This document shows, piece by piece, positions 1-64,000 of a stretch of DNA of 64,000 bases. Position 1 is the stretch's first letter, and each line of letters opens with the position of its first letter. Source of the stretch: Leptolyngbya sp. SIOISBB. GTDB lineage: Bacteria > Cyanobacteriota > Cyanobacteriia > Phormidesmidales > Phormidesmidaceae. The notes below the pieces were generated by a model. The model was given only the letters and a program-made list of their open reading frames with translations. It did not search any database and had not been told where the DNA came from. The translations under genes were made by a program, and so were the position numbers. The stretch lies in assembly GCA_010671905.1 (NCBI GenBank), contig JAAHII010000001.1, positions 5,270,001 through 5,334,000 of the forward strand, read 5' to 3'.

Positions 1-228
<228 letters not shown>

Positions 229-296
229 TTCTCAGTCTTTAACTATTGCTCTTTTCTCTATGCAGCTTTTAAGGCTCTCTACAGTAGCCACAAGTT

Positions 297-415
297 TCCT
301 GGTGCCAATGGCGGTCTGGAACCACGCCGACCCATCCCGAACTCGGTTGTGAAACAGGCCTGCGGCGAAGATACTCTGGGGGTTGCCCCATGGGAAATTA
401 GCTCGGTGCCAGGTC
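297..415 (+). rRNA. 5S ribosomal RNA
   Basis: The 5' and 3' ends pair (CCTGGTGCC at the start, GGTGCCAGG at the end), enclosing the conserved 5S core CCGAACTCGG and a loop E/helix IV region typical of cyanobacteria. Length is about 118 nt, the usual size. It lies about 70 bases downstream of 23S and just before a strong terminator. An apparent protein reading frame over this stretch is spurious. Confidence 0.95.
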
Positions 416-425
416 CCTATTCAAG

Positions 426-468
426 CCCTCTCCTATGTGACCAGGCATAGGAGAGGGTTTCGGTTTTT
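426..468 (+). terminator. Rho-independent terminator of the rRNA operon
   Basis: A perfect 12-bp inverted repeat, CCCTCTCCTATG (426-437) and CATAGGAGAGGG (446-457), with an 8-nt loop, is followed by TTTCGGTTTTT. It sits about 10 bases after 5S and closes the rRNA transcript. Confidence 0.93.
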
Positions 469-483
469 AAGGATTTATTAATG

Positions 484-598
484 TTGGCAAATATAACAGA
501 ATTCGGAATGTAGAGGTCGGGATGCGGAATTGAAATGCTTGCCAGAAGCTGGTTTCAATTATCCAGGTCGACCTGATCAAATTGCGGCTTGCTATAGA
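484..598 (-). repeat. Dispersed repeat family B, copy 1 (ATTCCGA-rich)
   Basis: Read on the minus strand, this begins CTATAGCAAGCCGCA, continues with TTTGATCAGGT, and ends in a run of ATTCCG-type units (CAATTCCGCATCCCGAC, ATTCCGAATTCTG). A gap-free alignment of about 110 bases to 53224-53334 gives about 78% identity by hand count. Related copies lie at 13738-13820 and at the end of the window. The copy lies between the rRNA terminator and the 3' end of a GUN4 gene and does not enter any coding region. Confidence 0.8.
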
Positions 599-629
599 TA
601 ATTTCTAAAGAAGAGTGGGTTCTTACATC

Positions 630-1151
630 TCAGATGAATTTACAGCGCTCTAATCGTAGCATTAGAGCATCAAACAGGCTGGGGTCGCCAAAACCGCCGC
701 CGCGTCCGGTGCCAAAGCCACCCTTTAACCAAGAGTGGTACCAGGACATTTCCCAAAACCATAGAGCTGGTAAATGTCCGTGAGGTGCATCGAGAGAGAA
801 ATTCAACCAGTGGTAAAAGTTAAAAAAACTGGTGGGTTGCCAGACGTTCATAGTCCATCCAGCTTGACGGCTAAAGGCAAAGGACGACCTGCCCATTTCC
901 TCTCGATAGATTTGAAGCTGAGTGCTGAAACCAAAATGACCACTGCTGTAAAACAGCCAGCGTTGATCGATTTGATGCAGCATTTCACAGGGGAAATAGG
1001 CAATCGCAGCTTGACTGAGCCATCCCTCTTTAAGGCGATTGCAGGTTGTTAACATAATCTCTAATGTTACCTCGTCTGCTAGTCGCCAGTCAGCATGGCT
1101 TAGAAGACTCTCCAACTCTTGAAGGCCGTCTTGAGTTTCTGTGGCAATCAT
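630..1151 (-). CDS. GUN4-domain protein (short form)
   Basis: 173 aa. From about residue 58 onward the protein matches the GUN4 fold by motif: IDQRWLFYSSGHFGFS, then LQIYREE, a tryptophan-rich segment, and LDAPHGHLPALWFWEM. GUN4 proteins bind porphyrins such as Mg-protoporphyrin IX and stimulate Mg-chelatase, but many cyanobacterial paralogues have unknown roles. The first ~55 residues look helical and resemble no domain I recognise. The start codon overlaps the end of the upstream 481-aa gene by 4 bases, so the two are very likely translationally coupled. The C-terminus is glycine-rich around residue 145 and may be disordered. This is probably not the canonical gun4, which is usually longer and stands alone. 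GUN4 domain fairly sure; function open. Confidence 0.75.
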   Translation of the reverse strand: MIATETQDGLQELESLLSHADWRLADEVTLEIMLTTCNRLKEGWLSQAAIAYFPCEMLHQIDQRWLFYSSGHFGFSTQLQIYREEMGRSSFAFSRQAGWTMNVWQPTSFFNFYHWLNFSLDAPHGHLPALWFWEMSWYHSWLKGGFGTGRGGGFGDPSLFDALMLRLERCKFI

Positions 1152-2593
1152 GATTGCTGGTTACCTGTTTCAGGGGAAGGGGCGTTACTCGTTTTCTTGA
1201 GTTGCGGTAGGCACTTTTCAATCAGGTCATGAAACATCATTTGAACGATATCGTCACTGATGATGTAATTACCTTCGAGGCTATCAGCTATCCAACGCCA
1301 AGTGGGTAAGTGCCCGGTTGGTGCCTGTTGGTGAAACTGCAGGCTGCGATAGGTTTTATGGCGGACTAGCAAGTTGACACTGCCGATGCCAACATTCTCA
1401 GCCCACTCAACAGCCGTAAGAAAGTCTCCAGGTTGCCTGTCTTGGGTTAGATAAATTTTTTGCTGCGCTGCAAAACCAAATTTTCCTTTACTGTAGTGTG
1501 ACCAAAGATGGTCAATCGTTTGAACATCGACGCAGTATTGACTCAACCTCAGTAGCGTATCGGCAGTGAGTGGACGCATATCTTGGCTTAGAGCTGACAG
1601 AATGAGGCGCTCTGTTTCTTGGTCTGCAGCTTCCAAATGATTAAGCCAAAGTAACTGACGTAATCTGGTATAGTCTAGCCCCAGTGCTGAGTCGATAGGA
1701 CCATAGCGCTCATCGGTAACTTCACGCTCGATCGCCCGGACAATTTCTCGGTCAAGCTGCCATGTGCGCCGAGCTTGCTCTAATCTTCCTCGGTCAAATT
1801 CACTGGGATAGGGTGAACGCGTAATCGCACTAGCGAACTCTTGACGATATTGCTCGACCTGTTGTTGTTGAATGGCCCGCTGCTGTTGGAGCGATAGTTC
1901 TTCGACTGTGCTTGTTTCTATTACTTGAGCCTCATCAAGTGCAGAGATTTCTGATTGCTCTTCTGATGGCTGGCACTGGGCGATTGCTTCTGTTCTAATG
2001 GCGGCTACATCGTCATCCGCTGATAATCCTATAACCTGGCAGAATCGCTCTAGTTCAGCTTCAGTGTTATTGCTTAGGGGAAACTGTCGATTAAGCTCAG
2101 CATTCAATAGTTCTCGATAGCGGTTGAGCTTAGTTTGTCTGTCCTGATAAGGCCCCAAGGCCCGATTTTTGATATGACCTGCAGTGTCAGGGGCGAGTTG
2201 CAACTGGTTCCGCAGGAGTTCGAGATTTTCTTCTTCAATGGGTGAGAATTCACCTTCCCGCTGAGCGTAAAGTTCTGCTCGGGCTTGAAAGAGTTGGCGG
2301 GCAGGCAGGATAGTGTCGATAACTGGTAAAAGGCTAAGCAAGTCTTCGCCGGAAGCCGTCTCGATCTGTATGCTGATCTTTGCGAGGGTGCAAGTTAAAC
2401 GAATGTTGACCTGATCAATCGTCAGACGGTCGTCTAAGCGGAAATTGTCGAGACAAATGCTGATAGCTTGAACCCAGCTTGCTACCCGATCAGGCTCTGA
2501 AATGCGAATGTCGAGGCCATATAGAGAGTCGCCTTGGCGTTGTTCTCTCAGGGGAATAATGCGTTCGGGTGAAGTGAGATCATATTGGGGCAA
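1148..2593 (-). CDS. GUN4-domain protein with N-terminal helical repeats
   Basis: 481 aa. The C-terminal ~130 residues carry GUN4 hallmarks: IDHLWSHYSKGKFGFAAQQK, then a tryptophan-containing segment, and HQQAPTGHLPTWRWIADSLE. Upstream of that are three loosely repeated helical modules, around residues 115-145, 170-205 and 255-295, each of the form 'acidic stretch, LE/LL-x2-R, hydrophobic, acidic, x-I'. The first ~100 residues form a separate mixed alpha/beta region that I do not recognise. A glutamine-rich coiled-coil stretch lies near residues 225-250. There is no signal peptide or membrane segment, so it should be cytosolic. It is the middle gene of a three-frame minus-strand operon, overlapping both neighbours. 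Likely a regulatory or scaffold protein; a direct chlorophyll role is unproven. Confidence 0.75.
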   Translation of the reverse strand: MPQYDLTSPERIIPLREQRQGDSLYGLDIRISEPDRVASWVQAISICLDNFRLDDRLTIDQVNIRLTCTLAKISIQIETASGEDLLSLLPVIDTILPARQLFQARAELYAQREGEFSPIEEENLELLRNQLQLAPDTAGHIKNRALGPYQDRQTKLNRYRELLNAELNRQFPLSNNTEAELERFCQVIGLSADDDVAAIRTEAIAQCQPSEEQSEISALDEAQVIETSTVEELSLQQQRAIQQQQVEQYRQEFASAITRSPYPSEFDRGRLEQARRTWQLDREIVRAIEREVTDERYGPIDSALGLDYTRLRQLLWLNHLEAADQETERLILSALSQDMRPLTADTLLRLSQYCVDVQTIDHLWSHYSKGKFGFAAQQKIYLTQDRQPGDFLTAVEWAENVGIGSVNLLVRHKTYRSLQFHQQAPTGHLPTWRWIADSLEGNYIISDDIVQMMFHDLIEKCLPQLKKTSNAPSPETGNQQS

Positions 2594-2768
2594 CGTATCC
2601 CAAAAATTCCTTGACTGCGAGATGGCGGTCAGTCAGGCTCAGTGAGTTGCCGATAACTCGTAAAAGTACACGAGCTGGTTTGACGCTCTCCACCCCGATA
2701 ACACTCCCGCATATAGTGAACTCTGCCGCTGACAGATTTGCCACTAAGGATACTGCTTGCGACGACAT
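2580..2768 (-). CDS. Small hypothetical protein upstream of GUN4 pair
   Basis: 62 aa, not recognised. The frame overlaps the 481-aa GUN4 gene by 14 bases on the same strand, the arrangement expected of a coupled operon. Composition is that of a small folded protein (mixed hydrophobic strands around GSVIGVESVKPARVLLRVIG) with no membrane segment or metal motif. No clear ribosome binding site is visible before its ATG at 2768. It could be a real first gene of the operon or a leader overlap; support is the overlap and codon texture only. Confidence 0.4.
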   Translation of the reverse strand: MSSQAVSLVANLSAAEFTICGSVIGVESVKPARVLLRVIGNSLSLTDRHLAVKEFLGYVAPI

Positions 2769-3207
2769 CTCAATCGCTCATCTCAGAACTGGATTTCGAA
2801 CTGCTGCTGTTTTTCTGTCTTGGAGCCGATTGAGGCTTGCGCTCTAGATTTAACAATGTCTGCGCTCTTTGAAAGTCATACTTCATTGATTACTAATTGT
2901 TGCCTTAGACAGGTTGTGACGGCAGGCAAAAGTTTACGTTTGGCGAAATTCCGTTTGAGCAGTCTGAGAAATGAAAAATCTTGCACTAGACTAGTGAGGA
3001 TTTGGCTGAAATCGGCAGACGCTCAATTTCCCTCTTGCATGTTCTTTTGAATGAGGAACGATTGGAAGTTTGCCATTTATCTTCATCGCAGCTCTAAGGT
3101 TTAGGCTTGAGGTCTTACTCTTTAGTCACTGGCAAGTTTACTGAGTCTTGGTAGACTTGGCTGCGGTTGGTTTTCTGGCTCGATAGCAAACTTATTTACG
3201 CAAGGGT
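2769..3207. other. Intergenic region before the secretion exporter
   Basis: About 440 bases between the minus-strand GUN4 operon and the plus-strand ABC exporter, so it must contain two divergent promoters. I see no convincing -35/-10 pair, tRNA or long inverted repeat. Two short open frames (2757-3050 plus, 3122-3337 minus) lack ribosome binding sites and protein-like composition and were left out. Confidence 0.5.
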
Positions 3208-6186
3208 ATGACGGTAACTTCTCAATCCCTGCAACGAACTCTTTCTGGTCTGGCTCCCTTTGACCAATTGCCCGGTGCAGCGATCTCAACTCTGGCTCAG
3301 AGTGGGCAATTGCTGCGGTACCGAATTGGCCAACCAATCGTACGCCCAGAGGCGCTGCCCCAACTGATACTGATCACCGAAGGTCAAGCGCGGCTGTTGG
3401 GTGAAGATCCTCGGACTGAAAAGCCGATAACGCTTAGATTGTTGGGGACTGGAGCATTATTAGGGGTGGTAGGCCTGTTGCGGGGGCAGCCATGTGAAAC
3501 GGCGATCTCATCCTCGGAAGTTGTGGGCTTCCAGTTCTCGATGGCAACGTTTCAGCAAACGCTTGATCAACATCCAGAATTTGCCACCGCGATTCGTGAT
3601 CAACTGTATTTGGCTGAGGTTTTTGACCTGTTAGCGCGTCAAGTGAACGATCAGGCCGAAGATGCCGGTGATCTAGCGGCTTTGTCCAAGCGGGCTCAAC
3701 AGGACGGTGTTGTACACTACTTGCCCTATGGCAAGCGACCCATCAATCTCGCTAGCCAGGATAATTACACCTGGTTTGTCAGCAGCGGCACGATTATCAA
3801 TCAGCCGATGGGCAGCCAACTCAATTTAGAGTGGGCTGGCAATGAACTAGATGTCATTAGCCCCCAAGGGGCGCGATTGGTGGGTTTACCAGACTTACCA
3901 GACCTTACGCCAGTATTGCCATCATCGGCCACGAATGGGCATGCTGAAGCTGCACCCGTCGCCGATGAACGAGCGGCGATTCCCTATGCCCCAGAGCATC
4001 TGCCGGAGCCGGAACCGGATATCACTGGCCCAGTGACCGATTATCCGTTTGTGCGGGGGCGAGGAGATGTTGAAGGGATGTTGGCCTGCATGGAAATGGT
4101 CAGCCAGTACTTTGGGATGCCCTTTCGCCGCGATATTATTCGTCGCATTTTAACGAATCAGCGCGATCGCTTGGGTCAGCTCTCCCTGCCGCTAGCCGGT
4201 AAAGTGGCGGAATTCATGGGACTACGGACCCAGATGACCAAGGTGCCTGTGAGTGCGGTCAGCCGTTTGCCAACGCCCGCTCTGATTAGTTGGCAAGAGG
4301 GCTACGCCATTCTGTATGAAACGAATGCGAAAGCCCGAGTGCTAGCCGTGCCCGATGTCGGGATGATTCAGCGATCGCCCATCGAGTTTGAAGAAACTTG
4401 GGGGGATGAAGGCGAGGTTGTTCTCCTGGAAAAAACTCGCGAAACGCCTCAAGAGCGATTTGGTCTGAGCTGGTTTATTCCCTCGCTCAAAAAATACCGC
4501 TGGGTGCTGGTGGAAGTGCTCATCGCTTCCTTCTTTGTGCAGCTATTTGGGTTAGCCAATCCGTTGATGGTGCAGGTCATCATCGACAAAGTGATCGTGC
4601 AAAACAGCACTGACACTCTACAAGTACTCGGTGTTTTCTTATTGGTAATTGCGGTCTTTGAGGCGGTGCTCACTGCTTTGCGTACGTATCTGTTTGTGGA
4701 TACGACGAACCGCATTGACATGGCGCTGGGGTCGGAGATCATCGATCACCTGCTACGTTTACCCCTCCGTTATTTTGATAAGCGACCTGTCGGTGAACTT
4801 TCCAGCCGCGTTAACGAGTTGGAGAATATCCGCAAGTTCCTAACCGGGACGGCACTGACGGTTGTGCTTGATGCCGTGTTCTCGGTGCTGTACATCGTCG
4901 TGATGTTCATTTACAGTTGGCTGCTGACTTTAGTGGCGCTGGCGACGATTCCACTCTTTGTATTTTTGACGGTGCTGGTAGCGCCCATCGTGCGGAAACA
5001 ACTACGTGTTAAGGCAGAACGCAACGCCTCGACCCAATCGTTTTTGGTGGAAGCACTGTCTGGTATTCAAACGGTTAAGGCCCAGAATATTGAGTTACGG
5101 ACACGGTGGCAGTGGCAAGAGCGCTATGCCAGTTACGTGAGTGCAGGGTTCAACACCGTGCTGACTTCGACCACTGCCGGGGCTGCGAGTAACTTTTTGA
5201 ATAAGCTTTCAGCGTTGTTGGTGCTTTGGGTCGGGGCTTATTTGGTCTTGCAAGGGGAGCTGAGCCTAGGTCAGCTGATTGCTTTCCGAATTATTTCGGG
5301 TTATGTGACTGCCCCGATTCTGCGGTTGGCGCAGCTCTGGCAAAACTTCCAAGAAACGGCGTTGTCTTTAGAGCGTCTGAGCGATATTTTGGATCATCCC
5401 TGTGAAGCCGAAGACCAAGGGCGTAATCAAATTCAGATGCCGGATATCCAAGGTCATGTCACGTATGAGAATGTCGCTTTCCGGTTTGCCCCATCTGGCC
5501 CCCTGCAATTAGTCAATATTAATTTGGAGTTTCCAGCGGGAGAATTTGTAGGCATTGTGGGGCAGAGCGGCTCTGGCAAGAGTACGCTGATGAAGCTCCT
5601 GCCCCGCTTGTATGAAGTGGAGTCTGGGCGGATTCTCATTGATAAGTACGATATTGGCAAGGTGGAATTATATTCCCTGCGGCAACAGGTCGGGATCGTG
5701 CCGCAAGATAGCCTCCTCTTTGAAGGTAGTATCCAGGAAAATATTTCACTGACGCGTCCAGAGGCCGATGATGAGGCTATTATCGCCGCTGCAAAAAGTG
5801 CCTGTGCCCACGAATTCATTATGGATTTGCCGCTGGGCTATAACACTCGTGTCGGTGAACGGGGCGCTTCTTTGTCGGGGGGGCAAAGACAGCGCATCGC
5901 GATCGCCCGGACAATTCTCCACAATCCCCGACTCTTAATTTTGGATGAGGCCACTAGCGCCCTTGACTACGATACCGAGAAACAAGTTTGTAACAACCTC
6001 AAAGCTTGGGGGCGTGGCCGGACAGTATTTTTTATCACCCATCGCTTGAGCACAATTCAAGATTCCGACACTATTCTGGTAATGGATCGGGGCGCAGCGG
6101 TAGAACAAGGCACTCATGAAGACCTCATGGCTTTGAGAGGGCGCTATTACACCCTCTATCAGCAGCAAATTCATACGCCTGAATAA
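3208..6186 (+). CDS. Type I secretion ABC exporter with cNMP-like and C39-like domains
   Basis: 992 aa. Domains in order: a cyclic-nucleotide-binding fold (about 10-140), a proline-rich linker (about 225-275), a C39-peptidase-like domain (about 278-395), a six-helix ABC membrane domain (about 430-710), and an ATPase domain (about 740-985) with Walker A GQSGSGKST, signature LSGGQRQR, Walker B LLILDEATSALD and switch ITHRLS. This is the HlyB/PCAT class that exports proteins in one step through a HlyD adaptor and TolC. In the C39-like domain the position of the catalytic cysteine reads VEGMLACM rather than DCG, so it probably binds substrate without cutting it. The cNMP fold lacks the usual arginine of the phosphate-binding loop. 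The HlyD adaptor follows 87 bases downstream. The secreted substrate is not in this window. Confidence 0.92.
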   Translation: MTVTSQSLQRTLSGLAPFDQLPGAAISTLAQSGQLLRYRIGQPIVRPEALPQLILITEGQARLLGEDPRTEKPITLRLLGTGALLGVVGLLRGQPCETAISSSEVVGFQFSMATFQQTLDQHPEFATAIRDQLYLAEVFDLLARQVNDQAEDAGDLAALSKRAQQDGVVHYLPYGKRPINLASQDNYTWFVSSGTIINQPMGSQLNLEWAGNELDVISPQGARLVGLPDLPDLTPVLPSSATNGHAEAAPVADERAAIPYAPEHLPEPEPDITGPVTDYPFVRGRGDVEGMLACMEMVSQYFGMPFRRDIIRRILTNQRDRLGQLSLPLAGKVAEFMGLRTQMTKVPVSAVSRLPTPALISWQEGYAILYETNAKARVLAVPDVGMIQRSPIEFEETWGDEGEVVLLEKTRETPQERFGLSWFIPSLKKYRWVLVEVLIASFFVQLFGLANPLMVQVIIDKVIVQNSTDTLQVLGVFLLVIAVFEAVLTALRTYLFVDTTNRIDMALGSEIIDHLLRLPLRYFDKRPVGELSSRVNELENIRKFLTGTALTVVLDAVFSVLYIVVMFIYSWLLTLVALATIPLFVFLTVLVAPIVRKQLRVKAERNASTQSFLVEALSGIQTVKAQNIELRTRWQWQERYASYVSAGFNTVLTSTTAGAASNFLNKLSALLVLWVGAYLVLQGELSLGQLIAFRIISGYVTAPILRLAQLWQNFQETALSLERLSDILDHPCEAEDQGRNQIQMPDIQGHVTYENVAFRFAPSGPLQLVNINLEFPAGEFVGIVGQSGSGKSTLMKLLPRLYEVESGRILIDKYDIGKVELYSLRQQVGIVPQDSLLFEGSIQENISLTRPEADDEAIIAAAKSACAHEFIMDLPLGYNTRVGERGASLSGGQRQRIAIARTILHNPRLLILDEATSALDYDTEKQVCNNLKAWGRGRTVFFITHRLSTIQDSDTILVMDRGAAVEQGTHEDLMALRGRYYTLYQQQIHTPE

Positions 6187-6273
6187 CTCTAATTGAGGAG
6201 TCTGGCTGACTGCGGGCCATATTCAACCATCAATTTTCTGTTTTCCTGCTCCGACTTACTGCGAGGATGAATC

Positions 6274-7839
6274 ATGACTTCCGGATCGCGCATGACCCAA
6301 AACGGTTCCATCCAGAATGGCCAGAGCCAAAACGGTAACGGTAATGGCCATATGCCGCCTCCGCCGTCGCCGCCACCCCAGGCGCCATCTAATCCTAACT
6401 TTGAGCGCTCAGTGATTTTGCGGCAGTCGCCTCGCTGGGCTCGCTACGTCGTTTGGGGAATTGTTGGGGTCACCGTTACCACCGTTGTCTGGGCTTGCTT
6501 GGCCAAAATTGAGGAAGCGATTCCAGCCCAAGGCAAACTCGAGCCAGAAGGGGTAGTGCAGCCAGTGCAGGCTCCTGTTGGTGGGGTGGTGGCAGAGATT
6601 CATGTGAATGAGGGCGAGTCCGTGGACCAGGGGACTGTGTTGGTCACCCTCGATCCCCAAGCAACCCGTGCTCAACTAGAATCGCTGCAAGATATCCGCG
6701 ATCGCCTCCTCGAAGAAAACCTGTATTATCGCTCTCAGCTCAGTCCCGACCCAGAAATTTCGGGTGCTCCTACGATCGTTTCTCCGGAAATTGCCCGTCT
6801 GACCAGCAATCGGATAGCTCTGATAGAAGAGAATGAGCTCTACCGCACCATTTTACGCGGCGACTTGGACGCGGCGAACCTGTCTCCCCGTCAGCGCGAA
6901 CGAGTCGCGACTTCGTTGGGAGGCCTTGATTCACAGATTGCGATTAACCAACTGGAAGTTGAGCAGCTGAACAAGCAGTTAGATCAGGTCAATACCCAAT
7001 TGGCGAATGCTGTACAAGCATTGGCAGTCGAGCAAGAGATTTATGGCCGTATTGAACCGTTAGTGGATCAAGGTGGTATTTCTGAACTTCAAGGGTTGCG
7101 ACAAGAACAAGAGGTTAATAATCGGCAAACTGAGGTCAACAGCCTACGCGAAGAGCAGCAGCGGTTGTCATTAGCGATCAATCAAGCGCAGGAAGAATTG
7201 CTCCGTACTCAGGTTGTGTCAGATGAAGAACTGCTGGAGCGGATCGCGGCTAATGACAACCAAATTGCGAATATTGACAGTCAGTTGACTCGGATTGTGG
7301 TCGATAACGAAAAGCAACTGGAGGAAATTGACGGCCAAATTAGTCAGCTAGAGTATGCGTTAGACAATCAAGAACTGCGGGCTCCCCTTGATGGCCAAGT
7401 TTTTAACCTGAAAGCCAATCAGCCAGGGTACGTGGCTAACGCGACAGAGCCGATTTTAGAAATTGTGCCGAACGATACTCTGGTAGCACGCGTCTTCATT
7501 ACAAACCGTGATATCGGGTTTGTCACGCAGCGGTTTCAAGATAGTGAAGAACCGCTCAAAGTAGATGTGCGCATCGATTCGTTTCCCTTTAGTGAATTTG
7601 GAGATGTCGAAGGCACCGTTATTCATATTGGCTCAGATGCGCTGCCGCCAGATGAGGTGAATCCTTTCTATCGCTTCCCTGCTGAAATTGTGTTGGATGA
7701 TCAGCTTCTAGGAGAGGCGTTACCGTTGCAGTCAGGGATGTCGATAACAGCCAACATCAAACTGCGCAAGCGCCGTGTCATTACTATCCTCAGCGATCTC
7801 TTCGTTCGTAAGATCGACAGCTTGAGATCAGGGGGGTAA
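6274..7839 (+). CDS. HlyD-family membrane fusion protein
   Basis: 521 aa. A proline- and asparagine-rich cytosolic tail (1-48) leads to one membrane helix at about 50-70 (VVWGIVGVTVTTVVWA). Then come the first half of a lipoyl/barrel-sandwich domain (PAQGKLEPEG, VQAPVGGVVAEIHVNEGE), a long coiled-coil hairpin (about 120-365, rich in Q, E and L), the second lipoyl half (LRAPLDGQVF), and a beta-barrel ending in a typical SGMSITANIKLRKR. This is the periplasmic adaptor linking the exporter upstream to an outer-membrane TolC. A TolC homologue is encoded at 17389, though in another operon. The ATG at 6274 has a GAGGA-like site about 10 bases upstream. Family call is secure. Confidence 0.93.
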   Translation: MTSGSRMTQNGSIQNGQSQNGNGNGHMPPPPSPPPQAPSNPNFERSVILRQSPRWARYVVWGIVGVTVTTVVWACLAKIEEAIPAQGKLEPEGVVQPVQAPVGGVVAEIHVNEGESVDQGTVLVTLDPQATRAQLESLQDIRDRLLEENLYYRSQLSPDPEISGAPTIVSPEIARLTSNRIALIEENELYRTILRGDLDAANLSPRQRERVATSLGGLDSQIAINQLEVEQLNKQLDQVNTQLANAVQALAVEQEIYGRIEPLVDQGGISELQGLRQEQEVNNRQTEVNSLREEQQRLSLAINQAQEELLRTQVVSDEELLERIAANDNQIANIDSQLTRIVVDNEKQLEEIDGQISQLEYALDNQELRAPLDGQVFNLKANQPGYVANATEPILEIVPNDTLVARVFITNRDIGFVTQRFQDSEEPLKVDVRIDSFPFSEFGDVEGTVIHIGSDALPPDEVNPFYRFPAEIVLDDQLLGEALPLQSGMSITANIKLRKRRVITILSDLFVRKIDSLRSGG

Positions 7840-7860
7840 TAAACTAATTTTTGAAAGAAC

Positions 7861-7948
7861 GGAAGCGGAGGGATTCGAACCCTCGAGGGAGGTTACCCCC
7901 CCTACCTCCTTAGCAGGGAGGCGCTTTCAACCGCTCAGCCACGCTTCC
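7861..7948 (-). tRNA. tRNA-Ser(GCT)
   Basis: Read on the minus strand the sequence begins GGAAGCGTGGCTGAGCGG and ends GGTTCGAATCCCTCCGCTTCC. The 7-bp acceptor stem pairs GGAAGCG with CGCTTCC. The anticodon loop CTGCTAA gives anticodon GCT for AGC/AGU serine codons, and a long variable arm (GTAGGGGGGGTAACCTCC) marks a class II tRNA. CCA is not encoded. It starts 21 bases after the hlyD stop, on the opposite strand. Confidence 0.97.
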
Positions 7949-8073
7949 AAGGAGTCTCTGTATTAGACCAGCTTGGTTATTATAGCCCTGGATTGTCTGC
8001 AGTGGAACCCCTGACTTCGAAGAATCTTGGCAAATGCAATCAGTTCTTTGGCAAGCTTTCGAGTGACGGCTAA

Positions 8074-8715
8074 TCAGGCTGAAATTTTGGGATGGTATGA
8101 GATCTCTTCAGGGGGTTCGGCTAAGCCATGGCTCAATAAAGCAGCAAGCGTTGCCAGCGATCTCGCGTCACTGACCATGAATGGATGTGCCAATATTGGC
8201 AACTGGATCATGTTGCCTACGGGCAACTGCGAGCTACTGGGGGGGACAATCATGAGGTCAAAAGGTGTCCAGATTGAGGTGAATTCGACCTGTTTTAACT
8301 CATCAACGGTCGTATTCAAGTCCTTTAAAAAGTCGCTGTTAGGTCGCATCTGCTTGGCCCCTGGATTGGTGCGCAAATAGCCTGTCCAGGTGCCATTGTG
8401 AGGCGATGAAAGAGTCACAAAGCGCCGGACTTTTTGTAGGCCCCCTAAGCGTTGGAGATAGTAACGGCCCACAATGCCACCCATGCTGAAGCCGACCAAA
8501 TCAATCTGGGATGATGCCGATAACCTTTGATTGATGTACTGCTGCACCTGTGCTGCCAGCATATCGAGGCCGATGTCACCGTTGTTAGGTTGCAAGTCGA
8601 GCGTATGGACGTCATTCCACCCGCGATCGCGCAAATAAGCTTTCAAGGCATGAAATATTCCAGCCGTGTCGTCAATGCCGTGGATAAGGAGAATGGGCGG
8701 ACGAATAGCAGACAT
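8074..8715 (-). CDS. Alpha/beta-hydrolase, lipase-like
   Basis: 213 aa. The N-terminal PPILLIHGIDDTAG supplies the oxyanion-hole segment, GFSMGG (about residues 76-81) the nucleophile elbow, and LSSPHNGTW matches the strand-turn seen in bacterial triacylglycerol lipases and esterases. A histidine near LAHPFMVSD is a candidate for the catalytic base. There is no signal peptide, so the protein is probably cytosolic. It resembles the LipA/EstA-type short lipases of cyanobacteria; substrate unknown. It stands alone, facing tRNA-Ser. Confidence 0.85.
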   Translation of the reverse strand: MSAIRPPILLIHGIDDTAGIFHALKAYLRDRGWNDVHTLDLQPNNGDIGLDMLAAQVQQYINQRLSASSQIDLVGFSMGGIVGRYYLQRLGGLQKVRRFVTLSSPHNGTWTGYLRTNPGAKQMRPNSDFLKDLNTTVDELKQVEFTSIWTPFDLMIVPPSSSQLPVGNMIQLPILAHPFMVSDARSLATLAALLSHGLAEPPEEISYHPKISA

Positions 8716-9091
8716 GGTGCAACTTTCTCCGTAGCTTGCGCTTATGCTTCAATAGAGTTGTCGTTTTCCAAAGATAAGGGAAGACAGCAATTTTTTCGTT
8801 GGCCTTGTGGCGATTAGATGAATGTCTCTTGCCCTAGCGAACTTGATAGCAGAGATGGCTTCTGCCATAGTAGGGAGCTGACAGATTTCTGAAAGCATCT
8901 CTATATTTTGGTTGTAAGGATTCTGGATGTCTGATAATTGACCGCTAGCTGACAGATATAACTAGAAAGTCTGAGTTTTATAGTAAATTCAGGGGAGCAT
9001 AAGCGGGTAAAGTTACCTAATGATTTTTGATTTTGTATGTGCTAGTGAGTCTAGCGGTAGCAGGTATTGGCACTTACTTTAAAGCCGAAAT
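8716..9091. other. Intergenic region, no gene seen
   Basis: About 375 bases between two minus-strand genes. The part from 8930 to 9060 is AT-rich and may hold the promoter of the lipase-like gene. No tRNA, strong hairpin or repeat of families A or B is seen. Confidence 0.5.
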
Positions 9092-10450
9092 CTACTCGTC
9101 AGTGCTACCTTCCTGAGAAGAAACAATGCGAGAAAAGATACGGCAGGCTTCTATTTCTTCGACTGTCCATGTTCGTTGCTGATACTTGAAGGTGTCAGCA
9201 GCTTGGTCGCCAGGAGAAATTAAATTGTATTCTATATTTTCAGTATGAATCGCGAATACAACTTGGAAAACTTCTAAGAAGTTGATGACCCAGTTGCATT
9301 GTTCTCGAGGGAATTGCTCATAATATCGAATTAAATCTGCAATTCGAGCTTCTAGATAATGATGTGAGCTTTTGGAAATCAAAACGATTTTCAAAAGCAA
9401 AATGGCTAGTAAAATCGAACTGCTTTGAGAAAGCAGTAGGGTAAATAGTGGTGATGGCGATCGCTGATCTTCAGTCATGAGAGCATCGATAACTCGATTG
9501 CATGTGCGCAAACGTAATGAGTGATCAATTGGCTCGCGATCGTGCTCAGTGTATAGGTTGCTCAGTTTCTGGCCGAGATTATGCTTCAGGGTTTTGACGA
9601 CTTCAGGTTGCTTCACAGAGTAGATTAGGTATTCTACTAAGCTCTTTTTGAAGCTTTTATAATCCAAGTCTTTGACTTGCTCTAGAAATAGGTTGGCTAA
9701 ACTCTTATAACTGTATTGGCCTTTGCGGGCCACAATGGCTTTGATTAACCGCAGGGCACCATCTCCAAGTACCGTCGGATTTTTGAGCCTTTTTCGACTA
9801 GCCTCTGTAAAGCTTTGAGAATAAGCTGTATACATGGCTAGATCCATTTTGTACTGATCTTTTAATTTACGGGAAAGAGATCTAGCAGCTTCCCGCTGTT
9901 CTAAGGGGTTTTCAGTGTTGATATATTGCTGAATCAGTAGATAAGAAGTATATCTAGAGGTCCATGGAGAATCTACTTCGGTAAATCTTGATGCAAATAG
10001 CTTAAGTTCTTCGAAGTCGTTGCTTCTTGTGAAATGAGATACCCAGGTTCTGAGTCGCTTTAAGCTGGGTGAAACAGTATATTTTGTAAGGGTGGAATCC
10101 TGGAATAACTCAATCAGTTCTTGAATCGCCTGATAGCGCCGAGCGACTTCCCAGTTGTTGATTAAGATGTAGCAAGAGCGCTTGAGCGTATTGTGGAATT
10201 CCCTCTCATCATTGTTGAACAGTAAGATGTAGATGCCTGACGATACATCTGTGCTGGCGGTTTCACCGTACTCAAAGAACAACTGTCTGAACTGGTTTAA
10301 GACGTCCTCAACCTCCCATTTTTTAACAATATTCAGCAAAAAGCTGAAAATGGTTTCTTGAGCTTCACTGACGCTTATCTGAGACCGTTTATAGTCTTGG
10401 GGATCTGGTTGTTGACTGTGCTCCACCACAAAAGTTTCAACCCTTGTCAT
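9092..10450 (-). CDS. Unrecognised 452-aa protein
   Basis: 452 aa, function not recognised. The sequence looks almost wholly helical, rich in L, R, S, Y and E, with no P-loop, metal motif or signal peptide. One hydrophobic stretch near residues 330-350 (LFTLLLSQSSSILLAILLLK) could be a membrane helix or a buried helix. Blocks such as LFLEQVKDLDYKSFKKSLVEY suggest HEAT- or TPR-like solenoid packing, but repeats are not regular enough to name. The coding texture is good and no stop interrupts it. The neighbours (lipase-like gene, tRNA-Leu) give no functional hint. Confidence 0.75.
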   Translation of the reverse strand: MTRVETFVVEHSQQPDPQDYKRSQISVSEAQETIFSFLLNIVKKWEVEDVLNQFRQLFFEYGETASTDVSSGIYILLFNNDEREFHNTLKRSCYILINNWEVARRYQAIQELIELFQDSTLTKYTVSPSLKRLRTWVSHFTRSNDFEELKLFASRFTEVDSPWTSRYTSYLLIQQYINTENPLEQREAARSLSRKLKDQYKMDLAMYTAYSQSFTEASRKRLKNPTVLGDGALRLIKAIVARKGQYSYKSLANLFLEQVKDLDYKSFKKSLVEYLIYSVKQPEVVKTLKHNLGQKLSNLYTEHDREPIDHSLRLRTCNRVIDALMTEDQRSPSPLFTLLLSQSSSILLAILLLKIVLISKSSHHYLEARIADLIRYYEQFPREQCNWVINFLEVFQVVFAIHTENIEYNLISPGDQAADTFKYQQRTWTVEEIEACRIFSRIVSSQEGSTDE

Positions 10451-10954
10451 ATCAATCTCTATTTACCAGGGACATGTTGCGGCACAGTGTCCGTCGCGGA
10501 ATAAACCCGTGCCTATTTTTACATCGAATACGTAAATAAGGCGGCGTCACTCACTTCTGAGTGATTTGGTAGGTTGATTTGATTCAGTAAAAACAACGAT
10601 GACACTATGTGCCAGTATCTTCAATGAGAATGGTCATAATTCCGGTTTTAAAGTATCCACGAATTTCTAAAATTGTATGGGGTAGGTTCCTGCCAAGCTT
10701 GCAGCCTTTGCTCCAGCTCGTAGAAATGCTCAGTTGGCTGGCAGAGAGTTGCCATATGAAAACGACACCTTGCTGATGTGAGTGAGTGCTCGGTGGTGGA
10801 ATTCAGTGCAAGGTTATGGGCTCATAAAGCCTAATTCTGCTGAGACAAGTGAGCCTGTTGTAGATATCGCGCCTGAAGGATTCATTTTGCGTAAATTGAA
10901 GGGACTCACAAATTGTTCCCTTAAGAACGCTATTACTAGATGCTGGTTGTTAGA
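10451..10954. other. Intergenic region with a small perfect hairpin
   Basis: About 500 bases without a convincing gene. A perfect 7-bp hairpin, TCACTCA (10547-10553), loop CTTC, TGAGTGA (10558-10564), lies about 100 bases upstream of the 452-aa gene's start. It is not followed by a T run, so it is not an obvious terminator. A short plus-strand frame at 10782-10973 runs into the tRNA-Leu gene and is spurious. Confidence 0.5.
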
Positions 10955-11332
10955 TGGGGGCGGAGGGACTTGAACCCTCACGACCTTAACGGTCAACGGA
11001 TTTTCATCCTCCCGCAGCTTTCGCTGCTGCCAAAGTGTAATGCAAGATTACAGTCGGCTTTGAGAATTGGACCCTCCCTTTACCCTCGTCGTTAGCGTTA
11101 GGGTAGCTCCCGTCGGGCCTCTGCACCTTCCAACCAGAACATTGCATGCATAGGCAGAATGATACTGGTTGGCTTGGCTCAGGATTGCCATGTCTTGATT
11201 GACGTCTTGCCCTAAAGCGCCTGCCAAACAAAGATTTAGGTTTCCCTGAGTTTGAGAGCTTACACTCAGCAGATTTCTCCACTGAGGCTCAGTTTTCTAA
11301 GTCCGTAGCGTCTACCATTCCGCCACGCCCCC
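10955..11332 (-). tRNA. tRNA-Leu(TAA) split by a group I intron
   Basis: On the minus strand the 5' exon (11332-11299, 34 nt) reads GGGGGCGTGGCGG and ends CTACGGACTT. The 3' exon (11004-10955, 50 nt) starts AAAATCCGTTGACC and ends GGTTCAAGTCCCTCC plus the acceptor strand. Joined, they give an 84-nt class II tRNA with anticodon TAA and the acceptor GGGGGCG pairing CGCCCCC. The intron sits inside the anticodon loop between the T and the first A, the classic cyanobacterial and plastid position. CCA is not encoded. Confidence 0.95.
11005..11298 (-). ncRNA. Group I self-splicing intron of tRNA-Leu(UAA)
   Basis: 294 nt between the two tRNA-Leu exons. The intron follows a U at the end of exon 1 and ends in G just before exon 2, as group I introns require. 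It contains conserved-looking core blocks, including a P/Q-like and an S-like segment (AAGACATGGCAATCC near the middle, AAGGTGCAGAGGCCCGACGG further on). No homing endonuclease frame is present; a 92-codon open frame across it is chance. Confidence 0.9.
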
Positions 11333-11504
11333 TTATCGCCTTGAGAGACTAGCCCTCAGGAATATCTATATTACAGATGAAACACCACAATCGATCATCT
11401 TTCTGATAAGAATCGGCTTGGCCTTAGAATATGTTTACGGAAGTATGTCAGGATGGTCACAAGACAACCGCAGGGTTTCCCAAGGCCAGTTACTGGAGAA
11501 TTGC

Positions 11505-11750
11505 ATGTTGGATACTTTGCCTTTTTCTTTAGATATTTTAATTAGCCTCGGGGTATATGGCGGCTTGGCGATCGCTTACCTGGTGGTAATTCCCGCTGCG
11601 ATTTTGTTTTATCTCAAAGCTAAGTGGAATAAGGTAAGTTCTGTCGAGCGTTTTGTGCTGTACGGGTTGGTGTTTGCCTTCTTCCCTGGCATGTTGCTGT
11701 TGAGCCCGATCTTGAACTTTCGTCCGCAGCCTCGCTCGCTAAATTCTTAG
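11505..11750 (+). CDS. ndhL: NAD(P)H-quinone oxidoreductase subunit L
   Basis: 81 aa from the ATG at 11505, which has GGAG 8 bases upstream. A longer frame opens at 11418, but its extra 29 residues do not fit the family. The sequence shows two membrane helices (about 10-33 and 45-66) and the NdhL hallmark motif VERFVLYGLVFAFFPGMLLL followed by SPILNFRPQPR. NdhL is a small membrane subunit specific to the cyanobacterial and chloroplast NDH-1 complex, which serves cyclic electron flow, respiration and CO2 uptake in thylakoids. It stands alone here. Confidence 0.92.
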   Translation: MLDTLPFSLDILISLGVYGGLAIAYLVVIPAAILFYLKAKWNKVSSVERFVLYGLVFAFFPGMLLLSPILNFRPQPRSLNS

Positions 11751-12175
11751 GCTTGGTAAGTTACCTGGGCTGCTCATTTCGCTTGAGTGGCCATCGGGGA
11801 TATCGCTTCTACAACCATGCCTGTTTTTGGCTAGCTACATCTTGATAGTTCGATTTTGCTTGGTTATACACACTTCTAGAGCGATGCTCTTAAGATGCGT
11901 TAGCTGTGGCTGCTATTGTGCTTATTGCCTCTCCAGTCTGAATCGATGAGCAGTTCTCTGTTGGAGAGGTCGCTTTTGACGTCTGGCGCCCTGGCACATT
12001 TGTAACGTTTAGGATTAGTGCGAATTGAGTTAGATGCAGTTGAGCCCAGTCGCTCATCATTAGGCATTCAGAGCCGCTGCGGGTTGATTGCTGCATAGCA
12101 GTCCTAGTGATAGCTTGGGTTGCTTGAATGTAAGAGAATTTCTAGTTTGGGTTTTGAGCATCTGGGATAAGTGGC
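11751..12175. other. Intergenic region, no gene seen
   Basis: About 425 bases between ndhL and the amylase gene. A minus-strand frame of 68 codons (11890-12096) has no ribosome binding site and an improbable composition, so it was not accepted. No strong hairpin or repeat is seen. Confidence 0.5.
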
Positions 12176-13699
12176 ATGAATGCTCGGACTGGTAAGGTTA
12201 AGCGGATATGGCGCGGTGCGATCCTCGTTGCTGGATGCCTGGCCGTAGCTGCTTGGTGGGCCTATCGACCCCTGCAGGGCGGTTCAGTCCAGCGAGAGGA
12301 TGCTCATCTGCCGTCCGAGTCTGCTGTGACGGTGCATTTGTTTGAGTGGACTTGGGAAGATGTTGCCCGAGAGTGTGAGGAGGTGCTTGGATCAGCCGGT
12401 TATCGAGCGGTGCAGATTTCGCCTCCTCAAGAGCATGTGATGATTCCCGAGTTGAATTTTCCGTGGTGGCAACGATATCAGCCCGTGAGCTATCAGCTCA
12501 TTAGTCGCAGTGGCGATCGCGCTCAACTGGCTGATATGGTGCAGCGCTGTCGGGCGGTGGGGGTCGAAGTTTATGCCGACGCCGTGATTAACCATATGGC
12601 CGCAGTCGATGCGGCCCCTGGTTCTGCGGGCACTGAGTTTAGCCGCTATGACTATCCGGGGTTGTATCGTCGTGAAGACTTTAATGACTGCCAACAGTCG
12701 ATTACGGACTATCAAAATGCTGAGCAAGTTACCCAATGCGAACTGGTTGAGTTGCCCGATCTGAACACCGCATTACCTCGGGTGCAGGCTCAGTTGGCTG
12801 ATTATTTAGCGGATTTATCGAGTTTAGGGATTGCTGGATTTCGGATTGATGCGGCTAAGCACATGCGGAGTGCCGAGTTGGCGGCGATTCTTCAGCAGGT
12901 GCGCGATCGCGTAGAGCCTGATCCCTTCATCTATCAAGAAGTCATTGATCCGGGGACAGAGGCGATTAAAAAATCCGATTATTACGGATCGGGTGATGTG
13001 ATCGACTTTGAGTATGGCCGCATTGTCGGTGAGGCCTTTTTGAATGTGGGCGATCGCACTCTGGCCGGTCTCCACGATGCGTTATCGGCTGCCGACTTGG
13101 TGCCTAGCCACCAATCGATGGTCTTTATTGATAACCACGATAAACAGCGAGGTCACGGCGGCGGCGGTAACTATGTGACGTATCAAGATGGGAAACTGCA
13201 TACGCTGGCAATGGTGTTTATGCTGGCGTATCCATACGGTAAGCCGCGCATCATGTCGAGCTATGCCTTTGCCACTTCAGAACAAGGACCGCCCGCGACA
13301 GTGGCTGGTCGCACGCGTACGGTTTATGAACCGGATCGGCTGGGCTGTGGGGGCGAATGGGTTTGTGAGCATCGTCAGCCAGCGGTCAAGGCGATGGTAG
13401 CTTTTCGCACTGTGACTCAGGCGGTGCCCGAGGTGACTGATTGGTGGAGCGATGGTGGCAATCAGATGGCGTTTGGACGGGCGGATCGTGGCTTTGTGGT
13501 GATTAACCGGGAGGTTACTACGCTGACCCGCACCTTTCAAACTCAACTGTCGGCTGGCGATTACTGTGAGGTGATCGGTGCCGAAGCGGACGGAGATTGC
13601 GATCGCGTCATTGCGGTCAATGAGGCGGGCGAGTTTACGACAACAGTCGCTGGCATGTCAGCGATCGCGCTGCATCATGGGGCTTTGGCCGCCGATTAA
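12176..13699 (+). CDS. Alpha-amylase, animal-type GH13
   Basis: 507 aa. A hydrophobic N-terminal stretch (about 13-29) is a signal peptide or anchor, so the enzyme is probably exported or membrane-tethered. The body has the regions of animal-like alpha-amylases in order: VHLFEWTWEDVARECE, AVQISPPQEH, WWQRYQPVSYQL, DAVINHM, GFRIDAAKHM (nucleophile Asp), YQEVID (acid/base Glu), FIDNHDKQRGHG (third Asp), YPYGKPRIMSSY. It hydrolyses alpha-1,4 bonds of starch or glycogen. The Arg of GFRID, the Asn of DNHD and the Arg of KPRIMSSY match the three chloride ligands of pancreatic amylase. The C-terminal barrel ends in the usual beta domain. Most bacterial amylases lack this type; transfer is possible. 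Confidence 0.92.
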   Translation: MNARTGKVKRIWRGAILVAGCLAVAAWWAYRPLQGGSVQREDAHLPSESAVTVHLFEWTWEDVARECEEVLGSAGYRAVQISPPQEHVMIPELNFPWWQRYQPVSYQLISRSGDRAQLADMVQRCRAVGVEVYADAVINHMAAVDAAPGSAGTEFSRYDYPGLYRREDFNDCQQSITDYQNAEQVTQCELVELPDLNTALPRVQAQLADYLADLSSLGIAGFRIDAAKHMRSAELAAILQQVRDRVEPDPFIYQEVIDPGTEAIKKSDYYGSGDVIDFEYGRIVGEAFLNVGDRTLAGLHDALSAADLVPSHQSMVFIDNHDKQRGHGGGGNYVTYQDGKLHTLAMVFMLAYPYGKPRIMSSYAFATSEQGPPATVAGRTRTVYEPDRLGCGGEWVCEHRQPAVKAMVAFRTVTQAVPEVTDWWSDGGNQMAFGRADRGFVVINREVTTLTRTFQTQLSAGDYCEVIGAEADGDCDRVIAVNEAGEFTTTVAGMSAIALHHGALAAD

Positions 13700-13737
13700 T
13701 GATTGAGATTCTATGGGCGTATCGGGTGTTGGTGTTG

Positions 13738-13820
13738 TCCTATGGACAGCCGCAGGGTGATTAGGTCGTCCTGGATTCTGGTATGCCTTGCAATTCCGCA
13801 TTCCACATTCTGCTGTCGGT
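13738..13820 (+). repeat. Dispersed repeat family B, copy 2 (degenerate)
   Basis: Starts CCTATGGACAGCCGCAG, matching CTATAGCAAGCCGCAG of the other copies, continues GTGATTAGGTCGTCCTGGATT, and ends GCAATTCCGCATTCCACATT. About 17 bases of the middle are missing relative to 53224-53334, and divergence is greater than in copy 1. It lies in the gap between the amylase gene and the efflux operon. Confidence 0.6.
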
Positions 13821-13874
13821 CGGAATTTTGAACTCAAAATCTTCACACGTTAAAATCGGGGCGAACCATCGGTG

Positions 13875-14630
13875 ATGGCCATGATCCTATCGGCACAGAC
13901 GGTTAACTCTCAGGGAGAGGGCACAATCTCATCTCTCAAGCCCGTCGTACAGTTAGAGCAGATTTCTCGGATTTACGGCTCTGGAGAAGCGATGGTCAAG
14001 GCCTGCGATCGCATCAGCCTGACGATTCACCGGGGTGAATATTGCGCCATTATGGGCGAGTCTGGGTCTGGGAAGACGACCCTAATGAATATCATTGGCT
14101 GCCTAGATCGCCCCAGTCACGGGCGATATCGATTGGATTCTGTAGATGTGTCGCATCTGGGTAAAAATCGGCTAGCCCGTATTCGTAATCGCCAGATTGG
14201 ATTTGTCTTCCAGCGATATGAGCTGTTGAATAATTTGACAGCGTTAGAAAATGTCATTTTGCCCATGATGTATCTGGGCGTGGGCCGCCGTCAGCGCCAG
14301 CGATTGGCCACTGCGGCGCTGCAACGCATGGGGTTAGGGCAGCGGTTAGATAAACGCCCGACCCAACTCTCTGGGGGACAGCAGCAGCGAGTGGCGATCG
14401 CCCGCGCCATTGTCAATCGTCCCCTACTGTTATTGGCAGATGAGCCCACTGGGGCCTTGGATACCCATTCTGCTGAAGCCGTAATGGCCATCTTTGATGA
14501 ACTGCACACGAATGGGATGACCATTGTAATGGTGACTCATTCCCATGACGTGGCTTGCTACAGTAAGCGCATAATCCAGGTAAGCGACGGTCGCATCGTG
14601 AACGATCACCTTTCACCCCAGGAAATGTAA
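13875..14630 (+). CDS. ABC transporter ATP-binding protein, MacB/LolD type
   Basis: 251 aa from ATG 13875; a GTG at 13872 and an ATG at 13881 are alternatives. It has Walker [11 protein letters not shown]-loop [18 protein letters not shown], signature [14 protein letters not shown], Walker [13 protein letters not shown] and switch MVTHSHDVA. The Q-loop and EPTGALD wording are typical of the MacB/LolD/FtsE group, which powers mechanotransmission rather than substrate passage through the membrane. The adaptor, permease and outer-membrane channel follow on the same strand, so this is the motor of a tripartite efflux system, with the ATPase encoded apart from the permease. Confidence 0.9.
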
Positions 14631-14797
14631 GGAGGAGATGCTTGCCAAGGCACGTGCCAGAATCTGCAACTTCCTACATATGGTGGACTGGATAGTCATA
14701 CTCCCACTTACCGGTTGGTCAGTCTGGGCGCTTTTTCAAAGCACACTTTGCCTACCGCGTTGAATCATGATTGACGAACAAAACTCAGCTAATCAGA

Positions 14798-16183
14798 ATG
14801 ACTGTGGATGATTCAAGTTTGAAACTTAATCAGGATAATGTTGTGGAGTCGACCACACCAGAGGACATTCAGACAGCCTCGCCAGCTACCTTAGAAAATT
14901 CATCTGATGAAGCCGATCTAGATCTGTGGGCAGAGCCGCGCCGCCAAGAGCAGGCAGGCCTCAAATGGATTATTGCTTCTGGGCTCACTGCGGTCGTGGG
15001 TATTGGGGGGTGGTTCGGATATCGGGCGTTGATCCAATCGCCACCGGAGACGGTGATGGTCACGATGGCCCCGGTGAGCCGAGATGACCTGGAAGAGATT
15101 ATTACTGAGTCTGGCGTTGTCGAGCTGGGCGGTCAGCAGACGTTCAAAGCGCCCGGCGATGTGACCGTACAGTCGGTGCTGGTGGAAGAGCGAGAACGGG
15201 TGACTAGAGGACAAGTGCTACTGGAGTTGCGCGATCGCGGGTTGCAGCAGCGATTATCTGATCGCACGGTGGAAGCCCGCATCAATCAGCTTGATTTACG
15301 GCGTAAACAAGAGGTGTTAGCAGAGCGACAATCACGGGTTGTTGATGCTGAATCACGCTTAGCCGATTCGGCTGATTTGCTTGAACAAGGCTACATTTCT
15401 GAAGATGCCTTTCGGAATGACAAACGCGAGTTAGAAGACGCTCAGTCCGCTTTACGCAATGCGGAAGTGGAACTGGCTCAGGCGCAGTTGCGAGTTGAGC
15501 AAGACCAATTGACGCTGGCCAGTTTACAGCTGGAGTTGGCCGATAATCAGCTGGTTTCGCCGATGGATGCGATTGTTCTTAAAGTGGATGTGAAACCGGG
15601 AGATGGGGTTGAACGAGAAGGTCGTCTACTCAGTATTGGGGATCCCACTCAAGAAAGCATTCGTTTAGAAATGACTACCCTGAATGCGGCTAAAGTCGGA
15701 ATTGGCATGCCAGTCAGAGTCAGTGTGATTGGGCCGAATCCAGACGTGTTTGACGGTCGCATCATCCAAGTGTCACCGCAGGCCGTGACGGAAGGCACCA
15801 ACTCAGAACAGTCAACGGTGGAGGCTGAGGCGTCCTTAAATCAGCCGAGTGAGTCGTTGATTCCGGGAAGTGCGGTCAGCGTGGATATTATTCTGGAACA
15901 GCGCCAGGATGCCTTAGTGGTTCCCGTTACGGCGATTCAGCGGGATGGGGAAGCGCCCTATGTCTGGGTGCGCGATGCGGATAATCTGGCCCGCCAACGG
16001 GAAGTCACCCTGGGGCTTGAAACCCTGGAAGCGGTGGAAATTATGGCGGGTTTGCAGGAGGGTGATGAAATTGTGGTGTCGCTGCCGCCCGAGGCTAGCT
16101 TGGCACCCGGACAGCCTTTGAGCACTGAGGCTGAGTCATCACAGGAAGGTGTAAGTCCTGGTCGTCCCGGCGGGGCAATGTAG
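14798..16183 (+). CDS. Efflux periplasmic adaptor, MacA/HlyD type
   Basis: 461 aa from ATG 14798; a TTG at 14771 would add nine residues. A cytosolic acidic tail (about 1-55) precedes one membrane helix (about 58-75, IIASGLTAVVGIGGWFGY). Then come the split lipoyl domain (VVELGGQQTFKAPGDV and LADNQLVSPMDAIVLKV), a coiled-coil hairpin (about 145-240), a beta-barrel, and a membrane-proximal domain ending VVPVTAIQRDG. It would bridge the inner-membrane permease to the TolC-like channel encoded just downstream. The stop is only 2 bases before the permease start. Confidence 0.9.
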   Translation: MTVDDSSLKLNQDNVVESTTPEDIQTASPATLENSSDEADLDLWAEPRRQEQAGLKWIIASGLTAVVGIGGWFGYRALIQSPPETVMVTMAPVSRDDLEEIITESGVVELGGQQTFKAPGDVTVQSVLVEERERVTRGQVLLELRDRGLQQRLSDRTVEARINQLDLRRKQEVLAERQSRVVDAESRLADSADLLEQGYISEDAFRNDKRELEDAQSALRNAEVELAQAQLRVEQDQLTLASLQLELADNQLVSPMDAIVLKVDVKPGDGVEREGRLLSIGDPTQESIRLEMTTLNAAKVGIGMPVRVSVIGPNPDVFDGRIIQVSPQAVTEGTNSEQSTVEAEASLNQPSESLIPGSAVSVDIILEQRQDALVVPVTAIQRDGEAPYVWVRDADNLARQREVTLGLETLEAVEIMAGLQEGDEIVVSLPPEASLAPGQPLSTEAESSQEGVSPGRPGGAM

Positions 16184-16185
16184 CG

Positions 16186-17382
16186 ATGGCCCTCTCTCCT
16201 GCCGATTTAATCTTGACCACCTTCCGAGATTTGGGAGGCAACTGGGTGCGTTCAGGCCTGACAACCCTGGGCATTTTCATGGGCGTCGCGGCGGTCAATG
16301 CCACCCTGAATATCGAAGCCATCACAGCTGCCCAAATTCAGCAAAAGCTGGCCCTGCGAGACAATCCGTTCGTGATTCCTTGGATTTATGATCCCACAGG
16401 CACCAAACCTCCTCCAGAACTGGGAGAAGAAGATTTTGTGGCGATGCAGCAGGTGGTGCCCGGCATTTATGGAGTGGGGCAATCCACCCGAGTGTTCAAC
16501 GTTGACCAGGTGCGACATCAGGGGCAAGTTTCCAATGAGGCAGATATTGAGGGGGTGTCGCTGAATTTTCAGCAAATGACTGGACGACAAATGCTCGCTG
16601 GACGATTTTTCCAACAGTCAGATTTTGATGAATATTATCCGGTAGCAGTGATCGATTCTGTGTTGGCGGAGCAGCTGTTCACGGAAGCTCCACCCGTTGG
16701 CCAAGGGCTATTTTTAGATACGATCCGATTGACGGTGATCGGGGTTGTGGAAACGAAACGCTGGCGGGGTGACAGTGAACCCTCTGGCACGGTTTGGGTG
16801 ACCCAAAACTATGCAGATGCGATCGCCGGGCAGTTTACCTGGGGCCGCACCCAAGTTGCCATCGCCCAGTTAGAGAACTACCAGGCAGTGGAAGACGGGG
16901 TCACAACGTTTCTCGAACAGCGCTATCCCGGTTTTGAAGTCGGGGCCTGGGGGAATGCCGAAGACTTATATCGAGAAGAGCAGCAGCAGCGTACTAGCAC
17001 TCGTATTCTTAAGGGGGTGGGGGTATTGGCGCTGGTGATTGGTGGCGTGGGCATTGCCAATATCACGATCGCCGCCGTGATGGAGCGTACCCGTGAGATT
17101 GGCCTGCGCCGCGCGATTGGGGCGACGGACTGGGAAGTGATGGTGCAGTTCATTGCCGAGGCGGCCCTGCTGAGCTTGATTGGCGGCACGGCGGCGATCG
17201 CCACCATCCATGGGTTAACGAAAGTCGCGACGACCCAGGTTTTTGAAGCGCCCTACACTTTTCGCGTGCAAGATGCCGCTATTTCGATGGGGGCGGCATT
17301 CGTCGTTGGCGTCGGGGCCAGTTTCTTTCCGGCCTTGCGGATTACGCAAATTGATGTCGTACAGGCGTTGCGGGGGGAATAG
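16186..17382 (+). CDS. ABC transporter permease, MacB/FtsX type
   Basis: 398 aa. The first helix (about 20-40, RSGLTTLGIFMGVAAVNATL) is followed by a ~220-residue periplasmic MacB-core domain (DIEGVSLNFQQM, AGRFFQQSDFDEYYPVAVID, IGVVETKRW). Three more helices follow, with the FtsX motif MERTREIGLRRAIGAT. The four-helix layout with one large periplasmic domain is that of MacB-type permeases, although the ATPase is a separate polypeptide here. Substrate may be a macrolide-like compound, peptide or lipid; the sequence does not say which. Confidence 0.9.
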   Translation: MALSPADLILTTFRDLGGNWVRSGLTTLGIFMGVAAVNATLNIEAITAAQIQQKLALRDNPFVIPWIYDPTGTKPPPELGEEDFVAMQQVVPGIYGVGQSTRVFNVDQVRHQGQVSNEADIEGVSLNFQQMTGRQMLAGRFFQQSDFDEYYPVAVIDSVLAEQLFTEAPPVGQGLFLDTIRLTVIGVVETKRWRGDSEPSGTVWVTQNYADAIAGQFTWGRTQVAIAQLENYQAVEDGVTTFLEQRYPGFEVGAWGNAEDLYREEQQQRTSTRILKGVGVLALVIGGVGIANITIAAVMERTREIGLRRAIGATDWEVMVQFIAEAALLSLIGGTAAIATIHGLTKVATTQVFEAPYTFRVQDAAISMGAAFVVGVGASFFPALRITQIDVVQALRGE

Positions 17383-17388
17383 GGCGTG

Positions 17389-19041
17389 ATGCAGTTTATC
17401 GGGTATCGATACCTAGGCTGGGCGGGGAGTATGTTGCTCACGCTACCAGTGACTCAATTGCCCGCTGCCGCTGACCCGGTTTTCCAGCCGTTGCCAGCAG
17501 CGCCGCCTCCGACCGTTGCAACGCCGTCGGAGTTACCGGAAGCCACACTAGATACCGAGGGACTAGGTCCCAATGTCGCGATCACGAACCGATCGCAGGT
17601 GTCTTTAACCCTGCCCGATCTCATCAATCTAGTGGTGGCGGGTAATCGGGCGCTGCGCGATCGCCAACTCCAGCGGCTGATTGAGCAGCAGCAACTGGTC
17701 GAGGCAGAATCTCGCTTTGACCCGCGATTAACGCCTGCCGTAGGCCTGGGTGTCAACCAAAGCTTTGACGAAGACGTTTCCCTGGGGCGTAGTTTGCGGG
17801 GCAGCATTGGTGGCAGCTCCACTGACATTGGTGATCGCACCACCTTGACCCAAAGCGCGGGCCTGCAGGGAGCAGTGACGACGCGCTTGGGGACGGCGCT
17901 CAATCTTAGTCTCGATGCCTTGGGTGATACGCCGATTCGCCTGCAGGTGACCCAACCATTGCTGCGGGGTGCTGGCACCGCCATTAATGAAACGCCGGTC
18001 GAGATTGCGCGCCTCCAGGAATCACAAAACTTCTTGGGGTTACAGCAGACCTTAATCGAGACGGTGAGCACTACCGTGACTCAGTACACGAGTTTAATTC
18101 AAGCTCAAGAGGCGGTGGCAATTCAGGCTCAGGCATTGGCACGGCGAGAGCAGCAATTAGAAATTTCGACAGCGCTCGTTGAAGCGGGACGACGCGCAGC
18201 GGTGGAATTGGCCGATACTCGTCGTTCTGTCGCCAACGCTGAGCGAGACCTCTTGGTGGCCCAGACCCGCTTAGAGGCGGCCAATACCGCTTTGTTAGAC
18301 CAGTTGGGGACTGACCAAAACGTTCTATTTGTCGCTGCAGCCGAGACGATTCGCGATCTGTTTCAAGCCGCTGTCACTCGGGTGGAACCCTACGAGGTGG
18401 AAACTTTAGTGGCGATCGCCTATCAACAGCGTCCCGATTATCAGCAAACCCTACTGGATCAGGATGTGGCACAACTCAATTTAGACTTGGCAGAGGATGA
18501 TTTACGATGGCAACTCAATCTTGAAGGGGATGCCGATCTGGGGGATTTTTCTGCTACTACCCTGGGGCTGGTGGCTCGTCGCACCTTTGATGAACCCAAC
18601 CTAGAAACGGCTCGTGTGCGCCGCGAAGTCGAGATCGCGCAACAAGCCAATCAGCTCTCGCAGCAGCGTATCGCCATTCGCAATGAGATCACCAATCAGC
18701 TCAACACGGTACGGGCGAATTTGGTGCGGGTCGAAGCGGCTCGTCGGGCGACTGACAATGCTCGTTTGCAATTGGAAGCGACTCGTGAACTATTTGAACG
18801 CGGTCGCGCTGGGGGCAACCTGTTCCAAGTGATTTCTCAAGAAGAGAATTTGGTCGATGCCCAGAATCAAGAATTGCTAGCCGAGATCGAATTTCTGGAC
18901 AGTGTGATTGCCCTAGACCAGTCGGTGGGCTTGACCCTGGATACTTGGAGTCGCGAGGTAGACTTTCTCCCAGCTTTGTTAACCCCGACCACTGTCGAGG
19001 AAGCTGCACCGACTGCCATTGATGTGGGTGATGGTGAGTAG
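17389..19041 (+). CDS. TolC-family outer-membrane efflux protein
   Basis: 550 aa, starting at ATG 17389 (a GTG lies one codon upstream), only a few bases after the permease stop. A signal peptide (about 1-30) is followed by a proline-rich linker and two repeated long alpha-helical segments rich in A, Q, E, L and R (about 190-310 and 390-500) separated by beta-strand stretches, the TolC trimer layout. It forms the outer-membrane exit duct. It completes the operon and could also serve the type I exporter at 3208. Confidence 0.9.
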   Translation: MQFIGYRYLGWAGSMLLTLPVTQLPAAADPVFQPLPAAPPPTVATPSELPEATLDTEGLGPNVAITNRSQVSLTLPDLINLVVAGNRALRDRQLQRLIEQQQLVEAESRFDPRLTPAVGLGVNQSFDEDVSLGRSLRGSIGGSSTDIGDRTTLTQSAGLQGAVTTRLGTALNLSLDALGDTPIRLQVTQPLLRGAGTAINETPVEIARLQESQNFLGLQQTLIETVSTTVTQYTSLIQAQEAVAIQAQALARREQQLEISTALVEAGRRAAVELADTRRSVANAERDLLVAQTRLEAANTALLDQLGTDQNVLFVAAAETIRDLFQAAVTRVEPYEVETLVAIAYQQRPDYQQTLLDQDVAQLNLDLAEDDLRWQLNLEGDADLGDFSATTLGLVARRTFDEPNLETARVRREVEIAQQANQLSQQRIAIRNEITNQLNTVRANLVRVEAARRATDNARLQLEATRELFERGRAGGNLFQVISQEENLVDAQNQELLAEIEFLDSVIALDQSVGLTLDTWSREVDFLPALLTPTTVEEAAPTAIDVGDGE

Positions 19042-19061
19042 AGGGCTTTAGCGCTACTCAA

Positions 19062-20294
19062 TTAGACCGGATTAGGGCTGGCTGATTGACGACGAGATAG
19101 GGCAAAGTCGAGCAAATGAGACGCGGCGCGATCGCAAACACCGGATTCGCCCATTTGAGCGCGCATGTCGGCGTATCCTGCCTGGACTTCAGCCCGTGCC
19201 GCTTGGTCTTCTAAGAGTTTAAGGCTGGCTTCAGCGATCGCCGTGGGCCTGGCTTCCCATTGGACAAATTCAGGCACGACCGACTTGTTAACAAACAAAT
19301 TAACGGGGGAAATGAAGGGAATCTTGGCGTTGAGCAGGTAGTAACCGATCCGCGCTGTTATCGGATTCAAGCGATACACCACCACCTGAGGAACGTCCAT
19401 CAACGCGACTTCTAGATTCACCGTGCCAGATTTGTTGAGGACCAGATCGGCGGCGGCGATCGCGCTTGCACTGCCGGAATCGATGAGTTCAGCGTTGAGC
19501 TGGGCTTGGGCCACGGCGGTGGCGATCTCTGGCCGCAGCTTGGCCATCGAAATCGGCACTAGAAAGCGCGCCTGGGGCATCTTATTCTGGATTTCTACCG
19601 CTGCGGCCAGCACAATCGGTAAAACCCTGGCCACCTCTTGCTGACGAGAAGCTGGGAGCAAGGTGATCACTGTATCCGTGGCGGGAATCTGCAACTGCTG
19701 ACGAGCTAAAGCACGACTGGGGGGCTGGGGAAATTGATCCACCAGAGGATGACCAAAATAATGCACCTCAGCCCCGAAGCGATGATAGTAGGACGCCTCC
19801 TCCGGAAAAACCGCCACTATCTGGTCGGCAATCCGGGTCAGCCATTCAGTGTCTTTGTCACTAAAGGCCCAAACCCACTGCTGCGGGGCAATGTAATAGG
19901 CCGTGGCCATGGTGGAGAAATGTCTATATAAAAACTTGCCCAAGGACAAATTGGGCCCCATGTAGTCCAGAAAAATGGTCAAATCGACCGCATTCTGATG
20001 AAAAAACTGTTGGGCGCGGCGCTGCATCCGGAGGTTTGGAATCAGGAAAGGGATCGCTTCGAAGATGCCCACTGCCCCAATCGGCGTGGTGTTACCCACT
20101 AGCTGGGTGCCCGCTGCTGCCATGCGATCGCCCCCTAGACCCGAGAGGGTGAGTTTGAGGCCTCGCGATTGCGCTTGCTGATGGAGTGCTTGGGCTAAAT
20201 AGCTGCCCTGGAGATCGCCAGAGACTTCCCCTGTGCTGATAAAAATATGGAGAGCGTCGAGGCGATCGTGGTGCTGGCTATTGTCTATGTTCAT
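19062..20294 (-). CDS. lpxB: Lipid-A-disaccharide synthase
   Basis: 410 aa, slightly longer than usual because of a ~12-residue N-terminal tail. Hallmarks are IFISTGEVSGDLQGSYLA, GLGGDRMAAAG, FLDYMGPNLSLGKFL, QQWVWAFS, VYRLNPITARIGYYLL and the PFISPVNLFVNKSVVPEFVQ segment. The enzyme joins UDP-2,3-diacylglucosamine and lipid X into the lipid A disaccharide at the inner membrane. It is the last gene of the minus-strand envelope operon, its start overlapping the lpxA stop by 4 bases. Sure. Confidence 0.96.
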   Translation of the reverse strand: MNIDNSQHHDRLDALHIFISTGEVSGDLQGSYLAQALHQQAQSRGLKLTLSGLGGDRMAAAGTQLVGNTTPIGAVGIFEAIPFLIPNLRMQRRAQQFFHQNAVDLTIFLDYMGPNLSLGKFLYRHFSTMATAYYIAPQQWVWAFSDKDTEWLTRIADQIVAVFPEEASYYHRFGAEVHYFGHPLVDQFPQPPSRALARQQLQIPATDTVITLLPASRQQEVARVLPIVLAAAVEIQNKMPQARFLVPISMAKLRPEIATAVAQAQLNAELIDSGSASAIAAADLVLNKSGTVNLEVALMDVPQVVVYRLNPITARIGYYLLNAKIPFISPVNLFVNKSVVPEFVQWEARPTAIAEASLKLLEDQAARAEVQAGYADMRAQMGESGVCDRAASHLLDFALSRRQSASPNPV

Positions 20295-21175
20295 TCTCCG
20301 CTCTTGGAGGCTTTATTGCGATTGCCACCGACCATCGGCCCCCGGCGGTTCGCTTCATTGGATGACGTCTGCAAGAAGACTTGTAAGTGTTCAACAAAGT
20401 CATTCTGTTGGGCTGAGATTTCGAGATGCGAGAGAGCGGTTTTTAAGGGCATGTCAGAACGGTAGAGTAACCGATAAGCTTCCTTGAGTTCTTGGTAGTA
20501 GCGTCCCCCTTCTAAAGCCGTAATCCCGGCCCGCTTGAGCCCGATCGCATTCAGACCGCGCACGCGACAGGGATTCCCTTCCACCACCATATAAGGAGGG
20601 ACATCCCGATCAATGCGGCTCATCCCGCCCAACATGGCGTACCGCCCGATGTGAACAAACTGATGGATTCCTAAAACGCCACCAATGACTGCATTGGACT
20701 CAATTTCCACGTGTCCCGCAAGGGCCACTGCATTGGCAATAATCACCTGATTCTCGATGACGCAATTGTGAGCTACGTGCACATAGGCCATGAGTAAGTT
20801 GTCATTGCCGATGACGGTGGCTTCTCCCGCGTGGGTGGCCCGATTGACGGTGACATACTCGCGAATGCGGTTGTTATCACCAATTTTTACCAAACTAACG
20901 GAACCGTCATACTTCAAATCTTGCGGCTCAATCCCGATGACCGCGCCGGGAAAGAACTGGTTATTGGCGCCGATTTCGGTATGGCCATCGATGACTACAT
21001 GGGCGCCGATTTCTGTGCCAGGCCCAACAGTGACTTTCTCTCCAATCACAGCATACGGGCCAACTTTGACAGTTGGATGAAGGGTGGCCCCCGCGTGAAT
21101 CACCGCTGTTGGATGGATAAGCCTAGTCAAGGACATGCCTCCGGAACCCTGAGTATCAGTAAGATGCACAGTCAT
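20291..21175 (-). CDS. lpxA: UDP-N-acetylglucosamine acyltransferase
   Basis: 294 aa if started at ATG 21175; 21205 (overlapping fabZ) and 21136 (giving MSLTRLIHPTAVIH, preceded too closely by GGAGG) are alternatives. The N-terminal two thirds is a left-handed beta helix of hexapeptide repeats (PTVKVGPYAVIGEKVTVGPG, VIGNDNLLMAYVHVAHNCVI), including the catalytic His of the HVAHNC motif. The C-terminal helical domain contains LKRAGITALE. It performs the first acylation of lipid A synthesis. Lies between fabZ and lpxB. Confidence 0.95.
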   Translation of the reverse strand: MTVHLTDTQGSGGMSLTRLIHPTAVIHAGATLHPTVKVGPYAVIGEKVTVGPGTEIGAHVVIDGHTEIGANNQFFPGAVIGIEPQDLKYDGSVSLVKIGDNNRIREYVTVNRATHAGEATVIGNDNLLMAYVHVAHNCVIENQVIIANAVALAGHVEIESNAVIGGVLGIHQFVHIGRYAMLGGMSRIDRDVPPYMVVEGNPCRVRGLNAIGLKRAGITALEGGRYYQELKEAYRLLYRSDMPLKTALSHLEISAQQNDFVEHLQVFLQTSSNEANRRGPMVGGNRNKASKSGE

Positions 21176-21197
21176 TATGCAAAAAATGAGGGCTAGA

Positions 21198-21722
21198 TTA
21201 ATCAACTACGGAGAACATGAGCTCTCCTTCACACACCAGCTGTCCGTCGACTTCAGCCCGTGCTTGCATTTTGCCAAATCGCTGCCGCTTGATGGCCAGC
21301 AGTGTGACAGTCATGACCAGTTGATCGCCTGGCACGACTGGGCGCCGAAAGCGGACTTTATCAATGCCTGCAAACATGCATAACCCATCGACACCGGGGA
21401 TTTGAGTCAAAACGATGCCGCCGACTTGAGCCATGGCCTCGACAATGAGGACCCCTGGCATAATCGGTCGTCCCGGAAAATGACCTTGGAAGTGAGGTTC
21501 GTTGAAGGTGACATTTTTGATGCCGGTGGCCTGTTCCCCAGGGACATAGTCGATGATGCGGTCTACCAGCGCAAACGGATAACGATGGGGCAATAACTGT
21601 TGAATTTCTTCAATGTTATAAGTTGTTTGGATGGGGGTATTGTCCGCCGTTGCCGGAGAGGTGGCGGTGGAAGTGCCTGAGTTTGAGTTGGTGCTGACCA
21701 CGGTTGTCATCGGTTCTTTCAC
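21198..21722 (-). CDS. fabZ: 3-hydroxyacyl-ACP dehydratase
   Basis: 174 aa. The first ~30 residues form a Ser/Thr-rich tail; the core is a hot-dog fold with [17 protein letters not shown] (catalytic His), [26 protein letters not shown] (catalytic Glu and FPG loop) and [12 protein letters not shown]. FabZ dehydrates 3-hydroxyacyl-ACP in fatty acid synthesis and competes with LpxA for hydroxyacyl-ACP, which explains the coupling to lpxA. It is in the middle of the lpx operon. Confidence 0.96.
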
Positions 21723-21791
21723 AATGGGCTATACAAGCCAAATGCGCCTACTTTTAGAAAATCTTCATCATTCTCCCACCTGGAGTGCATC

Positions 21792-22682
21792 CTAGCTAGA
21801 TGTTGTTTGGGTGGCGATCGCCTTAGCCAGCTGCACGTGGAGGTGATGACTGGCTTTGTAGGCCATGATGTGGGCAATGGGCAACGTCCCCAAAAGGCTC
21901 AAGTCACCTAGTAAATCTAAGAGTTTGTGACGCGCTGGTTCGTTTTCGAACCGCAAGGGTGGATTGACCCAGCCATCGTGATCGCACACTAGGGCATTGT
22001 CTAGGCTGCCCCCTTTAATTAACCCTTGCGATCGTAAATATTCGATTTGATGGGCGAGCCCGAAGGTGCGGGCGGGCGCAATCTCCGTCGCAAAAGAGCC
22101 CGATTGCGGTGCCCAACTATGCCACTGATTGCCGATGGGGGCGACATCAAAATCAATGCCGTAGGTGAGTCGAGTTGCCGGTGCTGGCATCGCGACCACA
22201 AAGGCATCGTTGTCTCTTACCCAAATTGGCTCTGGTACTATCACCGCAGGGCGTTCAGTAGCTTGTTGCTGTAGTCCGGCTGCTGTCAACGCGGTTACCC
22301 AGAGCTGAGCCGAACCATCCAACAGCGGCATTTCTGGCCCATTGACGTCGATGTAGGCATTATCAATGCCCAGGCTCACCATGGCCGCCAATAGATGTTC
22401 TACTGTGCGTACCGTGGCTGTCCCCTGGCCCAATTCCGTTGATAAAAGAGTTTGTCCTACCGCATCGACATGAGCCCTAATTTCCGGCTGCTGGGGTAAA
22501 TCACTGCGTCGAAAAACCCGCCCCGTATGCGGTGCTGCCGGCTGAATCTGCACGCTCACTTCGACCCCGGAATGTAGCCCGATGCCCGTCTGAGTGACGG
22601 GTTGCGAAATCGTATGCTGGAGGGGAGCGCCTATGTCAGAAGCTGCGTTGAGATGGTCTGCCTGTAAAGGGGACTGGGTCAT
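21792..22682 (-). CDS. lpxC: UDP-3-O-acyl-N-acetylglucosamine deacetylase
   Basis: 296 aa. Shows [19 protein letters not shown] at the N-terminus, [16 protein letters not shown] with the first zinc His, the PLLDGSA segment, [21 protein letters not shown], and [15 protein letters not shown] with the second His and Asp zinc ligands. It catalyses the committed step of lipid A synthesis. Only 3 bases separate its start from the upstream Omp85 stop, so expression is coupled to outer-membrane protein assembly. Confidence 0.96.
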
Positions 22683-22685
22683 GAT

Positions 22686-25004
22686 CTAGAAACGTTCGCC
22701 AATACCAAAGTGTAGCCGCCCATCCCCTTGATCATTAAAGCCGTAGTCAACCCGGATGGGGCCTAAGGGAGTTTGCACCCTCACTCCGGCACCATAGCCA
22801 AAACCGCTGCCAGGCTTGTCACGGTCAGGCCCCGGTGAACCGGTGACGCTATCGCCCGTGCCGACATCTGTCCCAGCGTCTACGAAGAGGGCACCTCCGA
22901 GGAAAGAAAACAGTGGGAAGCGATATTCAACCGATGCCTGCAGGTAGCTTTGTCCTGTGCCCAGTTCACCCTCGTCATAACCGCGTACGGAGTTGGTGCC
23001 CCCGATGGAAAAGGCTTCGTAAGGGGGGAAGTCGCCAATGATGCTGCCACCCTGGACGTTGATCGCGATCGCTTGGGGGCCTTCGTTGAAATTTAGGAAA
23101 GAGACCGGGACATAATAGCTATAACTCGCCCGCAGACGATTGAAGAAGATACTGCCGCTGCCTAACGGAATCGATTGTTCAGTCCCTAGTCGTAAAACCG
23201 AACCGCTGGTTGGCGTCAGGGAATTGTTGCGCTGATCTTGAACCACGCCAAATTGCACCGTCCACAGGTCATCTGCTCCAGTGCCGCTTGCAGATAATTG
23301 GTTATCGTCCGCCGTACCGGGAATTTGGTCAGGACCCACATCCACAGTGACAGTTTCACCATCTGCGTCAGTGGTACGTACTCGCTGATATAAAGTGCCT
23401 AGCGATGCACTCCAACCATTATCGAGAGGCCGCCGGAAGGTGACGCCGCCGCCAAAGCGGGTAACTCGGGGGCGATCGCCATTCGCCAAATCAATCTCAT
23501 TCTCACCCCCATCGAACACCAGCGAAATCGATCGCCGCCCAAAGCCGTTCAGGGTGTAAGAGGTGCGATAGGGATCGCCGCCAATCCAAGGATCTGTGAA
23601 GCTCACGTCGAACAAGATATCGCGGAAGCTCAGTTGTGCCTCGGCTGAGAACTTCTGATTGTTGCCCCCAAAGTTATCTTGGCGATAACTGAGGGTGCCA
23701 AATAAGTCACCCGTAAAGTTGAAGCCGATACCCGCAGCCACAGAACCCGTGTTGCGCTCAATCACGTTGACGGTTACATCAACCTCACGGGGGTCTTTCT
23801 GACCCGGATTGAGCGTGATCGTGACGTCATCAAAGATGCCTAAGCCAAAGACCCGTTGTAAATCTGATTGAATTTGGCTTTGCTGAAACACTTCTCCGGG
23901 TTCAGTTTCAAATTCTCTCAGGATGATGTAATCCTGGGTCTTACCGTTGATGGGGTTGCCCTCTTCGTCTTCTATGAGGCCATCTTCAGTTAAAAACTGC
24001 ACATTGATGTCTTCAATCACCCCTTCAGCAACCTGCAGAGTAACGACGCCATCTTCACCCACTTCTGGCGCTGCAATCACCTGAGCCAAAACATAGCCAT
24101 TGTCTTGGTACCAGTTGTTGAGTTCAAGAATCCCGTCCTGAAACTCGAGTAAGTTAATGATCTCGCCGTATTGGGGAGAGAAAATATCGTCAATGATTTC
24201 GTCTGGGAGGACGTCACTCCCTTCAATCTCGACTTGAGTCAGTACAGGGTTCGGATCAACGACATACGTGACCCTTACACCCAATGGCGTATCAGTCGGT
24301 ACGGCGCGCACGTTTGAGAAGAAGCCTGTGGCAAAAATGCTGTTGATGTCTTCTTGGATATCAGAGCGCGTGGTGGTTTCTCCAGGACGAGTATCAATCG
24401 CGTCGTAAACCGTGTTTTCCAAATCAGGATCAATAAGCTCGCCATCGGGATCGGTCACCGCGACTTCCGCTACCAGAACCTGGGTCTCTTCAGCCGTTTC
24501 TGGATCCTCAAGCCCGTCGTTGATTTCGTCTTCAGAATCTGCGGCGTCGGCATCGGTGGGCTCATCTGGAGTGGCTTCGGCCTGCGAGAGGTCAATGCTG
24601 CCAGGGCTGCTCACTGATATCTCAGCGGTTATTTCCTCCTGACCGGCGGCGGCTGATGTTGCCCGCAGCTGATGTATCCCGGTCAAAAATGGCTCGTTTT
24701 CAGCTGTTTTGACGGCTAGTCGAGAGTCTTCATGACGGGTCGTCTCGCTTTGGGGGTCCTCAGCGGCGTCCTCGTTTTCTGGTTGAGGAGCCTCAAAAAC
24801 TGAGATGGCAGCATCGCGCCGGATGGTTTCTGCCGCTAAGGGTTGTCCGGTTTCTTCGCTGGTGGCGACGAGTTCAGCGACGCTGACCGCAGTCGAGTCG
24901 GTTGCTTTGGGGCTAATGGCCAAAGATTCACCACGGGCCTGAGAGGCGATTCCCAAGGTTGCGGAGAGGGTTAAGAGGGCTACGAGGCTAGGAGTTTGGC
25001 GCAT
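22686..25004 (-). CDS. Outer-membrane assembly protein, BamA/Omp85 family
   Basis: 772 aa from ATG 25004, which gives a clean signal peptide (RQTPSLVALLTLSATLGIASQARG); an in-frame start at 25049 would bury it behind 15 residues. An acidic, E/D/T-rich low-complexity region (about 30-195) follows, then three POTRA domains (about 200-440, as usual in cyanobacteria) and a 16-strand C-terminal barrel (about 445-772) with VRGYDEGELGTGQ and the GPIRVDYGF end, closing in an aromatic residue (GERF). It inserts barrel proteins into the outer membrane. The long acidic region before the POTRAs is longer than in most family members. Confidence 0.94.
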   Translation of the reverse strand: MRQTPSLVALLTLSATLGIASQARGESLAISPKATDSTAVSVAELVATSEETGQPLAAETIRRDAAISVFEAPQPENEDAAEDPQSETTRHEDSRLAVKTAENEPFLTGIHQLRATSAAAGQEEITAEISVSSPGSIDLSQAEATPDEPTDADAADSEDEINDGLEDPETAEETQVLVAEVAVTDPDGELIDPDLENTVYDAIDTRPGETTTRSDIQEDINSIFATGFFSNVRAVPTDTPLGVRVTYVVDPNPVLTQVEIEGSDVLPDEIIDDIFSPQYGEIINLLEFQDGILELNNWYQDNGYVLAQVIAAPEVGEDGVVTLQVAEGVIEDINVQFLTEDGLIEDEEGNPINGKTQDYIILREFETEPGEVFQQSQIQSDLQRVFGLGIFDDVTITLNPGQKDPREVDVTVNVIERNTGSVAAGIGFNFTGDLFGTLSYRQDNFGGNNQKFSAEAQLSFRDILFDVSFTDPWIGGDPYRTSYTLNGFGRRSISLVFDGGENEIDLANGDRPRVTRFGGGVTFRRPLDNGWSASLGTLYQRVRTTDADGETVTVDVGPDQIPGTADDNQLSASGTGADDLWTVQFGVVQDQRNNSLTPTSGSVLRLGTEQSIPLGSGSIFFNRLRASYSYYVPVSFLNFNEGPQAIAINVQGGSIIGDFPPYEAFSIGGTNSVRGYDEGELGTGQSYLQASVEYRFPLFSFLGGALFVDAGTDVGTGDSVTGSPGPDRDKPGSGFGYGAGVRVQTPLGPIRVDYGFNDQGDGRLHFGIGERF

Positions 25005-25130
25005 GCTTGCAACAGCTACTGTGAGTAGAAGAACATCAAAGGAAATCAAAATAATCCGAAACAGGCGTCGTTTCGGCCATTCTTCTTGGCTTTCGCCGTA
25101 AACGGAAAGATTCTACCGCATTGGGTGAAC

Positions 25131-25865
25131 TTACTTTCGATTGAACTGGGCCAGAATTCGCTGTAGAACCTCTTGATAAGCTTCCGCAACTTGCCCCAAG
25201 TCTTGGCGAAATCGATCCTTATCCAAAACTCGGTCAGCTTGGTCACTTTTGGCTTGATCCCAGAGTCGGCAAGTATCAGGGCTGATTTCATCAGCGAGCA
25301 AAATATTGTTTGCTTGATCCAGACCAAATTCCAGCTTGAAATCAACCAAGGTAATCTGACAGCGTTGAAAAAAGGTCTGCAAAATCGTATTGATTTCCTC
25401 AGCTAGACGTATCAGTTCATTGATTTGTGCCTCGTCGGCAATATCCATAATGCGAATGCGATCGCGGGTCAGTAGTGGATCGCCCAGAGCATCGTCTTTG
25501 TAGTAGAACTCCACCAATGGCGGGGCGATTACCGTGCCCAACGCTAGCCCCGTTTGTTTGCACAGGCTGCCAGCGGCCAAATTGCGAACGACCACTTCGA
25601 GGGGAATAATTTTGACGGCTCGGACGCGCATCTCCCGTTCGCTAGGCGTCTCGATCCAGTGAGTTGCGACCCCTTGAGATTCAAGGAGCTGAAAGAGGTG
25701 GGTTGCCACTTTGCAGTTGACGATCCCTTTGTCGGCGATCTGCCCCCGCTTTTGCGCATTGAAGGCGGTCGCATCGTCTTTGAAGTAACTGATCAGAACG
25801 TCTGGATCATTCGTGGCGTAAATGATCTTGGCCTTACCCTCATATAACTTTTGGCGCTCAGCCAT
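25131..25865 (-). CDS. purC: SAICAR synthetase
   Basis: 244 aa, the normal length. Begins with the typical LYEGKAKIIYATNDPDVLISYFKDDATAFN (here split: LYEGKAKIIY, then FKDDATAFNA), followed by VRNLAAGSLCKQTG, the PPLVEFYYKDDALGDP loop and VDFKLEFG near the ATP site. It makes SAICAR from CAIR, aspartate and ATP in purine synthesis. It precedes the Omp85-lpx block on the same strand, a neighbourhood conserved in many cyanobacteria, with about 125 bases in between. Confidence 0.96.
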   Translation of the reverse strand: MAERQKLYEGKAKIIYATNDPDVLISYFKDDATAFNAQKRGQIADKGIVNCKVATHLFQLLESQGVATHWIETPSEREMRVRAVKIIPLEVVVRNLAAGSLCKQTGLALGTVIAPPLVEFYYKDDALGDPLLTRDRIRIMDIADEAQINELIRLAEEINTILQTFFQRCQITLVDFKLEFGLDQANNILLADEISPDTCRLWDQAKSDQADRVLDKDRFRQDLGQVAEAYQEVLQRILAQFNRK

Positions 25866-25970
25866 GCGATCGCCCCCAAAACAGCTTCCCCATCTTACTG
25901 GTTGAGGGAATCACCGAATAGCGTGCTAGCAAATAACTCAAGCGTGTCGTGAGGGTGCCGTTAAGGAGAA

Positions 25971-25984
25971 CCCCTCAAGAGGGG
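25971..25984. repeat. Short perfect hairpin CCCCTC-AA-GAGGGG
   Basis: CCCCTC and GAGGGG pair perfectly around AA. It lies 13 bases from the larger inverted repeat and may belong to the same element. Confidence 0.6.
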
Positions 25985-25997
25985 CATACAACGACCT

Positions 25998-26061
25998 GTC
26001 CGTCAGCTCCTTGGCGCCAATTCAGACCAAGAGCTTTGTTGGTGCCAAGGAGCTGGCGGAC
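25998..26061. repeat. Long inverted repeat, 23-bp arms
   Basis: Left arm 25998-26020 (GTCCGTCAGCTCCTTGGC then GCCAA) and right arm 26039-26061 pair at 21 of 23 positions; an 18-nt loop separates them. The hairpin would be very stable in DNA or RNA. No T run follows on either strand, so it is not a standard terminator. It may be a palindromic repeat unit, a processing site or the relic of a small mobile element. Confidence 0.8.
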
Positions 26062-26285
26062 TAATTGTTCGCAACGGCACATAGGTTCTGAAGCTCAAGC
26101 AGTAAGTCAATCAACTTTGGCTTTGACTGCCGAGTCTTAGGGCTCGTCATCAATTAATCCCAGAAGCCTTTGGGGCAGAGCATTTCCGCGCCCGCATCAC
26201 TCCATATGCTAGAGTCTGTCGTTCCTTTGCTGAAAGGTTTTGGCCGCGACCGGATGACAGGCCCTAGGGAGTGAATCACTCCGTC

Positions 26286-26825
26286 TCATTCCTGACCAGC
26301 CGGAGCCAGCCGTTTGCGCAATGACTCAGCTCGCCGCTTTGCCGTCTTATTGTCAGGATCGTAAGTCAGCGCTGCTTCATAGGACTCCAGAGATTGAGTG
26401 ATGAGCTGCTTACGCTCATAACTATGTCCTAAGTTATTGAGGGCTGTGACATAGTTGGGGGCAATATCTAAAGCCTCTTTGTACTGGCGAATCGCGAGGT
26501 CATATTGCTCCTGGGCAAAGTAGGCATAGCCCAGCGCATTGTAAATCAGAGCCGCTTGTTCAGTCTCCTCATCAGTTATCAGCTTCAGCGCTTGTTTGAG
26601 TTGAATGACAGACTGGGAATACAGTTTCTTATCGAGCAGCAGACTGCCCAATTCATAGTATTCCTGGGCGTTGCCTTTCTCCTTGCTCAATTTGCCTTGC
26701 AGGCGGTTGAGGGTGCCTTCTACGCGTCGTGTTTTATATACCTGACGAATGACAAGCACAGCCGCTACGCTTAGCAAAACTAGCAGCGTGACTAAATAGG
26801 TCAACAGCAGATTGGTATCTTCCAT
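26286..26825 (-). CDS. Ycf37-like TPR protein (photosystem I assembly)
   Basis: 179 aa. One N-terminal membrane helix (about 7-28) with the motif VIRQVYKTRRVEGTLNRLQGKL is followed by three TPR units (about 55-165), including AALIYNALGYAYFAQEQYDL and ALNNLGHSYERKQLITQ. This layout matches cyanobacterial Ycf37 (Synechocystis slr0171), a thylakoid factor that helps photosystem I assembly. Identity is inferred from the helix-plus-three-TPR layout and sequence feel, so other TPR proteins are possible. A near-perfect palindrome lies directly after the stop. Confidence 0.75.
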   Translation of the reverse strand: MEDTNLLLTYLVTLLVLLSVAAVLVIRQVYKTRRVEGTLNRLQGKLSKEKGNAQEYYELGSLLLDKKLYSQSVIQLKQALKLITDEETEQAALIYNALGYAYFAQEQYDLAIRQYKEALDIAPNYVTALNNLGHSYERKQLITQSLESYEAALTYDPDNKTAKRRAESLRKRLAPAGQE

Positions 26826-27223
26826 ATCACCGCGTTTGAAAAATCAACTCAGAATTAGCATCTTAATATCGATCATCTTGACATGCCGGATGCCCACGTT
26901 ATTGAGATATCTCTGAAGGTTGGAAAATCTTGACAGAAATCAGCTACAGGACCTGAAAGGGGCGGTCTGTGGGACGTCTTGAAATTGCCAGTGTGCTGTT
27001 TACCAGTTCTTCAGAAGAGAGCTACAGATCGAAATGGAGGGCTGTGGGAGCCATGGGGCGAAGGGGGGAAGATGGGTAGCTGGATTTTAGAGAATTGGTG
27101 TTATGGCCAAACTTTGACCAATGACGCTCTTAGGGAAAATCACTACCGGCATCCTAAAATCTGGAACCCACACCCCAAAAACTGACTGTCTTTATAAGGT
27201 CGGCCAGCTAATACTGCAATTGC
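26826..27223. other. Intergenic region holding a family A repeat
   Basis: About 400 bases upstream of the ycf37-like gene and downstream of an amino-acid-binding protein gene. Its centre (26997-27104) is a MITE-like element. A 68-codon plus-strand frame (26979-27185) covers that element and is not a gene. Confidence 0.6.
26997..27104. repeat. MITE-like element, family A copy 1
   Basis: The left end reads TTTACCAGTTCTTCAGAAG then GAGCTACAGAT; the right end reads GGGTAGCTGGATTTTAGAG then AATTGGTGTTATG, the imperfect inverse of the left. Length is about 108 bp with a G-rich interior. Its right end (GTAGCTGGATTTTAGAGAA) nearly matches the inverse of the left end of the copy at 38995. Copies at 37661 and 38995 have the same length and ends. 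No coding capacity. Confidence 0.75.
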
Positions 27224-27994
27224 TTAGGGCAGTCCCCAATAAGTAGCGCGTTCTTCGAGCCAGCCGTCGGTATGCCACTGCTCGATCGCCTCATTGAGAA
27301 ATCGCTGCAGCTCGACATACTGGGTACCTTTGGGGAACGCGATCGCTAAGGGTTCTACCGTCAAGATGCTGGGCAACAAGCGATAGCTAGGATATTCTTG
27401 CAGCCATCCCGTCAACACAGTCAGATCAGCGGCGATTGCCTCTACCTGTCCCGCTTCCATGACCTCATAACCTTCCTGATAGGAATCGATGCCTACTAAG
27501 GTTGCTGAGGGCAACCGATAGTTCACGTGGGTGACTGCCTCAGAGCCTTCAATCAACGCGATCGTTCCCTGTCGTAAATCTTGCAGGTCTTGAATGTTGG
27601 TATCACGGGTGAGGAAGGCCGTGCCGTCGAGATAGTAGGGGCTGCTGAAATTGACGACCCGCTGTCGCATGGGGGTAATAGCGACGCCCGCGATCGCCAG
27701 ATCAACCTCCTCATTTAAGACCGCAGAGAGACGATCAAGATTCGACACGGGCACAAACTGAACCGCCGTCTCATCCTCAAAAAGTTCGACGGCTAGGCGA
27801 GTGGCAATATCGATTTCTAGGCCGACCAACTCTCCCGCGTCGTCGGTAAATCCCAAGGGCCGCCAATTATCTTTCACGGCGACGATCAGATAGCCCCGTT
27901 CTTGAATAGTTTCTAAGTCTGCAGAAAAAACAACTGGGGATGCAAGTCCTTGCACCCCCAGTAAAATGCCAAAAATAGAAAGTGGTAAGCGCAT
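27224..27994 (-). CDS. Amino-acid-type periplasmic binding protein
   Basis: 256 aa. A signal peptide (about 1-24) is followed by the family 3 solute-binding fold: LETIQERGYLIVAVKDNWRPLGFTDDAGELVGLEIDIATRLA (split: RGYLIVAVKDNWRPLGF, then GLEIDIA), VDLAIAGVAITPMRQRVVNFSSPYY with the ligand-binding region, and ALIEGSEAVTHV. It should capture a polar amino acid or similar solute in the periplasm. No permease or ATPase gene is adjacent, so the transporter partners are elsewhere. Confidence 0.88.
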   Translation of the reverse strand: MRLPLSIFGILLGVQGLASPVVFSADLETIQERGYLIVAVKDNWRPLGFTDDAGELVGLEIDIATRLAVELFEDETAVQFVPVSNLDRLSAVLNEEVDLAIAGVAITPMRQRVVNFSSPYYLDGTAFLTRDTNIQDLQDLRQGTIALIEGSEAVTHVNYRLPSATLVGIDSYQEGYEVMEAGQVEAIAADLTVLTGWLQEYPSYRLLPSILTVEPLAIAFPKGTQYVELQRFLNEAIEQWHTDGWLEERATYWGLP

Positions 27995-28024
27995 GCCGTT
28001 AGCTGACAGGACTACCCCAAAAGT

Positions 28025-28375
28025 TTAGGCTTTGCTGGCAATTTCGACGACCTTACTGAATCCATCGGGATCCAGAACCGCCATTTGAGCCAACATTTTG
28101 CGGTTGATTTCAATATCAGCTTTCTTTAGCTGACCAATGAGGCGGCTGTAGCTCATGCCGTGCAGACGAGCTGCAGCATTGATGCGTGTAATCCACAGAC
28201 GACGAAAATCACGCTTCCGACGACGGCGATCGCGATAGGCATAGCGCAATGCCTTCATTACCTGCTGATTAGCCGTCCGGAAGAGCTTGGAATGGGAGCC
28301 CCGAAACCCTTTTGCCAACTTGAGCACCTTTTTGCGGCGCTTGCGGGCGACATTACCGCGTTTAACCCGTGCCAT
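28025..28375 (-). CDS. rplT: 50S ribosomal protein L20
   Basis: 116 aa, the normal length. Very basic with the standard sequence blocks [30 protein letters not shown] (here in parts), [19 protein letters not shown] and [21 protein letters not shown]20 binds 23S rRNA early in 50S assembly and can repress its own operon in other bacteria. It follows rpmI by about 90 bases; infC is not in the neighbourhood. Confidence 0.98.
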
Positions 28376-28466
28376 TCTATTTAATCCTTGTGTTTACAAT
28401 TACCGACTTTGCGAAAACTGAGATGAAAGTCAGACGTCCGTATGCCAATTCCAACAATTCGCTGGT

Positions 28467-28664
28467 TTAGGAATAGGGCATCATCAGTTCAACATTGGGC
28501 GCATCGGCATCCACTACGACTGCTTTTTGACCCAGACGCACTTTACGCTTGGTCTTTTTCTTGTCTAGCAGGTGATTGCGAAACGCTTTGCGGCGTACGA
28601 ACTTGCCACTGCCCGTGCGCTTGAAACGCTTGGCAGCCGCTCGGCGAGTTTTTAGCTTCGGCAT
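28467..28664 (-). CDS. rpmI: 50S ribosomal protein L35
   Basis: 65 aa, full length. Starts [20 protein letters not shown] and continues with [21 protein letters not shown], the L35 signature. It is the first gene of the rpmI-rplT pair on the minus strand. Confidence 0.98.
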
Positions 28665-28814
28665 GACGACGTTTTCCTATTTTCGACGCAGTCTCCCATG
28701 ATATACCGAGCCTCTTGATCTAGACAAGAGGCGGCAGTCACCGCAAAGCGGAAACTACCTGCTAGGCGAAATACAACAGCCGCTGTTCGGCCAGTACCAG
28801 AAACTGTGCGGATC

Positions 28815-28844
28815 TTGGAGGAGTCTGTTTGAGTATAGTATAAA
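28815..28844 (+). promoter_or_regulatory. Candidate sigma-70 promoter of the umuD'-umuC pair
   Basis: TTGGAG (28815-28820) and TATAAA (28839-28844) are spaced 18 bp apart, 25 bases before the umuD' ATG. I looked for a cyanobacterial LexA box (RGTAC-N3-DGTWC type) here and found no good match, so SOS control is not evident. Confidence 0.35.
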
Positions 28845-28868
28845 TGACCTACTTCTTTGAGCTAACCC

Positions 28869-29198
28869 ATGGGCTTCCCTATTCCTGGCGATGCGATTGA
28901 ACAGAGTCTTGATCTCAACCGTCATCTGGTTCACAACTCGGCGGCGACCTTTTTTATGCGAGTCGGGGGCGACATGGTGAGTGAGGGGGAAGTTCAGGCT
29001 GGCGATTTGCTGATTGTTGACCGATCGCGAACCGCTCAAAATCAATCCCTGGTGGTGGGCATCTTTGACGGTCAACTGGTCGTGTCGCGTGTGCTCAAGG
29101 CCGAAAACTCCCTTCTACCCGGATTGCAGGACGTATCAGTTATCACAAACCCTTGGGAAATCTGGGGCGTCGTGACTCACATTGTTCGTCAGGTCTGA
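28869..29198 (+). CDS. UmuD'-like protein (naturally short, catalytic dyad lost)
   Basis: 109 aa. GFP near the N-terminus, EQSLDLNRHLVHNSAATFF, GGDMVSEGEVQAGDLLIVD and the IWGVVTHIV end align with E. coli UmuD from residue 24 onward. The protein therefore starts at the place where UmuD is normally cut (Cys24-Gly25) and corresponds to mature UmuD'. An in-frame TAA two codons before the ATG rules out a longer form. The position of catalytic Ser60 is Met36, and that of Lys97 is Ser73, so self-cleavage is not expected. UmuD' pairs with UmuC to form translesion polymerase V. The umuC-like gene follows after 6 bases. Confidence 0.88.
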   Translation: MGFPIPGDAIEQSLDLNRHLVHNSAATFFMRVGGDMVSEGEVQAGDLLIVDRSRTAQNQSLVVGIFDGQLVVSRVLKAENSLLPGLQDVSVITNPWEIWGVVTHIVRQV

Positions 29199-29204
29199 CT
29201 GCTT

Positions 29205-30512
29205 ATGTTTGCCCTGGTCGATTGCAACTCGTTCTTCGCCTCCTGTGAAAAGGTCTTTCGCCCTGATCTGGAGGGGCAACCCGTTGTCGTGCTGTCGAAT
29301 AATGACGGTTGTGTGGTGGCGCGATCGCCCGAAGCGAAAAAGCTGGTGCCGATGCAGGCGACCCTCTTCTCCATTCAGCATTTAGTGAAACGGGGAGAAT
29401 TATGCGTCTTTTCCGCTAATCCCGTCTTATATAAAGACATGTCTCGGCGCGTGATTGAAACGCTGCAGCATTTCAGTCCTGAAGTCGAGCAATACTCTAT
29501 TGATGAAGCCTTTCTCGGGCTGCATGGTTTTACCCATCGAGATTTGACGGCTTACGGTCAGCAAATCAAGGCCACCGTGCAGCAGTGGACGGGAATTCCG
29601 GTGTCGGTGGGCGTGGCCCCGACGAAAACCCTAGCCAAGTTAGCGGCCCATGTGGCTAAACGCAATCCTGATCTCAAGGGCATATTAGACTTCAACACCG
29701 TAGCTGATGTCGATGCGGTGTTGGCGGCCATCGATGTCGGCCAAGTGTGGGGTATTGGCGGCAACCTTCGAGCCAAACTCAACGCCCAGGGCATTCGCAC
29801 CGTTTTGCAACTCAAGCATGCGGATGAGCAACGCCTCAAAAAGCAGTTTGGCATTCTGGTATTGCGGACGGTGATGGAACTGCGGGGTGTGGCTTGCTTC
29901 CCGATGGAGCCAGTGGCCGCCCCCAAAACCATGCGCATCGTATCGCGCTCGTTTGGTCACCTGGTGACGGAACTCTCTGACCTCAAAGAAGCCGTCGCGA
30001 CGTTCACTACCCGCTGTGCCGAGAAGCTCCGGGACGACGGCTTAGTGGCGCATCAATTTGCCGTTGCCATTCGCACCAGCTACTACCGCCCAGACAACCA
30101 GTACGCCGCCGCCCGCTCCGTTACCCTTGCAGCACCGACCAATGACACAGCCACTCTGATTCACGCCGCGATGCCCCTAACCGCCGCCGCCTTTAAACCG
30201 GGGTATGAGTACCTCAAAGCCAAAGTGATCGCGACGGAACTCACTCCCGCCGATGCCGTTCAGGGCGAGTTGTTTGCAACTCCGGTGAATACCGAAAAGC
30301 GCGATCGCTTGATGACTGCGATCGATACCCTCAACCGCAAACTCAAACCCGATGCTGTGAAATTTGGCGCAGTGGGACTGAATCCGACTTGGCAGATGCG
30401 ATCGGACTATTTTTCCCAACGCTACACTACCCACTGGGACGAAATCCCTAAGGTCAAAGTTGGACAATCGTCAAGGCTCGCTTCTCCGAGGTCCTTACCC
30501 GTCAACAACTAG
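29205..30512 (+). CDS. umuC: Y-family DNA polymerase, UmuC type
   Basis: 435 aa, close to the E. coli length of 422. The palm has [15 protein letters not shown] (metal-binding Asp6) and YSIDEAF (Asp100, Glu101). Other blocks are [35 protein letters not shown] and [12 protein letters not shown] (helix-hairpin-helix). Near the C-terminus QGELF is a plausible beta-clamp-binding motif, followed by the UmuC-type [10 protein letters not shown] and [14 protein letters not shown]. It copies past DNA lesions with low fidelity, probably together with the UmuD'-like protein upstream. Confidence 0.93.
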
Positions 30513-30853
30513 ATGGGCCGGCAATGCTTCACTTTCTAGAATGCCGGTTGCTGAGCGCGAGCGTTCCAGAACCGGAGGTCGCAATGAATGTTTGCCCTAA
30601 GTCTCTTTAGCAGAAGTAGGAAAATGATGCGTGGTTTCGCTTCTCTAACATCTCTGCTTCATGGCCCAGTTTCCAGCATGTGCACCGGATGCTGCAGGGG
30701 CTAATAGTTAGCTGTCTTGAAGCAGTGAAACATCGAAATTTGAGTCTGCAGATGGTGCGTTTAAACTGAGTGAGAGAGGGGAGCAGTGGGCGATTTGTTT
30801 GCCCACTAGAGCTGATTAACCTCATCCACTCACTCATCCATCAAATCGAGTCG
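30513..30853. other. Intergenic region after umuC
   Basis: About 340 bases. A 6-bp hairpin CCGGCA (30518-30523) / TGCCGG (30542-30547) lies just after the umuC stop but is not followed by a T run. A GTG start at 30770 would extend the next gene by 28 residues without family support. Confidence 0.45.
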
Positions 30854-31921
30854 ATGAAACGCTTATCCAAGTGGCTAAAACGTTTAAAACAAGGGGCGAT
30901 TTTTTTCATAATTGCGATATTTCTCATTCTCATATTCCAAAAAGTTACTGAAGCGCCACCCCACCAACCACAAACATCCCAAGTTATCCGTGGCGTTTGG
31001 ATGACTCATGTCGGTAGCGCTTTTTATGCATGGACTGGGCAACTCGACGATGTGTTTCATCAACTCTCTCGTCTTAACTTCAATCGTGTTTATATCAGCG
31101 TTTATAACGATGGCGTGACTTATCCCAGCCAGATCAGCCATCGCAACCAAGAAACGAATCTACCGCTGAACGATTTTTTGAATAGTGCGATTTATCAAGG
31201 ACATCGACAAGGCTTAAAAATCTATGCCTGGTTTGAATATGGGTTAATCCTCCACGACAATGATCCTCTGGCCCAAGCTCATCCCGATTGGTTGTTGAAT
31301 CATGGGCAAGTTGTGAATGGCTTTGTCTGGCTCAATCCCAGCCATCCAGAAGTGGAACAGTACTTTATTGATTTGTTTACAGAGTTTGCTGATCGCTATC
31401 ACGAGTTAGACGGCATTCAGCTTGACGATCATTGGGCTGTGCCTCAGGAATTTGGAGATTACGTTGTTCCCTTAACACGACTCACAGAGACCATCACCAC
31501 GACAATCAAAAAAATCAATCCACACTGGATTCTTTCGCTATCGCCTAATCCGCCCGAATTTGCCTACCGCAACTATTCTCAAGATTGGCCAGTGTGGGTC
31601 GATCGCGGTTACTTTGACGAGATAATTGTTCAAATTTATCGTCCTACAGTCCAAGCCGTGGCAACGACGCTGACTCAATCAGGTTTAGCCAAAGCTAGTC
31701 AACAGGTTTCAGTAGCGGCCGGGATCTTTACCGGTTTTCTGGGGGATGGACTCGCCATCACTCAACTCTCTGAAGCAACTCAACAAGTGGAACTAGTACT
31801 CGATCAAGGCTATGGATTTTCGTTATTTACCTATGAGTACACGTTTAGTTTTCTGCGTCCAGCTCGCACTAGGACCAAGGAGGCTTACTTTCAAGCTCCC
31901 AAGCTATTGCCGCCACCTTGA
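30854..31921 (+). CDS. Glycoside-hydrolase-like lipoprotein/exported protein, GHL10 type
   Basis: 355 aa from ATG 30854. A membrane helix or uncleaved signal (about 13-32, AIFFIIAIFLILIF) is followed by IRGVWMTHVGSAFY, LNFNRVYISVYNDG, LKIYAWFEYGLI, HPDWLL, WLNPSHPEVEQY, DGIQLDDHWAVP and a closing (beta/alpha)8-like end. This layout is that of the DUF187/GHL10 family (YngK-like), thought to act on cell-wall or exopolysaccharide glycans; the acidic pair in QLDDHW is the likely active-site region. Substrate unknown. Confidence 0.85.
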   Translation: MKRLSKWLKRLKQGAIFFIIAIFLILIFQKVTEAPPHQPQTSQVIRGVWMTHVGSAFYAWTGQLDDVFHQLSRLNFNRVYISVYNDGVTYPSQISHRNQETNLPLNDFLNSAIYQGHRQGLKIYAWFEYGLILHDNDPLAQAHPDWLLNHGQVVNGFVWLNPSHPEVEQYFIDLFTEFADRYHELDGIQLDDHWAVPQEFGDYVVPLTRLTETITTTIKKINPHWILSLSPNPPEFAYRNYSQDWPVWVDRGYFDEIIVQIYRPTVQAVATTLTQSGLAKASQQVSVAAGIFTGFLGDGLAITQLSEATQQVELVLDQGYGFSLFTYEYTFSFLRPARTRTKEAYFQAPKLLPPP

Positions 31922-32110
31922 TAAGCATTCAAATCACGGATTTGCGGCGCTCTTAGCTAATTTCGATGAGACTCGAAATGACTCGCTGTAGAAAGAAATA
32001 TGAGTCATTTATTTAGGAGCTAGAGTCCGCTCATGACGACTGATAAAATTTTTCATGTGAGTATAGCTAACCCCACTGGCACGATCAAAGCTGGCCTGAG
32101 ACTTTAGGGC

Positions 32111-32578
32111 TCAACTTCCTAGCCATTTGATCATTTGCAAACAGGGGTTGTGCTCGCCCCACAGTGTTGGCCATACCTCTAGCGGATGGAAGCCCATGGC
32201 GGTATAAAACTGTCGAGTTTTGGCGTAGAACGGGCAGGCGGTCTCGGTGCTCAATGTCTTTACCTGTAAGAACAAGACGCCTTGGGTTTTGAGATGAGCC
32301 TCTATTTGTTGTAAGAGCGATCGCCCAATGCCCTGGCGGTGATAATCAGGTAAGACCCCGAGGACATGAATTTCGGCTGATGTTGGATAGTGGTGCGTTA
32401 ATGCAAGGAAACCAACTGGCGTGTCTCCGTCCCAAGCGACCAGTGTCGGCAATTTTGCAATGTCTTGAATGTATTGTGCAGTGGCTGATTCAATGCCAAA
32501 CCACTCCGGTAAAGCTCGCAAAATCGATTCACAAATGGCCGACTGCCCTAATGCTGGCTCATGAATTGCGATCGCCAT
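32111..32578 (-). CDS. GNAT-family N-acetyltransferase
   Basis: 155 aa. The acetyl-CoA-binding motif A reads IHVLGVLPDYHRQGIGRSLL (R/QxxGxG pattern), preceded by PVGFLALTHH and followed by LQVKTLS and CPFYAKTRQFYTAMGF, the usual GNAT end. Substrate cannot be told. It stands alone between two divergent or convergent units. Confidence 0.88.
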   Translation of the reverse strand: MAIAIHEPALGQSAICESILRALPEWFGIESATAQYIQDIAKLPTLVAWDGDTPVGFLALTHHYPTSAEIHVLGVLPDYHRQGIGRSLLQQIEAHLKTQGVLFLQVKTLSTETACPFYAKTRQFYTAMGFHPLEVWPTLWGEHNPCLQMIKWLGS

Positions 32579-32698
32579 TTCTCTACCTATTAATACCGCT
32601 CAACCAACTCTAAATAACGAATTATGTGAACTATTTCATATTGAGGAGCCGAAGAAAAATTTGCTTGATTAGCGCGTCCTGATTTCAGGAGTTAAGCA

Positions 32699-33397
32699 TC
32701 AGTCGAATGATAGGTTTGCCGAACTCGATGTCTCAGATTTTATGGCCCAAAGTTGGGCTGTCATCTCAGTTCGAGAAGATACCTCAAGCTTGCGAAACAT
32801 TCGCTTGAGAGCTTGTTTCACGGAATTCTCAGTAATCCAAAGTTCAGTGCCAATTTCTGCATTGGTGCGTCCCAAAGCCACTAACTCAGCAATTTGTAAT
32901 TCGCGAGGGGTTAAGCGATCGCTGTTGAACGATGGAGGTTGCGATCGTACGGTGGCCGCCCAAACCGACAGATGTAAACAGAGCGCACTCAGGTCACCTA
33001 GATTTTGGTGGTCGAAAGCTGGCATCGACTGTTCGCGGGTGCAGCCAACTACGCCGATCAATTGCCCCTGACTGACGAGGGGGCCGGCCATTACGTGCCA
33101 ATGATCGGGGCGAGGACAAAACATGGCCCAAACCTTTGGGGAGGTCACCAATAATTCGTGGGCTGGGGCATGACGTTCAACGATGTAACGTAAAACCGGA
33201 TTTCTCTCGATTGAGAGTGCAGCTTTTAGGGGTTTCTGCAAGTTTCGCTCGATCAGCGACAGTTGATCGAAGAACATAATGCCCCATCGCTTTGCGGCAA
33301 AATGCTCACCTATTTTAGGGATAATGTGCGCTCGCAAGGCAGTTTCATCCTTGACCTGATGAATGGCGGCAAACAAGGGCTGCAAAGAACTGGACAT
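32699..33397 (-). CDS. LuxR-type transcriptional regulator
   Basis: 232 aa from ATG 33397; a longer start at 33508 would overlap the facing sulfurtransferase gene. The C-terminal HTH (about 165-220) shows LTPRELQIAELVALGRTNAEIG and ITENSVKQALKRMFRKLEVSSRTE, typical of the GerE/LuxR fold. The N-terminal ~150 residues look GAF-like (WGIMFFD, PAHELLVTSPKVW, GQLIGVVGCTR), suggesting small-molecule or redox sensing. It is divergent from the sulfurtransferase gene and may regulate it. Confidence 0.86.
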   Translation of the reverse strand: MSSSLQPLFAAIHQVKDETALRAHIIPKIGEHFAAKRWGIMFFDQLSLIERNLQKPLKAALSIERNPVLRYIVERHAPAHELLVTSPKVWAMFCPRPDHWHVMAGPLVSQGQLIGVVGCTREQSMPAFDHQNLGDLSALCLHLSVWAATVRSQPPSFNSDRLTPRELQIAELVALGRTNAEIGTELWITENSVKQALKRMFRKLEVSSRTEMTAQLWAIKSETSSSANLSFD

Positions 33398-33490
33398 GTT
33401 CGTATAGCCGAAGGTGTACTCGATCGAGGACTGGCCGAAGCCAGTGACCTCTCCTAATCTCAGCTTAGTGCCAGCGATAGGAGAAGAACG

Positions 33491-34327
33491 ATGTCTCAAT
33501 ATGCTCACCCTGAAGTTTTAGTCGATACACAATGGCTGATGGACCATCTCAATGATCCATCAGTGCGGTTGGTTGAAGTCGATATGAGTCCAGACCCTTA
33601 CAAAGAGGCTCATATTCCGGGTGCCGTTTTCTGGAATATCTTTACCGATCTTCTCATGCCTGACCTCCGCATGAATTTGGACCCCACGGCGATCTCCAAA
33701 CTGTTATCGCGGTCCGGCATTTCTTCCGCAACGACCGTCATTGCCTATGGCAGTTATCCCGGTACGGGAGCTTGGATCTTCTGGCTTTTGCGGCTCTTTG
33801 GTCATCAAAAGGTGCGTGTTCTCAACGGCGGCCATCAGAAATGGGTCGCGGAAGGTCGTCCAGTAACCTCAGATTTATCCAATTTTCCACCGACTCCTTA
33901 CCCGGCAACCGCTCCCAATCCTGATTTGCGAGTTCTACAGCCAGAGGTGCAAGCGGCCCTAGAGCAAACCGATTATGTGTTGCTCGATGTTCGAACTATT
34001 AAAGAGTATTGTGGCGAGGTCTTCATGATGAAGCCGCCAGAAGGCTCCGAACGGGGAGGACATATGCCAGGGGCGGTGCATCTTGAGCATACTCACACAT
34101 TGAATGAGGACGGCACGTTTAAGTCAGCAGACGAGTTGCAGGCCCTTTACAGCAGCCTAGGGGTGACAGCTGACAAAGCAGTATTTCCTTATTGTGCAAT
34201 TGGTGGACGCTCAGCGTATACCTGGTTTGTCTTGACGTATCTGCTTGGTTATCCCAGAGTGCGAAATTATGATGGCTCGTGGAATGAGTGGGGGCGTTTA
34301 CCTGATTCACCGATTGAGCAATCGTGA
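33491..34327 (+). CDS. Thiosulfate/3-mercaptopyruvate-type sulfurtransferase
   Basis: 278 aa, two rhodanese domains. The first (about 10-120) begins VDTQWLMDHLNDPSVRLVEVD; the second (about 145-270) has LLDVRTIKEYCG, PGAVHLEH and the active-site loop YCAIGGRSAYTW, with the catalytic Cys in CAIGGR. It moves sulfane sulfur to cyanide or thiols. GGAG lies 8 bases before the ATG. The divergent LuxR-type gene starts 93 bases away. Confidence 0.92.
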   Translation: MSQYAHPEVLVDTQWLMDHLNDPSVRLVEVDMSPDPYKEAHIPGAVFWNIFTDLLMPDLRMNLDPTAISKLLSRSGISSATTVIAYGSYPGTGAWIFWLLRLFGHQKVRVLNGGHQKWVAEGRPVTSDLSNFPPTPYPATAPNPDLRVLQPEVQAALEQTDYVLLDVRTIKEYCGEVFMMKPPEGSERGGHMPGAVHLEHTHTLNEDGTFKSADELQALYSSLGVTADKAVFPYCAIGGRSAYTWFVLTYLLGYPRVRNYDGSWNEWGRLPDSPIEQS

Positions 34328-34472
34328 AAAGTCAGTGGCGGAATCATGGCCATACAGTCGATAGTTGAGAGATCTGGGGGCAGGGCGAATGACAAGCTGC
34401 CGCCCCTGGACACGAGGGTGACCTCGTTACAATCTTGAGGAGAGACAATTCGTAGAACCTAGCAGTGTATTT

Positions 34473-35303
34473 ATGAGTCATTCGCTTTTAAGAAAGCTGC
34501 TAATTGGGGACTTTGGTTGGACAAGACTGGTGCGATCGCTGCTGCTGATTTATGCTCTTTTCGCTCTTTATGTCTACTTTCGGGCAGACAGCATGATTTT
34601 TTTGCCGCCGTCTGCGAGTTATCAAGACACGACAGACATTCTGAAAATTTCCGTCAGCGATACTGAGCAAATATCAGCCCTCTATTTACCGAATGGGTCT
34701 GCTCAGTACACTTTGCTCTATAGCCACGGCAATGCGGAAGATTTGGGTGATATTCGCCCAGTCTTAGACCGTTTGCATAGCTGGGGGTTTAGTGTGTTTG
34801 CCTATGACTATCGCGGGTATGGCACGAGTGATGGTCAGCCCAGCGAAAGGCGCGCCTATCAAGATATCGAGGCGGCTTATCGTTACCTAATTGAACAACT
34901 TCAGGTGCCGCCTGAGCAGGTGATTTTGTATGGGCGATCGCTGGGCGGCGGAGCCGCTATTGACCTCGCAACGCAATATTCAGTCGCGGGTTTAATTCTT
35001 GAAAGCACCTTCACATCCGCCTTTCGAGTCGTTGTCCCGATTCCGGTACTCCCTTTTGATAAATTCTCAAACTTGAAGAAGTTGCAGACCATTGATTACC
35101 CGGTGCTAATCATGCATGGTCAAGCTGATCAAACGATTCCGATTGCCCATAGCCAAGCCCTTTACGAGGCTGCATCAGGGCCGAAACTGTCCCTCTGGGT
35201 AGCCGAGGCATCACACAATGATTTCACTTGGATAGCTGGTGAACATCATCAAAAAGCTCTGCTGTCCTTTCAAGAACTCATTGAAACCCAGCAACATCTG
35301 TAA
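34473..35303 (+). CDS. Alpha/beta-hydrolase, ABHD17/Bem46 type
   Basis: 276 aa. An N-terminal membrane helix (about 17-36, SLLLIYALFALYVYF) anchors the protein. The hydrolase core shows LLYSHGNAEDLG (oxyanion region), YDYRGYGTSDGQPSE, GRSLGGGAAI (nucleophile Ser), IMHGQADQTIPI (Asp) and EASHNDF (His). It is a membrane-bound serine hydrolase, likely a lipid or ester hydrolase; substrate unknown. Confidence 0.88.
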   Translation: MSHSLLRKLLIGDFGWTRLVRSLLLIYALFALYVYFRADSMIFLPPSASYQDTTDILKISVSDTEQISALYLPNGSAQYTLLYSHGNAEDLGDIRPVLDRLHSWGFSVFAYDYRGYGTSDGQPSERRAYQDIEAAYRYLIEQLQVPPEQVILYGRSLGGGAAIDLATQYSVAGLILESTFTSAFRVVVPIPVLPFDKFSNLKKLQTIDYPVLIMHGQADQTIPIAHSQALYEAASGPKLSLWVAEASHNDFTWIAGEHHQKALLSFQELIETQQHL

Positions 35304-35480
35304 GTTGCCTTAGGACACCTCGAAAACTCGATCTTGTTGAGAAAAAATTAATCCCGAAAAGAGACTTTTATCGCTTTTTGAATTGCAATCAGAAAATTAA
35401 TTGATTTATCTATTGCCAGCAGGAGGAAGTAGAAAAATGATGCAAAGGAATCATATTCAACTGTTCTGGAGTTAGGGGAA

Positions 35481-35828
35481 ATGGAAAATCCTGCCGCGAT
35501 CGCACAGTTCGTCATGCAAAAGGATGACAATCATAGCGATGAAAAAATAGAAGCCATTAGGAATTTGATGATGTGTGCAAGACTAACCCGAGAAGGGAGC
35601 TTGCAAATGGAAAGTGAAATTAGATTTTACGAGGGTCGACAAGAGCTGAATAGAATGCTCATCAAGTTAGAACACGAGGAATTAATTAGAATCAACGCCA
35701 TCAAAATTCTTCATAGAATGATATCTGAAACGGAAATCCCATCTTGGGAGAAGACGAAGGATATGAAAGCTTATCAAGAAATTATTAATGAGTATTCTCA
35801 TTATTTGGCGATTTTATCTAAGAGTTAA
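35481..35828 (+). CDS. Hypothetical 115-aa protein
   Basis: Not recognised. Highly charged and helical (E, K, R, I rich), no membrane segment and no Cys/His cluster. The ATG has AGGGGA 5 bases upstream. Coding region and flanks (35340-35940) are clearly more AT-rich than the neighbourhood, which hints at recent acquisition. A weak overlapping frame on the other strand was rejected. Confidence 0.6.
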   Translation: MENPAAIAQFVMQKDDNHSDEKIEAIRNLMMCARLTREGSLQMESEIRFYEGRQELNRMLIKLEHEELIRINAIKILHRMISETEIPSWEKTKDMKAYQEIINEYSHYLAILSKS

Positions 35829-35941
35829 TCTATTTCTCCTGAAACCTCCAATAGGGCAATGTCCTAATCAGCCGCAATTATAAAAGGTTAGGATTGGATT
35901 ATTTAAGATTTAGATCATTAGCAGGTTTCTGTATATCTTGA

Positions 35942-37523
35942 GTGTCTGTTATGAGCGAGAGTATTCACGAAATTCAGCATCCTGACCAAACGATTAGCTC
36001 AGCCACACTACAATTTCATCAAGATGAGAACGATATTTGGCATGTGACGATCGCAACGAGAAATCGTCAGTGGCAATCCTCAAGCCTCGGGATGCAAGGT
36101 CTTGAAACCGCTCAAGTCGCTGTGCTCAAGCAGCTAGAAGCAGAAGGCTATCAATTCTTTGCTAATCGCCAACGATTTGAGATTCCTATGTTGACCCCTG
36201 AGCAAATTCAAAAGACGGCCCAAGTCGTTCGGTGGCAGGTGGAAAATGACGATTACGTTTCCATTACCTGTGATGGTCGCTCCTGGCGGGGTTGTGGTTC
36301 TGATGCCTTGGCAGCTCTGAATGATGTGCGTCAACACTTTGAACCGGATGGCTATCGGCTGCTGTGTTACGGAGCCAGCCTCAATGGATCACCATCGGGC
36401 ATGAGCCGCGACTCTGACATGGTGCATCAATTGGAATGGAGAAAGCCTTTTGAAAGGGCTAGGGCAAAGAGCACCCATAATTTGTTTGATACAGGCCCGG
36501 ATGTGATTCCTGCGACGTATCGAGAACAGCAAGTCTTTAAAGAACAATGGCATGCCGGAGTAAAACTGGATCGAAAAGGTGTTGCTTACGACTTGTCTGC
36601 ATATCCAGTCGTGTCAGTAGATCGCCAAGGCAACCTCACCCGTGGCTACTCAGGCCAGAATGTAGTGATCACCGAAACTATCGGAGACATTGCCTTAGAG
36701 ATGGTTTTTATGCCCAAGGGCAATTTTTTGATGGGGATTGCCCGCGAGCAAAGTGGTCGTTCTTCAGAGCGCTACCATCGCAATGAGCCACAACATGAAG
36801 TGCGCATCCGAAGGCCGTTTTGGTTGGGTAAATATCCCATTACCAAGGCCCAATGGCGAGCGATCGCCACATTGCCCAAAGTGCAAGATGAAATGCGGCC
36901 AGAGCCCTCCGAGCACAGACCTCATTTTGACGCTAATCTCGAAAGCCATCCGATTAGTGGTGTCTCGTGGTCCGAGGCAGGCGAGTTTTGTCGTCGGCTC
37001 TCTGCCCATACAGGACACCGGTATCGGTTACCCACAGAAGCCGAGTGGGAATATGCTTGTAAGGCTGGAACTACCACACCGTTCCATTTTTGGTGAATAT
37101 ATCTTGCTGGAGCGATCGCAAGTGCCCGATGAGCTGATTGCTTCGGTTACCTCCCCATCGGCTAGCCCTAACGGCCAGATGTACTTACTGAACTACGACG
37201 GTCTGATGAAAGGGACAACCCCCGTCGGCAGCTACCCGGCCAACCCTTGGGGCTTGCACGATATGCACGGTAATGTGGGGGAATGGTGCCTCGACGACTG
37301 GCATTCGGACTACAGCACTAAACCCGAAACCTATAAGCAGGAAGGCCATTACGCTTGGACAGAGGCCATTCCTAAAGCAACATCAAAATATCGATCTGTG
37401 CGCGGTGGAACTTGTGATTCTTCTGGCCAGGAGTGCTTATCCACGTCTCGACAGAAAGGGTTTCTGGAGGATACTCCTCACGGTAACTTTTATGGTTTGC
37501 GAGTCGTTTGTGAAGGGTTTTAG
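35942..37523 (+). pseudogene. Formylglycine-generating-enzyme-like gene, frameshifted
   Basis: Two frames together encode one ~525-aa protein. The first (GTG 35942 or ATG 35951 to TGA 37096) gives an N-terminal region with two similar beta-rich units (about 20-80 and 90-140), then the FGE/SUMF1 fold: [36 protein letters not shown] (in parts), [20 protein letters not shown] and [23 protein letters not shown]. The expected continuation FGEYI lies in another frame from 37092: [25 protein letters not shown] and [11 protein letters not shown] run of five T at 37087-37091 where four would keep the frame explains the break. FGE-like proteins modify or recognise other proteins; this one is inactive unless slippage or a sequencing error is involved. 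Confidence 0.85.
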
Positions 37524-37929
37524 CGTTTGGAACGCTACCATTTTTGCCTCCATAGTTCAGCATTACGTGACCGCAAACAGTTGCAACTCAAGCTGTCTGC
37601 CCAGTGATTGCCTACCCAGCTGTAAGGAAATCTTTTTCGTCCCTTTTTAAAGAGACATTGTTATACCAGCTCTTTAAGAAATGCCTACAGATTTCGCACC
37701 CTCAATCCCTTTTACCCTGCTACCCTCACACCTTCGACATGGGTAGCTCCAGAACAGAGAATGGGTATTAGCCACCCGATGGCTGGCAAGAATCTGGCAG
37801 AGGTGGGTTGAAGAGAGCTCCAACTAAAGCCTTAACGGTCGATGGCAGATAGCTTGAGGCTTCCTCATTTCAGTGCTTCAGGAATGTGCACCCTGATGTT
37901 GAAGAAAGCATTGACGAGAGGGAGGCACT
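37524..37929. other. Intergenic region holding a family A repeat
   Basis: About 405 bases after the broken FGE-like gene. A MITE-like element occupies 37661-37770. The 125-codon plus-strand frame 37273-37650 is a shadow of the FGE frame. AGGGAGG at 37918-37924 is the ribosome binding site of the next gene. Confidence 0.6.
37661..37770. repeat. MITE-like element, family A copy 2
   Basis: Left end TTATACCAGCTCTTTAAG; right end AGAGAATGGGTATTA, an imperfect inverse of the left end. The interior is C/T-rich (CCCTCAATCCCTTTTACCC). Length 110 bp, nearly the same as copies 1 (108) and 3 (107). Confidence 0.78.
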
Positions 37930-38898
37930 ATGTTGCTGAGTATCATTCTCTGGCCGATCGCACTATTGCTGCTGCTCCTCAGCTTTGCCTCCGGCCCCTG
38001 GTACAGGCTGTGGCCATTTGAGATGATTGGCGCAGGTTACCTTTGGTTTGCAGCGTTGACGTTAATACTGTTGCTAGTGTTGTTGCGACTAAAGCCCCGG
38101 CCGCCTCACCGGAAGGTGAGGCTAGTCATGGCACTAGCGCTCGGTCTCTATGTCACCACCCTTGGTGCTTGGTACATTCCCCGGTTGCGAGATGCTAGGG
38201 CTGGTGGTGTTCCGCTCACGGTTATGACCTACAACGTTAACCATCTAACATGGAATACTGCTGCAGTGACCGATTTAGTGAGGACGAATCCTGTCGATAT
38301 TTTTGGTCTGGTTGAACCGTTTAAGGAACAGGCTGCAGAGCTCCGAGACAACGTGCCGGACTTATATCCCTACTACTACCGCTCAACGGGTGGTGGACTG
38401 AGTTTATTTAGCCGCTACCCCATTACCGAGGCCACGACTGAGAACTTAGGAACCAAGTATCACAGTTTATTTGCGATCGCCGACGTGAATGGCAAACCCG
38501 TGCGGATCGTAGTTGCTCACCCCTTAGCGCCGGTCTCGATATACAACTTTGTTCATCGCAATGAGGCGATGGTGGCACTGGCAGCGTATGCGGCCCAGCA
38601 ACCCATCACTACCATCATGATGGGCGACTTTAACCTCACTTCCTGGTCAATTTATTTTCGCGATTTTATCCGTCATTCAAGCTTGCGGAGCGTCAATCTC
38701 GGCCATGGCTTGAATCCGACCTGGTTCTACAATGGGGCGGGGCGATCGCTATCGCGTCGTGAGCATTTGAAACATATGCTAAAAATCCCGATTGACCATG
38801 TCTTTGTCAGTCAAGATATCAGCGTGGATCAAGTGATCACCCCTGCTTCTGGCGTGTCGGATCACCGTCCAGTGATGGCAAAATTGCGAATGATCTAG
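37930..38898 (+). CDS. Endonuclease/exonuclease/phosphatase-family membrane protein
   Basis: 322 aa. Three N-terminal membrane helices (about 3-22, 33-55, 68-88) precede an EEP fold: VMTYNVNHLTWN, DIFGLVEPF, GLSLFSRYPI, VVAHPLAP, TIMMGDFNLTSWS, IDHVFVSQD and GVSDHRPVMAKL, with the metal and catalytic residues in DFN and SDH. This matches the YafD-like group. The active domain would face the periplasm or cytosol depending on topology; substrate may be a phosphodiester. Ribosome binding site AGGGAGG is strong. Confidence 0.88.
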   Translation: MLLSIILWPIALLLLLLSFASGPWYRLWPFEMIGAGYLWFAALTLILLLVLLRLKPRPPHRKVRLVMALALGLYVTTLGAWYIPRLRDARAGGVPLTVMTYNVNHLTWNTAAVTDLVRTNPVDIFGLVEPFKEQAAELRDNVPDLYPYYYRSTGGGLSLFSRYPITEATTENLGTKYHSLFAIADVNGKPVRIVVAHPLAPVSIYNFVHRNEAMVALAAYAAQQPITTIMMGDFNLTSWSIYFRDFIRHSSLRSVNLGHGLNPTWFYNGAGRSLSRREHLKHMLKIPIDHVFVSQDISVDQVITPASGVSDHRPVMAKLRMI

Positions 38899-39263
38899 TT
38901 TCGACTCCATTGGAAATAGCCCTGTGCGATCGCTAATGACGTCAGATAAATTCTGACCATCCAGATGAGTTGGGGCAGATTTGGTCCAGAGGTGTAATAC
39001 CGATTCTCTAAAATCTAGCTACACATCCTTTCCCCTTCACCCCCCTTGCTCTCATAGCCCTCCACTACAATTTGTAGTTCTATTCTGGAGAACTGGTATA
39101 AGGGCCACCACCCTCGTTGATCAGCAGTAGAGAACTTGAAAACTGTTTGAGAAAACTGCTTGCTGCATAATACCCCCAATACTTTGGAACGCAGCCAGCT
39201 ACTCAGTGATGTTCTAGGATGAGCGGTTCTCAGTAATTAGCAACTTTATCTGATCCAAAATTG
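38899..39263. other. Intergenic region holding a family A repeat
   Basis: About 365 bases. The element at 38995-39101 fills the centre; the rest shows no gene. Confidence 0.6.
38995..39101. repeat. MITE-like element, family A copy 3
   Basis: Left end TAATACCGATTCTCTAAAAT followed by CTAGCTACA; right end TGTAGTTCTATTCTGGAG followed by AACTGGTATA. The two ends are inverted repeats at 20 of 28 positions by hand count. The interior is C/T-rich (CCTTTCCCCTTCACCCCCC). No open frame. This is the best-preserved copy in the window. Confidence 0.8.
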
Positions 39264-39704
39264 ATGCTTGTACGCGAGTTTCAACCTGATGACCAACCCA
39301 ATGTCATCCGTCTGTGGCACCGTTGTGGTTTAACACGACCCTGGAATGATCCGGCGCTTGACATTCAGCGGAAACTCACTGGTCAACCAGAATGGTTATT
39401 GGTCGCTGTGGTTGATGACAGCATTGTCGGTGCGGTCATGGTTGGATATGAAGGGCATCGCGGTTGGATCAACTATCTGGCTGTTGATCCTGAGCATCAA
39501 CGATTAGGTATTGGACAGGAACTCATGCGTAGCGCTGAAAGTCGTCTGCTTGCCGTTCGATGCCCTAAGATTAATCTCCAAATCCGCACGGATAACCTGG
39601 ATGCGATCGCCTTCTACGAAGCGATTGGTTTCTCTCAGGACGCAGTTGTCAGTTATGGAAAACGGCTTATCCCTGATTCACCATCCGAACAATATCTCAG
39701 ATAG
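39264..39704 (+). CDS. GNAT-family N-acetyltransferase, YpeA-like
   Basis: 146 aa from ATG 39264 (a TTG one codon earlier is possible). Shows MLVREFQPDDQPNVIRLWHRCGL, the motif A YLAVDPEHQRLGIGQELM, and IRTDNLDAIAFYEAIGF. The sequence is close in style to YpeA of enterobacteria, an acetyltransferase of unknown substrate. Confidence 0.9.
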   Translation: MLVREFQPDDQPNVIRLWHRCGLTRPWNDPALDIQRKLTGQPEWLLVAVVDDSIVGAVMVGYEGHRGWINYLAVDPEHQRLGIGQELMRSAESRLLAVRCPKINLQIRTDNLDAIAFYEAIGFSQDAVVSYGKRLIPDSPSEQYLR

Positions 39705-40011
39705 TGGCTAATCAGTTGCCGTCCTAGCGTTGGACTTGCTTACAGATTAATGACAAATTTCAAACATCTGGGTGAGAAGGGCGCTAGACGCGGATAGTGT
39801 ATAGGCAACCTTTCTGTCTTCATGCTGAAGTTTGTCCCTGCTCAAGGCACGGAACGCCTTGAAATCATGGCCTTGAACGAATGACTGGGGCAGCAACTAA
39901 GGGGACAGTATAATCGCTTCAACACCATTCCTTCCCCACTACCCCCTAGCCCTGGTGTACCAGCTCGGAACATAATACGATTGATGACCTTTCCCAACTT
40001 GAGTACCCATC
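39705..40011. other. Intergenic region upstream of thrC
   Basis: About 305 bases. A perfect 7-bp hairpin TCAAGGC (39842-39848) / GCCTTGA (39856-39862) is visible, but no T run. The stretch 39905-39970 (CCTTCCCCACTACCCCC, then GTGTACCAGCTC) resembles half of a family A element, too weak to call. Confidence 0.45.
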
Positions 40012-41376
40012 ATGCTGTCGTCACCTGTCGCGCCCAAACCCAACACCGATAATCAAACAGTATATTTCCGCTGCAGTGCGGGCTGTCCTGGCAAGCACTC
40101 ACTGTTTGATGTGATCTATACCTGCCCCATTTGCGGCAGTCTATTGGAAGTACACCACGAGCGGGAGCCCCTCAAACAACGCAGCGCTGATCAGTGGAAG
40201 CAACTGTTTGACTCGCGGACTGCGATTACTAAATGGCCCTACGGTAGTGGCGTTTGGGGGCTAAGGGAGTGGGTGATTCCGTCCTTGGCGGACGAGAACG
40301 TGGTCAGCATGTTTGAGGGCAACACCAACTTGTTTTGGGCCGATCGCCTCGGCAAGCAATTGGGTGTCCCCGACCTGTGGATCAAGCTCTGTGGTAATAG
40401 CCATACCGGCAGCTTTAAAGATCTGGGCATGACTGTTTTAGTCAGCGTGGTCAAACAAATGATGGCTCAGGGCAGTTCGGTTAAGGCCGTCGCCTGTGCT
40501 AGCACTGGTGACACCAGTGCCGCCTTGGCCGCCTATGCGGCTTATGCGGGTATTCCCTCGGTGATCTTTTTGCCTGCGGGTAAAGTCAGTACAGCGCAAC
40601 TGATTCAACCCGTGGCGAATGGTGCTCATGTGCTCGCCCTCGATACCGATTTCGATGGCTGCATGAAAATTGTGAAAGAAGTCACCCAAGACAATTCGAT
40701 CTATCTGGCGAATTCGATGAATAGCCTGCGCATCGAAGGTCAAAAGACCGTCGGTATTGAAATTGTGCGCCAGTTCGATTGGCAAGTTCCCGATTGGATC
40801 ATTATTCCTGTCGGGAATTTAGGCAACATCAGTGCCCTCTACAAGGGCTTCAAACTGATGATGGATTTGGGGCTGATTTCTCGGATGCCACGCCTGGTCG
40901 CCGCCCAAGCCGCTCAAGCCAACCCGTTTTATGAATCCTTCAAACAGGATTTCAAAGAAAAGGTGACTAAGACCGCGGGTGATACGCTGGCTAGCGCCAT
41001 CCGTATTGGGGATCCCGTCAGCTATAACAAGGCCACCACCGCGATCACAGAAACCAATGGCATTGTTGAACAAGCCACTGAACATGAATTGGCCGCCGCT
41101 GCCGCCGAGGCGGACTTGACTGGGATGTTTACCTGCCCTCACACCGGGGTGGCCCTAGCCGTACTGAAAAAACTGATCAATCGCGGCTTGATTAAGCCGA
41201 GCGATCGCACCGTCGTCATCAGTACAGCCCACGGTCTAAAATTTACTGACTTTAAGGTCAAGTACCACGAATCGCGACTCGAAGACGTAACGAGTCAGTA
41301 TGCGAACCCCGCTGTTCATCTGCCCGCTGACGCTGATGTTGTTAAAGCGGAGATTGCTAACCGACTGAATCACTAA
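40012..41376 (+). CDS. thrC: Threonine synthase
   Basis: 454 aa. The N-terminal region has a four-cysteine zinc-ribbon-like start ([26 protein letters not shown]) seen in plant/cyanobacterial threonine synthases. The PLP site is [12 protein letters not shown] (Lys schiff base), preceded by [15 protein letters not shown]; other PLP-fold blocks are [20 protein letters not shown] and [17 protein letters not shown]. It converts O-phosphohomoserine to threonine. The length and zinc-ribbon fit the type present in cyanobacteria. Stand-alone gene. Confidence 0.95.
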
Positions 41377-41490
41377 GCGCTTTCAGCAAAATGCTCGAAG
41401 TGCTTAGCGTGCCAAATTTGCAATCAAGCTTGAAGGTTGTGGCCTGCTACTTAAGAGTCGGTCACGAGAGCGTTAACGCAAGTCGTCTGG

Positions 41491-42057
41491 TTAGCGACGA
41501 ATCAAGATGACTTCGATTTCGAGGTCATCGTAATCGTCCAGTTGTGTAATATCTTCAAAACTGATTTGGTAGAGATCGCCGTTATTGTAAATCGACTTTT
41601 GCACGCGGACAGCGTGGGCATTGTCAAAGTCAGAATCCCCAATGAGGCGATTGTCGCCCTCAAAGTAATAGGTGAAAAAGCCCGTCTCAACCCCGAGGAA
41701 AAACCATTGGGATGGATTGTTGTTTTCGACTTCGTAAACCAGCGTTGAGATGGGGGGCAGACTATCTGGCGAGCGAGGGGCGGCTTGCTCTTTATACACT
41801 CGTAGCCGCTGTTGGAAGTCTGCTTCTCCTGAGATGACTCGGAACCAAACTTCGTGGCGATCGCTCTGGCCCGCATTCCACAAGGCATAAGCAGTCGCTT
41901 CTGGTTGCGAGATATCAAAACTGTGCACCAATTGTTGTAACGGTGGGGGAGAGCTACGAGTTTGGGCTTGCAGCGATCGCGCTGGTGTCACCGCAGTCAT
42001 CACGGCGGCAGCTAGAAAAAGTGCACCGACTTTGCCGAGCCAAACGCGGTTAGACAT
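41491..42057 (-). CDS. Hypothetical exported protein
   Basis: 188 aa. A signal peptide (about 1-31, VGALFLAAAVMTAVTPARSLQA) marks it for the periplasm or beyond. The mature part is beta-rich with many aromatics (NNPSQWFFLGVETGFFTYYFE) and an acidic end (TQLDDYDDLEIEVILIRR). Family not recognised. It lies convergent to thrC with about 115 bases between. Confidence 0.7.
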   Translation of the reverse strand: MSNRVWLGKVGALFLAAAVMTAVTPARSLQAQTRSSPPPLQQLVHSFDISQPEATAYALWNAGQSDRHEVWFRVISGEADFQQRLRVYKEQAAPRSPDSLPPISTLVYEVENNNPSQWFFLGVETGFFTYYFEGDNRLIGDSDFDNAHAVRVQKSIYNNGDLYQISFEDITQLDDYDDLEIEVILIRR

Positions 42058-42392
42058 TTCTCAAAATCCCCAAGTGACGCAATTCTGCCACCCACGATAA
42101 CTTGTTTGACAAATTTTGAATCATTCTGCCGATAAAAAGCTAAAATTGCTCTCCTTTTGGCCCATGAGCGCTAGCTCGATCGGGCATCGTTACGAGTAAG
42201 ACGTAACTCTAATGCATCCGATACTGCGTTGCTTGCTTGTAATGACCTCATGGCAACTGAAAAAACAGAAAGAGCTCTTCGCATTCTCCCTTCCCGATTC
42301 GATACTCCATATGCGCCCTCGCAAACCCTCGGGTAAACGACGCCAACACACTCACTCACTTTCAAATTCACCTACTCTCAAACTCCCTCATC
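42058..42392. other. Intergenic region, no gene seen
   Basis: About 335 bases between two divergent genes. The last 60 bases are CT-rich (ACTCACTCACTTTC). Open frames on both strands overlap each other and were rejected. Confidence 0.5.
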
Positions 42393-42947
42393 ATGCCTTT
42401 TTCCGCCGACATTCCACTGTGGCTCTTGATTGGCTTGCCAGGTAGCGGCAAGTCCACTTGGGCGGAGCATTTTCGGCAGTCAGGCCCCGAGATCGCCTAT
42501 GTTTCTACCGACCAGATCCGGCGGCAGTTATTTGGCGGTGAGGCGATCCAAGGCTCTTGGCCTCAAGTTTGGCAGCGGGTCATCCACGAGTGGCAACAGG
42601 CCGTCCAGCAGACTCGCCAGGGCAAGATATACGGAGCACTCTATGACGCGACGAATACGCAGCGGCAAGGCCGTCGTCAAGTCATCAAAACGGCGCAAGT
42701 TTTAGGTTTCACAAAATTCATTGCGATTTGGCTAGATGTGCCTTTGGCGGACTGTTTGAAGCGCAACCAGGGGCGATCTCGGCAGGTGCCTACCGACGTT
42801 ATTCAAGCGATGTCACGACAATTAATCGGCGCGCCGCCCCATCCAGACGAGGGCTTTGCCGCTGTTTATCGTCTCTGTCCCAATCGGTTGCCGCCTCGCG
42901 AAGAATCGCTCGCTAGTGCAGATTGGCCGCATGACGGTGATCAGTAG
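42393..42947 (+). CDS. P-loop kinase-like ATPase
   Basis: 184 aa. Walker A GLPGSGKST lies at residues 14-22, followed by YVSTDQIRRQLFGGE (substrate-binding/Asp as in polynucleotide and tRNA kinases), IYGALYDATNTQRQGRRQVI (Walker B-like Asp) and IWLDVPLADCLKRNQGRSRQVP (lid with two Arg). This is the AAA_33/zeta-toxin-like group that phosphorylates small molecules or nucleic acid ends. The stop overlaps the end of the convergent dehydrogenase gene by 7 bases. Confidence 0.85.
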   Translation: MPFSADIPLWLLIGLPGSGKSTWAEHFRQSGPEIAYVSTDQIRRQLFGGEAIQGSWPQVWQRVIHEWQQAVQQTRQGKIYGALYDATNTQRQGRRQVIKTAQVLGFTKFIAIWLDVPLADCLKRNQGRSRQVPTDVIQAMSRQLIGAPPHPDEGFAAVYRLCPNRLPPREESLASADWPHDGDQ

Positions 42948-43870
42948 CCGCGCGATCTCGAAACTTGATTGAGCAACGGTTGCCCAGTCTGCGATCGCCG
43001 GTAATTTTCGACAATTTGGGGCGCCACTGACACTGGGTTGGTAATGCTAGAGCAGTGGGGTGTCACGCGAATTTGCGGATGCAGCCAAAAGGGATGGTCT
43101 GATGGCAGAGGCTCTTGCCGAAAGACATCTAAGCAAGCTCCCCGCAACTGCCCGGCATCAATAGCCGTCAACAAATCGGTGTCAACTAAGTGCTCACCGC
43201 GAGCCACATTGATTAGATAAGCCTGGTGAGGGAGCTTGGCCAAGAGGCTGCGGTCCAAAATGTTGCGGGTCTGCTCAGTCAGGGGTAATAGGCAAACCAA
43301 AATATTAGATCTTTTTAGAAAATCAACCAGTTCCGCATGACCGGCATACGTCTCAATCCCTTCAATTTGCTTCTGCGATCGCGCCCAACCGACCACTTTA
43401 AAGCCCATCTGCGCGAGCCGTTGCGCAGTGTAGGCACCCAACTGACCCAGCCCCATGATGCCAACGGTGCAGTGATGGCTGAGGCTGAGGTTTTGAGGAT
43501 GCCAACAGGTCGCTGATTGCTGAGTTTGATATACATCGAAATCACGTAAAATCCCCATGGTGGCGGCACAAATGTACTCAAACATGGATTGAGCCAGAAA
43601 GGGATCTACTAGCCGAACAATTGGGATATCAGCCGGGAGGGAAGGATCTTGCAATAGATGATCGACGCCTGCCCCTAGAGAAGAGATGCAACGTAAATTA
43701 GGCAACTGTTGCCAGATGTCTGCAGGCTGTCGCCAACAGAGGGCAAACGTAACGTCCTCTTTAACCGGTACCTGAGGCCAGATTTTGACCGCTAACTCAG
43801 GCTCACAGGCTTGCAGAGCGATCGTCCAAGGACTCAGATCGCGATCGGGTGCAATGATCAAAAGAGTCAT
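42941..43870 (-). CDS. D-2-hydroxyacid dehydrogenase, GhrA-like
   Basis: 309 aa. NAD(P)-binding GIMGLGQLGAYTAQRL (GxGxxG), the catalytic Arg in VARGEHL, Glu in FRQEPLP and His in TPHCSS. Resembles glyoxylate/hydroxypyruvate reductase A, including its unusual IRCISSLGAGVDHLL region. It would reduce glyoxylate or hydroxypyruvate, which makes sense with photorespiration. The N-terminus is well aligned and no alternative start is needed. Confidence 0.9.
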   Translation of the reverse strand: MTLLIIAPDRDLSPWTIALQACEPELAVKIWPQVPVKEDVTFALCWRQPADIWQQLPNLRCISSLGAGVDHLLQDPSLPADIPIVRLVDPFLAQSMFEYICAATMGILRDFDVYQTQQSATCWHPQNLSLSHHCTVGIMGLGQLGAYTAQRLAQMGFKVVGWARSQKQIEGIETYAGHAELVDFLKRSNILVCLLPLTEQTRNILDRSLLAKLPHQAYLINVARGEHLVDTDLLTAIDAGQLRGACLDVFRQEPLPSDHPFWLHPQIRVTPHCSSITNPVSVAPQIVENYRRSQTGQPLLNQVSRSRGY

Positions 43871-43884
43871 GAATCCCTCTGCTG

Positions 43885-44814
43885 CTAGGGTGCTTCGACG
43901 ACTGCTTTCATTGCTTGTCCGACGGTTGGATATTGATACTCAAAGCCTGCCGTTTGTAGATGCTTTGGCAAAACCTGTTGGCCTTCTAACACGACGATCG
44001 CCCCATCTCCCAACAGTGCCTCAATGACAAAATCTGGTACTGGCAGCCAAGAGGGCCGGTTGAGGGCTTGCCCGAGGGCTTCGCAGGCTTGACCCATCCG
44101 TACGGGATTGGGCGCAGTGGCATTGTAGATGCCACTCATGGACTCATCTGTGAGCGCCCGCATCAAGATAGCAACTAAGTCGTCACGATGAATCCATGAA
44201 AACCATTGTTTGCCGCTGCCAATGGGACCGCCCGCAAAGAGGCGAAAAGGGGTCAGCATGCGTTCCAGAGCCCCACCGTCTCCTAACACAATGCCAATGC
44301 GGGGAATCACGAGTCGTACGCCGTCAATGTTCTTGACCGCCAGGGCTGCCGTTTCCCACTCCTGACAGATCTGCGACAAAAAGTCGTTTGCTGCAGGTGT
44401 GCTCGTTTCATCGAAGGTGGCGGTTTCGCTGGTGCCGTAATAGCCGATCGCGGAGGCGCTGACCAGTACTTTGGGCTTGACGTCTGCTTGGGCGATCGCT
44501 TCCACTAATTTTTCAGTGACCAGCTTGCGGCTTTCCAGCATGGCGCGCTTATGGGCGGCCGTCCATCGTTCTGAAATCGGGGCTCCGGCTAGGTTGACGA
44601 CACCATCACAACCAGAGATGGTGGCTTGCCAATCGCCAGAAACTTGGGGTGTGTAAGCGATCGGCGTCACGTCGGGAAAGGCGACTGCCGGAAAGATTTT
44701 GCGAGCCTTCGCGACATCGCGGGTGAGTACGAGCACTTCATGGCCTGCTGTTTGGAGGGCTTTGACGAGTCCGCTGCCTACAAAACCGGTGCCTCCGGTG
44801 ATTGCCACTTTCAT
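43885..44814 (-). CDS. TIGR01777-family NAD-dependent epimerase
   Basis: 309 aa from ATG 44814, giving MKVAITGGTGFVGSGL directly; ATG 44835 would add seven unmatched residues. Rossmann GGTGFVGS, the segment VVNLAGAPISERWT, SASAIGYYGTSE with the YxxxK-type region altered, and HRDDLVAILMRAL near the C-terminus match the SulA/YfcH-type epimerases of cyanobacteria and plants. In Arabidopsis a relative affects plastid division, but the role here is inferred only. GGAG lies about 12 bases upstream. Confidence 0.88.
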   Translation of the reverse strand: MKVAITGGTGFVGSGLVKALQTAGHEVLVLTRDVAKARKIFPAVAFPDVTPIAYTPQVSGDWQATISGCDGVVNLAGAPISERWTAAHKRAMLESRKLVTEKLVEAIAQADVKPKVLVSASAIGYYGTSETATFDETSTPAANDFLSQICQEWETAALAVKNIDGVRLVIPRIGIVLGDGGALERMLTPFRLFAGGPIGSGKQWFSWIHRDDLVAILMRALTDESMSGIYNATAPNPVRMGQACEALGQALNRPSWLPVPDFVIEALLGDGAIVVLEGQQVLPKHLQTAGFEYQYPTVGQAMKAVVEAP

Positions 44815-45014
44815 GTAACCCTGACTCCTTCGCAATTCACTGCCTTAAACCTACCAAATTGCCTCCCCCCTGCTGCGAGCTTATGGCTGACATATTCATC
44901 ATGCTCTAGAGCCTGGATGGTGCAGATTTCCTCAGCTTTCTTAAATGGTGGGGACTGCTTTCGAAAGTAGCATAGTCCTCTTAGGAAGGGTGAAAAGGTG
45001 TCTGTGGTTGGGTA

Positions 45015-45051
45015 CAAAAAAGCTGGTTCGGACAGGATGGCCGAACCAGCT
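45015..45051 (-). terminator. Rho-independent terminator of the amino-acid-binding protein gene
   Basis: A perfect 11-bp stem, AGCTGGTTCGG and CCGAACCAGCT (45021-45031 and 45041-45051), with a 9-nt loop. On the minus strand it is followed by a run of T (45016-45020 read as T). It starts about 35 bases after the stop of the 280-aa binding-protein gene. Confidence 0.92.
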
Positions 45052-45084
45052 ACAACCATTTTGAATGGTCAGTCAGGCAAAGGC

Positions 45085-45927
45085 TTAAAAAGCCGATTCC
45101 GGCAATTCTGGGGGCTCTTCGCCAAACCATTCTTGATAGATTTCAGCGTAGGTGCCATCTTCCATCATGGTCATCAGGGCATCGTTGACGATCTCAACAT
45201 TTTCTGAGCCTTTGGGCATGGCAATCCCATAAAATTCAGTGGTTAGCAATTCACCCACGACTTTCAGACCGTCAATGTTGCCGGAGGCGATCGCGTCCAA
45301 AGTTACAGGTGCATCATTGATCACCGCATCCACGTTGCCGTTGGCCAGTTCTTGCAGGGCTAAGGGAGCCGAGTCAAAGGTGCTGATTTCTGCGCCAGGA
45401 ATTTCAGCGGCCTGCTCTGCGCCCGTGGTGCCGATTTGCACGGCGATCTTTTTGTCCTGTAAGTCATCCAGGGTAGCGACTTCCGTATTCTCTTCTTTTA
45501 CCGCGATCGCGAGACCTGCTTTGACGTAGGGCCGAGAAAAGTCAACTGTTTGTAGACGCTCTTCGGTAATGGTCATGCCGCTAATCGCTGCATCGACGGT
45601 GCCCGCCTGTAAGGCGGGAATGATGCCGTCAAAGGGGAGCGATTCAAACTGCACTTCTAAGCCAGCGGCCTCGCCAATCGCCGTCATCAGGTCGATATCA
45701 AAACCGTCTAACTCGCCATCTTCATTCTGAAACTCAAATGGTGGAAATGCGGGCTCAGTGGCCACGGTGAGAGTGCCGGTAACTGCCTCTGAGCCAGCGG
45801 AGTCAGCCGCTGCTGGATCATCGCTATCTGCTGTATCGGTAGGAGCGCCCCCACAAGCGGCCAAAACGAATGATGTGCTAAGGCCAAACGCCAAATTACG
45901 TAAAAATGCTGAACGCTTAATTGACAT
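45085..45927 (-). CDS. Amino-acid-binding lipoprotein (family 3)
   Basis: 280 aa. Lipobox-type signal (LAFGLSTSFVLAACGG, modified Cys25) and a Ser/Ala/Asp-rich spacer (25-50). The binding fold reads TVATEPAFPPFEFQNEDGEL, FDIDLMTAIGEAAGL, AAISGMTITEERLQTVDFSRPY and AVQIGTTGAEQA, typical of polar amino-acid receptors. The divergent ATPase gene (46050) is its likely partner; no permease gene is here. It ends in a strong terminator. Confidence 0.93.
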   Translation of the reverse strand: MSIKRSAFLRNLAFGLSTSFVLAACGGAPTDTADSDDPAAADSAGSEAVTGTLTVATEPAFPPFEFQNEDGELDGFDIDLMTAIGEAAGLEVQFESLPFDGIIPALQAGTVDAAISGMTITEERLQTVDFSRPYVKAGLAIAVKEENTEVATLDDLQDKKIAVQIGTTGAEQAAEIPGAEISTFDSAPLALQELANGNVDAVINDAPVTLDAIASGNIDGLKVVGELLTTEFYGIAMPKGSENVEIVNDALMTMMEDGTYAEIYQEWFGEEPPELPESAF

Positions 45928-46049
45928 ATCAAACTCTTCCTTTCACCACAAACTGGACTTACACGATACGATACTGCCAGCTTACCGATGATAAGCTTCA
46001 CGTTATTTCCCGAATGCCATCATCATTACAGAACTGATTTTATTGAGCT

Positions 46050-46814
46050 ATGCCTGACTCCCAGACCGCGATCGCCTTCCATCAACTCCGCAAAAGCTAT
46101 GGCCCGCTAGAGGTCTTAAAAGGGCTCAGTGGCGAAATTTATGCGGGACAAGTCGTTGCGATCATTGGAGCTTCGGGTTGTGGCAAAAGTACACTGCTGC
46201 GCTGCTTTAACCGCTTAGAAACGATTAATGGCGGCACTTTGACCGTCAACGGGATGGATTTGTCGCAGCCTGATTTATCCCGCAAACAACTGCAGCGCTT
46301 ACGGGCGCAGGTCGGCATGGTATTTCAACAATTCAACTTGTTTCCGCACCTGACCGTGCTCGAAAACTTGACCTTGGCACCCCAAAAGGTGCTGAGCAAA
46401 AATAAGCAAGATAGTCGGGAACTCGCCGGTCACTTTCTAAGCAAAGTGGGTTTGATGGCTAAAGGTCATGCCTATCCAGGCCAGTTGTCTGGGGGTCAAA
46501 AGCAGCGGGTCGCGATCGCCCGAGCGCTGTGCATGGAACCCGACATCATTCTGTTCGATGAGCCCACCAGTGCGCTTGACCCAGAACTCGTGGGCGAAGT
46601 GCTAGAGGTGATGAAACAACTCGCTGAAGAAGGCATGACGATGGTCATTGTGACCCACGAGATGCAGTTCGCCCGGGATGTGGCTGACCGCGTCATCTTC
46701 CTGAATCAGGGGTTAGTCGAAGAAGACGGTAAGGCTTACGACGTGATTACCAGCCCTCAGAGCGATCGCCTCAAAGCTTTCTTGAGCCGTATGCAGCTGG
46801 CAGGTGTCGTTTAA
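46050..46814 (+). CDS. Amino-acid ABC transporter ATP-binding protein
   Basis: 254 aa. Walker [11 protein letters not shown]-loop [24 protein letters not shown] (in parts), signature [15 protein letters not shown], Walker [21 protein letters not shown] and [21 protein letters not shown]. These wordings are those of the GlnQ/HisP/BgtA group. Encoded divergently from a lipoprotein receptor at 45085-45927. The permease must be encoded elsewhere, or is the fused BgtB-type known from cyanobacteria. Confidence 0.93.
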
Positions 46815-46884
46815 GGTTGGTGCTAAAGCAATTCCGTATTAATGGCTGCGGCTGTACGTCCTAAAGTTAAGCCTTGACTCAGCG

Positions 46885-47832
46885 TTAGTATCGACTGCCG
46901 TAGTCAGCGGGAGGTTTGCCAGAGTCATCATTCGGATAATTGACTGGGCGATAGTCCACATAGCTATCATCCCCAGAATTATCCGAGGGCTGTGAATTAT
47001 CAGGATCAGACGGCTGATTACTGTAGCCGCCAGAACCGACGTAATTGTCTGAGCTGGCTGCCGAATACCCCGCGTTAGCTGAGTAACTATCGGCTCCATA
47101 ACTACTGTTATTGGCTGAGTATTTGTCAGACCCGTAGTCTCCACCATTCGCTGAATACCCACCGGAATTAGCCGCATAACCGCCGCTAGATTCATCCCAG
47201 CCACGAGTTGGGGGAGCACCATAGCGACCATCGCTTTTAGGGCGTCGCCGCCGCAGGCGATCGCTGCTGGGATTTAACCGTTCCATCGGGCGCTCATTCG
47301 GTGGCATTGACCGATCGGAATAGCCGCCTTGATCGTTGCCGTAGCGATCGTTATAACCATCGTCGTAGTATCCCGAGCGTCTTGTCGGCTCGTCACGCCC
47401 CCCAATCATGCGACGGTCTTCAGGAAACCGCGGACGATAAGGCTCTTCATTGTCCAATTCAGCCCGAACGTTCATGCGAGGATTGCTGCCGCGATAGTCT
47501 TGATTGCGGCTGGGACGATAGTAATCATCTCGGCTAGCACCCCCACCGCCGCTTTGTGAGGCGTAACGATCTTCTTTGGGCGTCCGCGAGTAGACATTTT
47601 GAATCGTGAGGGTGATCAGCATCCCTGCCATCATTAATTGCTGAAACGAAGCGAGCAGCTCCATGTTGAGGTGGCCCAACAAAAAGACCCCCGAAATCAG
47701 CCAAAGAATGGCATAGACCTTGTCCGAATCGCGCCCATAGCCAGGCTTGAGCCGGTCGACAAAAAAGAGGGTAACCCCGCCCAGGATTAGGACAATACCT
47801 ATGAGAAGGGGAACTGGCGTACCGAAATTCAC
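46885..47832 (-). CDS. Ycf66-family protein with long Tyr/Ser/Gly-rich tail
   Basis: 315 aa. Three or four helices fill the first ~90 residues (VPLLIGIVLILGGVTLFFVD, YAILWLISGVFLLGHLN, LMMAGMLITLTIQNVYS), which match the Ycf66 membrane domain with the GR-D motif DRLKPGYGRDSDK. The remaining ~225 residues are low-complexity: first Arg/Asp/Tyr-rich, then repeated GGYSAN and YGADSYSAN units, ending in NYPNDDSGKPPADYGSRY. It probably sits in the thylakoid or plasma membrane; its function is unknown. It follows psbX on the same strand, a common cyanobacterial pairing. Confidence 0.82.
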   Translation of the reverse strand: MNFGTPVPLLIGIVLILGGVTLFFVDRLKPGYGRDSDKVYAILWLISGVFLLGHLNMELLASFQQLMMAGMLITLTIQNVYSRTPKEDRYASQSGGGGASRDDYYRPSRNQDYRGSNPRMNVRAELDNEEPYRPRFPEDRRMIGGRDEPTRRSGYYDDGYNDRYGNDQGGYSDRSMPPNERPMERLNPSSDRLRRRRPKSDGRYGAPPTRGWDESSGGYAANSGGYSANGGDYGSDKYSANNSSYGADSYSANAGYSAASSDNYVGSGGYSNQPSDPDNSQPSDNSGDDSYVDYRPVNYPNDDSGKPPADYGSRY

Positions 47833-48290
47833 AGAAAATTCCTCTCAGGATGAAGACGCAGCGTGAGCTAACTGAAATGGGTCGATGAAACGCACTTTTT
47901 TGGCAGGCATTCCACCACAGCACTGGGCGATGGTTCAAAAATGGCAAAGCCATTCGAACGGCACCCCGACGCCAATGCTGTTTGTCACATGCTAACGGAC
48001 TTTAAAGGGCTTTCAAAAAATCTTTTGAGTTCACCGGCCAAAGTGGCAAAGCATATCTCACTAGGGGGCGAGCAGCCACAGGCATGTCCCTGTCGCTGAT
48101 AACGATTTACAGTGCCTAACTAACGGCAATATCGATATTTATGTCAGACCTATCGACTGTGGGCGGTCGCCGATCGCCTTGCCACGCTGTGAAATTGCTG
48201 AACTAGGCTGAAAATGAAGAAGAGGGTTCCCAAACATGTGAGTTCCCTCTTCATTTAACAAGTTGTTGTCTGAGTAGAATCCGGCACCCA
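47833..48290. other. Region between psbX and ycf66-like gene
   Basis: About 458 bases. Apart from the psbX terminator (48212-48256) I see no gene or repeat. A 139-codon minus-strand frame (47534-47953) overlaps the Ycf66 start and is a shadow. Confidence 0.5.
48212..48256 (-). terminator. Terminator after psbX
   Basis: On the minus strand, GAAGAGGG pairs with CCCTCTTC (positions 48219-48226 and 48244-48252 region, 8 bp), with an inner GGGAAC/GGGAACCC loop, followed by TTCATTTT. It lies about 35 bases after the psbX stop. Confidence 0.7.
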
Positions 48291-48410
48291 CTACTGGCGC
48301 TGAATCTTATCTCTCTGGCTAACGAAAACCAAAAAGATAGTTGCTGGAATGACGACAATAGCAGCGCCAGCAACGAGGCTTAATAAAAAATTAGTAAGAG
48401 AGGGTGTCAT
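48291..48410 (-). CDS. psbX: Photosystem II protein X
   Basis: 39 aa, starting at ATG 48410. It begins [20 protein letters not shown] and continues [12 protein letters not shown], with the end RDKIQRQ, matching PsbX in every key block: one membrane helix and the conserved SQxDKIQR tail. PsbX binds the periphery of photosystem II near cytochrome b559 and affects quinone turnover. It was missed by a 60-codon cut-off. A candidate promoter and a terminator flank it, so it is probably monocistronic. Confidence 0.95.
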
Positions 48411-48856
48411 GATTTGCAGGTGTTTCAATAGACCAACTTTCAGAATTGTAACCTACCCCCTGACCGGTCACTCAAAAAGAACCGCTAGGCTGTCTCACTG
48501 CTTGGATACTGGGCTCGCGGGCGCTTGATGCTCGCGTCATCCCGTTTTGTGTGTCGCTGCCGGTGGCTGATGTGGCTGCCTCGTATAAATACGTAAGGTT
48601 GCGATCACTCTATCCTGAGAGCGGTACAAACCATGGGTAAAAAGTGGAAAGGCACTGGCCCTCTGACACCGATCTGACCGTTTCTTCACTGATGTGCTTA
48701 AGCTAGTGGGATATTGGTGCGCAGTTGGCCAATGATTCACCCTCATTCGGGGCATCATAATGACTACTAGCTAACATCTTTAAAACTGATTGCACTCGTT
48801 GGCCATGTTGAGAATATTGGGGCACAGACTAGCAAGTTTGCAGGGATAGAGCAGTC
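48411..48856. other. Region between psbX and adenylate cyclase gene
   Basis: About 445 bases with the candidate psbX promoter. Minus-strand frames at 48537-48758 and 48767-49039 have no family content and no ribosome binding site; they were rejected. Confidence 0.5.
48445..48475 (-). promoter_or_regulatory. Candidate psbX promoter with palindrome
   Basis: On the minus strand, TTGAGT (48475-48470) and TACAAT (48450-48445) are spaced by 19 bases, 35 bases before the start codon. The perfect 10-bp palindrome TGACCGGTCA (48461-48470) lies between the boxes and could be an operator. Confidence 0.35.
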
Positions 48857-50383
48857 TTGAGTAATCAGGCAGAGTTTTCTGACATTCAAGGAAATTTTTG
48901 TCCAGTAGGCCAAGAAGGTCTGCTCCTGATTCATGGTGAAAATCATACTCAAGTAGCACTGCGACAAGTATTGGGTCCCCACTATCGCTTGGAGACGAGC
49001 ACAGAACTCGCAGCCTCTCCTCACTTTTTGAAGGAACACGCGATCGCTTTAGTGTTGATTGAGGCGACCCTGTTTATCAAAATTGGCGATGACTTTTGTC
49101 AGCAGTTAAAAGCCCATCGCTGGAGCCGAGACATTCCCATTATTGTGGTGGGCGATCGCGACCCGCAAAAAGTTGCCGCGACTTTTGATGCGGGTGCCCA
49201 AGACTACCTCAGCTTGCCGTTGCTGGCAGAAGAGGTCACTGCCCGCATTCAAGCGCGACTGAACGATTACCGACGCTGTCAGCAATTGAGCCACCAAAAC
49301 CGCCTTTTGTTTGCCGAAGTACGCGAGCGCAAACAGGCCGAAGAAGCTCTACAGCAAGCAGAAGTTAAGTACCGTCGCATTTTCGAAAACGCCACTGAAG
49401 GGATTTTTCAGACGAGTCGTGAAGGCCGATATATCAGCGTCAACCCAGCGCTGGCCAATATTTACGGTTATGACTCTCCAGATGATTTGATGCACGTCAT
49501 CACCGATGTCGGCAAAGGTCTTTATGTGCAGCCCCAAAGGCGTGCTGAGTTGATTGTCTATCTTGAGCAATTTAACCAGATTAAAGGGGCCGAATCTGAG
49601 GTTTACCGCAAAGACGGCAGCAAGATGTGGATTAGTGAAACGATTCGCAAGGTCTATGACGAGTCGAAGCATTTTCAGTACTACGAGGGCATTGTCCACG
49701 ACATTACCGACCGGCGACGGATGGAAATGGAGTTGCGGCAGCAGCGGCAGCAGGCTGATCGCTTATTGGTCAATATCCTGCCGTATCAAATTGCCAATCG
49801 CCTGAAGACTGGCCCCCGTACCATCGCTGAAAGTTACGATGAGGTGACTGTACTCTTTGCCGATTTAGTGCAGTTTACGGCGGCCTCCGGACAGATGGAT
49901 GCCAAGGAATTAGTCAAGCTACTCAACGAAGTCTTTTCCACCTTTGACCACTTAGCGGAAAAGCATGGTCTAGAAAAAATCAAGACGATCGGTGATGCCT
50001 ATATGGCAGCAGCGGGGTTGCCTACTCCCCGAGCCGATCATATTGACGCTGTGGCCTCCATGGCGTTAGATATGCAAGCCGCCATCAAGCAGTTTCGTCG
50101 CCCTGACGGTCAATCCTTTCAACTCCGGATTGGCATTAGTACAGGGCCGGTCATTGCGGGCGTGATTGGGGTGCGCAAATTTGCTTATGACCTGTGGGGC
50201 GACACTGTCAACCTGGCTAGCCGGATGGAAAGCACTGGCGTTCCAGAGCGGATTCAAGTCACGACAGAAGTGTATGAGCGCCTACGTCATCGCTACCATC
50301 TAGAATCTCGCGGGATGGTCTTTATCAAAGGTCAGGGTAATGTGGAGAGCTATTGGCTATTGAGTCGCAAACGCCCCCTTTGA
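48857..50383 (+). CDS. Class III adenylate cyclase with pseudo-receiver and PAS domains
   Basis: 508 aa, starting at TTG 48857 (AGGGAT upstream). Residues ~13-130 form a receiver fold in which the metal-binding acid pair reads HG, the phospho-acceptor Asp is Glu (LVLIEATL), and the switch Lys is Leu (YLSLPL); it is a pseudo-receiver. A PAS domain (about 165-285) reads YRRIFENATEGIFQTSREGRYI and ends IVHDITDRRR. The cyclase domain has VLFADLVQFT, KIKTIGDAYMAAAG and YDLWGDTVNLASRME. The Lys of KIKTIGD and Asp of DLWGD favour ATP over GTP. It would make cAMP in the cytosol. A cNMP-binding protein with a canonical Arg (59637) is a candidate effector. Confidence 0.92.
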   Translation: MSNQAEFSDIQGNFCPVGQEGLLLIHGENHTQVALRQVLGPHYRLETSTELAASPHFLKEHAIALVLIEATLFIKIGDDFCQQLKAHRWSRDIPIIVVGDRDPQKVAATFDAGAQDYLSLPLLAEEVTARIQARLNDYRRCQQLSHQNRLLFAEVRERKQAEEALQQAEVKYRRIFENATEGIFQTSREGRYISVNPALANIYGYDSPDDLMHVITDVGKGLYVQPQRRAELIVYLEQFNQIKGAESEVYRKDGSKMWISETIRKVYDESKHFQYYEGIVHDITDRRRMEMELRQQRQQADRLLVNILPYQIANRLKTGPRTIAESYDEVTVLFADLVQFTAASGQMDAKELVKLLNEVFSTFDHLAEKHGLEKIKTIGDAYMAAAGLPTPRADHIDAVASMALDMQAAIKQFRRPDGQSFQLRIGISTGPVIAGVIGVRKFAYDLWGDTVNLASRMESTGVPERIQVTTEVYERLRHRYHLESRGMVFIKGQGNVESYWLLSRKRPL

Positions 50384-50559
50384 CGGGCATCATCAATTAC
50401 TTTCAGCAGGCTTCAGGCTTTTCCACATCACTGCGATCGCATTCGCTCAACCCGCTAGGGGTTGCGTCTCTCTGATTGCCAGCCTTTGACTGCTAAATGA
50501 TGACAGAGCCTAGCGCTGCTGCTGGCATACTGAGGAAGCACCGCGTTGCGATTGGGATC

Positions 50560-51654
50560 ATGACTGCGCTTTCTCCTACCCTTAAGCAAAAACTGGCGAC
50601 CCCACTGCAAATTGGGGAGGTTACCGTGAATAGCCGGGTCTTACAATCACCGCTCTCGGGGGTGACGGATAAAGTCTTTCGGCGGCTAGTGAGACGATAT
50701 GCCCCCACTTCTATGATGTATACCGAAATGGTTCATGCGTCGGGCGTTTGCCATGTCGAAACCTTGCCGAAAATCATGGAGGTTGACCCCAATGAGCATC
50801 CCATCAGCATTCAACTCTTTGACTGCCGCCCCGATTTTTTAGCCGATGCTGCTCGTAAAGCGGTCGCCGAAGGTGCGGATACGATCGACCTCAACATGGG
50901 CTGTCCCGTCAACAAAATCACACGCAAAGGTGGCGGTTCTTCACTGCTCAAAGATCCCGCCATGGCGGTCAAAATTACGCGTACTGTGGTGGACGCGGTG
51001 GCGGTGCCCGTCTCGGTCAAAACGCGCATTGGCTGGGATGACGAGCATATTAACGCCATCGAATTTGCCCGACAGTTGGAAGATGTGGGCATCGATATGC
51101 TGACGTTACATGGCCGCACTCGGGCTCAAGGCTATACGGGCGCAGCGCGATGGGAATGGATTCGTCGGGTGAAGGATGCGCTCTCGATTCCGGTCATTGC
51201 TAATGGCGACATTGATTCGGTTGAGGCGGCGGTGCGATGTCTAGAGACCACCAACGCCGATGGTGTGATGTGTTCCCGAGGCACGTTGGGGTATCCGTTC
51301 CTCGTGGGGGAAATTGACTACTTTTTGAAAACGGGCGATCGCTTGCCTGCCCCCACCGTTATTGATCGCCTCCTGTGTGCGCAAGAGCATCTGCGATTGA
51401 TTGCCGATTACAAAGGCTACCGGGGTATCTGTCAGGCGCGCAAGCATATGACCTGGTATGTCAAAGGTTTTGCTGGCGCGGCGGAACTGCGGGAGTCACT
51501 GTGCCGGATAGAGACCGTCGCTGAGGGAGAAGCGCTGTTGCAAGGGGCGATCACTCACCTCTCAGAATGCGGTGAAACTGCTTGCCTCTGGGAGTCGCCG
51601 ACTCTGACACCCTTGACTTTGTCGGGGCCGATCTCATTGCCGATTCGTGGATAG
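50560..51654 (+). CDS. tRNA-dihydrouridine synthase, DusB/DusA type
   Basis: 364 aa from ATG 50560; ATG 50497 would add 21 residues with no family content. The FMN barrel shows VLQSPLSGVTDKVFRRL, YTEMVHASG, PISIQLFDCRPDF, DLNMGCPVNKITRKGGGSSLL (in parts; catalytic Cys in MGCP), VPVSVKTRIGW, LTLHGRTRAQGYTG and VIANGDIDS. It reduces uridine in tRNA D-loops. It lies with no close partner gene. Confidence 0.93.
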   Translation: MTALSPTLKQKLATPLQIGEVTVNSRVLQSPLSGVTDKVFRRLVRRYAPTSMMYTEMVHASGVCHVETLPKIMEVDPNEHPISIQLFDCRPDFLADAARKAVAEGADTIDLNMGCPVNKITRKGGGSSLLKDPAMAVKITRTVVDAVAVPVSVKTRIGWDDEHINAIEFARQLEDVGIDMLTLHGRTRAQGYTGAARWEWIRRVKDALSIPVIANGDIDSVEAAVRCLETTNADGVMCSRGTLGYPFLVGEIDYFLKTGDRLPAPTVIDRLLCAQEHLRLIADYKGYRGICQARKHMTWYVKGFAGAAELRESLCRIETVAEGEALLQGAITHLSECGETACLWESPTLTPLTLSGPISLPIRG

Positions 51655-51775
51655 TTCGCAAATATACCCATGGGATTTCCAATTTTTGGCTAGGATAGTA
51701 GGCACTACTACCTCGGAAAGATGATCCACTCGGTCAAGTTAACTCTGAGGTGACCTTTTCATTGTTTGAGTGTTC

Positions 51776-52432
51776 ATGACGTCCTACGCAACATCCACCG
51801 CCAGAGCCGATATGGGAGAGTTACGCCGTCTGCGCAGTCTATTGCCACCAGAGCTTCAAAGTTGGGTCACGGTGGAGGCTGCCACCGATGTGACGCCACC
51901 TCTGATCACCAGCGAAGAGTTGGGTAAAGATCAAGTCGAGATTCAAATTGACCTCGCGAAGTGGGAAAATTTTGCGCTGGATCAGCGAAACCTCTTGTTC
52001 TGGCATCAGGTAGGGCACGTCCAAAATGACACCATTCCTCGGGATGGTTGGGAAATGGCGGCACTGGCGATTGGTCTAGGCGGCGCGATCGGTGAACTTT
52101 GGGTGCAAGATGGCCTGTTGCTCATGCTGGCGTTAGCGTTGTGCAGTTTTTCCGGTTGGCGTCTTTACAAGCGCAATAACCCGATCAAGGCGGTGGAGGA
52201 AGCTGTGGACGCTGATGAGCGGGCGATCGCGATCGCCACCCGCTTTGGCTACACCCTACCCAATGCCTATAAGAGTCTCGGCAGCGCTCTGAAGACCCTG
52301 ATTGAGCAAACTCCCAAAAAGCGTAAGCGTGATCAATACATCAAGCGGCTAGATGCGCTCAAGAAAAGTGCTTCCAAAGCCAAAGAACGAGCTCGCAGCT
52401 CTGCTGGGCCTGATGCTCGTCCAGTTTATTAA
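51776..52432 (+). CDS. DUF3318-family protein
   Basis: 218 aa from ATG 51776 (GTG 51770 is an alternative). The first half contains ADMGELRRLRSLLPPELQSW, EIQIDLAKWENFALDQRNLLFWHQVGHVQND, which is typical of DUF3318 proteins restricted to cyanobacteria (cut here for length: DLAKWENFALDQRNLLFWH). Two membrane segments follow (about 95-135), then an extended helix and a basic C-terminal tail (KKRKRDQYIKRLDALKKSA). Function unknown, probably membrane-bound. Confidence 0.88.
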   Translation: MTSYATSTARADMGELRRLRSLLPPELQSWVTVEAATDVTPPLITSEELGKDQVEIQIDLAKWENFALDQRNLLFWHQVGHVQNDTIPRDGWEMAALAIGLGGAIGELWVQDGLLLMLALALCSFSGWRLYKRNNPIKAVEEAVDADERAIAIATRFGYTLPNAYKSLGSALKTLIEQTPKKRKRDQYIKRLDALKKSASKAKERARSSAGPDARPVY

Positions 52433-52809
52433 TTGGCGTTTTCAACGATGAAGGGGAACTGCGGTTCAAGCATTGGCCTGTCGCTTCATTTTGCTGCCAC
52501 CCAGCGACAGGGTAGCCATGGTCGAGGCACATAAAAACGCCGTCCGTGGGTAGTTCTAAATAATTTTCCTAAGTTGCTAGGAAGCTCTGACCGGGCTTCC
52601 TTTTTTTATTGGCAGGCGAGACTCATGCCGTATGTTGAGTCGCTGGTAGAGAGGGTGCGGTAGCCACTTCAAGATCCGTCTGCGGATGCTTCTCTAGTCA
52701 TCGACCATCAGGCAACATACTGCTTAAAAGCGGTGACCCTAAAAGTACCTTCTACGGGCCAATGCAGTCTTCGTGGGACCAGGCCGCTATGCATATATAG
52801 TGAGGAGCC
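52433..52809. other. Intergenic region with terminator and possible small RNA
   Basis: About 375 bases. A terminator at 52579-52606 follows DUF3318 by about 147 bases, far for a simple 3' end. The stretch 52440-52570 has GC-rich complementary segments (CTGTCGCTTC, CAGCGACAG) and no open frame, so a small RNA ending at this terminator is possible. Confidence 0.45.
52579..52606 (+). terminator. Rho-independent terminator
   Basis: GGAAGC (52579-52584) and GCTTCC (52594-52599) form a 6-bp stem with a 9-nt loop, directly followed by seven T. Points to transcripts on the plus strand, either DUF3318 mRNA or a small RNA. Confidence 0.85.
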
Positions 52810-52980
52810 ATGATGCCGACAACTGAGGTTCGCCCCTGGCGGTTAGTATTGCTGTTTAGCGGTGTCTTTATGTTGACCGCTTACATGCCCCATCCGAATC
52901 TAGAAAAGTCGCTCCCTGAATCCATTGGGAATTGGCTACAAGGTGGTACTGGCAAGACTGTCATGAATTCCGAAGTGTAA
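52810..52980 (+). CDS. Small membrane protein (56 aa)
   Basis: The frame begins ATG ATG at 52810 with GAGGAG directly upstream (52802-52807). One hydrophobic helix (VLLFSGVFMLTAYMP) is flanked by a basic start (TTEVRPWR) and a polar, Gly-rich tail. It was below the length cut-off. Family not recognised; small one-helix proteins are common in cyanobacterial membrane complexes. Confidence 0.5.
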   Translation: MMPTTEVRPWRLVLLFSGVFMLTAYMPHPNLEKSLPESIGNWLQGGTGKTVMNSEV

Positions 52981-53440
52981 CTGGGTACAAACTAGCCAGT
53001 GTGCTTGAGCTTGTGAGTTGCCCTGAGGGGTTTGGTCTATCGCTACGGTCGGTTTGAGAAATAGCAAAAACAACATACAGATCTCAGAGTATCTGCAGTC
53101 AAGGGACTCGGTGCGGAGCGGCTTCTCGTGTGCTGACAGTGTTTCCGAAGGGGCGATTAGCCCTATCGAGTTTAGCAACCCTGGAGCTGCTGGCTGGGAA
53201 TTCCAGCTCTCTGAAGGGTTCTCCTATAGCAAGCCGCAGTTTGATCAGGTTACCCCAGATTGCTGAAACCAATATCTGATGGGCATTTCAATTCCGAATT
53301 CCGACTTCAGTATTCCGAATTCTGCTATATCTGCAGGGGGCGATCGCAGCGATGCCATGATTGCTCAAGTTGACAGGTGCAATATTGATTGCCTGCTTTT
53401 AACGGAGGGGGTACGGGAGGTTCGCTGTCGGTTAGAGCCA
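52981..53440. other. Intergenic region holding a family B repeat
   Basis: About 460 bases. Contains GGCTGGGAATTCCAGC near 53193-53208 and family B copy 3 at 53224-53334. Short open frames on both strands were rejected. Confidence 0.5.
53224..53334 (+). repeat. Dispersed repeat family B, copy 3 (ATTCCGA-rich)
   Basis: Begins CTATAGCAAGCCGCAGTTTG, then ATCAGGTTACCCCAGATTGC, TGAAACC, and a tail of heptads: ATTCCGA ATTCCGA, then TTCAGT, ATTCCGA ATTCTGC. It aligns without gaps to 484-598 (opposite strand) over about 110 bases. The heptad tail resembles the short tandemly repeated repetitive sequences known from filamentous cyanobacteria. Confidence 0.82.
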
Positions 53441-54253
53441 TCAAGCGCGGTTAGGGTAGCGCTGTAGTAGCGTGAAAAAGCGATTGTAGTCAAACGAGCG
53501 GGGATCTTGACGACTACCAGATCGATCGACGGCTTTGTGGGTCGTAATGCGATTGTTAGGAATGCTGCTCTGAGCCAGCAACCAGGCTAATGATTCGTAT
53601 TGGGCTTGGGTATATCCGCTGTGACTCGAACCATTCCCACGGCCATCACTCGGCGTTTCCAGGGAAACGTGGTAAGCAAAATTGTTGACTGACGAGGGAA
53701 ACGCAGGGTTAGTCGTCACCGTTTCTGGACCATTGGGGCCGTTAAAGACCGAATTGCCAGCTCCATAGGCCCGTTTCTCTGGTGGCACGATGTAGTAGAT
53801 CGTGCCATCACGGCCAATCAGGGTGTGATAGCTGACTTGGTCATGGTCGTTAGGATGGTAAGTCTGAAACAGATTCAGCGCGCTTTGGGCAGAACCGACT
53901 GTCTCATGCATAACGGCGATGAATTGGTTGCGGATGGGCTGACCATAGGCGTCAGTGCTGTAGCGATCGCCATAATTAGATGGATCTGCGAGCTGAATGA
54001 CCTGCCGCGGTAGGTAGCTAGGAGCTGTTTGCGCCACTACCGCTTCTGTCGGGGTGAAGTCGAGGGGGCTGTTGGGGTCGGTCAGGGTGCTTGGTACCAT
54101 GGCGACTACCGCTGACTCAGCCAAAGTGGGCAACCCGGTAACGGTTTCAATGGCTTGAGGGTGGGGTGATCGCGAGAACAACAGCAGCAATGTCAGGCTT
54201 ACCAAAACGGCGCTTAGGCTCTGCCACCAGAATTTTTGGCTGCGTCTCAGCAT
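53441..54253 (-). CDS. N-acetylmuramoyl-L-alanine amidase (Amidase_2)
   Basis: 270 aa. An N-terminal membrane anchor or signal (about 10-28) and a ~65-residue linker lead to the amidase fold: FIAVMHETVGSAQSALNLFQ (first zinc His), VSYHTLIGRDGTIYYIVP, NFAYHVSLETPSDGRG and THKAVDRSGSRQDPRSFDY (second His and Asp ligands; split here). It cuts the amide between muramic acid and the peptide stem. Located in the periplasm. GGAG lies 9 bases before the start. Confidence 0.93.
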   Translation of the reverse strand: MLRRSQKFWWQSLSAVLVSLTLLLLFSRSPHPQAIETVTGLPTLAESAVVAMVPSTLTDPNSPLDFTPTEAVVAQTAPSYLPRQVIQLADPSNYGDRYSTDAYGQPIRNQFIAVMHETVGSAQSALNLFQTYHPNDHDQVSYHTLIGRDGTIYYIVPPEKRAYGAGNSVFNGPNGPETVTTNPAFPSSVNNFAYHVSLETPSDGRGNGSSHSGYTQAQYESLAWLLAQSSIPNNRITTHKAVDRSGSRQDPRSFDYNRFFTLLQRYPNRA

Positions 54254-54376
54254 GACGATTTACTCCCCAGTTGTATGGCTGTCAGTTAATGTTTGTGGTT
54301 AGGCACAAGTTTGCTGTCAATTTTGCCGAAGACTTCGCCTGCGATCACACTTTTTACAATAATTTTTCTGCAAAAC

Positions 54377-54826
54377 TTACCAAGATGACCAGCGATCGAG
54401 GGCGCGCTTACCCCCCCATCGGGCCACAATTTCATCATCATAGTTGTCAGCTAGTTTGACGACCGTTGTGACGGAGTATTTCAGTTCAATTTGGTCGCAG
54501 GTTGACCCCACCAAACTGTGTTCAAACACAATATCGTTTTCGGAATCCAGCGCAAAGCGCCCAAAGCGAATACCGTTATTTTCCCTAAGCAGATAGTAGG
54601 AGAGTTCCTGTGTGACATTGATATCAGTAACCACATAAGAGCGAGTCGTAATCAAGGCATCGTTTTCTTCCCAAGGAATGACGCGGGTAGAGGCGACCGC
54701 AGAGCCAAAATTAATCACAAACAAGGGTTCATCATCAAAAAGTACGACGCTGCCTCCAAATAAGTGATGCATCCAGGGTTCAATACGCTTGTAACAGGCC
54801 TCTTGAGCTGTCGTCTGAAATTCCAT
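54377..54826 (-). CDS. YbjN-like / T3SS-chaperone-fold protein
   Basis: 149 aa. The size and alternating pattern (ACYKRIEPWMHHLFGG, EPLFVINFGSAVASTRVI, LITTRSYVVTDINV, LSYYLLRENNGIRFGRFALD) fit the YbjN/T3SS chaperone-like fold found in many cyanobacterial proteins. No signal peptide. Function unknown; family call is by pattern only. Confidence 0.65.
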   Translation of the reverse strand: MEFQTTAQEACYKRIEPWMHHLFGGSVVLFDDEPLFVINFGSAVASTRVIPWEENDALITTRSYVVTDINVTQELSYYLLRENNGIRFGRFALDSENDIVFEHSLVGSTCDQIELKYSVTTVVKLADNYDDEIVARWGGKRALDRWSSW

Positions 54827-54949
54827 GACACCAGATAAATCGATCCTAAAGTACTATTTTTGCACTAATGGGTCGCCCGAATAGACGGTTACCCGCCGTT
54901 AAGTGGCTTTTGTCTCACAGTATCTTGGATAAGCCCCAAACTTGCGTGT

Positions 54950-56407
54950 ATGGACTTTTCTGACATGCCCAGTAACGAACTGTCAGCTAATTTAGCCGAT
55001 GAGCTCGATGAGGTCATTTTAGAGTTTGAAGATCTGCAATCAGAACTGACTTACGACCAAGCTAAAGGAGCTCTCCAGGCTATCTTGGGGCGGCTGCAAC
55101 TCACGCCTCGCGAGGCTGCGGGATTAGAGCAAGAGGTTCAGACTTTAACCAACCTCATGCAGAAGCTCGATCAGGCCGTTGTGCAGATCGCTGTATTTGG
55201 CTTAGTGGGTCGGGGTAAATCCTCTTTGCTGAATGCCCTGGCTGGGGAAGCAGTGTTTGCTACGGGGCCGACCCATGGGGTGACTCAGACGATCCAATCC
55301 ACTGACTGGCAGGTCAATCAAGAGGCGTTGAGCGATCACGCCACCATTCAGCGGGCAACTTTGCCGGGCGTTGGTCAATCGCGGATTGAGCTAATCGATA
55401 CCCCAGGTCTGGATGAGGTGGCCGGAGCCGAGCGAGAACGCTTAGCCCGACAGGTCGCTGCTGCTGCAGACCTAATTCTATTTGTGATTGCGGGAGACCT
55501 TACCCGGGTCGAGTTTGAGGCTTTATCCCAACTGCGAGCAGCCAGCAAGCCCATATTGTTGGTGTTTAACAAGGTTGATCAGTATCCCGCAGTAGACCAA
55601 CAGGCCATCTATCGCGCCCTAGTGGATGAGCGACTGCGAGAGTTGATTTCTCCTGACGAAATCGTGATGGCGTCAGCAGCCCCGTTAGTCGCTGTGGCCA
55701 AACCCCAGGCCGATGGTCGCCTGCGGCCCAGTTTGCAGCGGGGTGAACCCGATATTGAGACGCTGAAACTGAAAATTTTGGACATTTTGCAGCAAGAAGG
55801 GTTGGCTTTAATTGCCCTCAATACCTTGCTCTATGCCGATGACCTGAATGAAACCATTGTGCAGAAGAAGCTGGCGATTCGGGAGCAGACTGCGACCGAA
55901 ATTATCTGGCGCAGTGTGATGGCGAAGGCGATCGCGGTAGCGCTGAATCCAGTGACGGTGTTAGATGTGCTGACGGGGGCGATCGTTGACGTGGCGATGA
56001 TTATCACGCTCTCGCGTCTCTATGGTTTACCGATGACTCAGGCCGGTGCGCTCAAGTTATTGCGGAACATTGCTCTGGAACTAGGCGGCCTCTCGGCAAG
56101 CGAACTGCTGGTGACGCTGGGATTGAGTTCTCTCAAGGGCCTACTTGGCGTGAGTGCACCGGCTACGGGAGGATTGTCGCTGGCTCCTTACACATCGGTC
56201 GCGATGACCCAGGCTGCGGTGGTCGGCGTCGCGACCTACGGTATCGGGTTAGTGACCAAACAGTACCTCGCCAATGGTGCTACTTGGGGACCCGAGGGAC
56301 CCAAGCCTGTCGTCACCCGCATTCTTGAAAACCTGGACGAGACCTCGATTTTGCATCGGATTAAATCTGAGTTGACGCAAAAATTAGAGTCAGCACCTCG
56401 GGGCTGA
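54950..56407 (+). CDS. Membrane-associated GTPase with DUF697-like C-terminus
   Basis: 485 aa. The GTPase domain shows G1 GLVGRGKSS (about 84-92), a G2 Thr in THGVTQT, G3 DTPGLDEV and G4 NKVDQY. The N-terminal ~75 residues form a helical, acidic coil. The C-terminal ~170 residues contain hydrophobic helices and GAIVDVAMIITLSRLYGLPM, typical of DUF697-type membrane insertion. Relatives belong to the Era/dynamin-like group and may act in membrane or ribosome-linked tasks. Neighbours give no clear link. Confidence 0.88.
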   Translation: MDFSDMPSNELSANLADELDEVILEFEDLQSELTYDQAKGALQAILGRLQLTPREAAGLEQEVQTLTNLMQKLDQAVVQIAVFGLVGRGKSSLLNALAGEAVFATGPTHGVTQTIQSTDWQVNQEALSDHATIQRATLPGVGQSRIELIDTPGLDEVAGAERERLARQVAAAADLILFVIAGDLTRVEFEALSQLRAASKPILLVFNKVDQYPAVDQQAIYRALVDERLRELISPDEIVMASAAPLVAVAKPQADGRLRPSLQRGEPDIETLKLKILDILQQEGLALIALNTLLYADDLNETIVQKKLAIREQTATEIIWRSVMAKAIAVALNPVTVLDVLTGAIVDVAMIITLSRLYGLPMTQAGALKLLRNIALELGGLSASELLVTLGLSSLKGLLGVSAPATGGLSLAPYTSVAMTQAAVVGVATYGIGLVTKQYLANGATWGPEGPKPVVTRILENLDETSILHRIKSELTQKLESAPRG

Positions 56408-56512
56408 GGCGATCGCCCTGGCTCAACCGTGCTCAATTCCCTAATTACGAGCTGAACTGTGGCAGCACTATCGGCCCCCTTGGGCAAGGAAGGCATTGAT
56501 CTCGACGTTCAC

Positions 56513-57058
56513 TTATTCCGGTGGATCCGTATCCCGCAAACGCCGCATCAACCAGTCAAACCGAATGCCCCCGAGCTTCATGTTGTCAGCCATATCAGAA
56601 GAGAGTAGGGCTTTATTGAGTTCTGTTGGCTCCCAAAACTCCGCTTCGAGATGTTTGACTGTTCCTCTCAGACGAATAGACAGTAGTGTTGCTAAGGCTT
56701 GATACCAGCGTTTGGCAAACCCAATATCCTGTTGCAATTTATGTTCCAATACCGATCGCTCAACCATCAGCACCACTGCTGGTGCACTTGCTGTTACCGT
56801 TGCTGATGGAGGCAGATAGTCTACAAATGACATTTCTCCCACCACTTCGCCACTGGTCAGTCGAGCAATTGGCGTATCTTGCGATCGCTCAATCGACACC
56901 ACAAATTGTCCCGACAAAATCAGATAGATTGCGGTGATCGGCTCTCCTTCACGAATTAAAACTTCGTCGGTAGCCAGTTGCCGACGAGTGCCTGTGCTAA
57001 CCAGCCAATCGACATCCTCATCTTCCAAGATGCCTAGTATAAAGAGAATGCGTTCCAT
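56513..57058 (-). CDS. Cyclic-nucleotide-binding-fold protein (Arg missing)
   Basis: 181 aa. A Crp-like sensor fold: LATDEVLIREGEPITAIYLILSGQFVV, LTSGEVVGEMSFVDYLPPSATVTA (phosphate-binding cassette), then a helix AKRWYQALATLLSIRLRGTV. The expected Arg after the proline reads Pro (PPSA rather than PRSA), so ordinary cAMP or cGMP binding is doubtful. No HTH domain follows, so it is probably not a transcription factor. Family sure; ligand unknown. Confidence 0.85.
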   Translation of the reverse strand: MERILFILGILEDEDVDWLVSTGTRRQLATDEVLIREGEPITAIYLILSGQFVVSIERSQDTPIARLTSGEVVGEMSFVDYLPPSATVTASAPAVVLMVERSVLEHKLQQDIGFAKRWYQALATLLSIRLRGTVKHLEAEFWEPTELNKALLSSDMADNMKLGGIRFDWLMRRLRDTDPPE

Positions 57059-57167
57059 ACCTTGAATCCGTCCTCAATGGATGGGTGGGTAGTCGCTCAC
57101 TAGCGCAGAGCTTTGCATCAGCAGGCTGGAGAGTGCTTGGAGGGGGGGCGATCAACTACGAGTGGCA

Positions 57168-57983
57168 GTGTGGTTTATAGATACCGATACGGTTCAGGTT
57201 AGAGCCTATTTTCTTGGGTAAAAGGTTGATCAGCAACCCTTTACTCAAATGACCCTACTAGCAGCCGTGCCTTTAAAGATCCACAGCGGCGACGATAATT
57301 ACGGGGTGCTGTTTGATTATGGAGTAGCTGCCTTGTTTGGTTTTTCTAGCATTGAAGAAGCCAAGTTCTTGAACGATATCAAGGTTTGATTGTAAATCCG
57401 TTTGCCGCACCTGAGACAGAAGACGCGCTAATTCGCCTGGAACCTCTAAACGGAAGGTACAGTCGAAGCGGGTGTCACTTTGGTGTCGCAGTTTGACATT
57501 CTGGTTTTGCCATTAGTTGCCCATGTGTTGACCAAAAGTGTCGCGCCTGCCAAGTACGAAGCCGAAACTGCGCAGGTGTTTGATTTGATCGAACCGTATG
57601 CTGCTAGTCTACAAAATCAAAAAAATCACCGTCAGGGTGCCAAGGTGCTGCTCAAGCAAATTGGCAACGCCCTGTTAATTCATCACAAAATTGTGGGGCG
57701 GGTCGAGATTGTCGATCAGCCAGAGTTGCTTTGGGAATATCCCAAGCTTGATCGCATTGAAGACGAGTACGAAAATCGGGAACGCCACTTATCTTTAAAA
57801 CCGCAAGCTCGACAAAACCGCAAGCTCGATCTCGTGTCCTGCACTGCCGAGACGGCTCTCGACATTCAACGACAAAATACGGGCCTGCGATTGGAGTGGT
57901 ACGTCGTGATCTTAATTGTGATTGAAGTTCTGTTATCGGTTTATGAGCTGATAATGATGAATAGATTATTGACAGGAGGATAA
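57168..57983 (+). pseudogene. Decayed RMD1/DUF155 (YagE-type) gene
   Basis: The reading runs VWFIDTDTVQVRAYFLG from GTG 57168, then an in-frame TAA (57219), then KVDQQPFTQMTLLAAVPLKI and YGVLFDYGVAALFGFSSIEE. A one-base deletion near 57384 shifts to IVNPFAAPETEDALIRLEPL. A one-base insertion in AAA near 57448 returns it to TEGTVEAGVTLVSQFDILV. From 57480 the frame is intact for 167 residues, including AHVLTKSVAPAKYE and the membrane end LEWYVVILIVIEVLLSVYEL. RMD1 proteins have this order of blocks. Three separate lesions suggest decay rather than one error, yet the C-terminal frame is preserved and coupled to the next gene. Two stop codons remain in the middle. Confidence 0.82.
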
Positions 57984-57985
57984 CC

Positions 57986-58807
57986 ATGGGGGCAATTGTC
58001 GAAGTTGCCAGCCCCACCTTTGAAGAGTTGGTGCTGGAGCAGTCTTACCAAATGCCGGTAGTGATCGATTTTTACGCCCAGTGGTGCGGCCCCTGTCAAT
58101 TGTTGAAGCCCCTGCTCGAAAAGTTGACACAAGAATATGAGTTTGTGTTGGCTAAGGTCGATATTGATCAAAATCCAGAGCTAGCGCGGATTTATCAGGT
58201 TGAGGGTGTGCCCGATGTCAAAGTCGCGGTGAAGGGTGAGGTCTTCAACGGCTTTGTCGGCATGCTGGAAGAATCGCAACTGCGCTCCTTTTTAGAACAG
58301 CTCAATCTGAAATCGCAATTTGATGACGCTCTGGCGGTGCTAGAGACTGTGCGGGCAACGGGAGATATCGCGCAATTACAAGTTCAGTATGCTGACTTGT
58401 TAAAGCGATACCCCGATCGCCCCCAACTACTGCTTGATGCGGCCCAGTTCTATCTAACCCAGGGCCAGTTTGAGCAAACCAATGCTTTACTCGATCGCAT
58501 CGATCCGTTCCAGCAGCCTTATGGCGATCAAGCTAAGGCGGTGCGATCGCTCATCGACTTTCACCAAACGGTAGCCGAACTTACTCCTGCGAGTGAAACC
58601 GATGAGCTGTATTTAGCCGGTGCTCAAGCGGCGATCGCTGGCGACTATGAAAGTGGGCTACAACAGTTTTTAGAATTGGTGAAGCGAGATCGTCAATACC
58701 GGGCCGATGCTGGGCGCAAAGCCATGCTGACCTTGTTTAACCTGCTGGGCAATGATCATACCCTGACCCTGACCTATCGTAAGCGTTTGATGCAGGCTCT
58801 CTATTGA
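57986..58807 (+). CDS. Thioredoxin-TPR co-chaperone, CnoX/YbbN type
   Basis: 273 aa. The thioredoxin domain (1-108) has YAQWCGPCQLLKPLLEK with the active CxxC at residues 34 and 37. The C-terminal half (about 115-273) consists of TPR-like helices (FDDALAVLETVRATGDIAQL, RPQLLLDAAQFYLTQGQFEQ). This layout is that of CnoX/YbbN, which protects client proteins from oxidation and hands them to chaperones. Ribosome binding site AGGAGG is strong; the start follows the DUF155 stop by 2 bases, hinting that the pair was once one operon. Confidence 0.9.
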   Translation: MGAIVEVASPTFEELVLEQSYQMPVVIDFYAQWCGPCQLLKPLLEKLTQEYEFVLAKVDIDQNPELARIYQVEGVPDVKVAVKGEVFNGFVGMLEESQLRSFLEQLNLKSQFDDALAVLETVRATGDIAQLQVQYADLLKRYPDRPQLLLDAAQFYLTQGQFEQTNALLDRIDPFQQPYGDQAKAVRSLIDFHQTVAELTPASETDELYLAGAQAAIAGDYESGLQQFLELVKRDRQYRADAGRKAMLTLFNLLGNDHTLTLTYRKRLMQALY

Positions 58808-58900
58808 TGTTCTTGAGGCTAACTGTTGCTGTGGGGAGCAAGGCGCTTCATGGCACCGTTGACTAGAACCTCTCATTCACCCTTTTACAACCAACCTCTT

Positions 58901-59527
58901 TTACTCACACGCCTGCCATGCGGCATCAAAAAAGTCATACTCACACTGCATGGCATAGCGAAAGGTTGTCTTGGCCAGCTCATTATCGAGACTGTATTGA
59001 TCGACTAAAGCTTCGAGCTGAGCGGCGAGCGGTTCGAAATCGTCGCTGCTGTAAGTCCGCACCCAGTCGCCATAGGCATGGTCAGGGATGCCTTGCTGAG
59101 CTAGGGACTGTCCAACGAATGCATAGAGCCGCATACAGGGCGACATTGCGATCGCCGTTACGCCCACTTGCTGACTCCAGGCGTTGGCCAGTAAGAAATC
59201 GGTATAACGGCGAGTGGCTCCTCCTGGCTGTACCGCCGCCAGAGAAACCCCCCAAGCTTCTGCGTATTGACCATGGAGTTGCAGCTCACTCAAAACGCCT
59301 CCTGCTAACTCGTGAAATGTTCTGAAACCCTCCCAGTCTGGGGCTTTGGCAGCAGCGAGGCTATAGGCGCGGGCAAAAGCTTCCAGAAAAAAGGCATCTT
59401 GCCCAACGTAGTAGGTAAACTTCTCTTTCGGCAGCGTACCGTCGTAAATACCTTGCACAAAGGGATGGACTAAACAAGCCTGGGCCAAGTCTTGGTTGGC
59501 CTGCCAAAGGCGCTGGGACAAATTCAT
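58901..59527 (-). CDS. TenA-family protein (thiaminase II / thiamin salvage)
   Basis: 208 aa. TenA hallmarks are LVHPFVQGIYDGTLPKEKFTYYVGQD (here in two parts), LEAFARAYSLAAAKAP, TDFLLANAWSQQVGVTAIAMSPCMRLYAFVG (with the active-site Cys) and MQCEYDFFDAAW (Glu and Phe near the end). The enzyme hydrolyses aminopyrimidine compounds to salvage thiamin pieces. A thiamin riboswitch is not evident upstream. Family sure. Confidence 0.92.
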   Translation of the reverse strand: MNLSQRLWQANQDLAQACLVHPFVQGIYDGTLPKEKFTYYVGQDAFFLEAFARAYSLAAAKAPDWEGFRTFHELAGGVLSELQLHGQYAEAWGVSLAAVQPGGATRRYTDFLLANAWSQQVGVTAIAMSPCMRLYAFVGQSLAQQGIPDHAYGDWVRTYSSDDFEPLAAQLEALVDQYSLDNELAKTTFRYAMQCEYDFFDAAWQACE

Positions 59528-59636
59528 CGCAAATTATGTGAGCAACCTTTTTCTTGTACCTGAATTTGGGGACAGGCTTCTACTCCAGATTCAGGTTGCT
59601 ACTGCTGATGAGATTCCTCATGCTTGACTGCAATAG

Positions 59637-60227
59637 CTAGTGAGGAAAGCTACTGTATGGCAAGTTGCCATTCTCTTCTGCTGTAGCGTAAGCACTGTCG
59701 TCCATGATCGCTGCCGCTGCTGCCGTCAGGTGAGATCCCTGCGCCTCGCTCCCATACATCAAGTTGGATGGGTGAGATAGGGTCTTGGCTTCTTGCTGCT
59801 TTATTTTCAGGTCGTTATTCAGTTCACGAATACGACGCGATAATAAGCGAATGATGTTGATGGCGATACCCGGCGTTTCGTCGATCGCTTCATACAGTTG
59901 ATGCTGCGTCAAGATAAGACAATCGCAGGCTTCGATCGTCGTCACCGAAGCCGATCGCGGTTCGGCATCAAACAGCGACATTTCTCCAAAGCAAGCCCCA
60001 GCTTCGAGCTCAGCCAATGTCTGGCCATCTTGCAGGTGCACCTTGACCTGGCCTTTCACGACAATGTACAAGGCCCGTCCTTCTTGGCCCTCGGTAAAAA
60101 TCGTGTGCTGCTCAGGGAACGACAGTTCATCCATGATGGACGCCAGTCTGACTAAAAAGTCATCCCTCAGCTCACTAAAAATCGGTACACCCCGGACAAA
60201 GAGTAGCCGGTCAACACTCGTCAGCAT
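59637..60227 (-). CDS. Cyclic-nucleotide-binding protein (canonical cassette)
   Basis: 196 aa. The Crp-like fold shows LSFPEQHTIFTEGQEGRALYIVVKGQVKVH (in parts) and the phosphate-binding cassette ACFGEMSLFDAEPRSASVTT, which keeps the Glu and Arg needed for cNMP binding. A long helix (INIIRLLSRRIRELNNDLKI) follows, with no HTH. The last ~45 residues are low-complexity. It could read cAMP made by the cyclase at 48857. Differs from the protein at 56513, which lacks the Arg. Confidence 0.88.
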   Translation of the reverse strand: MLTSVDRLLFVRGVPIFSELRDDFLVRLASIMDELSFPEQHTIFTEGQEGRALYIVVKGQVKVHLQDGQTLAELEAGACFGEMSLFDAEPRSASVTTIEACDCLILTQHQLYEAIDETPGIAINIIRLLSRRIRELNNDLKIKQQEAKTLSHPSNLMYGSEAQGSHLTAAAAAIMDDSAYATAEENGNLPYSSFPH

Positions 60228-60858
60228 ACACAGTTAAGCACTCATGCCAAGCTTAGCAACCCATACTGGGTCAGTCTTTGGCTGATTGGGATCTTTAAAG
60301 AACCTGCATCAGACCATCAAGGATACGCCAGAATCTTGAACCGTGCGGCGAAATTTGCCAAATTCAACAGAAATCTAACTTGACATATCGTCTCAATCGT
60401 AGGGTCGCAGGGTGATGCATCAGCTCACATGCTCACCAATTGCTAAACAATAATGACAGCCTCTAGATGACTATCATCCGGTCGCGGTCAAATCCTTATA
60501 GTGAGAGGGTGACAGCCCCTAGCTTATGGAGTAAATGTGGGCACAATAATATTTAATCTCCAAGGTTTCTGAGATTAACTGATGAAGCGCCCTCGCTCCG
60601 GTTCAAGATCGCAAGACAAGAATTTTAAAAATCAAAAAATGCAATCTCAAGCTTTGTACCATAACCTGAGTGATTATTCTGGAAAGGGCGATCATCTGAC
60701 TATTGCCCATCGCTCATGAGTCAGATGGTCTTGGGGAGAGCGGAATTTCGCACCAACGATATTGGGGCAGACGTTGTGAAACTCAAGGCATCTTGAAGTT
60801 GCTAGCAAGACTGCACAATGAATAATCATGTAGCCCTTTTACAAGGAGTAACCATCTT
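60228..60858. other. Long intergenic region, no certain gene
   Basis: About 630 bases, AT-rich between 60330 and 60660. A 45-codon frame (60582-60719) begins MKRPRSGSRSQDKN but has no ribosome binding site. AAGGAG at 60843-60848 serves the next gene. No terminator, tRNA or repeat copy is seen. Confidence 0.5.
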
Positions 60859-63800
60859 TTGCCCGGTCAACTGAATCAAATTCGATATTTCAATCGAATT
60901 CCTCTGCGTCTATTTTTGACTCTGCCATTTTTGATTGAGATGTTTGTCATTGTCGGCGTGGTGGGATGGCTCTCTGTACGGAATGGACAGCAGGCAGTGA
61001 ACCGTGCAACTAGCAAGCTGCGTCAAGAAACGACAGCCCGCATTAATACCGAAGTGAGTGATCTCCTAAGCACCTCACAAAAAATCAATCAATTAACCGT
61101 TCAAGCGATCGATCAAGAAAACCTTGATATTAGCAACGTACTCGTTCTGGAGGAACTTTATTGGCGATATCTGAAAGCCTTTTATGAGGTCAAAGGTTTA
61201 GGTGTCGGCAACCGCGCTGGAGACATCATGGGAATGTTTCAGCGGAATGAAAGAGAGGGCATGCAGTATTTTTTAGAGTATGAGACGCCTGAGACTCAAG
61301 ATCTTTATATCAGCAACCAACTAGATGCCGAGGGGCAAATTGTTCAAACGACAACCACTGAACAAGACCTTGATGCTCGTGAGCGTCCTTGGTACCAGGC
61401 AGCGATCCAAGCAAATGGTCCTGTCTGGACCGATGTTTATCCATCGGTTAGCAAAGTTGAAGGGCACACATTAGCCATCAATGCTTCGCGGCCGGTGAAA
61501 GATGCTCAAGGTGATTTGCAGGGAGTGGTTAGTGTCATCGTTGATCTGGGACAGATCAGTGAGTTTCTGGAAAGTATCGAATTTAGTCCATCTGGGCAAA
61601 TCTATATCTTTGAACTTAACGGCAATTTGATCGGCAGTGCTGATGGACGTAATCCGGTTGCCGTCAACGGCGATTCAGCAAAGCGCTTGCCCGCAGTAGA
61701 GAGTCAAGAGCCGATCATTCAAGCTTCAGCAGCCTACCTGCAGAAAGTCACTGATAATTTTACTCAGATAGATCAACCTCTACAGTTTGATGTTGATCTG
61801 CTGGATGAAAAGTACTTTTTGCAAGTAACCCCCCTGCGCGCTAGCAATCAGTTGGAGTGGTTCATCGTTGTCGTTGCTCCAGAATCAGATTTCCTAGCAG
61901 AAATCAATGCTCAAAGACGACTGACATTTGTATTTTGCCTAGTCGCGTTCTTGGTGTCAGGGGGGCTCAGTTATCTCACGAGCTTATGGGTTGTACATCC
62001 GCTCAATCGCCTTAATCAAGCAGTGCGCTCAGTCGCCCAAGGCGATCTGTTTCAAACTGTGCAAGCAGAGCATATTACCGAGGTGCGTGATCTGTCGGAT
62101 TCATTTAATCAGATGGCCCGAACATTGCAGACCCTGTTTGGGCAACTCAGTTCTCTCAATCAGGAGCTAGTCCAGAGTGAAAGTCGACTAAAACAGTTTT
62201 TAGAGGCATTACCCATTGGGGTCGTCGTACATGATGCTAAGGGGCAGTTGCAATATCTTAACCAGGTAGGGCGATCGCTCCTACCACGTCATCCCCTGCA
62301 ACAACCGGTACAGCCGACTGCCGAAACCACCGAATCCGTAGTTGACTTAGAGGCTGCCTTATTTGATGCGTTACCCATCGGTCAAACATTAACGGGGGCG
62401 ACAGTGCGTACCGATGATGTGGAAATTTTGGTCGATGGTCGCCTCATTAATCTAGACATTGTGGCGACACCGATTCTGAGTGATCAGGCTGAGGTGACTT
62501 ATGTGATTACGGCTTTTCAAGACATTACGGCTCGTAAGCGGGCCGAACGCCAACTGCTGCACAATGCTCTGCACGATACCTTGACCGGGCTACCTAATCG
62601 GGCCATGCTTAACCAGCGTTTGGATATGGCGCTACAGTCGGCTCAGCGGACAGAGGCCGTTTCCCTGGCACTGCTGTTTCTAGATTTAGATCGATTCAAA
62701 ATCATCAACGATAGTCTGGGTCATTGGGTTGGGGATCAACTCCTCATCAAAATTGCTGAGATACTCGACGAAATTGTCCGGCCTAATGACATCGTGGCCA
62801 GGTTAGGGGGAGACGAGTATGTCGTCTGGCTAGAGGCGATTGCGCATCCCCAGGAGGCCATTGCAGTGGCTGAGCGCATTTTAGATGCCCTACAAACACC
62901 CCTAGTTTTGGATAACCACGCGGTGGTGATTACCGCTAGCATTGGCATGATTTTAGATACCTCTGGCTATCGGCATGCCTCGGAGCTTCTACGAGATGCC
63001 GATACTGCCATGTACCAAGCGAAGGCGAAGGGCAAGGCGCGTTACGAAATTTTTACCCCCGATATGCGATCAGCAGCGACTCAGCGGTTGCATCTCGAAA
63101 ATGACCTCCGCCACGCGATCGAGCGGGACGAATTGTACTTGGTTTATCAACCTATCGTGTCTTTAGAGACAGGACTCATTGTGGGCTGTGAGGGGTTAAT
63201 GCGCTGGCATCATCGCAATTTGGGCCATATTCTGCCGAGTGAGTTTATTCCGATTGCTGAAGACTCAGGGGTGATCGTGGCCTTATCAACCTGGGTGCTC
63301 CGGAAAGCTTGCCAACAACTGGCAGCATGGGCAATGGCCGTTGCGCCCCAATCTTTACCCAAACTCAGCATTAATTTGTCGGCTAACGACTTAACCGCGG
63401 TGTTGCCGATGACGCTGTCCGAAACCCTCGCTGAAACTGGCGCATCAGCTTCTAGTCTAAATTTAGAAATTACTGAAAGCGTGCTAATTTATCATGTCAC
63501 CGAGACTATTGCCGTGCTAGAGAACCTCCGAGAGTTAGGCGTTAGTCTCAGTATTGATGACTTTGGCACGGGGTATTCGTCTCTGAACTACTTGCATCGT
63601 TTGCCAGTGGATTCTCTCAAAATTGATCAGTCTTTTATTCAGGCGATGAATCTTCGGGGACAGAATTATCGCATTGTCGAAACCATCATTGCTCTGAGCA
63701 ATCAACTGCAGATTGAAGCGATCGCTGAAGGTATTGAAACCGTTGCTCAACTCAATGACCTCAAAGCCTTAGGCTGTGAACTCGGACAGGGATATTATTT

Positions 63801-63867
63801 TTCGCGTCCACTCACAGCCGCTAAATTCCTAGAGCTACTCACATCGGCAAAACAGCATCTGCCCTAG
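60859..63867 (+). CDS. Diguanylate cyclase/phosphodiesterase with dCache, HAMP and PAS domains
   Basis: 1002 aa, starting at TTG 60859 with AAGGAG about 10 bases upstream. Order: membrane helix (about 13-38), dCache-like extracytoplasmic domain (about 40-345, with ERPWYQAAIQANGPVWTDVYPS cut to WYQAAI, PVWTDVYPS), second helix (352-375), HAMP (about 375-430), PAS (about 450-565, ending FQDITARKRAERQ), GGDEF (about 570-735, ARLGGDEYVVWLEA), EAL (about 755-1000, CEGLMRWHH, IDDFGTGYSSLNYL, LKIDQSF, AEGIET). The GGDEF site reads GGDEY and the EAL site EGL. It would both make and break c-di-GMP in response to an outside ligand. Confidence 0.94.
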   Translation: MPGQLNQIRYFNRIPLRLFLTLPFLIEMFVIVGVVGWLSVRNGQQAVNRATSKLRQETTARINTEVSDLLSTSQKINQLTVQAIDQENLDISNVLVLEELYWRYLKAFYEVKGLGVGNRAGDIMGMFQRNEREGMQYFLEYETPETQDLYISNQLDAEGQIVQTTTTEQDLDARERPWYQAAIQANGPVWTDVYPSVSKVEGHTLAINASRPVKDAQGDLQGVVSVIVDLGQISEFLESIEFSPSGQIYIFELNGNLIGSADGRNPVAVNGDSAKRLPAVESQEPIIQASAAYLQKVTDNFTQIDQPLQFDVDLLDEKYFLQVTPLRASNQLEWFIVVVAPESDFLAEINAQRRLTFVFCLVAFLVSGGLSYLTSLWVVHPLNRLNQAVRSVAQGDLFQTVQAEHITEVRDLSDSFNQMARTLQTLFGQLSSLNQELVQSESRLKQFLEALPIGVVVHDAKGQLQYLNQVGRSLLPRHPLQQPVQPTAETTESVVDLEAALFDALPIGQTLTGATVRTDDVEILVDGRLINLDIVATPILSDQAEVTYVITAFQDITARKRAERQLLHNALHDTLTGLPNRAMLNQRLDMALQSAQRTEAVSLALLFLDLDRFKIINDSLGHWVGDQLLIKIAEILDEIVRPNDIVARLGGDEYVVWLEAIAHPQEAIAVAERILDALQTPLVLDNHAVVITASIGMILDTSGYRHASELLRDADTAMYQAKAKGKARYEIFTPDMRSAATQRLHLENDLRHAIERDELYLVYQPIVSLETGLIVGCEGLMRWHHRNLGHILPSEFIPIAEDSGVIVALSTWVLRKACQQLAAWAMAVAPQSLPKLSINLSANDLTAVLPMTLSETLAETGASASSLNLEITESVLIYHVTETIAVLENLRELGVSLSIDDFGTGYSSLNYLHRLPVDSLKIDQSFIQAMNLRGQNYRIVETIIALSNQLQIEAIAEGIETVAQLNDLKALGCELGQGYYFSRPLTAAKFLELLTSAKQHLP

Positions 63868-63967
63868 TCGCGTGATATCGCCTGTAAATGTGTGCTTAGG
63901 ACATCAGAAGCAGTACTTTGGTGGGCACTGAGAGTTATCAAAGTGTCCTAGCTACGGTTTCTGCTGG

Positions 63968-64000
63968 GATATAGCAGAGTGCGGAATGCAGAGTTCGGAA
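63968..64000 (-). repeat. Dispersed repeat family B, copy 4 (cut by window edge)
   Basis: GATATAGCAGAGTGCGGAATG then CAGAGTTCGGAA matches the inverse of the end of copy 3 (GATATAGCAGAATTCGGAA). The rest lies beyond the window. Confidence 0.7.

Follow-up and report, generated by a model that had tools for sequence, protein, structure and literature searches.

The window, as we call the whole stretch of DNA analysed here, comprises 64,000 nt of Leptolyngbya sp. SIOISBB (GCA_010671905.1, JAAHII010000001.1, positions 5,270,001-5,334,000 of the forward strand). On its + strand, at 28869..29198, lies an umuD-prime-like gene of 109 aa with an ATG start and the N-terminus MGFP, recognized by its ORF, by Pfam/NCBIfam and profile matches, and by structure; umuC (29205..30512, + strand, 435 aa) starts 6 bp downstream. 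To become the mutagenic UmuD-prime, UmuD must be cut at the Cys24-Gly25 bond by its own Ser/Lys dyad, with the help of RecA. The initial annotation held that the gene of the window encodes UmuD-prime directly and has lost the self-cleavage residues, and the observations on which this was based are borne out. When the profile of the clade to which the protein belongs (clade A below) is aligned with the E. coli chains, Gly2-Phe3-Pro4 fall on Gly25-Phe26-Pro27, exactly at the start of UmuD-prime; Met36 (codon at 28974..28976, + strand) occupies the place of the catalytic Ser60 and Ser73 (29085..29087, + strand) that of the catalytic Lys97 (chains 1umu, 1i4v and 8gmt, the Lys97 column being marked by the Ala of 8gmt), and Ser38 is offset by two positions from the Ser60 place, as had been claimed. 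The in-frame TAA, also noted earlier, reads at 28863..28865 (+ strand), two codons 5' of the ATG with a CCC codon between, and rules out a longer form in the same frame.

The clade-A profile matches the solved E. coli UmuD/UmuD-prime chains with E about 1e-22. The window protein itself matches Pfam Peptidase_S24 with 36 bits (cut-off 23.3) and scores 84.7 bits, below the cut-off of 110, in NCBIfam PRK10276 (UmuD). An AlphaFold model calculated with 51 rows has a mean pLDDT of 78.4, with low confidence (57) for the first 10 residues; its best Foldseek matches are UmuD/UmuD-prime structures (8gmt, 4.9e-07; 1umu, 8.6e-07), and the best among the matches re-aligned with VIA-align is UmuD-prime 1umu (Z 12.3, rmsd 2.7, 97 residues). 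The protein thus shares with E. coli UmuD/UmuD-prime the S24/UmuD-prime fold, sequence kinship (28-31% identity in the structural matches), the umuD-umuC order with its adjacent umuC, and the GFP N-terminus of the processed form, whereas it lacks the 24-residue N-terminal arm, the Cys/Ala-Gly bond at which cleavage occurs, and both members of the Ser60/Lys97 dyad.

The genome measures 8.3 Mb, and the window belongs to its 7.87 Mb contig. The second contig (463 kb) carries a second short umuD-prime (L002, G000:C2:282373-283500), 66% identical to the first, with the same start and again without the dyad; the umuC beside it is broken after about 203 residues. A single recA, one complete umuC and one further Y-family polymerase (386 aa frame) are present in this genome, as is a LexA that has Ser and Lys (GDSM, LKYF) together with the Ala-Gly bond.

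Relatives of the protein were matched at E 0.001 in 25/63 genomes of the window's order and at 1e-8 in 153/388 genomes drawn from the class; the kinds described here were distinguished in 127 distinct rows, those fetched, which are a subset of all matches. Clade A comprises 20 distinct intact proteins from 14 genomes, 13 in the window's order and one in another family. Its named members, mainly Nodosilinea and Leptolyngbya-like, include Nodosilinea nodulosa PCC 7104 and other Nodosilinea, Oscillatoria sp. CS-180, Phormidium tenue, Leptolyngbya sp. PCC 7375, Adonisia turfae and Vasconcelosia minhoensis, besides the filamentous cyanobacterium CCP5 and one metagenome genome. All 20 intact proteins have Met at the place before Gly25 of UmuD-prime and lack both dyad residues: the Ser place holds Met, Ala, Leu, Val, His or Ile, and the Lys place Leu, Ser, Thr or Val. 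A 12-row alignment of the clade contains no column in which Ser or Lys is invariant, so that no shifted dyad is conserved. Alignment and trees therefore agree that a clade with the short start and the lost dyad exists, and the intact Ser/Lys pair at other positions that might have contradicted the initial annotation is not conserved among the homologues.

For the 64 clade-A pairs whose dS lies between 0.1 and 1.5, the dN/dS of umuD-prime has a median of 0.18 (range 0.06-0.40), and umuD-prime is therefore under purifying selection in the clade. Identity to the window is 50-66% for UmuD-prime (11 rows) vs 61-83% for UmuC (15 rows, each with the required >300 matched residues in one frame): UmuD-prime is constrained, yet it evolves faster than UmuC. 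In 14/20 clade-A genes a full-length umuC follows downstream on the same strand.

The UmuC of the window has matches to IMS, IMS_C and DUF4113 and, by Pfam and alignment, intact Asp6 and Asp100-Glu101, a clamp-motif-like QGELF and a C-terminal tail similar to the tails of other UmuC. This tail is the UmuD-prime-binding region according to PMC6511836. The catalytic Asp and Glu are likewise intact in 18/18 UmuC of clade A and of a second clade, B, described below (15/15 for the clade-A UmuC that reach these columns). We looked for columns with one residue in at least 90% of A and B together and another in at least 85% of the other UmuC, the A/B residue being found in no more than 6% of these. 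Only three columns qualify: the steric-gate position, Phe11 (codon at 29235..29237), which is Phe in 18/18 A and B sequences vs Tyr in 58/59 others; Gln51 (29355..29357), Gln in 18/18 vs Gly in 57/59; and Pro73 (29421..29423), Pro in 18/18 vs Tyr in 56/59 (all codons on the + strand; one of the 19 A/B rows does not reach the columns). Judging by Y-family structures, all three residues are presumably near the nascent base pair. For E. coli UmuC, PMC3493448 describes the Y11F change as having little effect on sugar choice, accepting G:T mispairs and raising mutagenesis, with lesion bypass similar to that of the wild type. Since UmuC points to a common origin of A and B, the UmuC changes and the dyad loss represent one coincidence and no statistical link. 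As a separate observation, the tails of clade-A UmuC that were seen are preceded by a RecA-like stretch, K-L-x-P-D-A-V-K-F-G or near to it, which reads F-G-x-G/E-T/S in other UmuC.

Concerning the control of the gene pair, the earlier statement that there is no LexA-type box nearby does not hold: a weak one, AGTATAAATGACCT, is found at 28837..28850, with 18 nt between it and the ATG, at a place that is occupied by a stronger site in most relatives. It is a weak copy of the clade-A form AGTATAAATGAACT and ranks top of 287 places in the 300 bp upstream when scored, on both strands, with a matrix built from the 48 cyanobacterial LexA sites of PMC3091678. Its score is 7.7 bits vs a training median of 15.7, and by score alone p = 0.07. 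In 14/20 clade-A genes the best site of the 300 bp upstream lies at -35 to -28 (about 0.03 per gene are expected by chance), as compared with 0/6 genes of clade B, 0/3 and 0/6 of groups T and C (also described below), and 5/82 canonical genes, in which positions were counted from the codon of the cleavage site and which are therefore no like-for-like control. Site scores with p of 0.05 or better against 60 shuffles per gene occur in 11/20 A, 46/82 canonical, 1/3 T, 0/6 B and 0/6 C genes. Among 14 clade-A upstream regions that are <50% identical to each other, 11 carry the box at the same place, and in a 13-row upstream alignment the box is the sole longer common block. The clade-A box, AGTATAAATGAACT with its variants, is an inverted repeat of AGTWY (L023 has GGTACAAATGAACT, 14.1 bits), of the same type as the sites before lexA (GGTACAGTTGTTCT) and recA (CATACAGATGTACT) in the window genome. 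The pattern of the box taken alone was rejected as evidence: with one mismatch it was found 15 times in the window vs 13.8 expected, and genome-wide the pattern was found 95 times vs 170 for a reversed control. The promoter scan called no sigma-70-like promoter on the + strand.

On these grounds, predicted SOS control of transcription has probably been kept in most of clade A while cleavage was lost. The suggestion of the initial annotation that control moves to the promoter thus gains support from the LexA-type box upstream of most clade-A genes, although the support from the window itself is weak. In our reading the predicted box has weakened in the window and has decayed in those Nodosilinea in which umuD-prime is no longer next to umuC (rows L012, L015, L017, L036 and L072, all five with a gap of 0.5-1.3 kb between the two genes), and none is seen in clade B. 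For the UmuC rows of Nodosilinea and Phormidium, a gap of 0.5-1.3 kb was observed in L075 (6331-6913), L076, L077, L079, L080 and L082; the box is decayed in L075, L076, L079, L080 and L082, and the gap of L075 contains an antisense ORF of 102 aa (6406-6714).

Clade A is not the only group of cyanobacterial UmuD proteins in which the dyad is affected. Clade B (L055-L060) consists of 6 proteins from five genomes of three other families (f7, f15 and f24; clade A is found in f1 and f15). It has an ATG at the same place (MSFP) in 6/6 genes and lacks the Lys in 6/6 and the Ser in 5/6; its short start is likely, not certain, because a TTG or GTG lies 3 to 16 codons 5' in 5/6 genes. L057, which keeps the Ser and has Arg in place of Lys, suggests that in its lineage the Lys was lost first. 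Group C, six distinct proteins (L042, L044, L047, L049, L050, L110) from seven genomes, retains the arm and the AGFP site and has GEPM at the Ser place and Arg for Lys (Arg-Arg): by its residues, this long form should be unable to cut itself. A canonical UmuD is also present in 7/7 group-C genomes, as would be needed for the dead long form to be cleaved in trans or to serve as a brake; this co-occurrence may be due to chance, because several other genomes of the same genus carry two or three canonical copies (G084 and G218 were read). In group T, L062 has a possible short start and both dyad residues intact. It is doubtful that the members of this group are clean intermediates: in L062 and L031 a GTG or TTG lies upstream, from which an arm could be made. 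Outside A, B, C, T and three phage rows, 82/83 tree rows are long forms with both dyad residues. The one row that deviates, L139b, is the second copy on a short contig (G238) that carries two UmuD copies, one of which has lost the Ser (GDLL) and kept the Lys.

In the UmuD tree (117 columns, quick method) A forms one branch of 20 rows (support 99), B one of 6 (99), C one of 6 (99) and T one of 3 (98); A is not joined to B, and B, C and T are grouped with 82% support. Left out of this tree, and of the box counts, were L003 (a LexA), L016 (internal stop) and the fragments L032, L034 and L073; the phage rows L095-L097 were left out of the box counts as well. The UmuC tree, which has more columns, also gives clade A as one branch (16 rows, 100), with B (3 rows) as its sister (99). 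A careful tree of 48/78 rows supports this sister relation with 100/99; the 30 rows left out of it are 21 near copies and 9 that are odd or have long branches. Group T (L031, L062) and group C lie apart from A and B in the UmuC tree, and C is itself split, with L042 vs L044, L047 and L049; L025 and L110 are without a umuC in this tree. A single origin for all dyad losses is consequently not supported. Because T and C are placed away from A and B, the dyad has probably been lost at least 3 times in cyanobacteria: in A and B (one event or two parallel ones), in T and in C. Both this count and the sister relation of A and B rest on UmuC, as the UmuD tree keeps the two clades apart.

The closest precedent is found in phages. 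PMC7092418 presents HumD of phage P1 as the exception that is already a short, directly encoded UmuD-prime, and the P1 record notes that HumD 'functionally complements E. coli UmuD-prime'. P1 HumD (NCBIfam NF051876) resembles the window protein in being directly encoded with an MGFP start and no arm, while its relatives in HK639 and N15 could, by their records or frames, be 3-4 residues longer; in NF051876 the window protein reaches 57.9 bits, below the cut-off of 120. HumD differs in that it has kept the Lys (IKRY) as well as a Ser that stands at the catalytic place or beside it (ADSHH, one residue shorter), whereas the window protein has neither dyad residue; in N15 gp26 the Ser is lost (GATH), and in HK639 both are lost (GSTY, IMRY; rows L095 and L097). 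The HumD genes are phage genes without an adjoining umuC, whereas the cyanobacterial gene is cellular, stands beside its own umuC and occurs in several families. An upstream LexA site is annotated for P1 humD; in clade A it is mostly conserved, and in the window weak. A viral origin of the clade was considered and rejected: a scan of viral contigs with two strict peptide patterns found no relative, and phage and plasmid tblastn matches have <60% identity among the matches listed. The canonical UmuD of Synechocystis PCC 6803 (plasmid pSYSM) has the same umuD-umuC pairing and differs in its AGFP site with an upstream arm and in keeping GDSM and VKR. UmuDAb of Acinetobacter is also a rewired UmuD, but in the opposite direction, as it has gained a DNA-binding domain and still cleaves (PMC8565304). 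Among the matches listed, in a literature whose subscription part was mostly beyond reach, no paper describes a directly encoded UmuD-prime in a cellular genome. What appears to be new here is thus a cellular, dyad-less, directly encoded UmuD-prime, with P1 HumD as phage precedent and a function predicted from the sequence.

The control of polymerase V, a textbook example, comprises several layers, namely LexA repression, UmuD cleavage, retention of UmuC at the membrane and RecA transfer; LexA repression, followed by RecA-triggered cleavage of UmuD, provides two SOS locks. We consider it quite likely that the gene of the window encodes a ready-made UmuD-prime subunit of polymerase V, for which cleavage would be skipped and a LexA-type control would be left. 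That activation by cleavage is skipped, as the initial annotation proposed, follows from the sequence combined with the known biochemistry of UmuD. Translation would start one codon before Gly25 of UmuD-prime and yield UmuD-prime at once. The initiator Met of a protein is removed where the second residue is small, and its removal is expected here for this reason: residue 2 is Gly in 14, Ala in 4, Ser in 1 and Glu in 1 of the clade-A proteins, so that Gly, Ala or Ser is present in 19/20 of these as well as in 6/6 clade-B proteins. Trimming by methionine aminopeptidase would then leave Gly-Phe-Pro, the same end that RecA-stimulated self-cleavage produces in E. coli. Since no arm has to be cut off, the Ser/Lys dyad would be free to decay. 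UmuD-prime would dimerise and join the UmuC made from the gene 6 bp downstream once both are present, and the complex would presumably be an active polymerase V. Only the LexA lock would remain, through putative LexA binding to the predicted box just 5' of the gene. RecA would still be required as part of the active mutasome, in line with its requirement in the active complex as given in PMC12926913; in a structural model from the same source, one UmuD-prime reaches with its N-terminal arm into the cleft of UmuC, close to the active site. According to PMC4552617, E. coli UmuC is retained at the membrane until cleavage of UmuD has taken place; a lineage without full-length UmuD should be without this hold and the delay that it brings.

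Several other explanations deserve consideration. That the box is non-functional in the lineage of the window, leaving little or no SOS control and a constitutive low level of polymerase V, is the least improbable of them, though unlikely. It would agree with the weak box of the window, with the decay in Nodosilinea and with the missing box in clade B, and has to be set against the recurrence of the top-ranked site at one place in 14/20 clade-A genes, including 11 of the 14 mutually divergent upstream regions. We regard it as highly unlikely that a longer UmuD is made from a non-standard upstream start or through a frameshift: a single codon separates TAA and ATG in the window, and 15/20 clade-A proteins have no ATG, GTG or TTG in the open frame within 45 codons upstream, although an in-frame ATG lies upstream in L013 (at -13) and L023 (at -23), a TTG lies within 4 codons in L020, L021 and L037, and 5/6 clade-B genes have the TTG or GTG mentioned above.

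The gene might instead be a decaying remnant, whose N-terminus was lost by accident and which is on its way out. Some members of the clade do look like this: L016 has an internal stop in umuD-prime, there are fragments in G021, G022, G024, G035, G043 and G048, and of the six clade-A genes without a full-length umuC (the umuC of one, L036, being cut by the contig end) three have a umuC that is broken or incomplete in frame (L002, on the 463 kb contig of the window genome; L039, where it is in three pieces; L020, where the first 111 residues are missing from the frame) and two have none that was found nearby (L024, and L040, for which only about 1.1 kb of contig is available). Such a fate is nonetheless improbable, given the dN/dS values of 0.06-0.40, the intact catalytic residues of 15/15 UmuC and a short start common to several genera. 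About equally improbable, or slightly more so, is a role as a regulator in trans, in which the short protein would pair with full-length UmuD and alter its stability or activity without a polymerase of its own. A canonical UmuD is indeed present at E 0.001 in 5/14 clade-A genomes; it is absent from 9/14, including the window genome, where none was found (drafts may miss some; the 14 genomes are those of the order-level search, with G036, whose copy has the internal stop, counted and G348 outside), so that no partner in trans is needed, and the short protein has its own UmuC partner, whose tree recovers the same clade. The ready-made subunit of polymerase V is therefore the reading that we prefer.

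More tentatively, and with somewhat less than an even chance of being right, we propose that the ancestor of A and B lost the arm and the dyad, in part or whole, while its UmuC gained Phe11, Gln51 and Pro73, which would have given a mutasome active upon synthesis with a different, perhaps higher, error rate. A cellular lineage without the cleavage layer, with intermediates in living relatives, would amount to a natural experiment on the purpose of this layer, and makes it possible to ask whether loss of cleavage raises the mutation rate and whether the changes in the polymerase active site compensate for this or add to it. Finally, in the canonical UmuD of the Nodosilinea-like rows L026, L061 and L070, whose dyad is intact, the furthest upstream start, when only the usual start codons are considered, is a TTG at -7; translation from there would provide only a very short arm (MFIVTVPA-GFP in L026).
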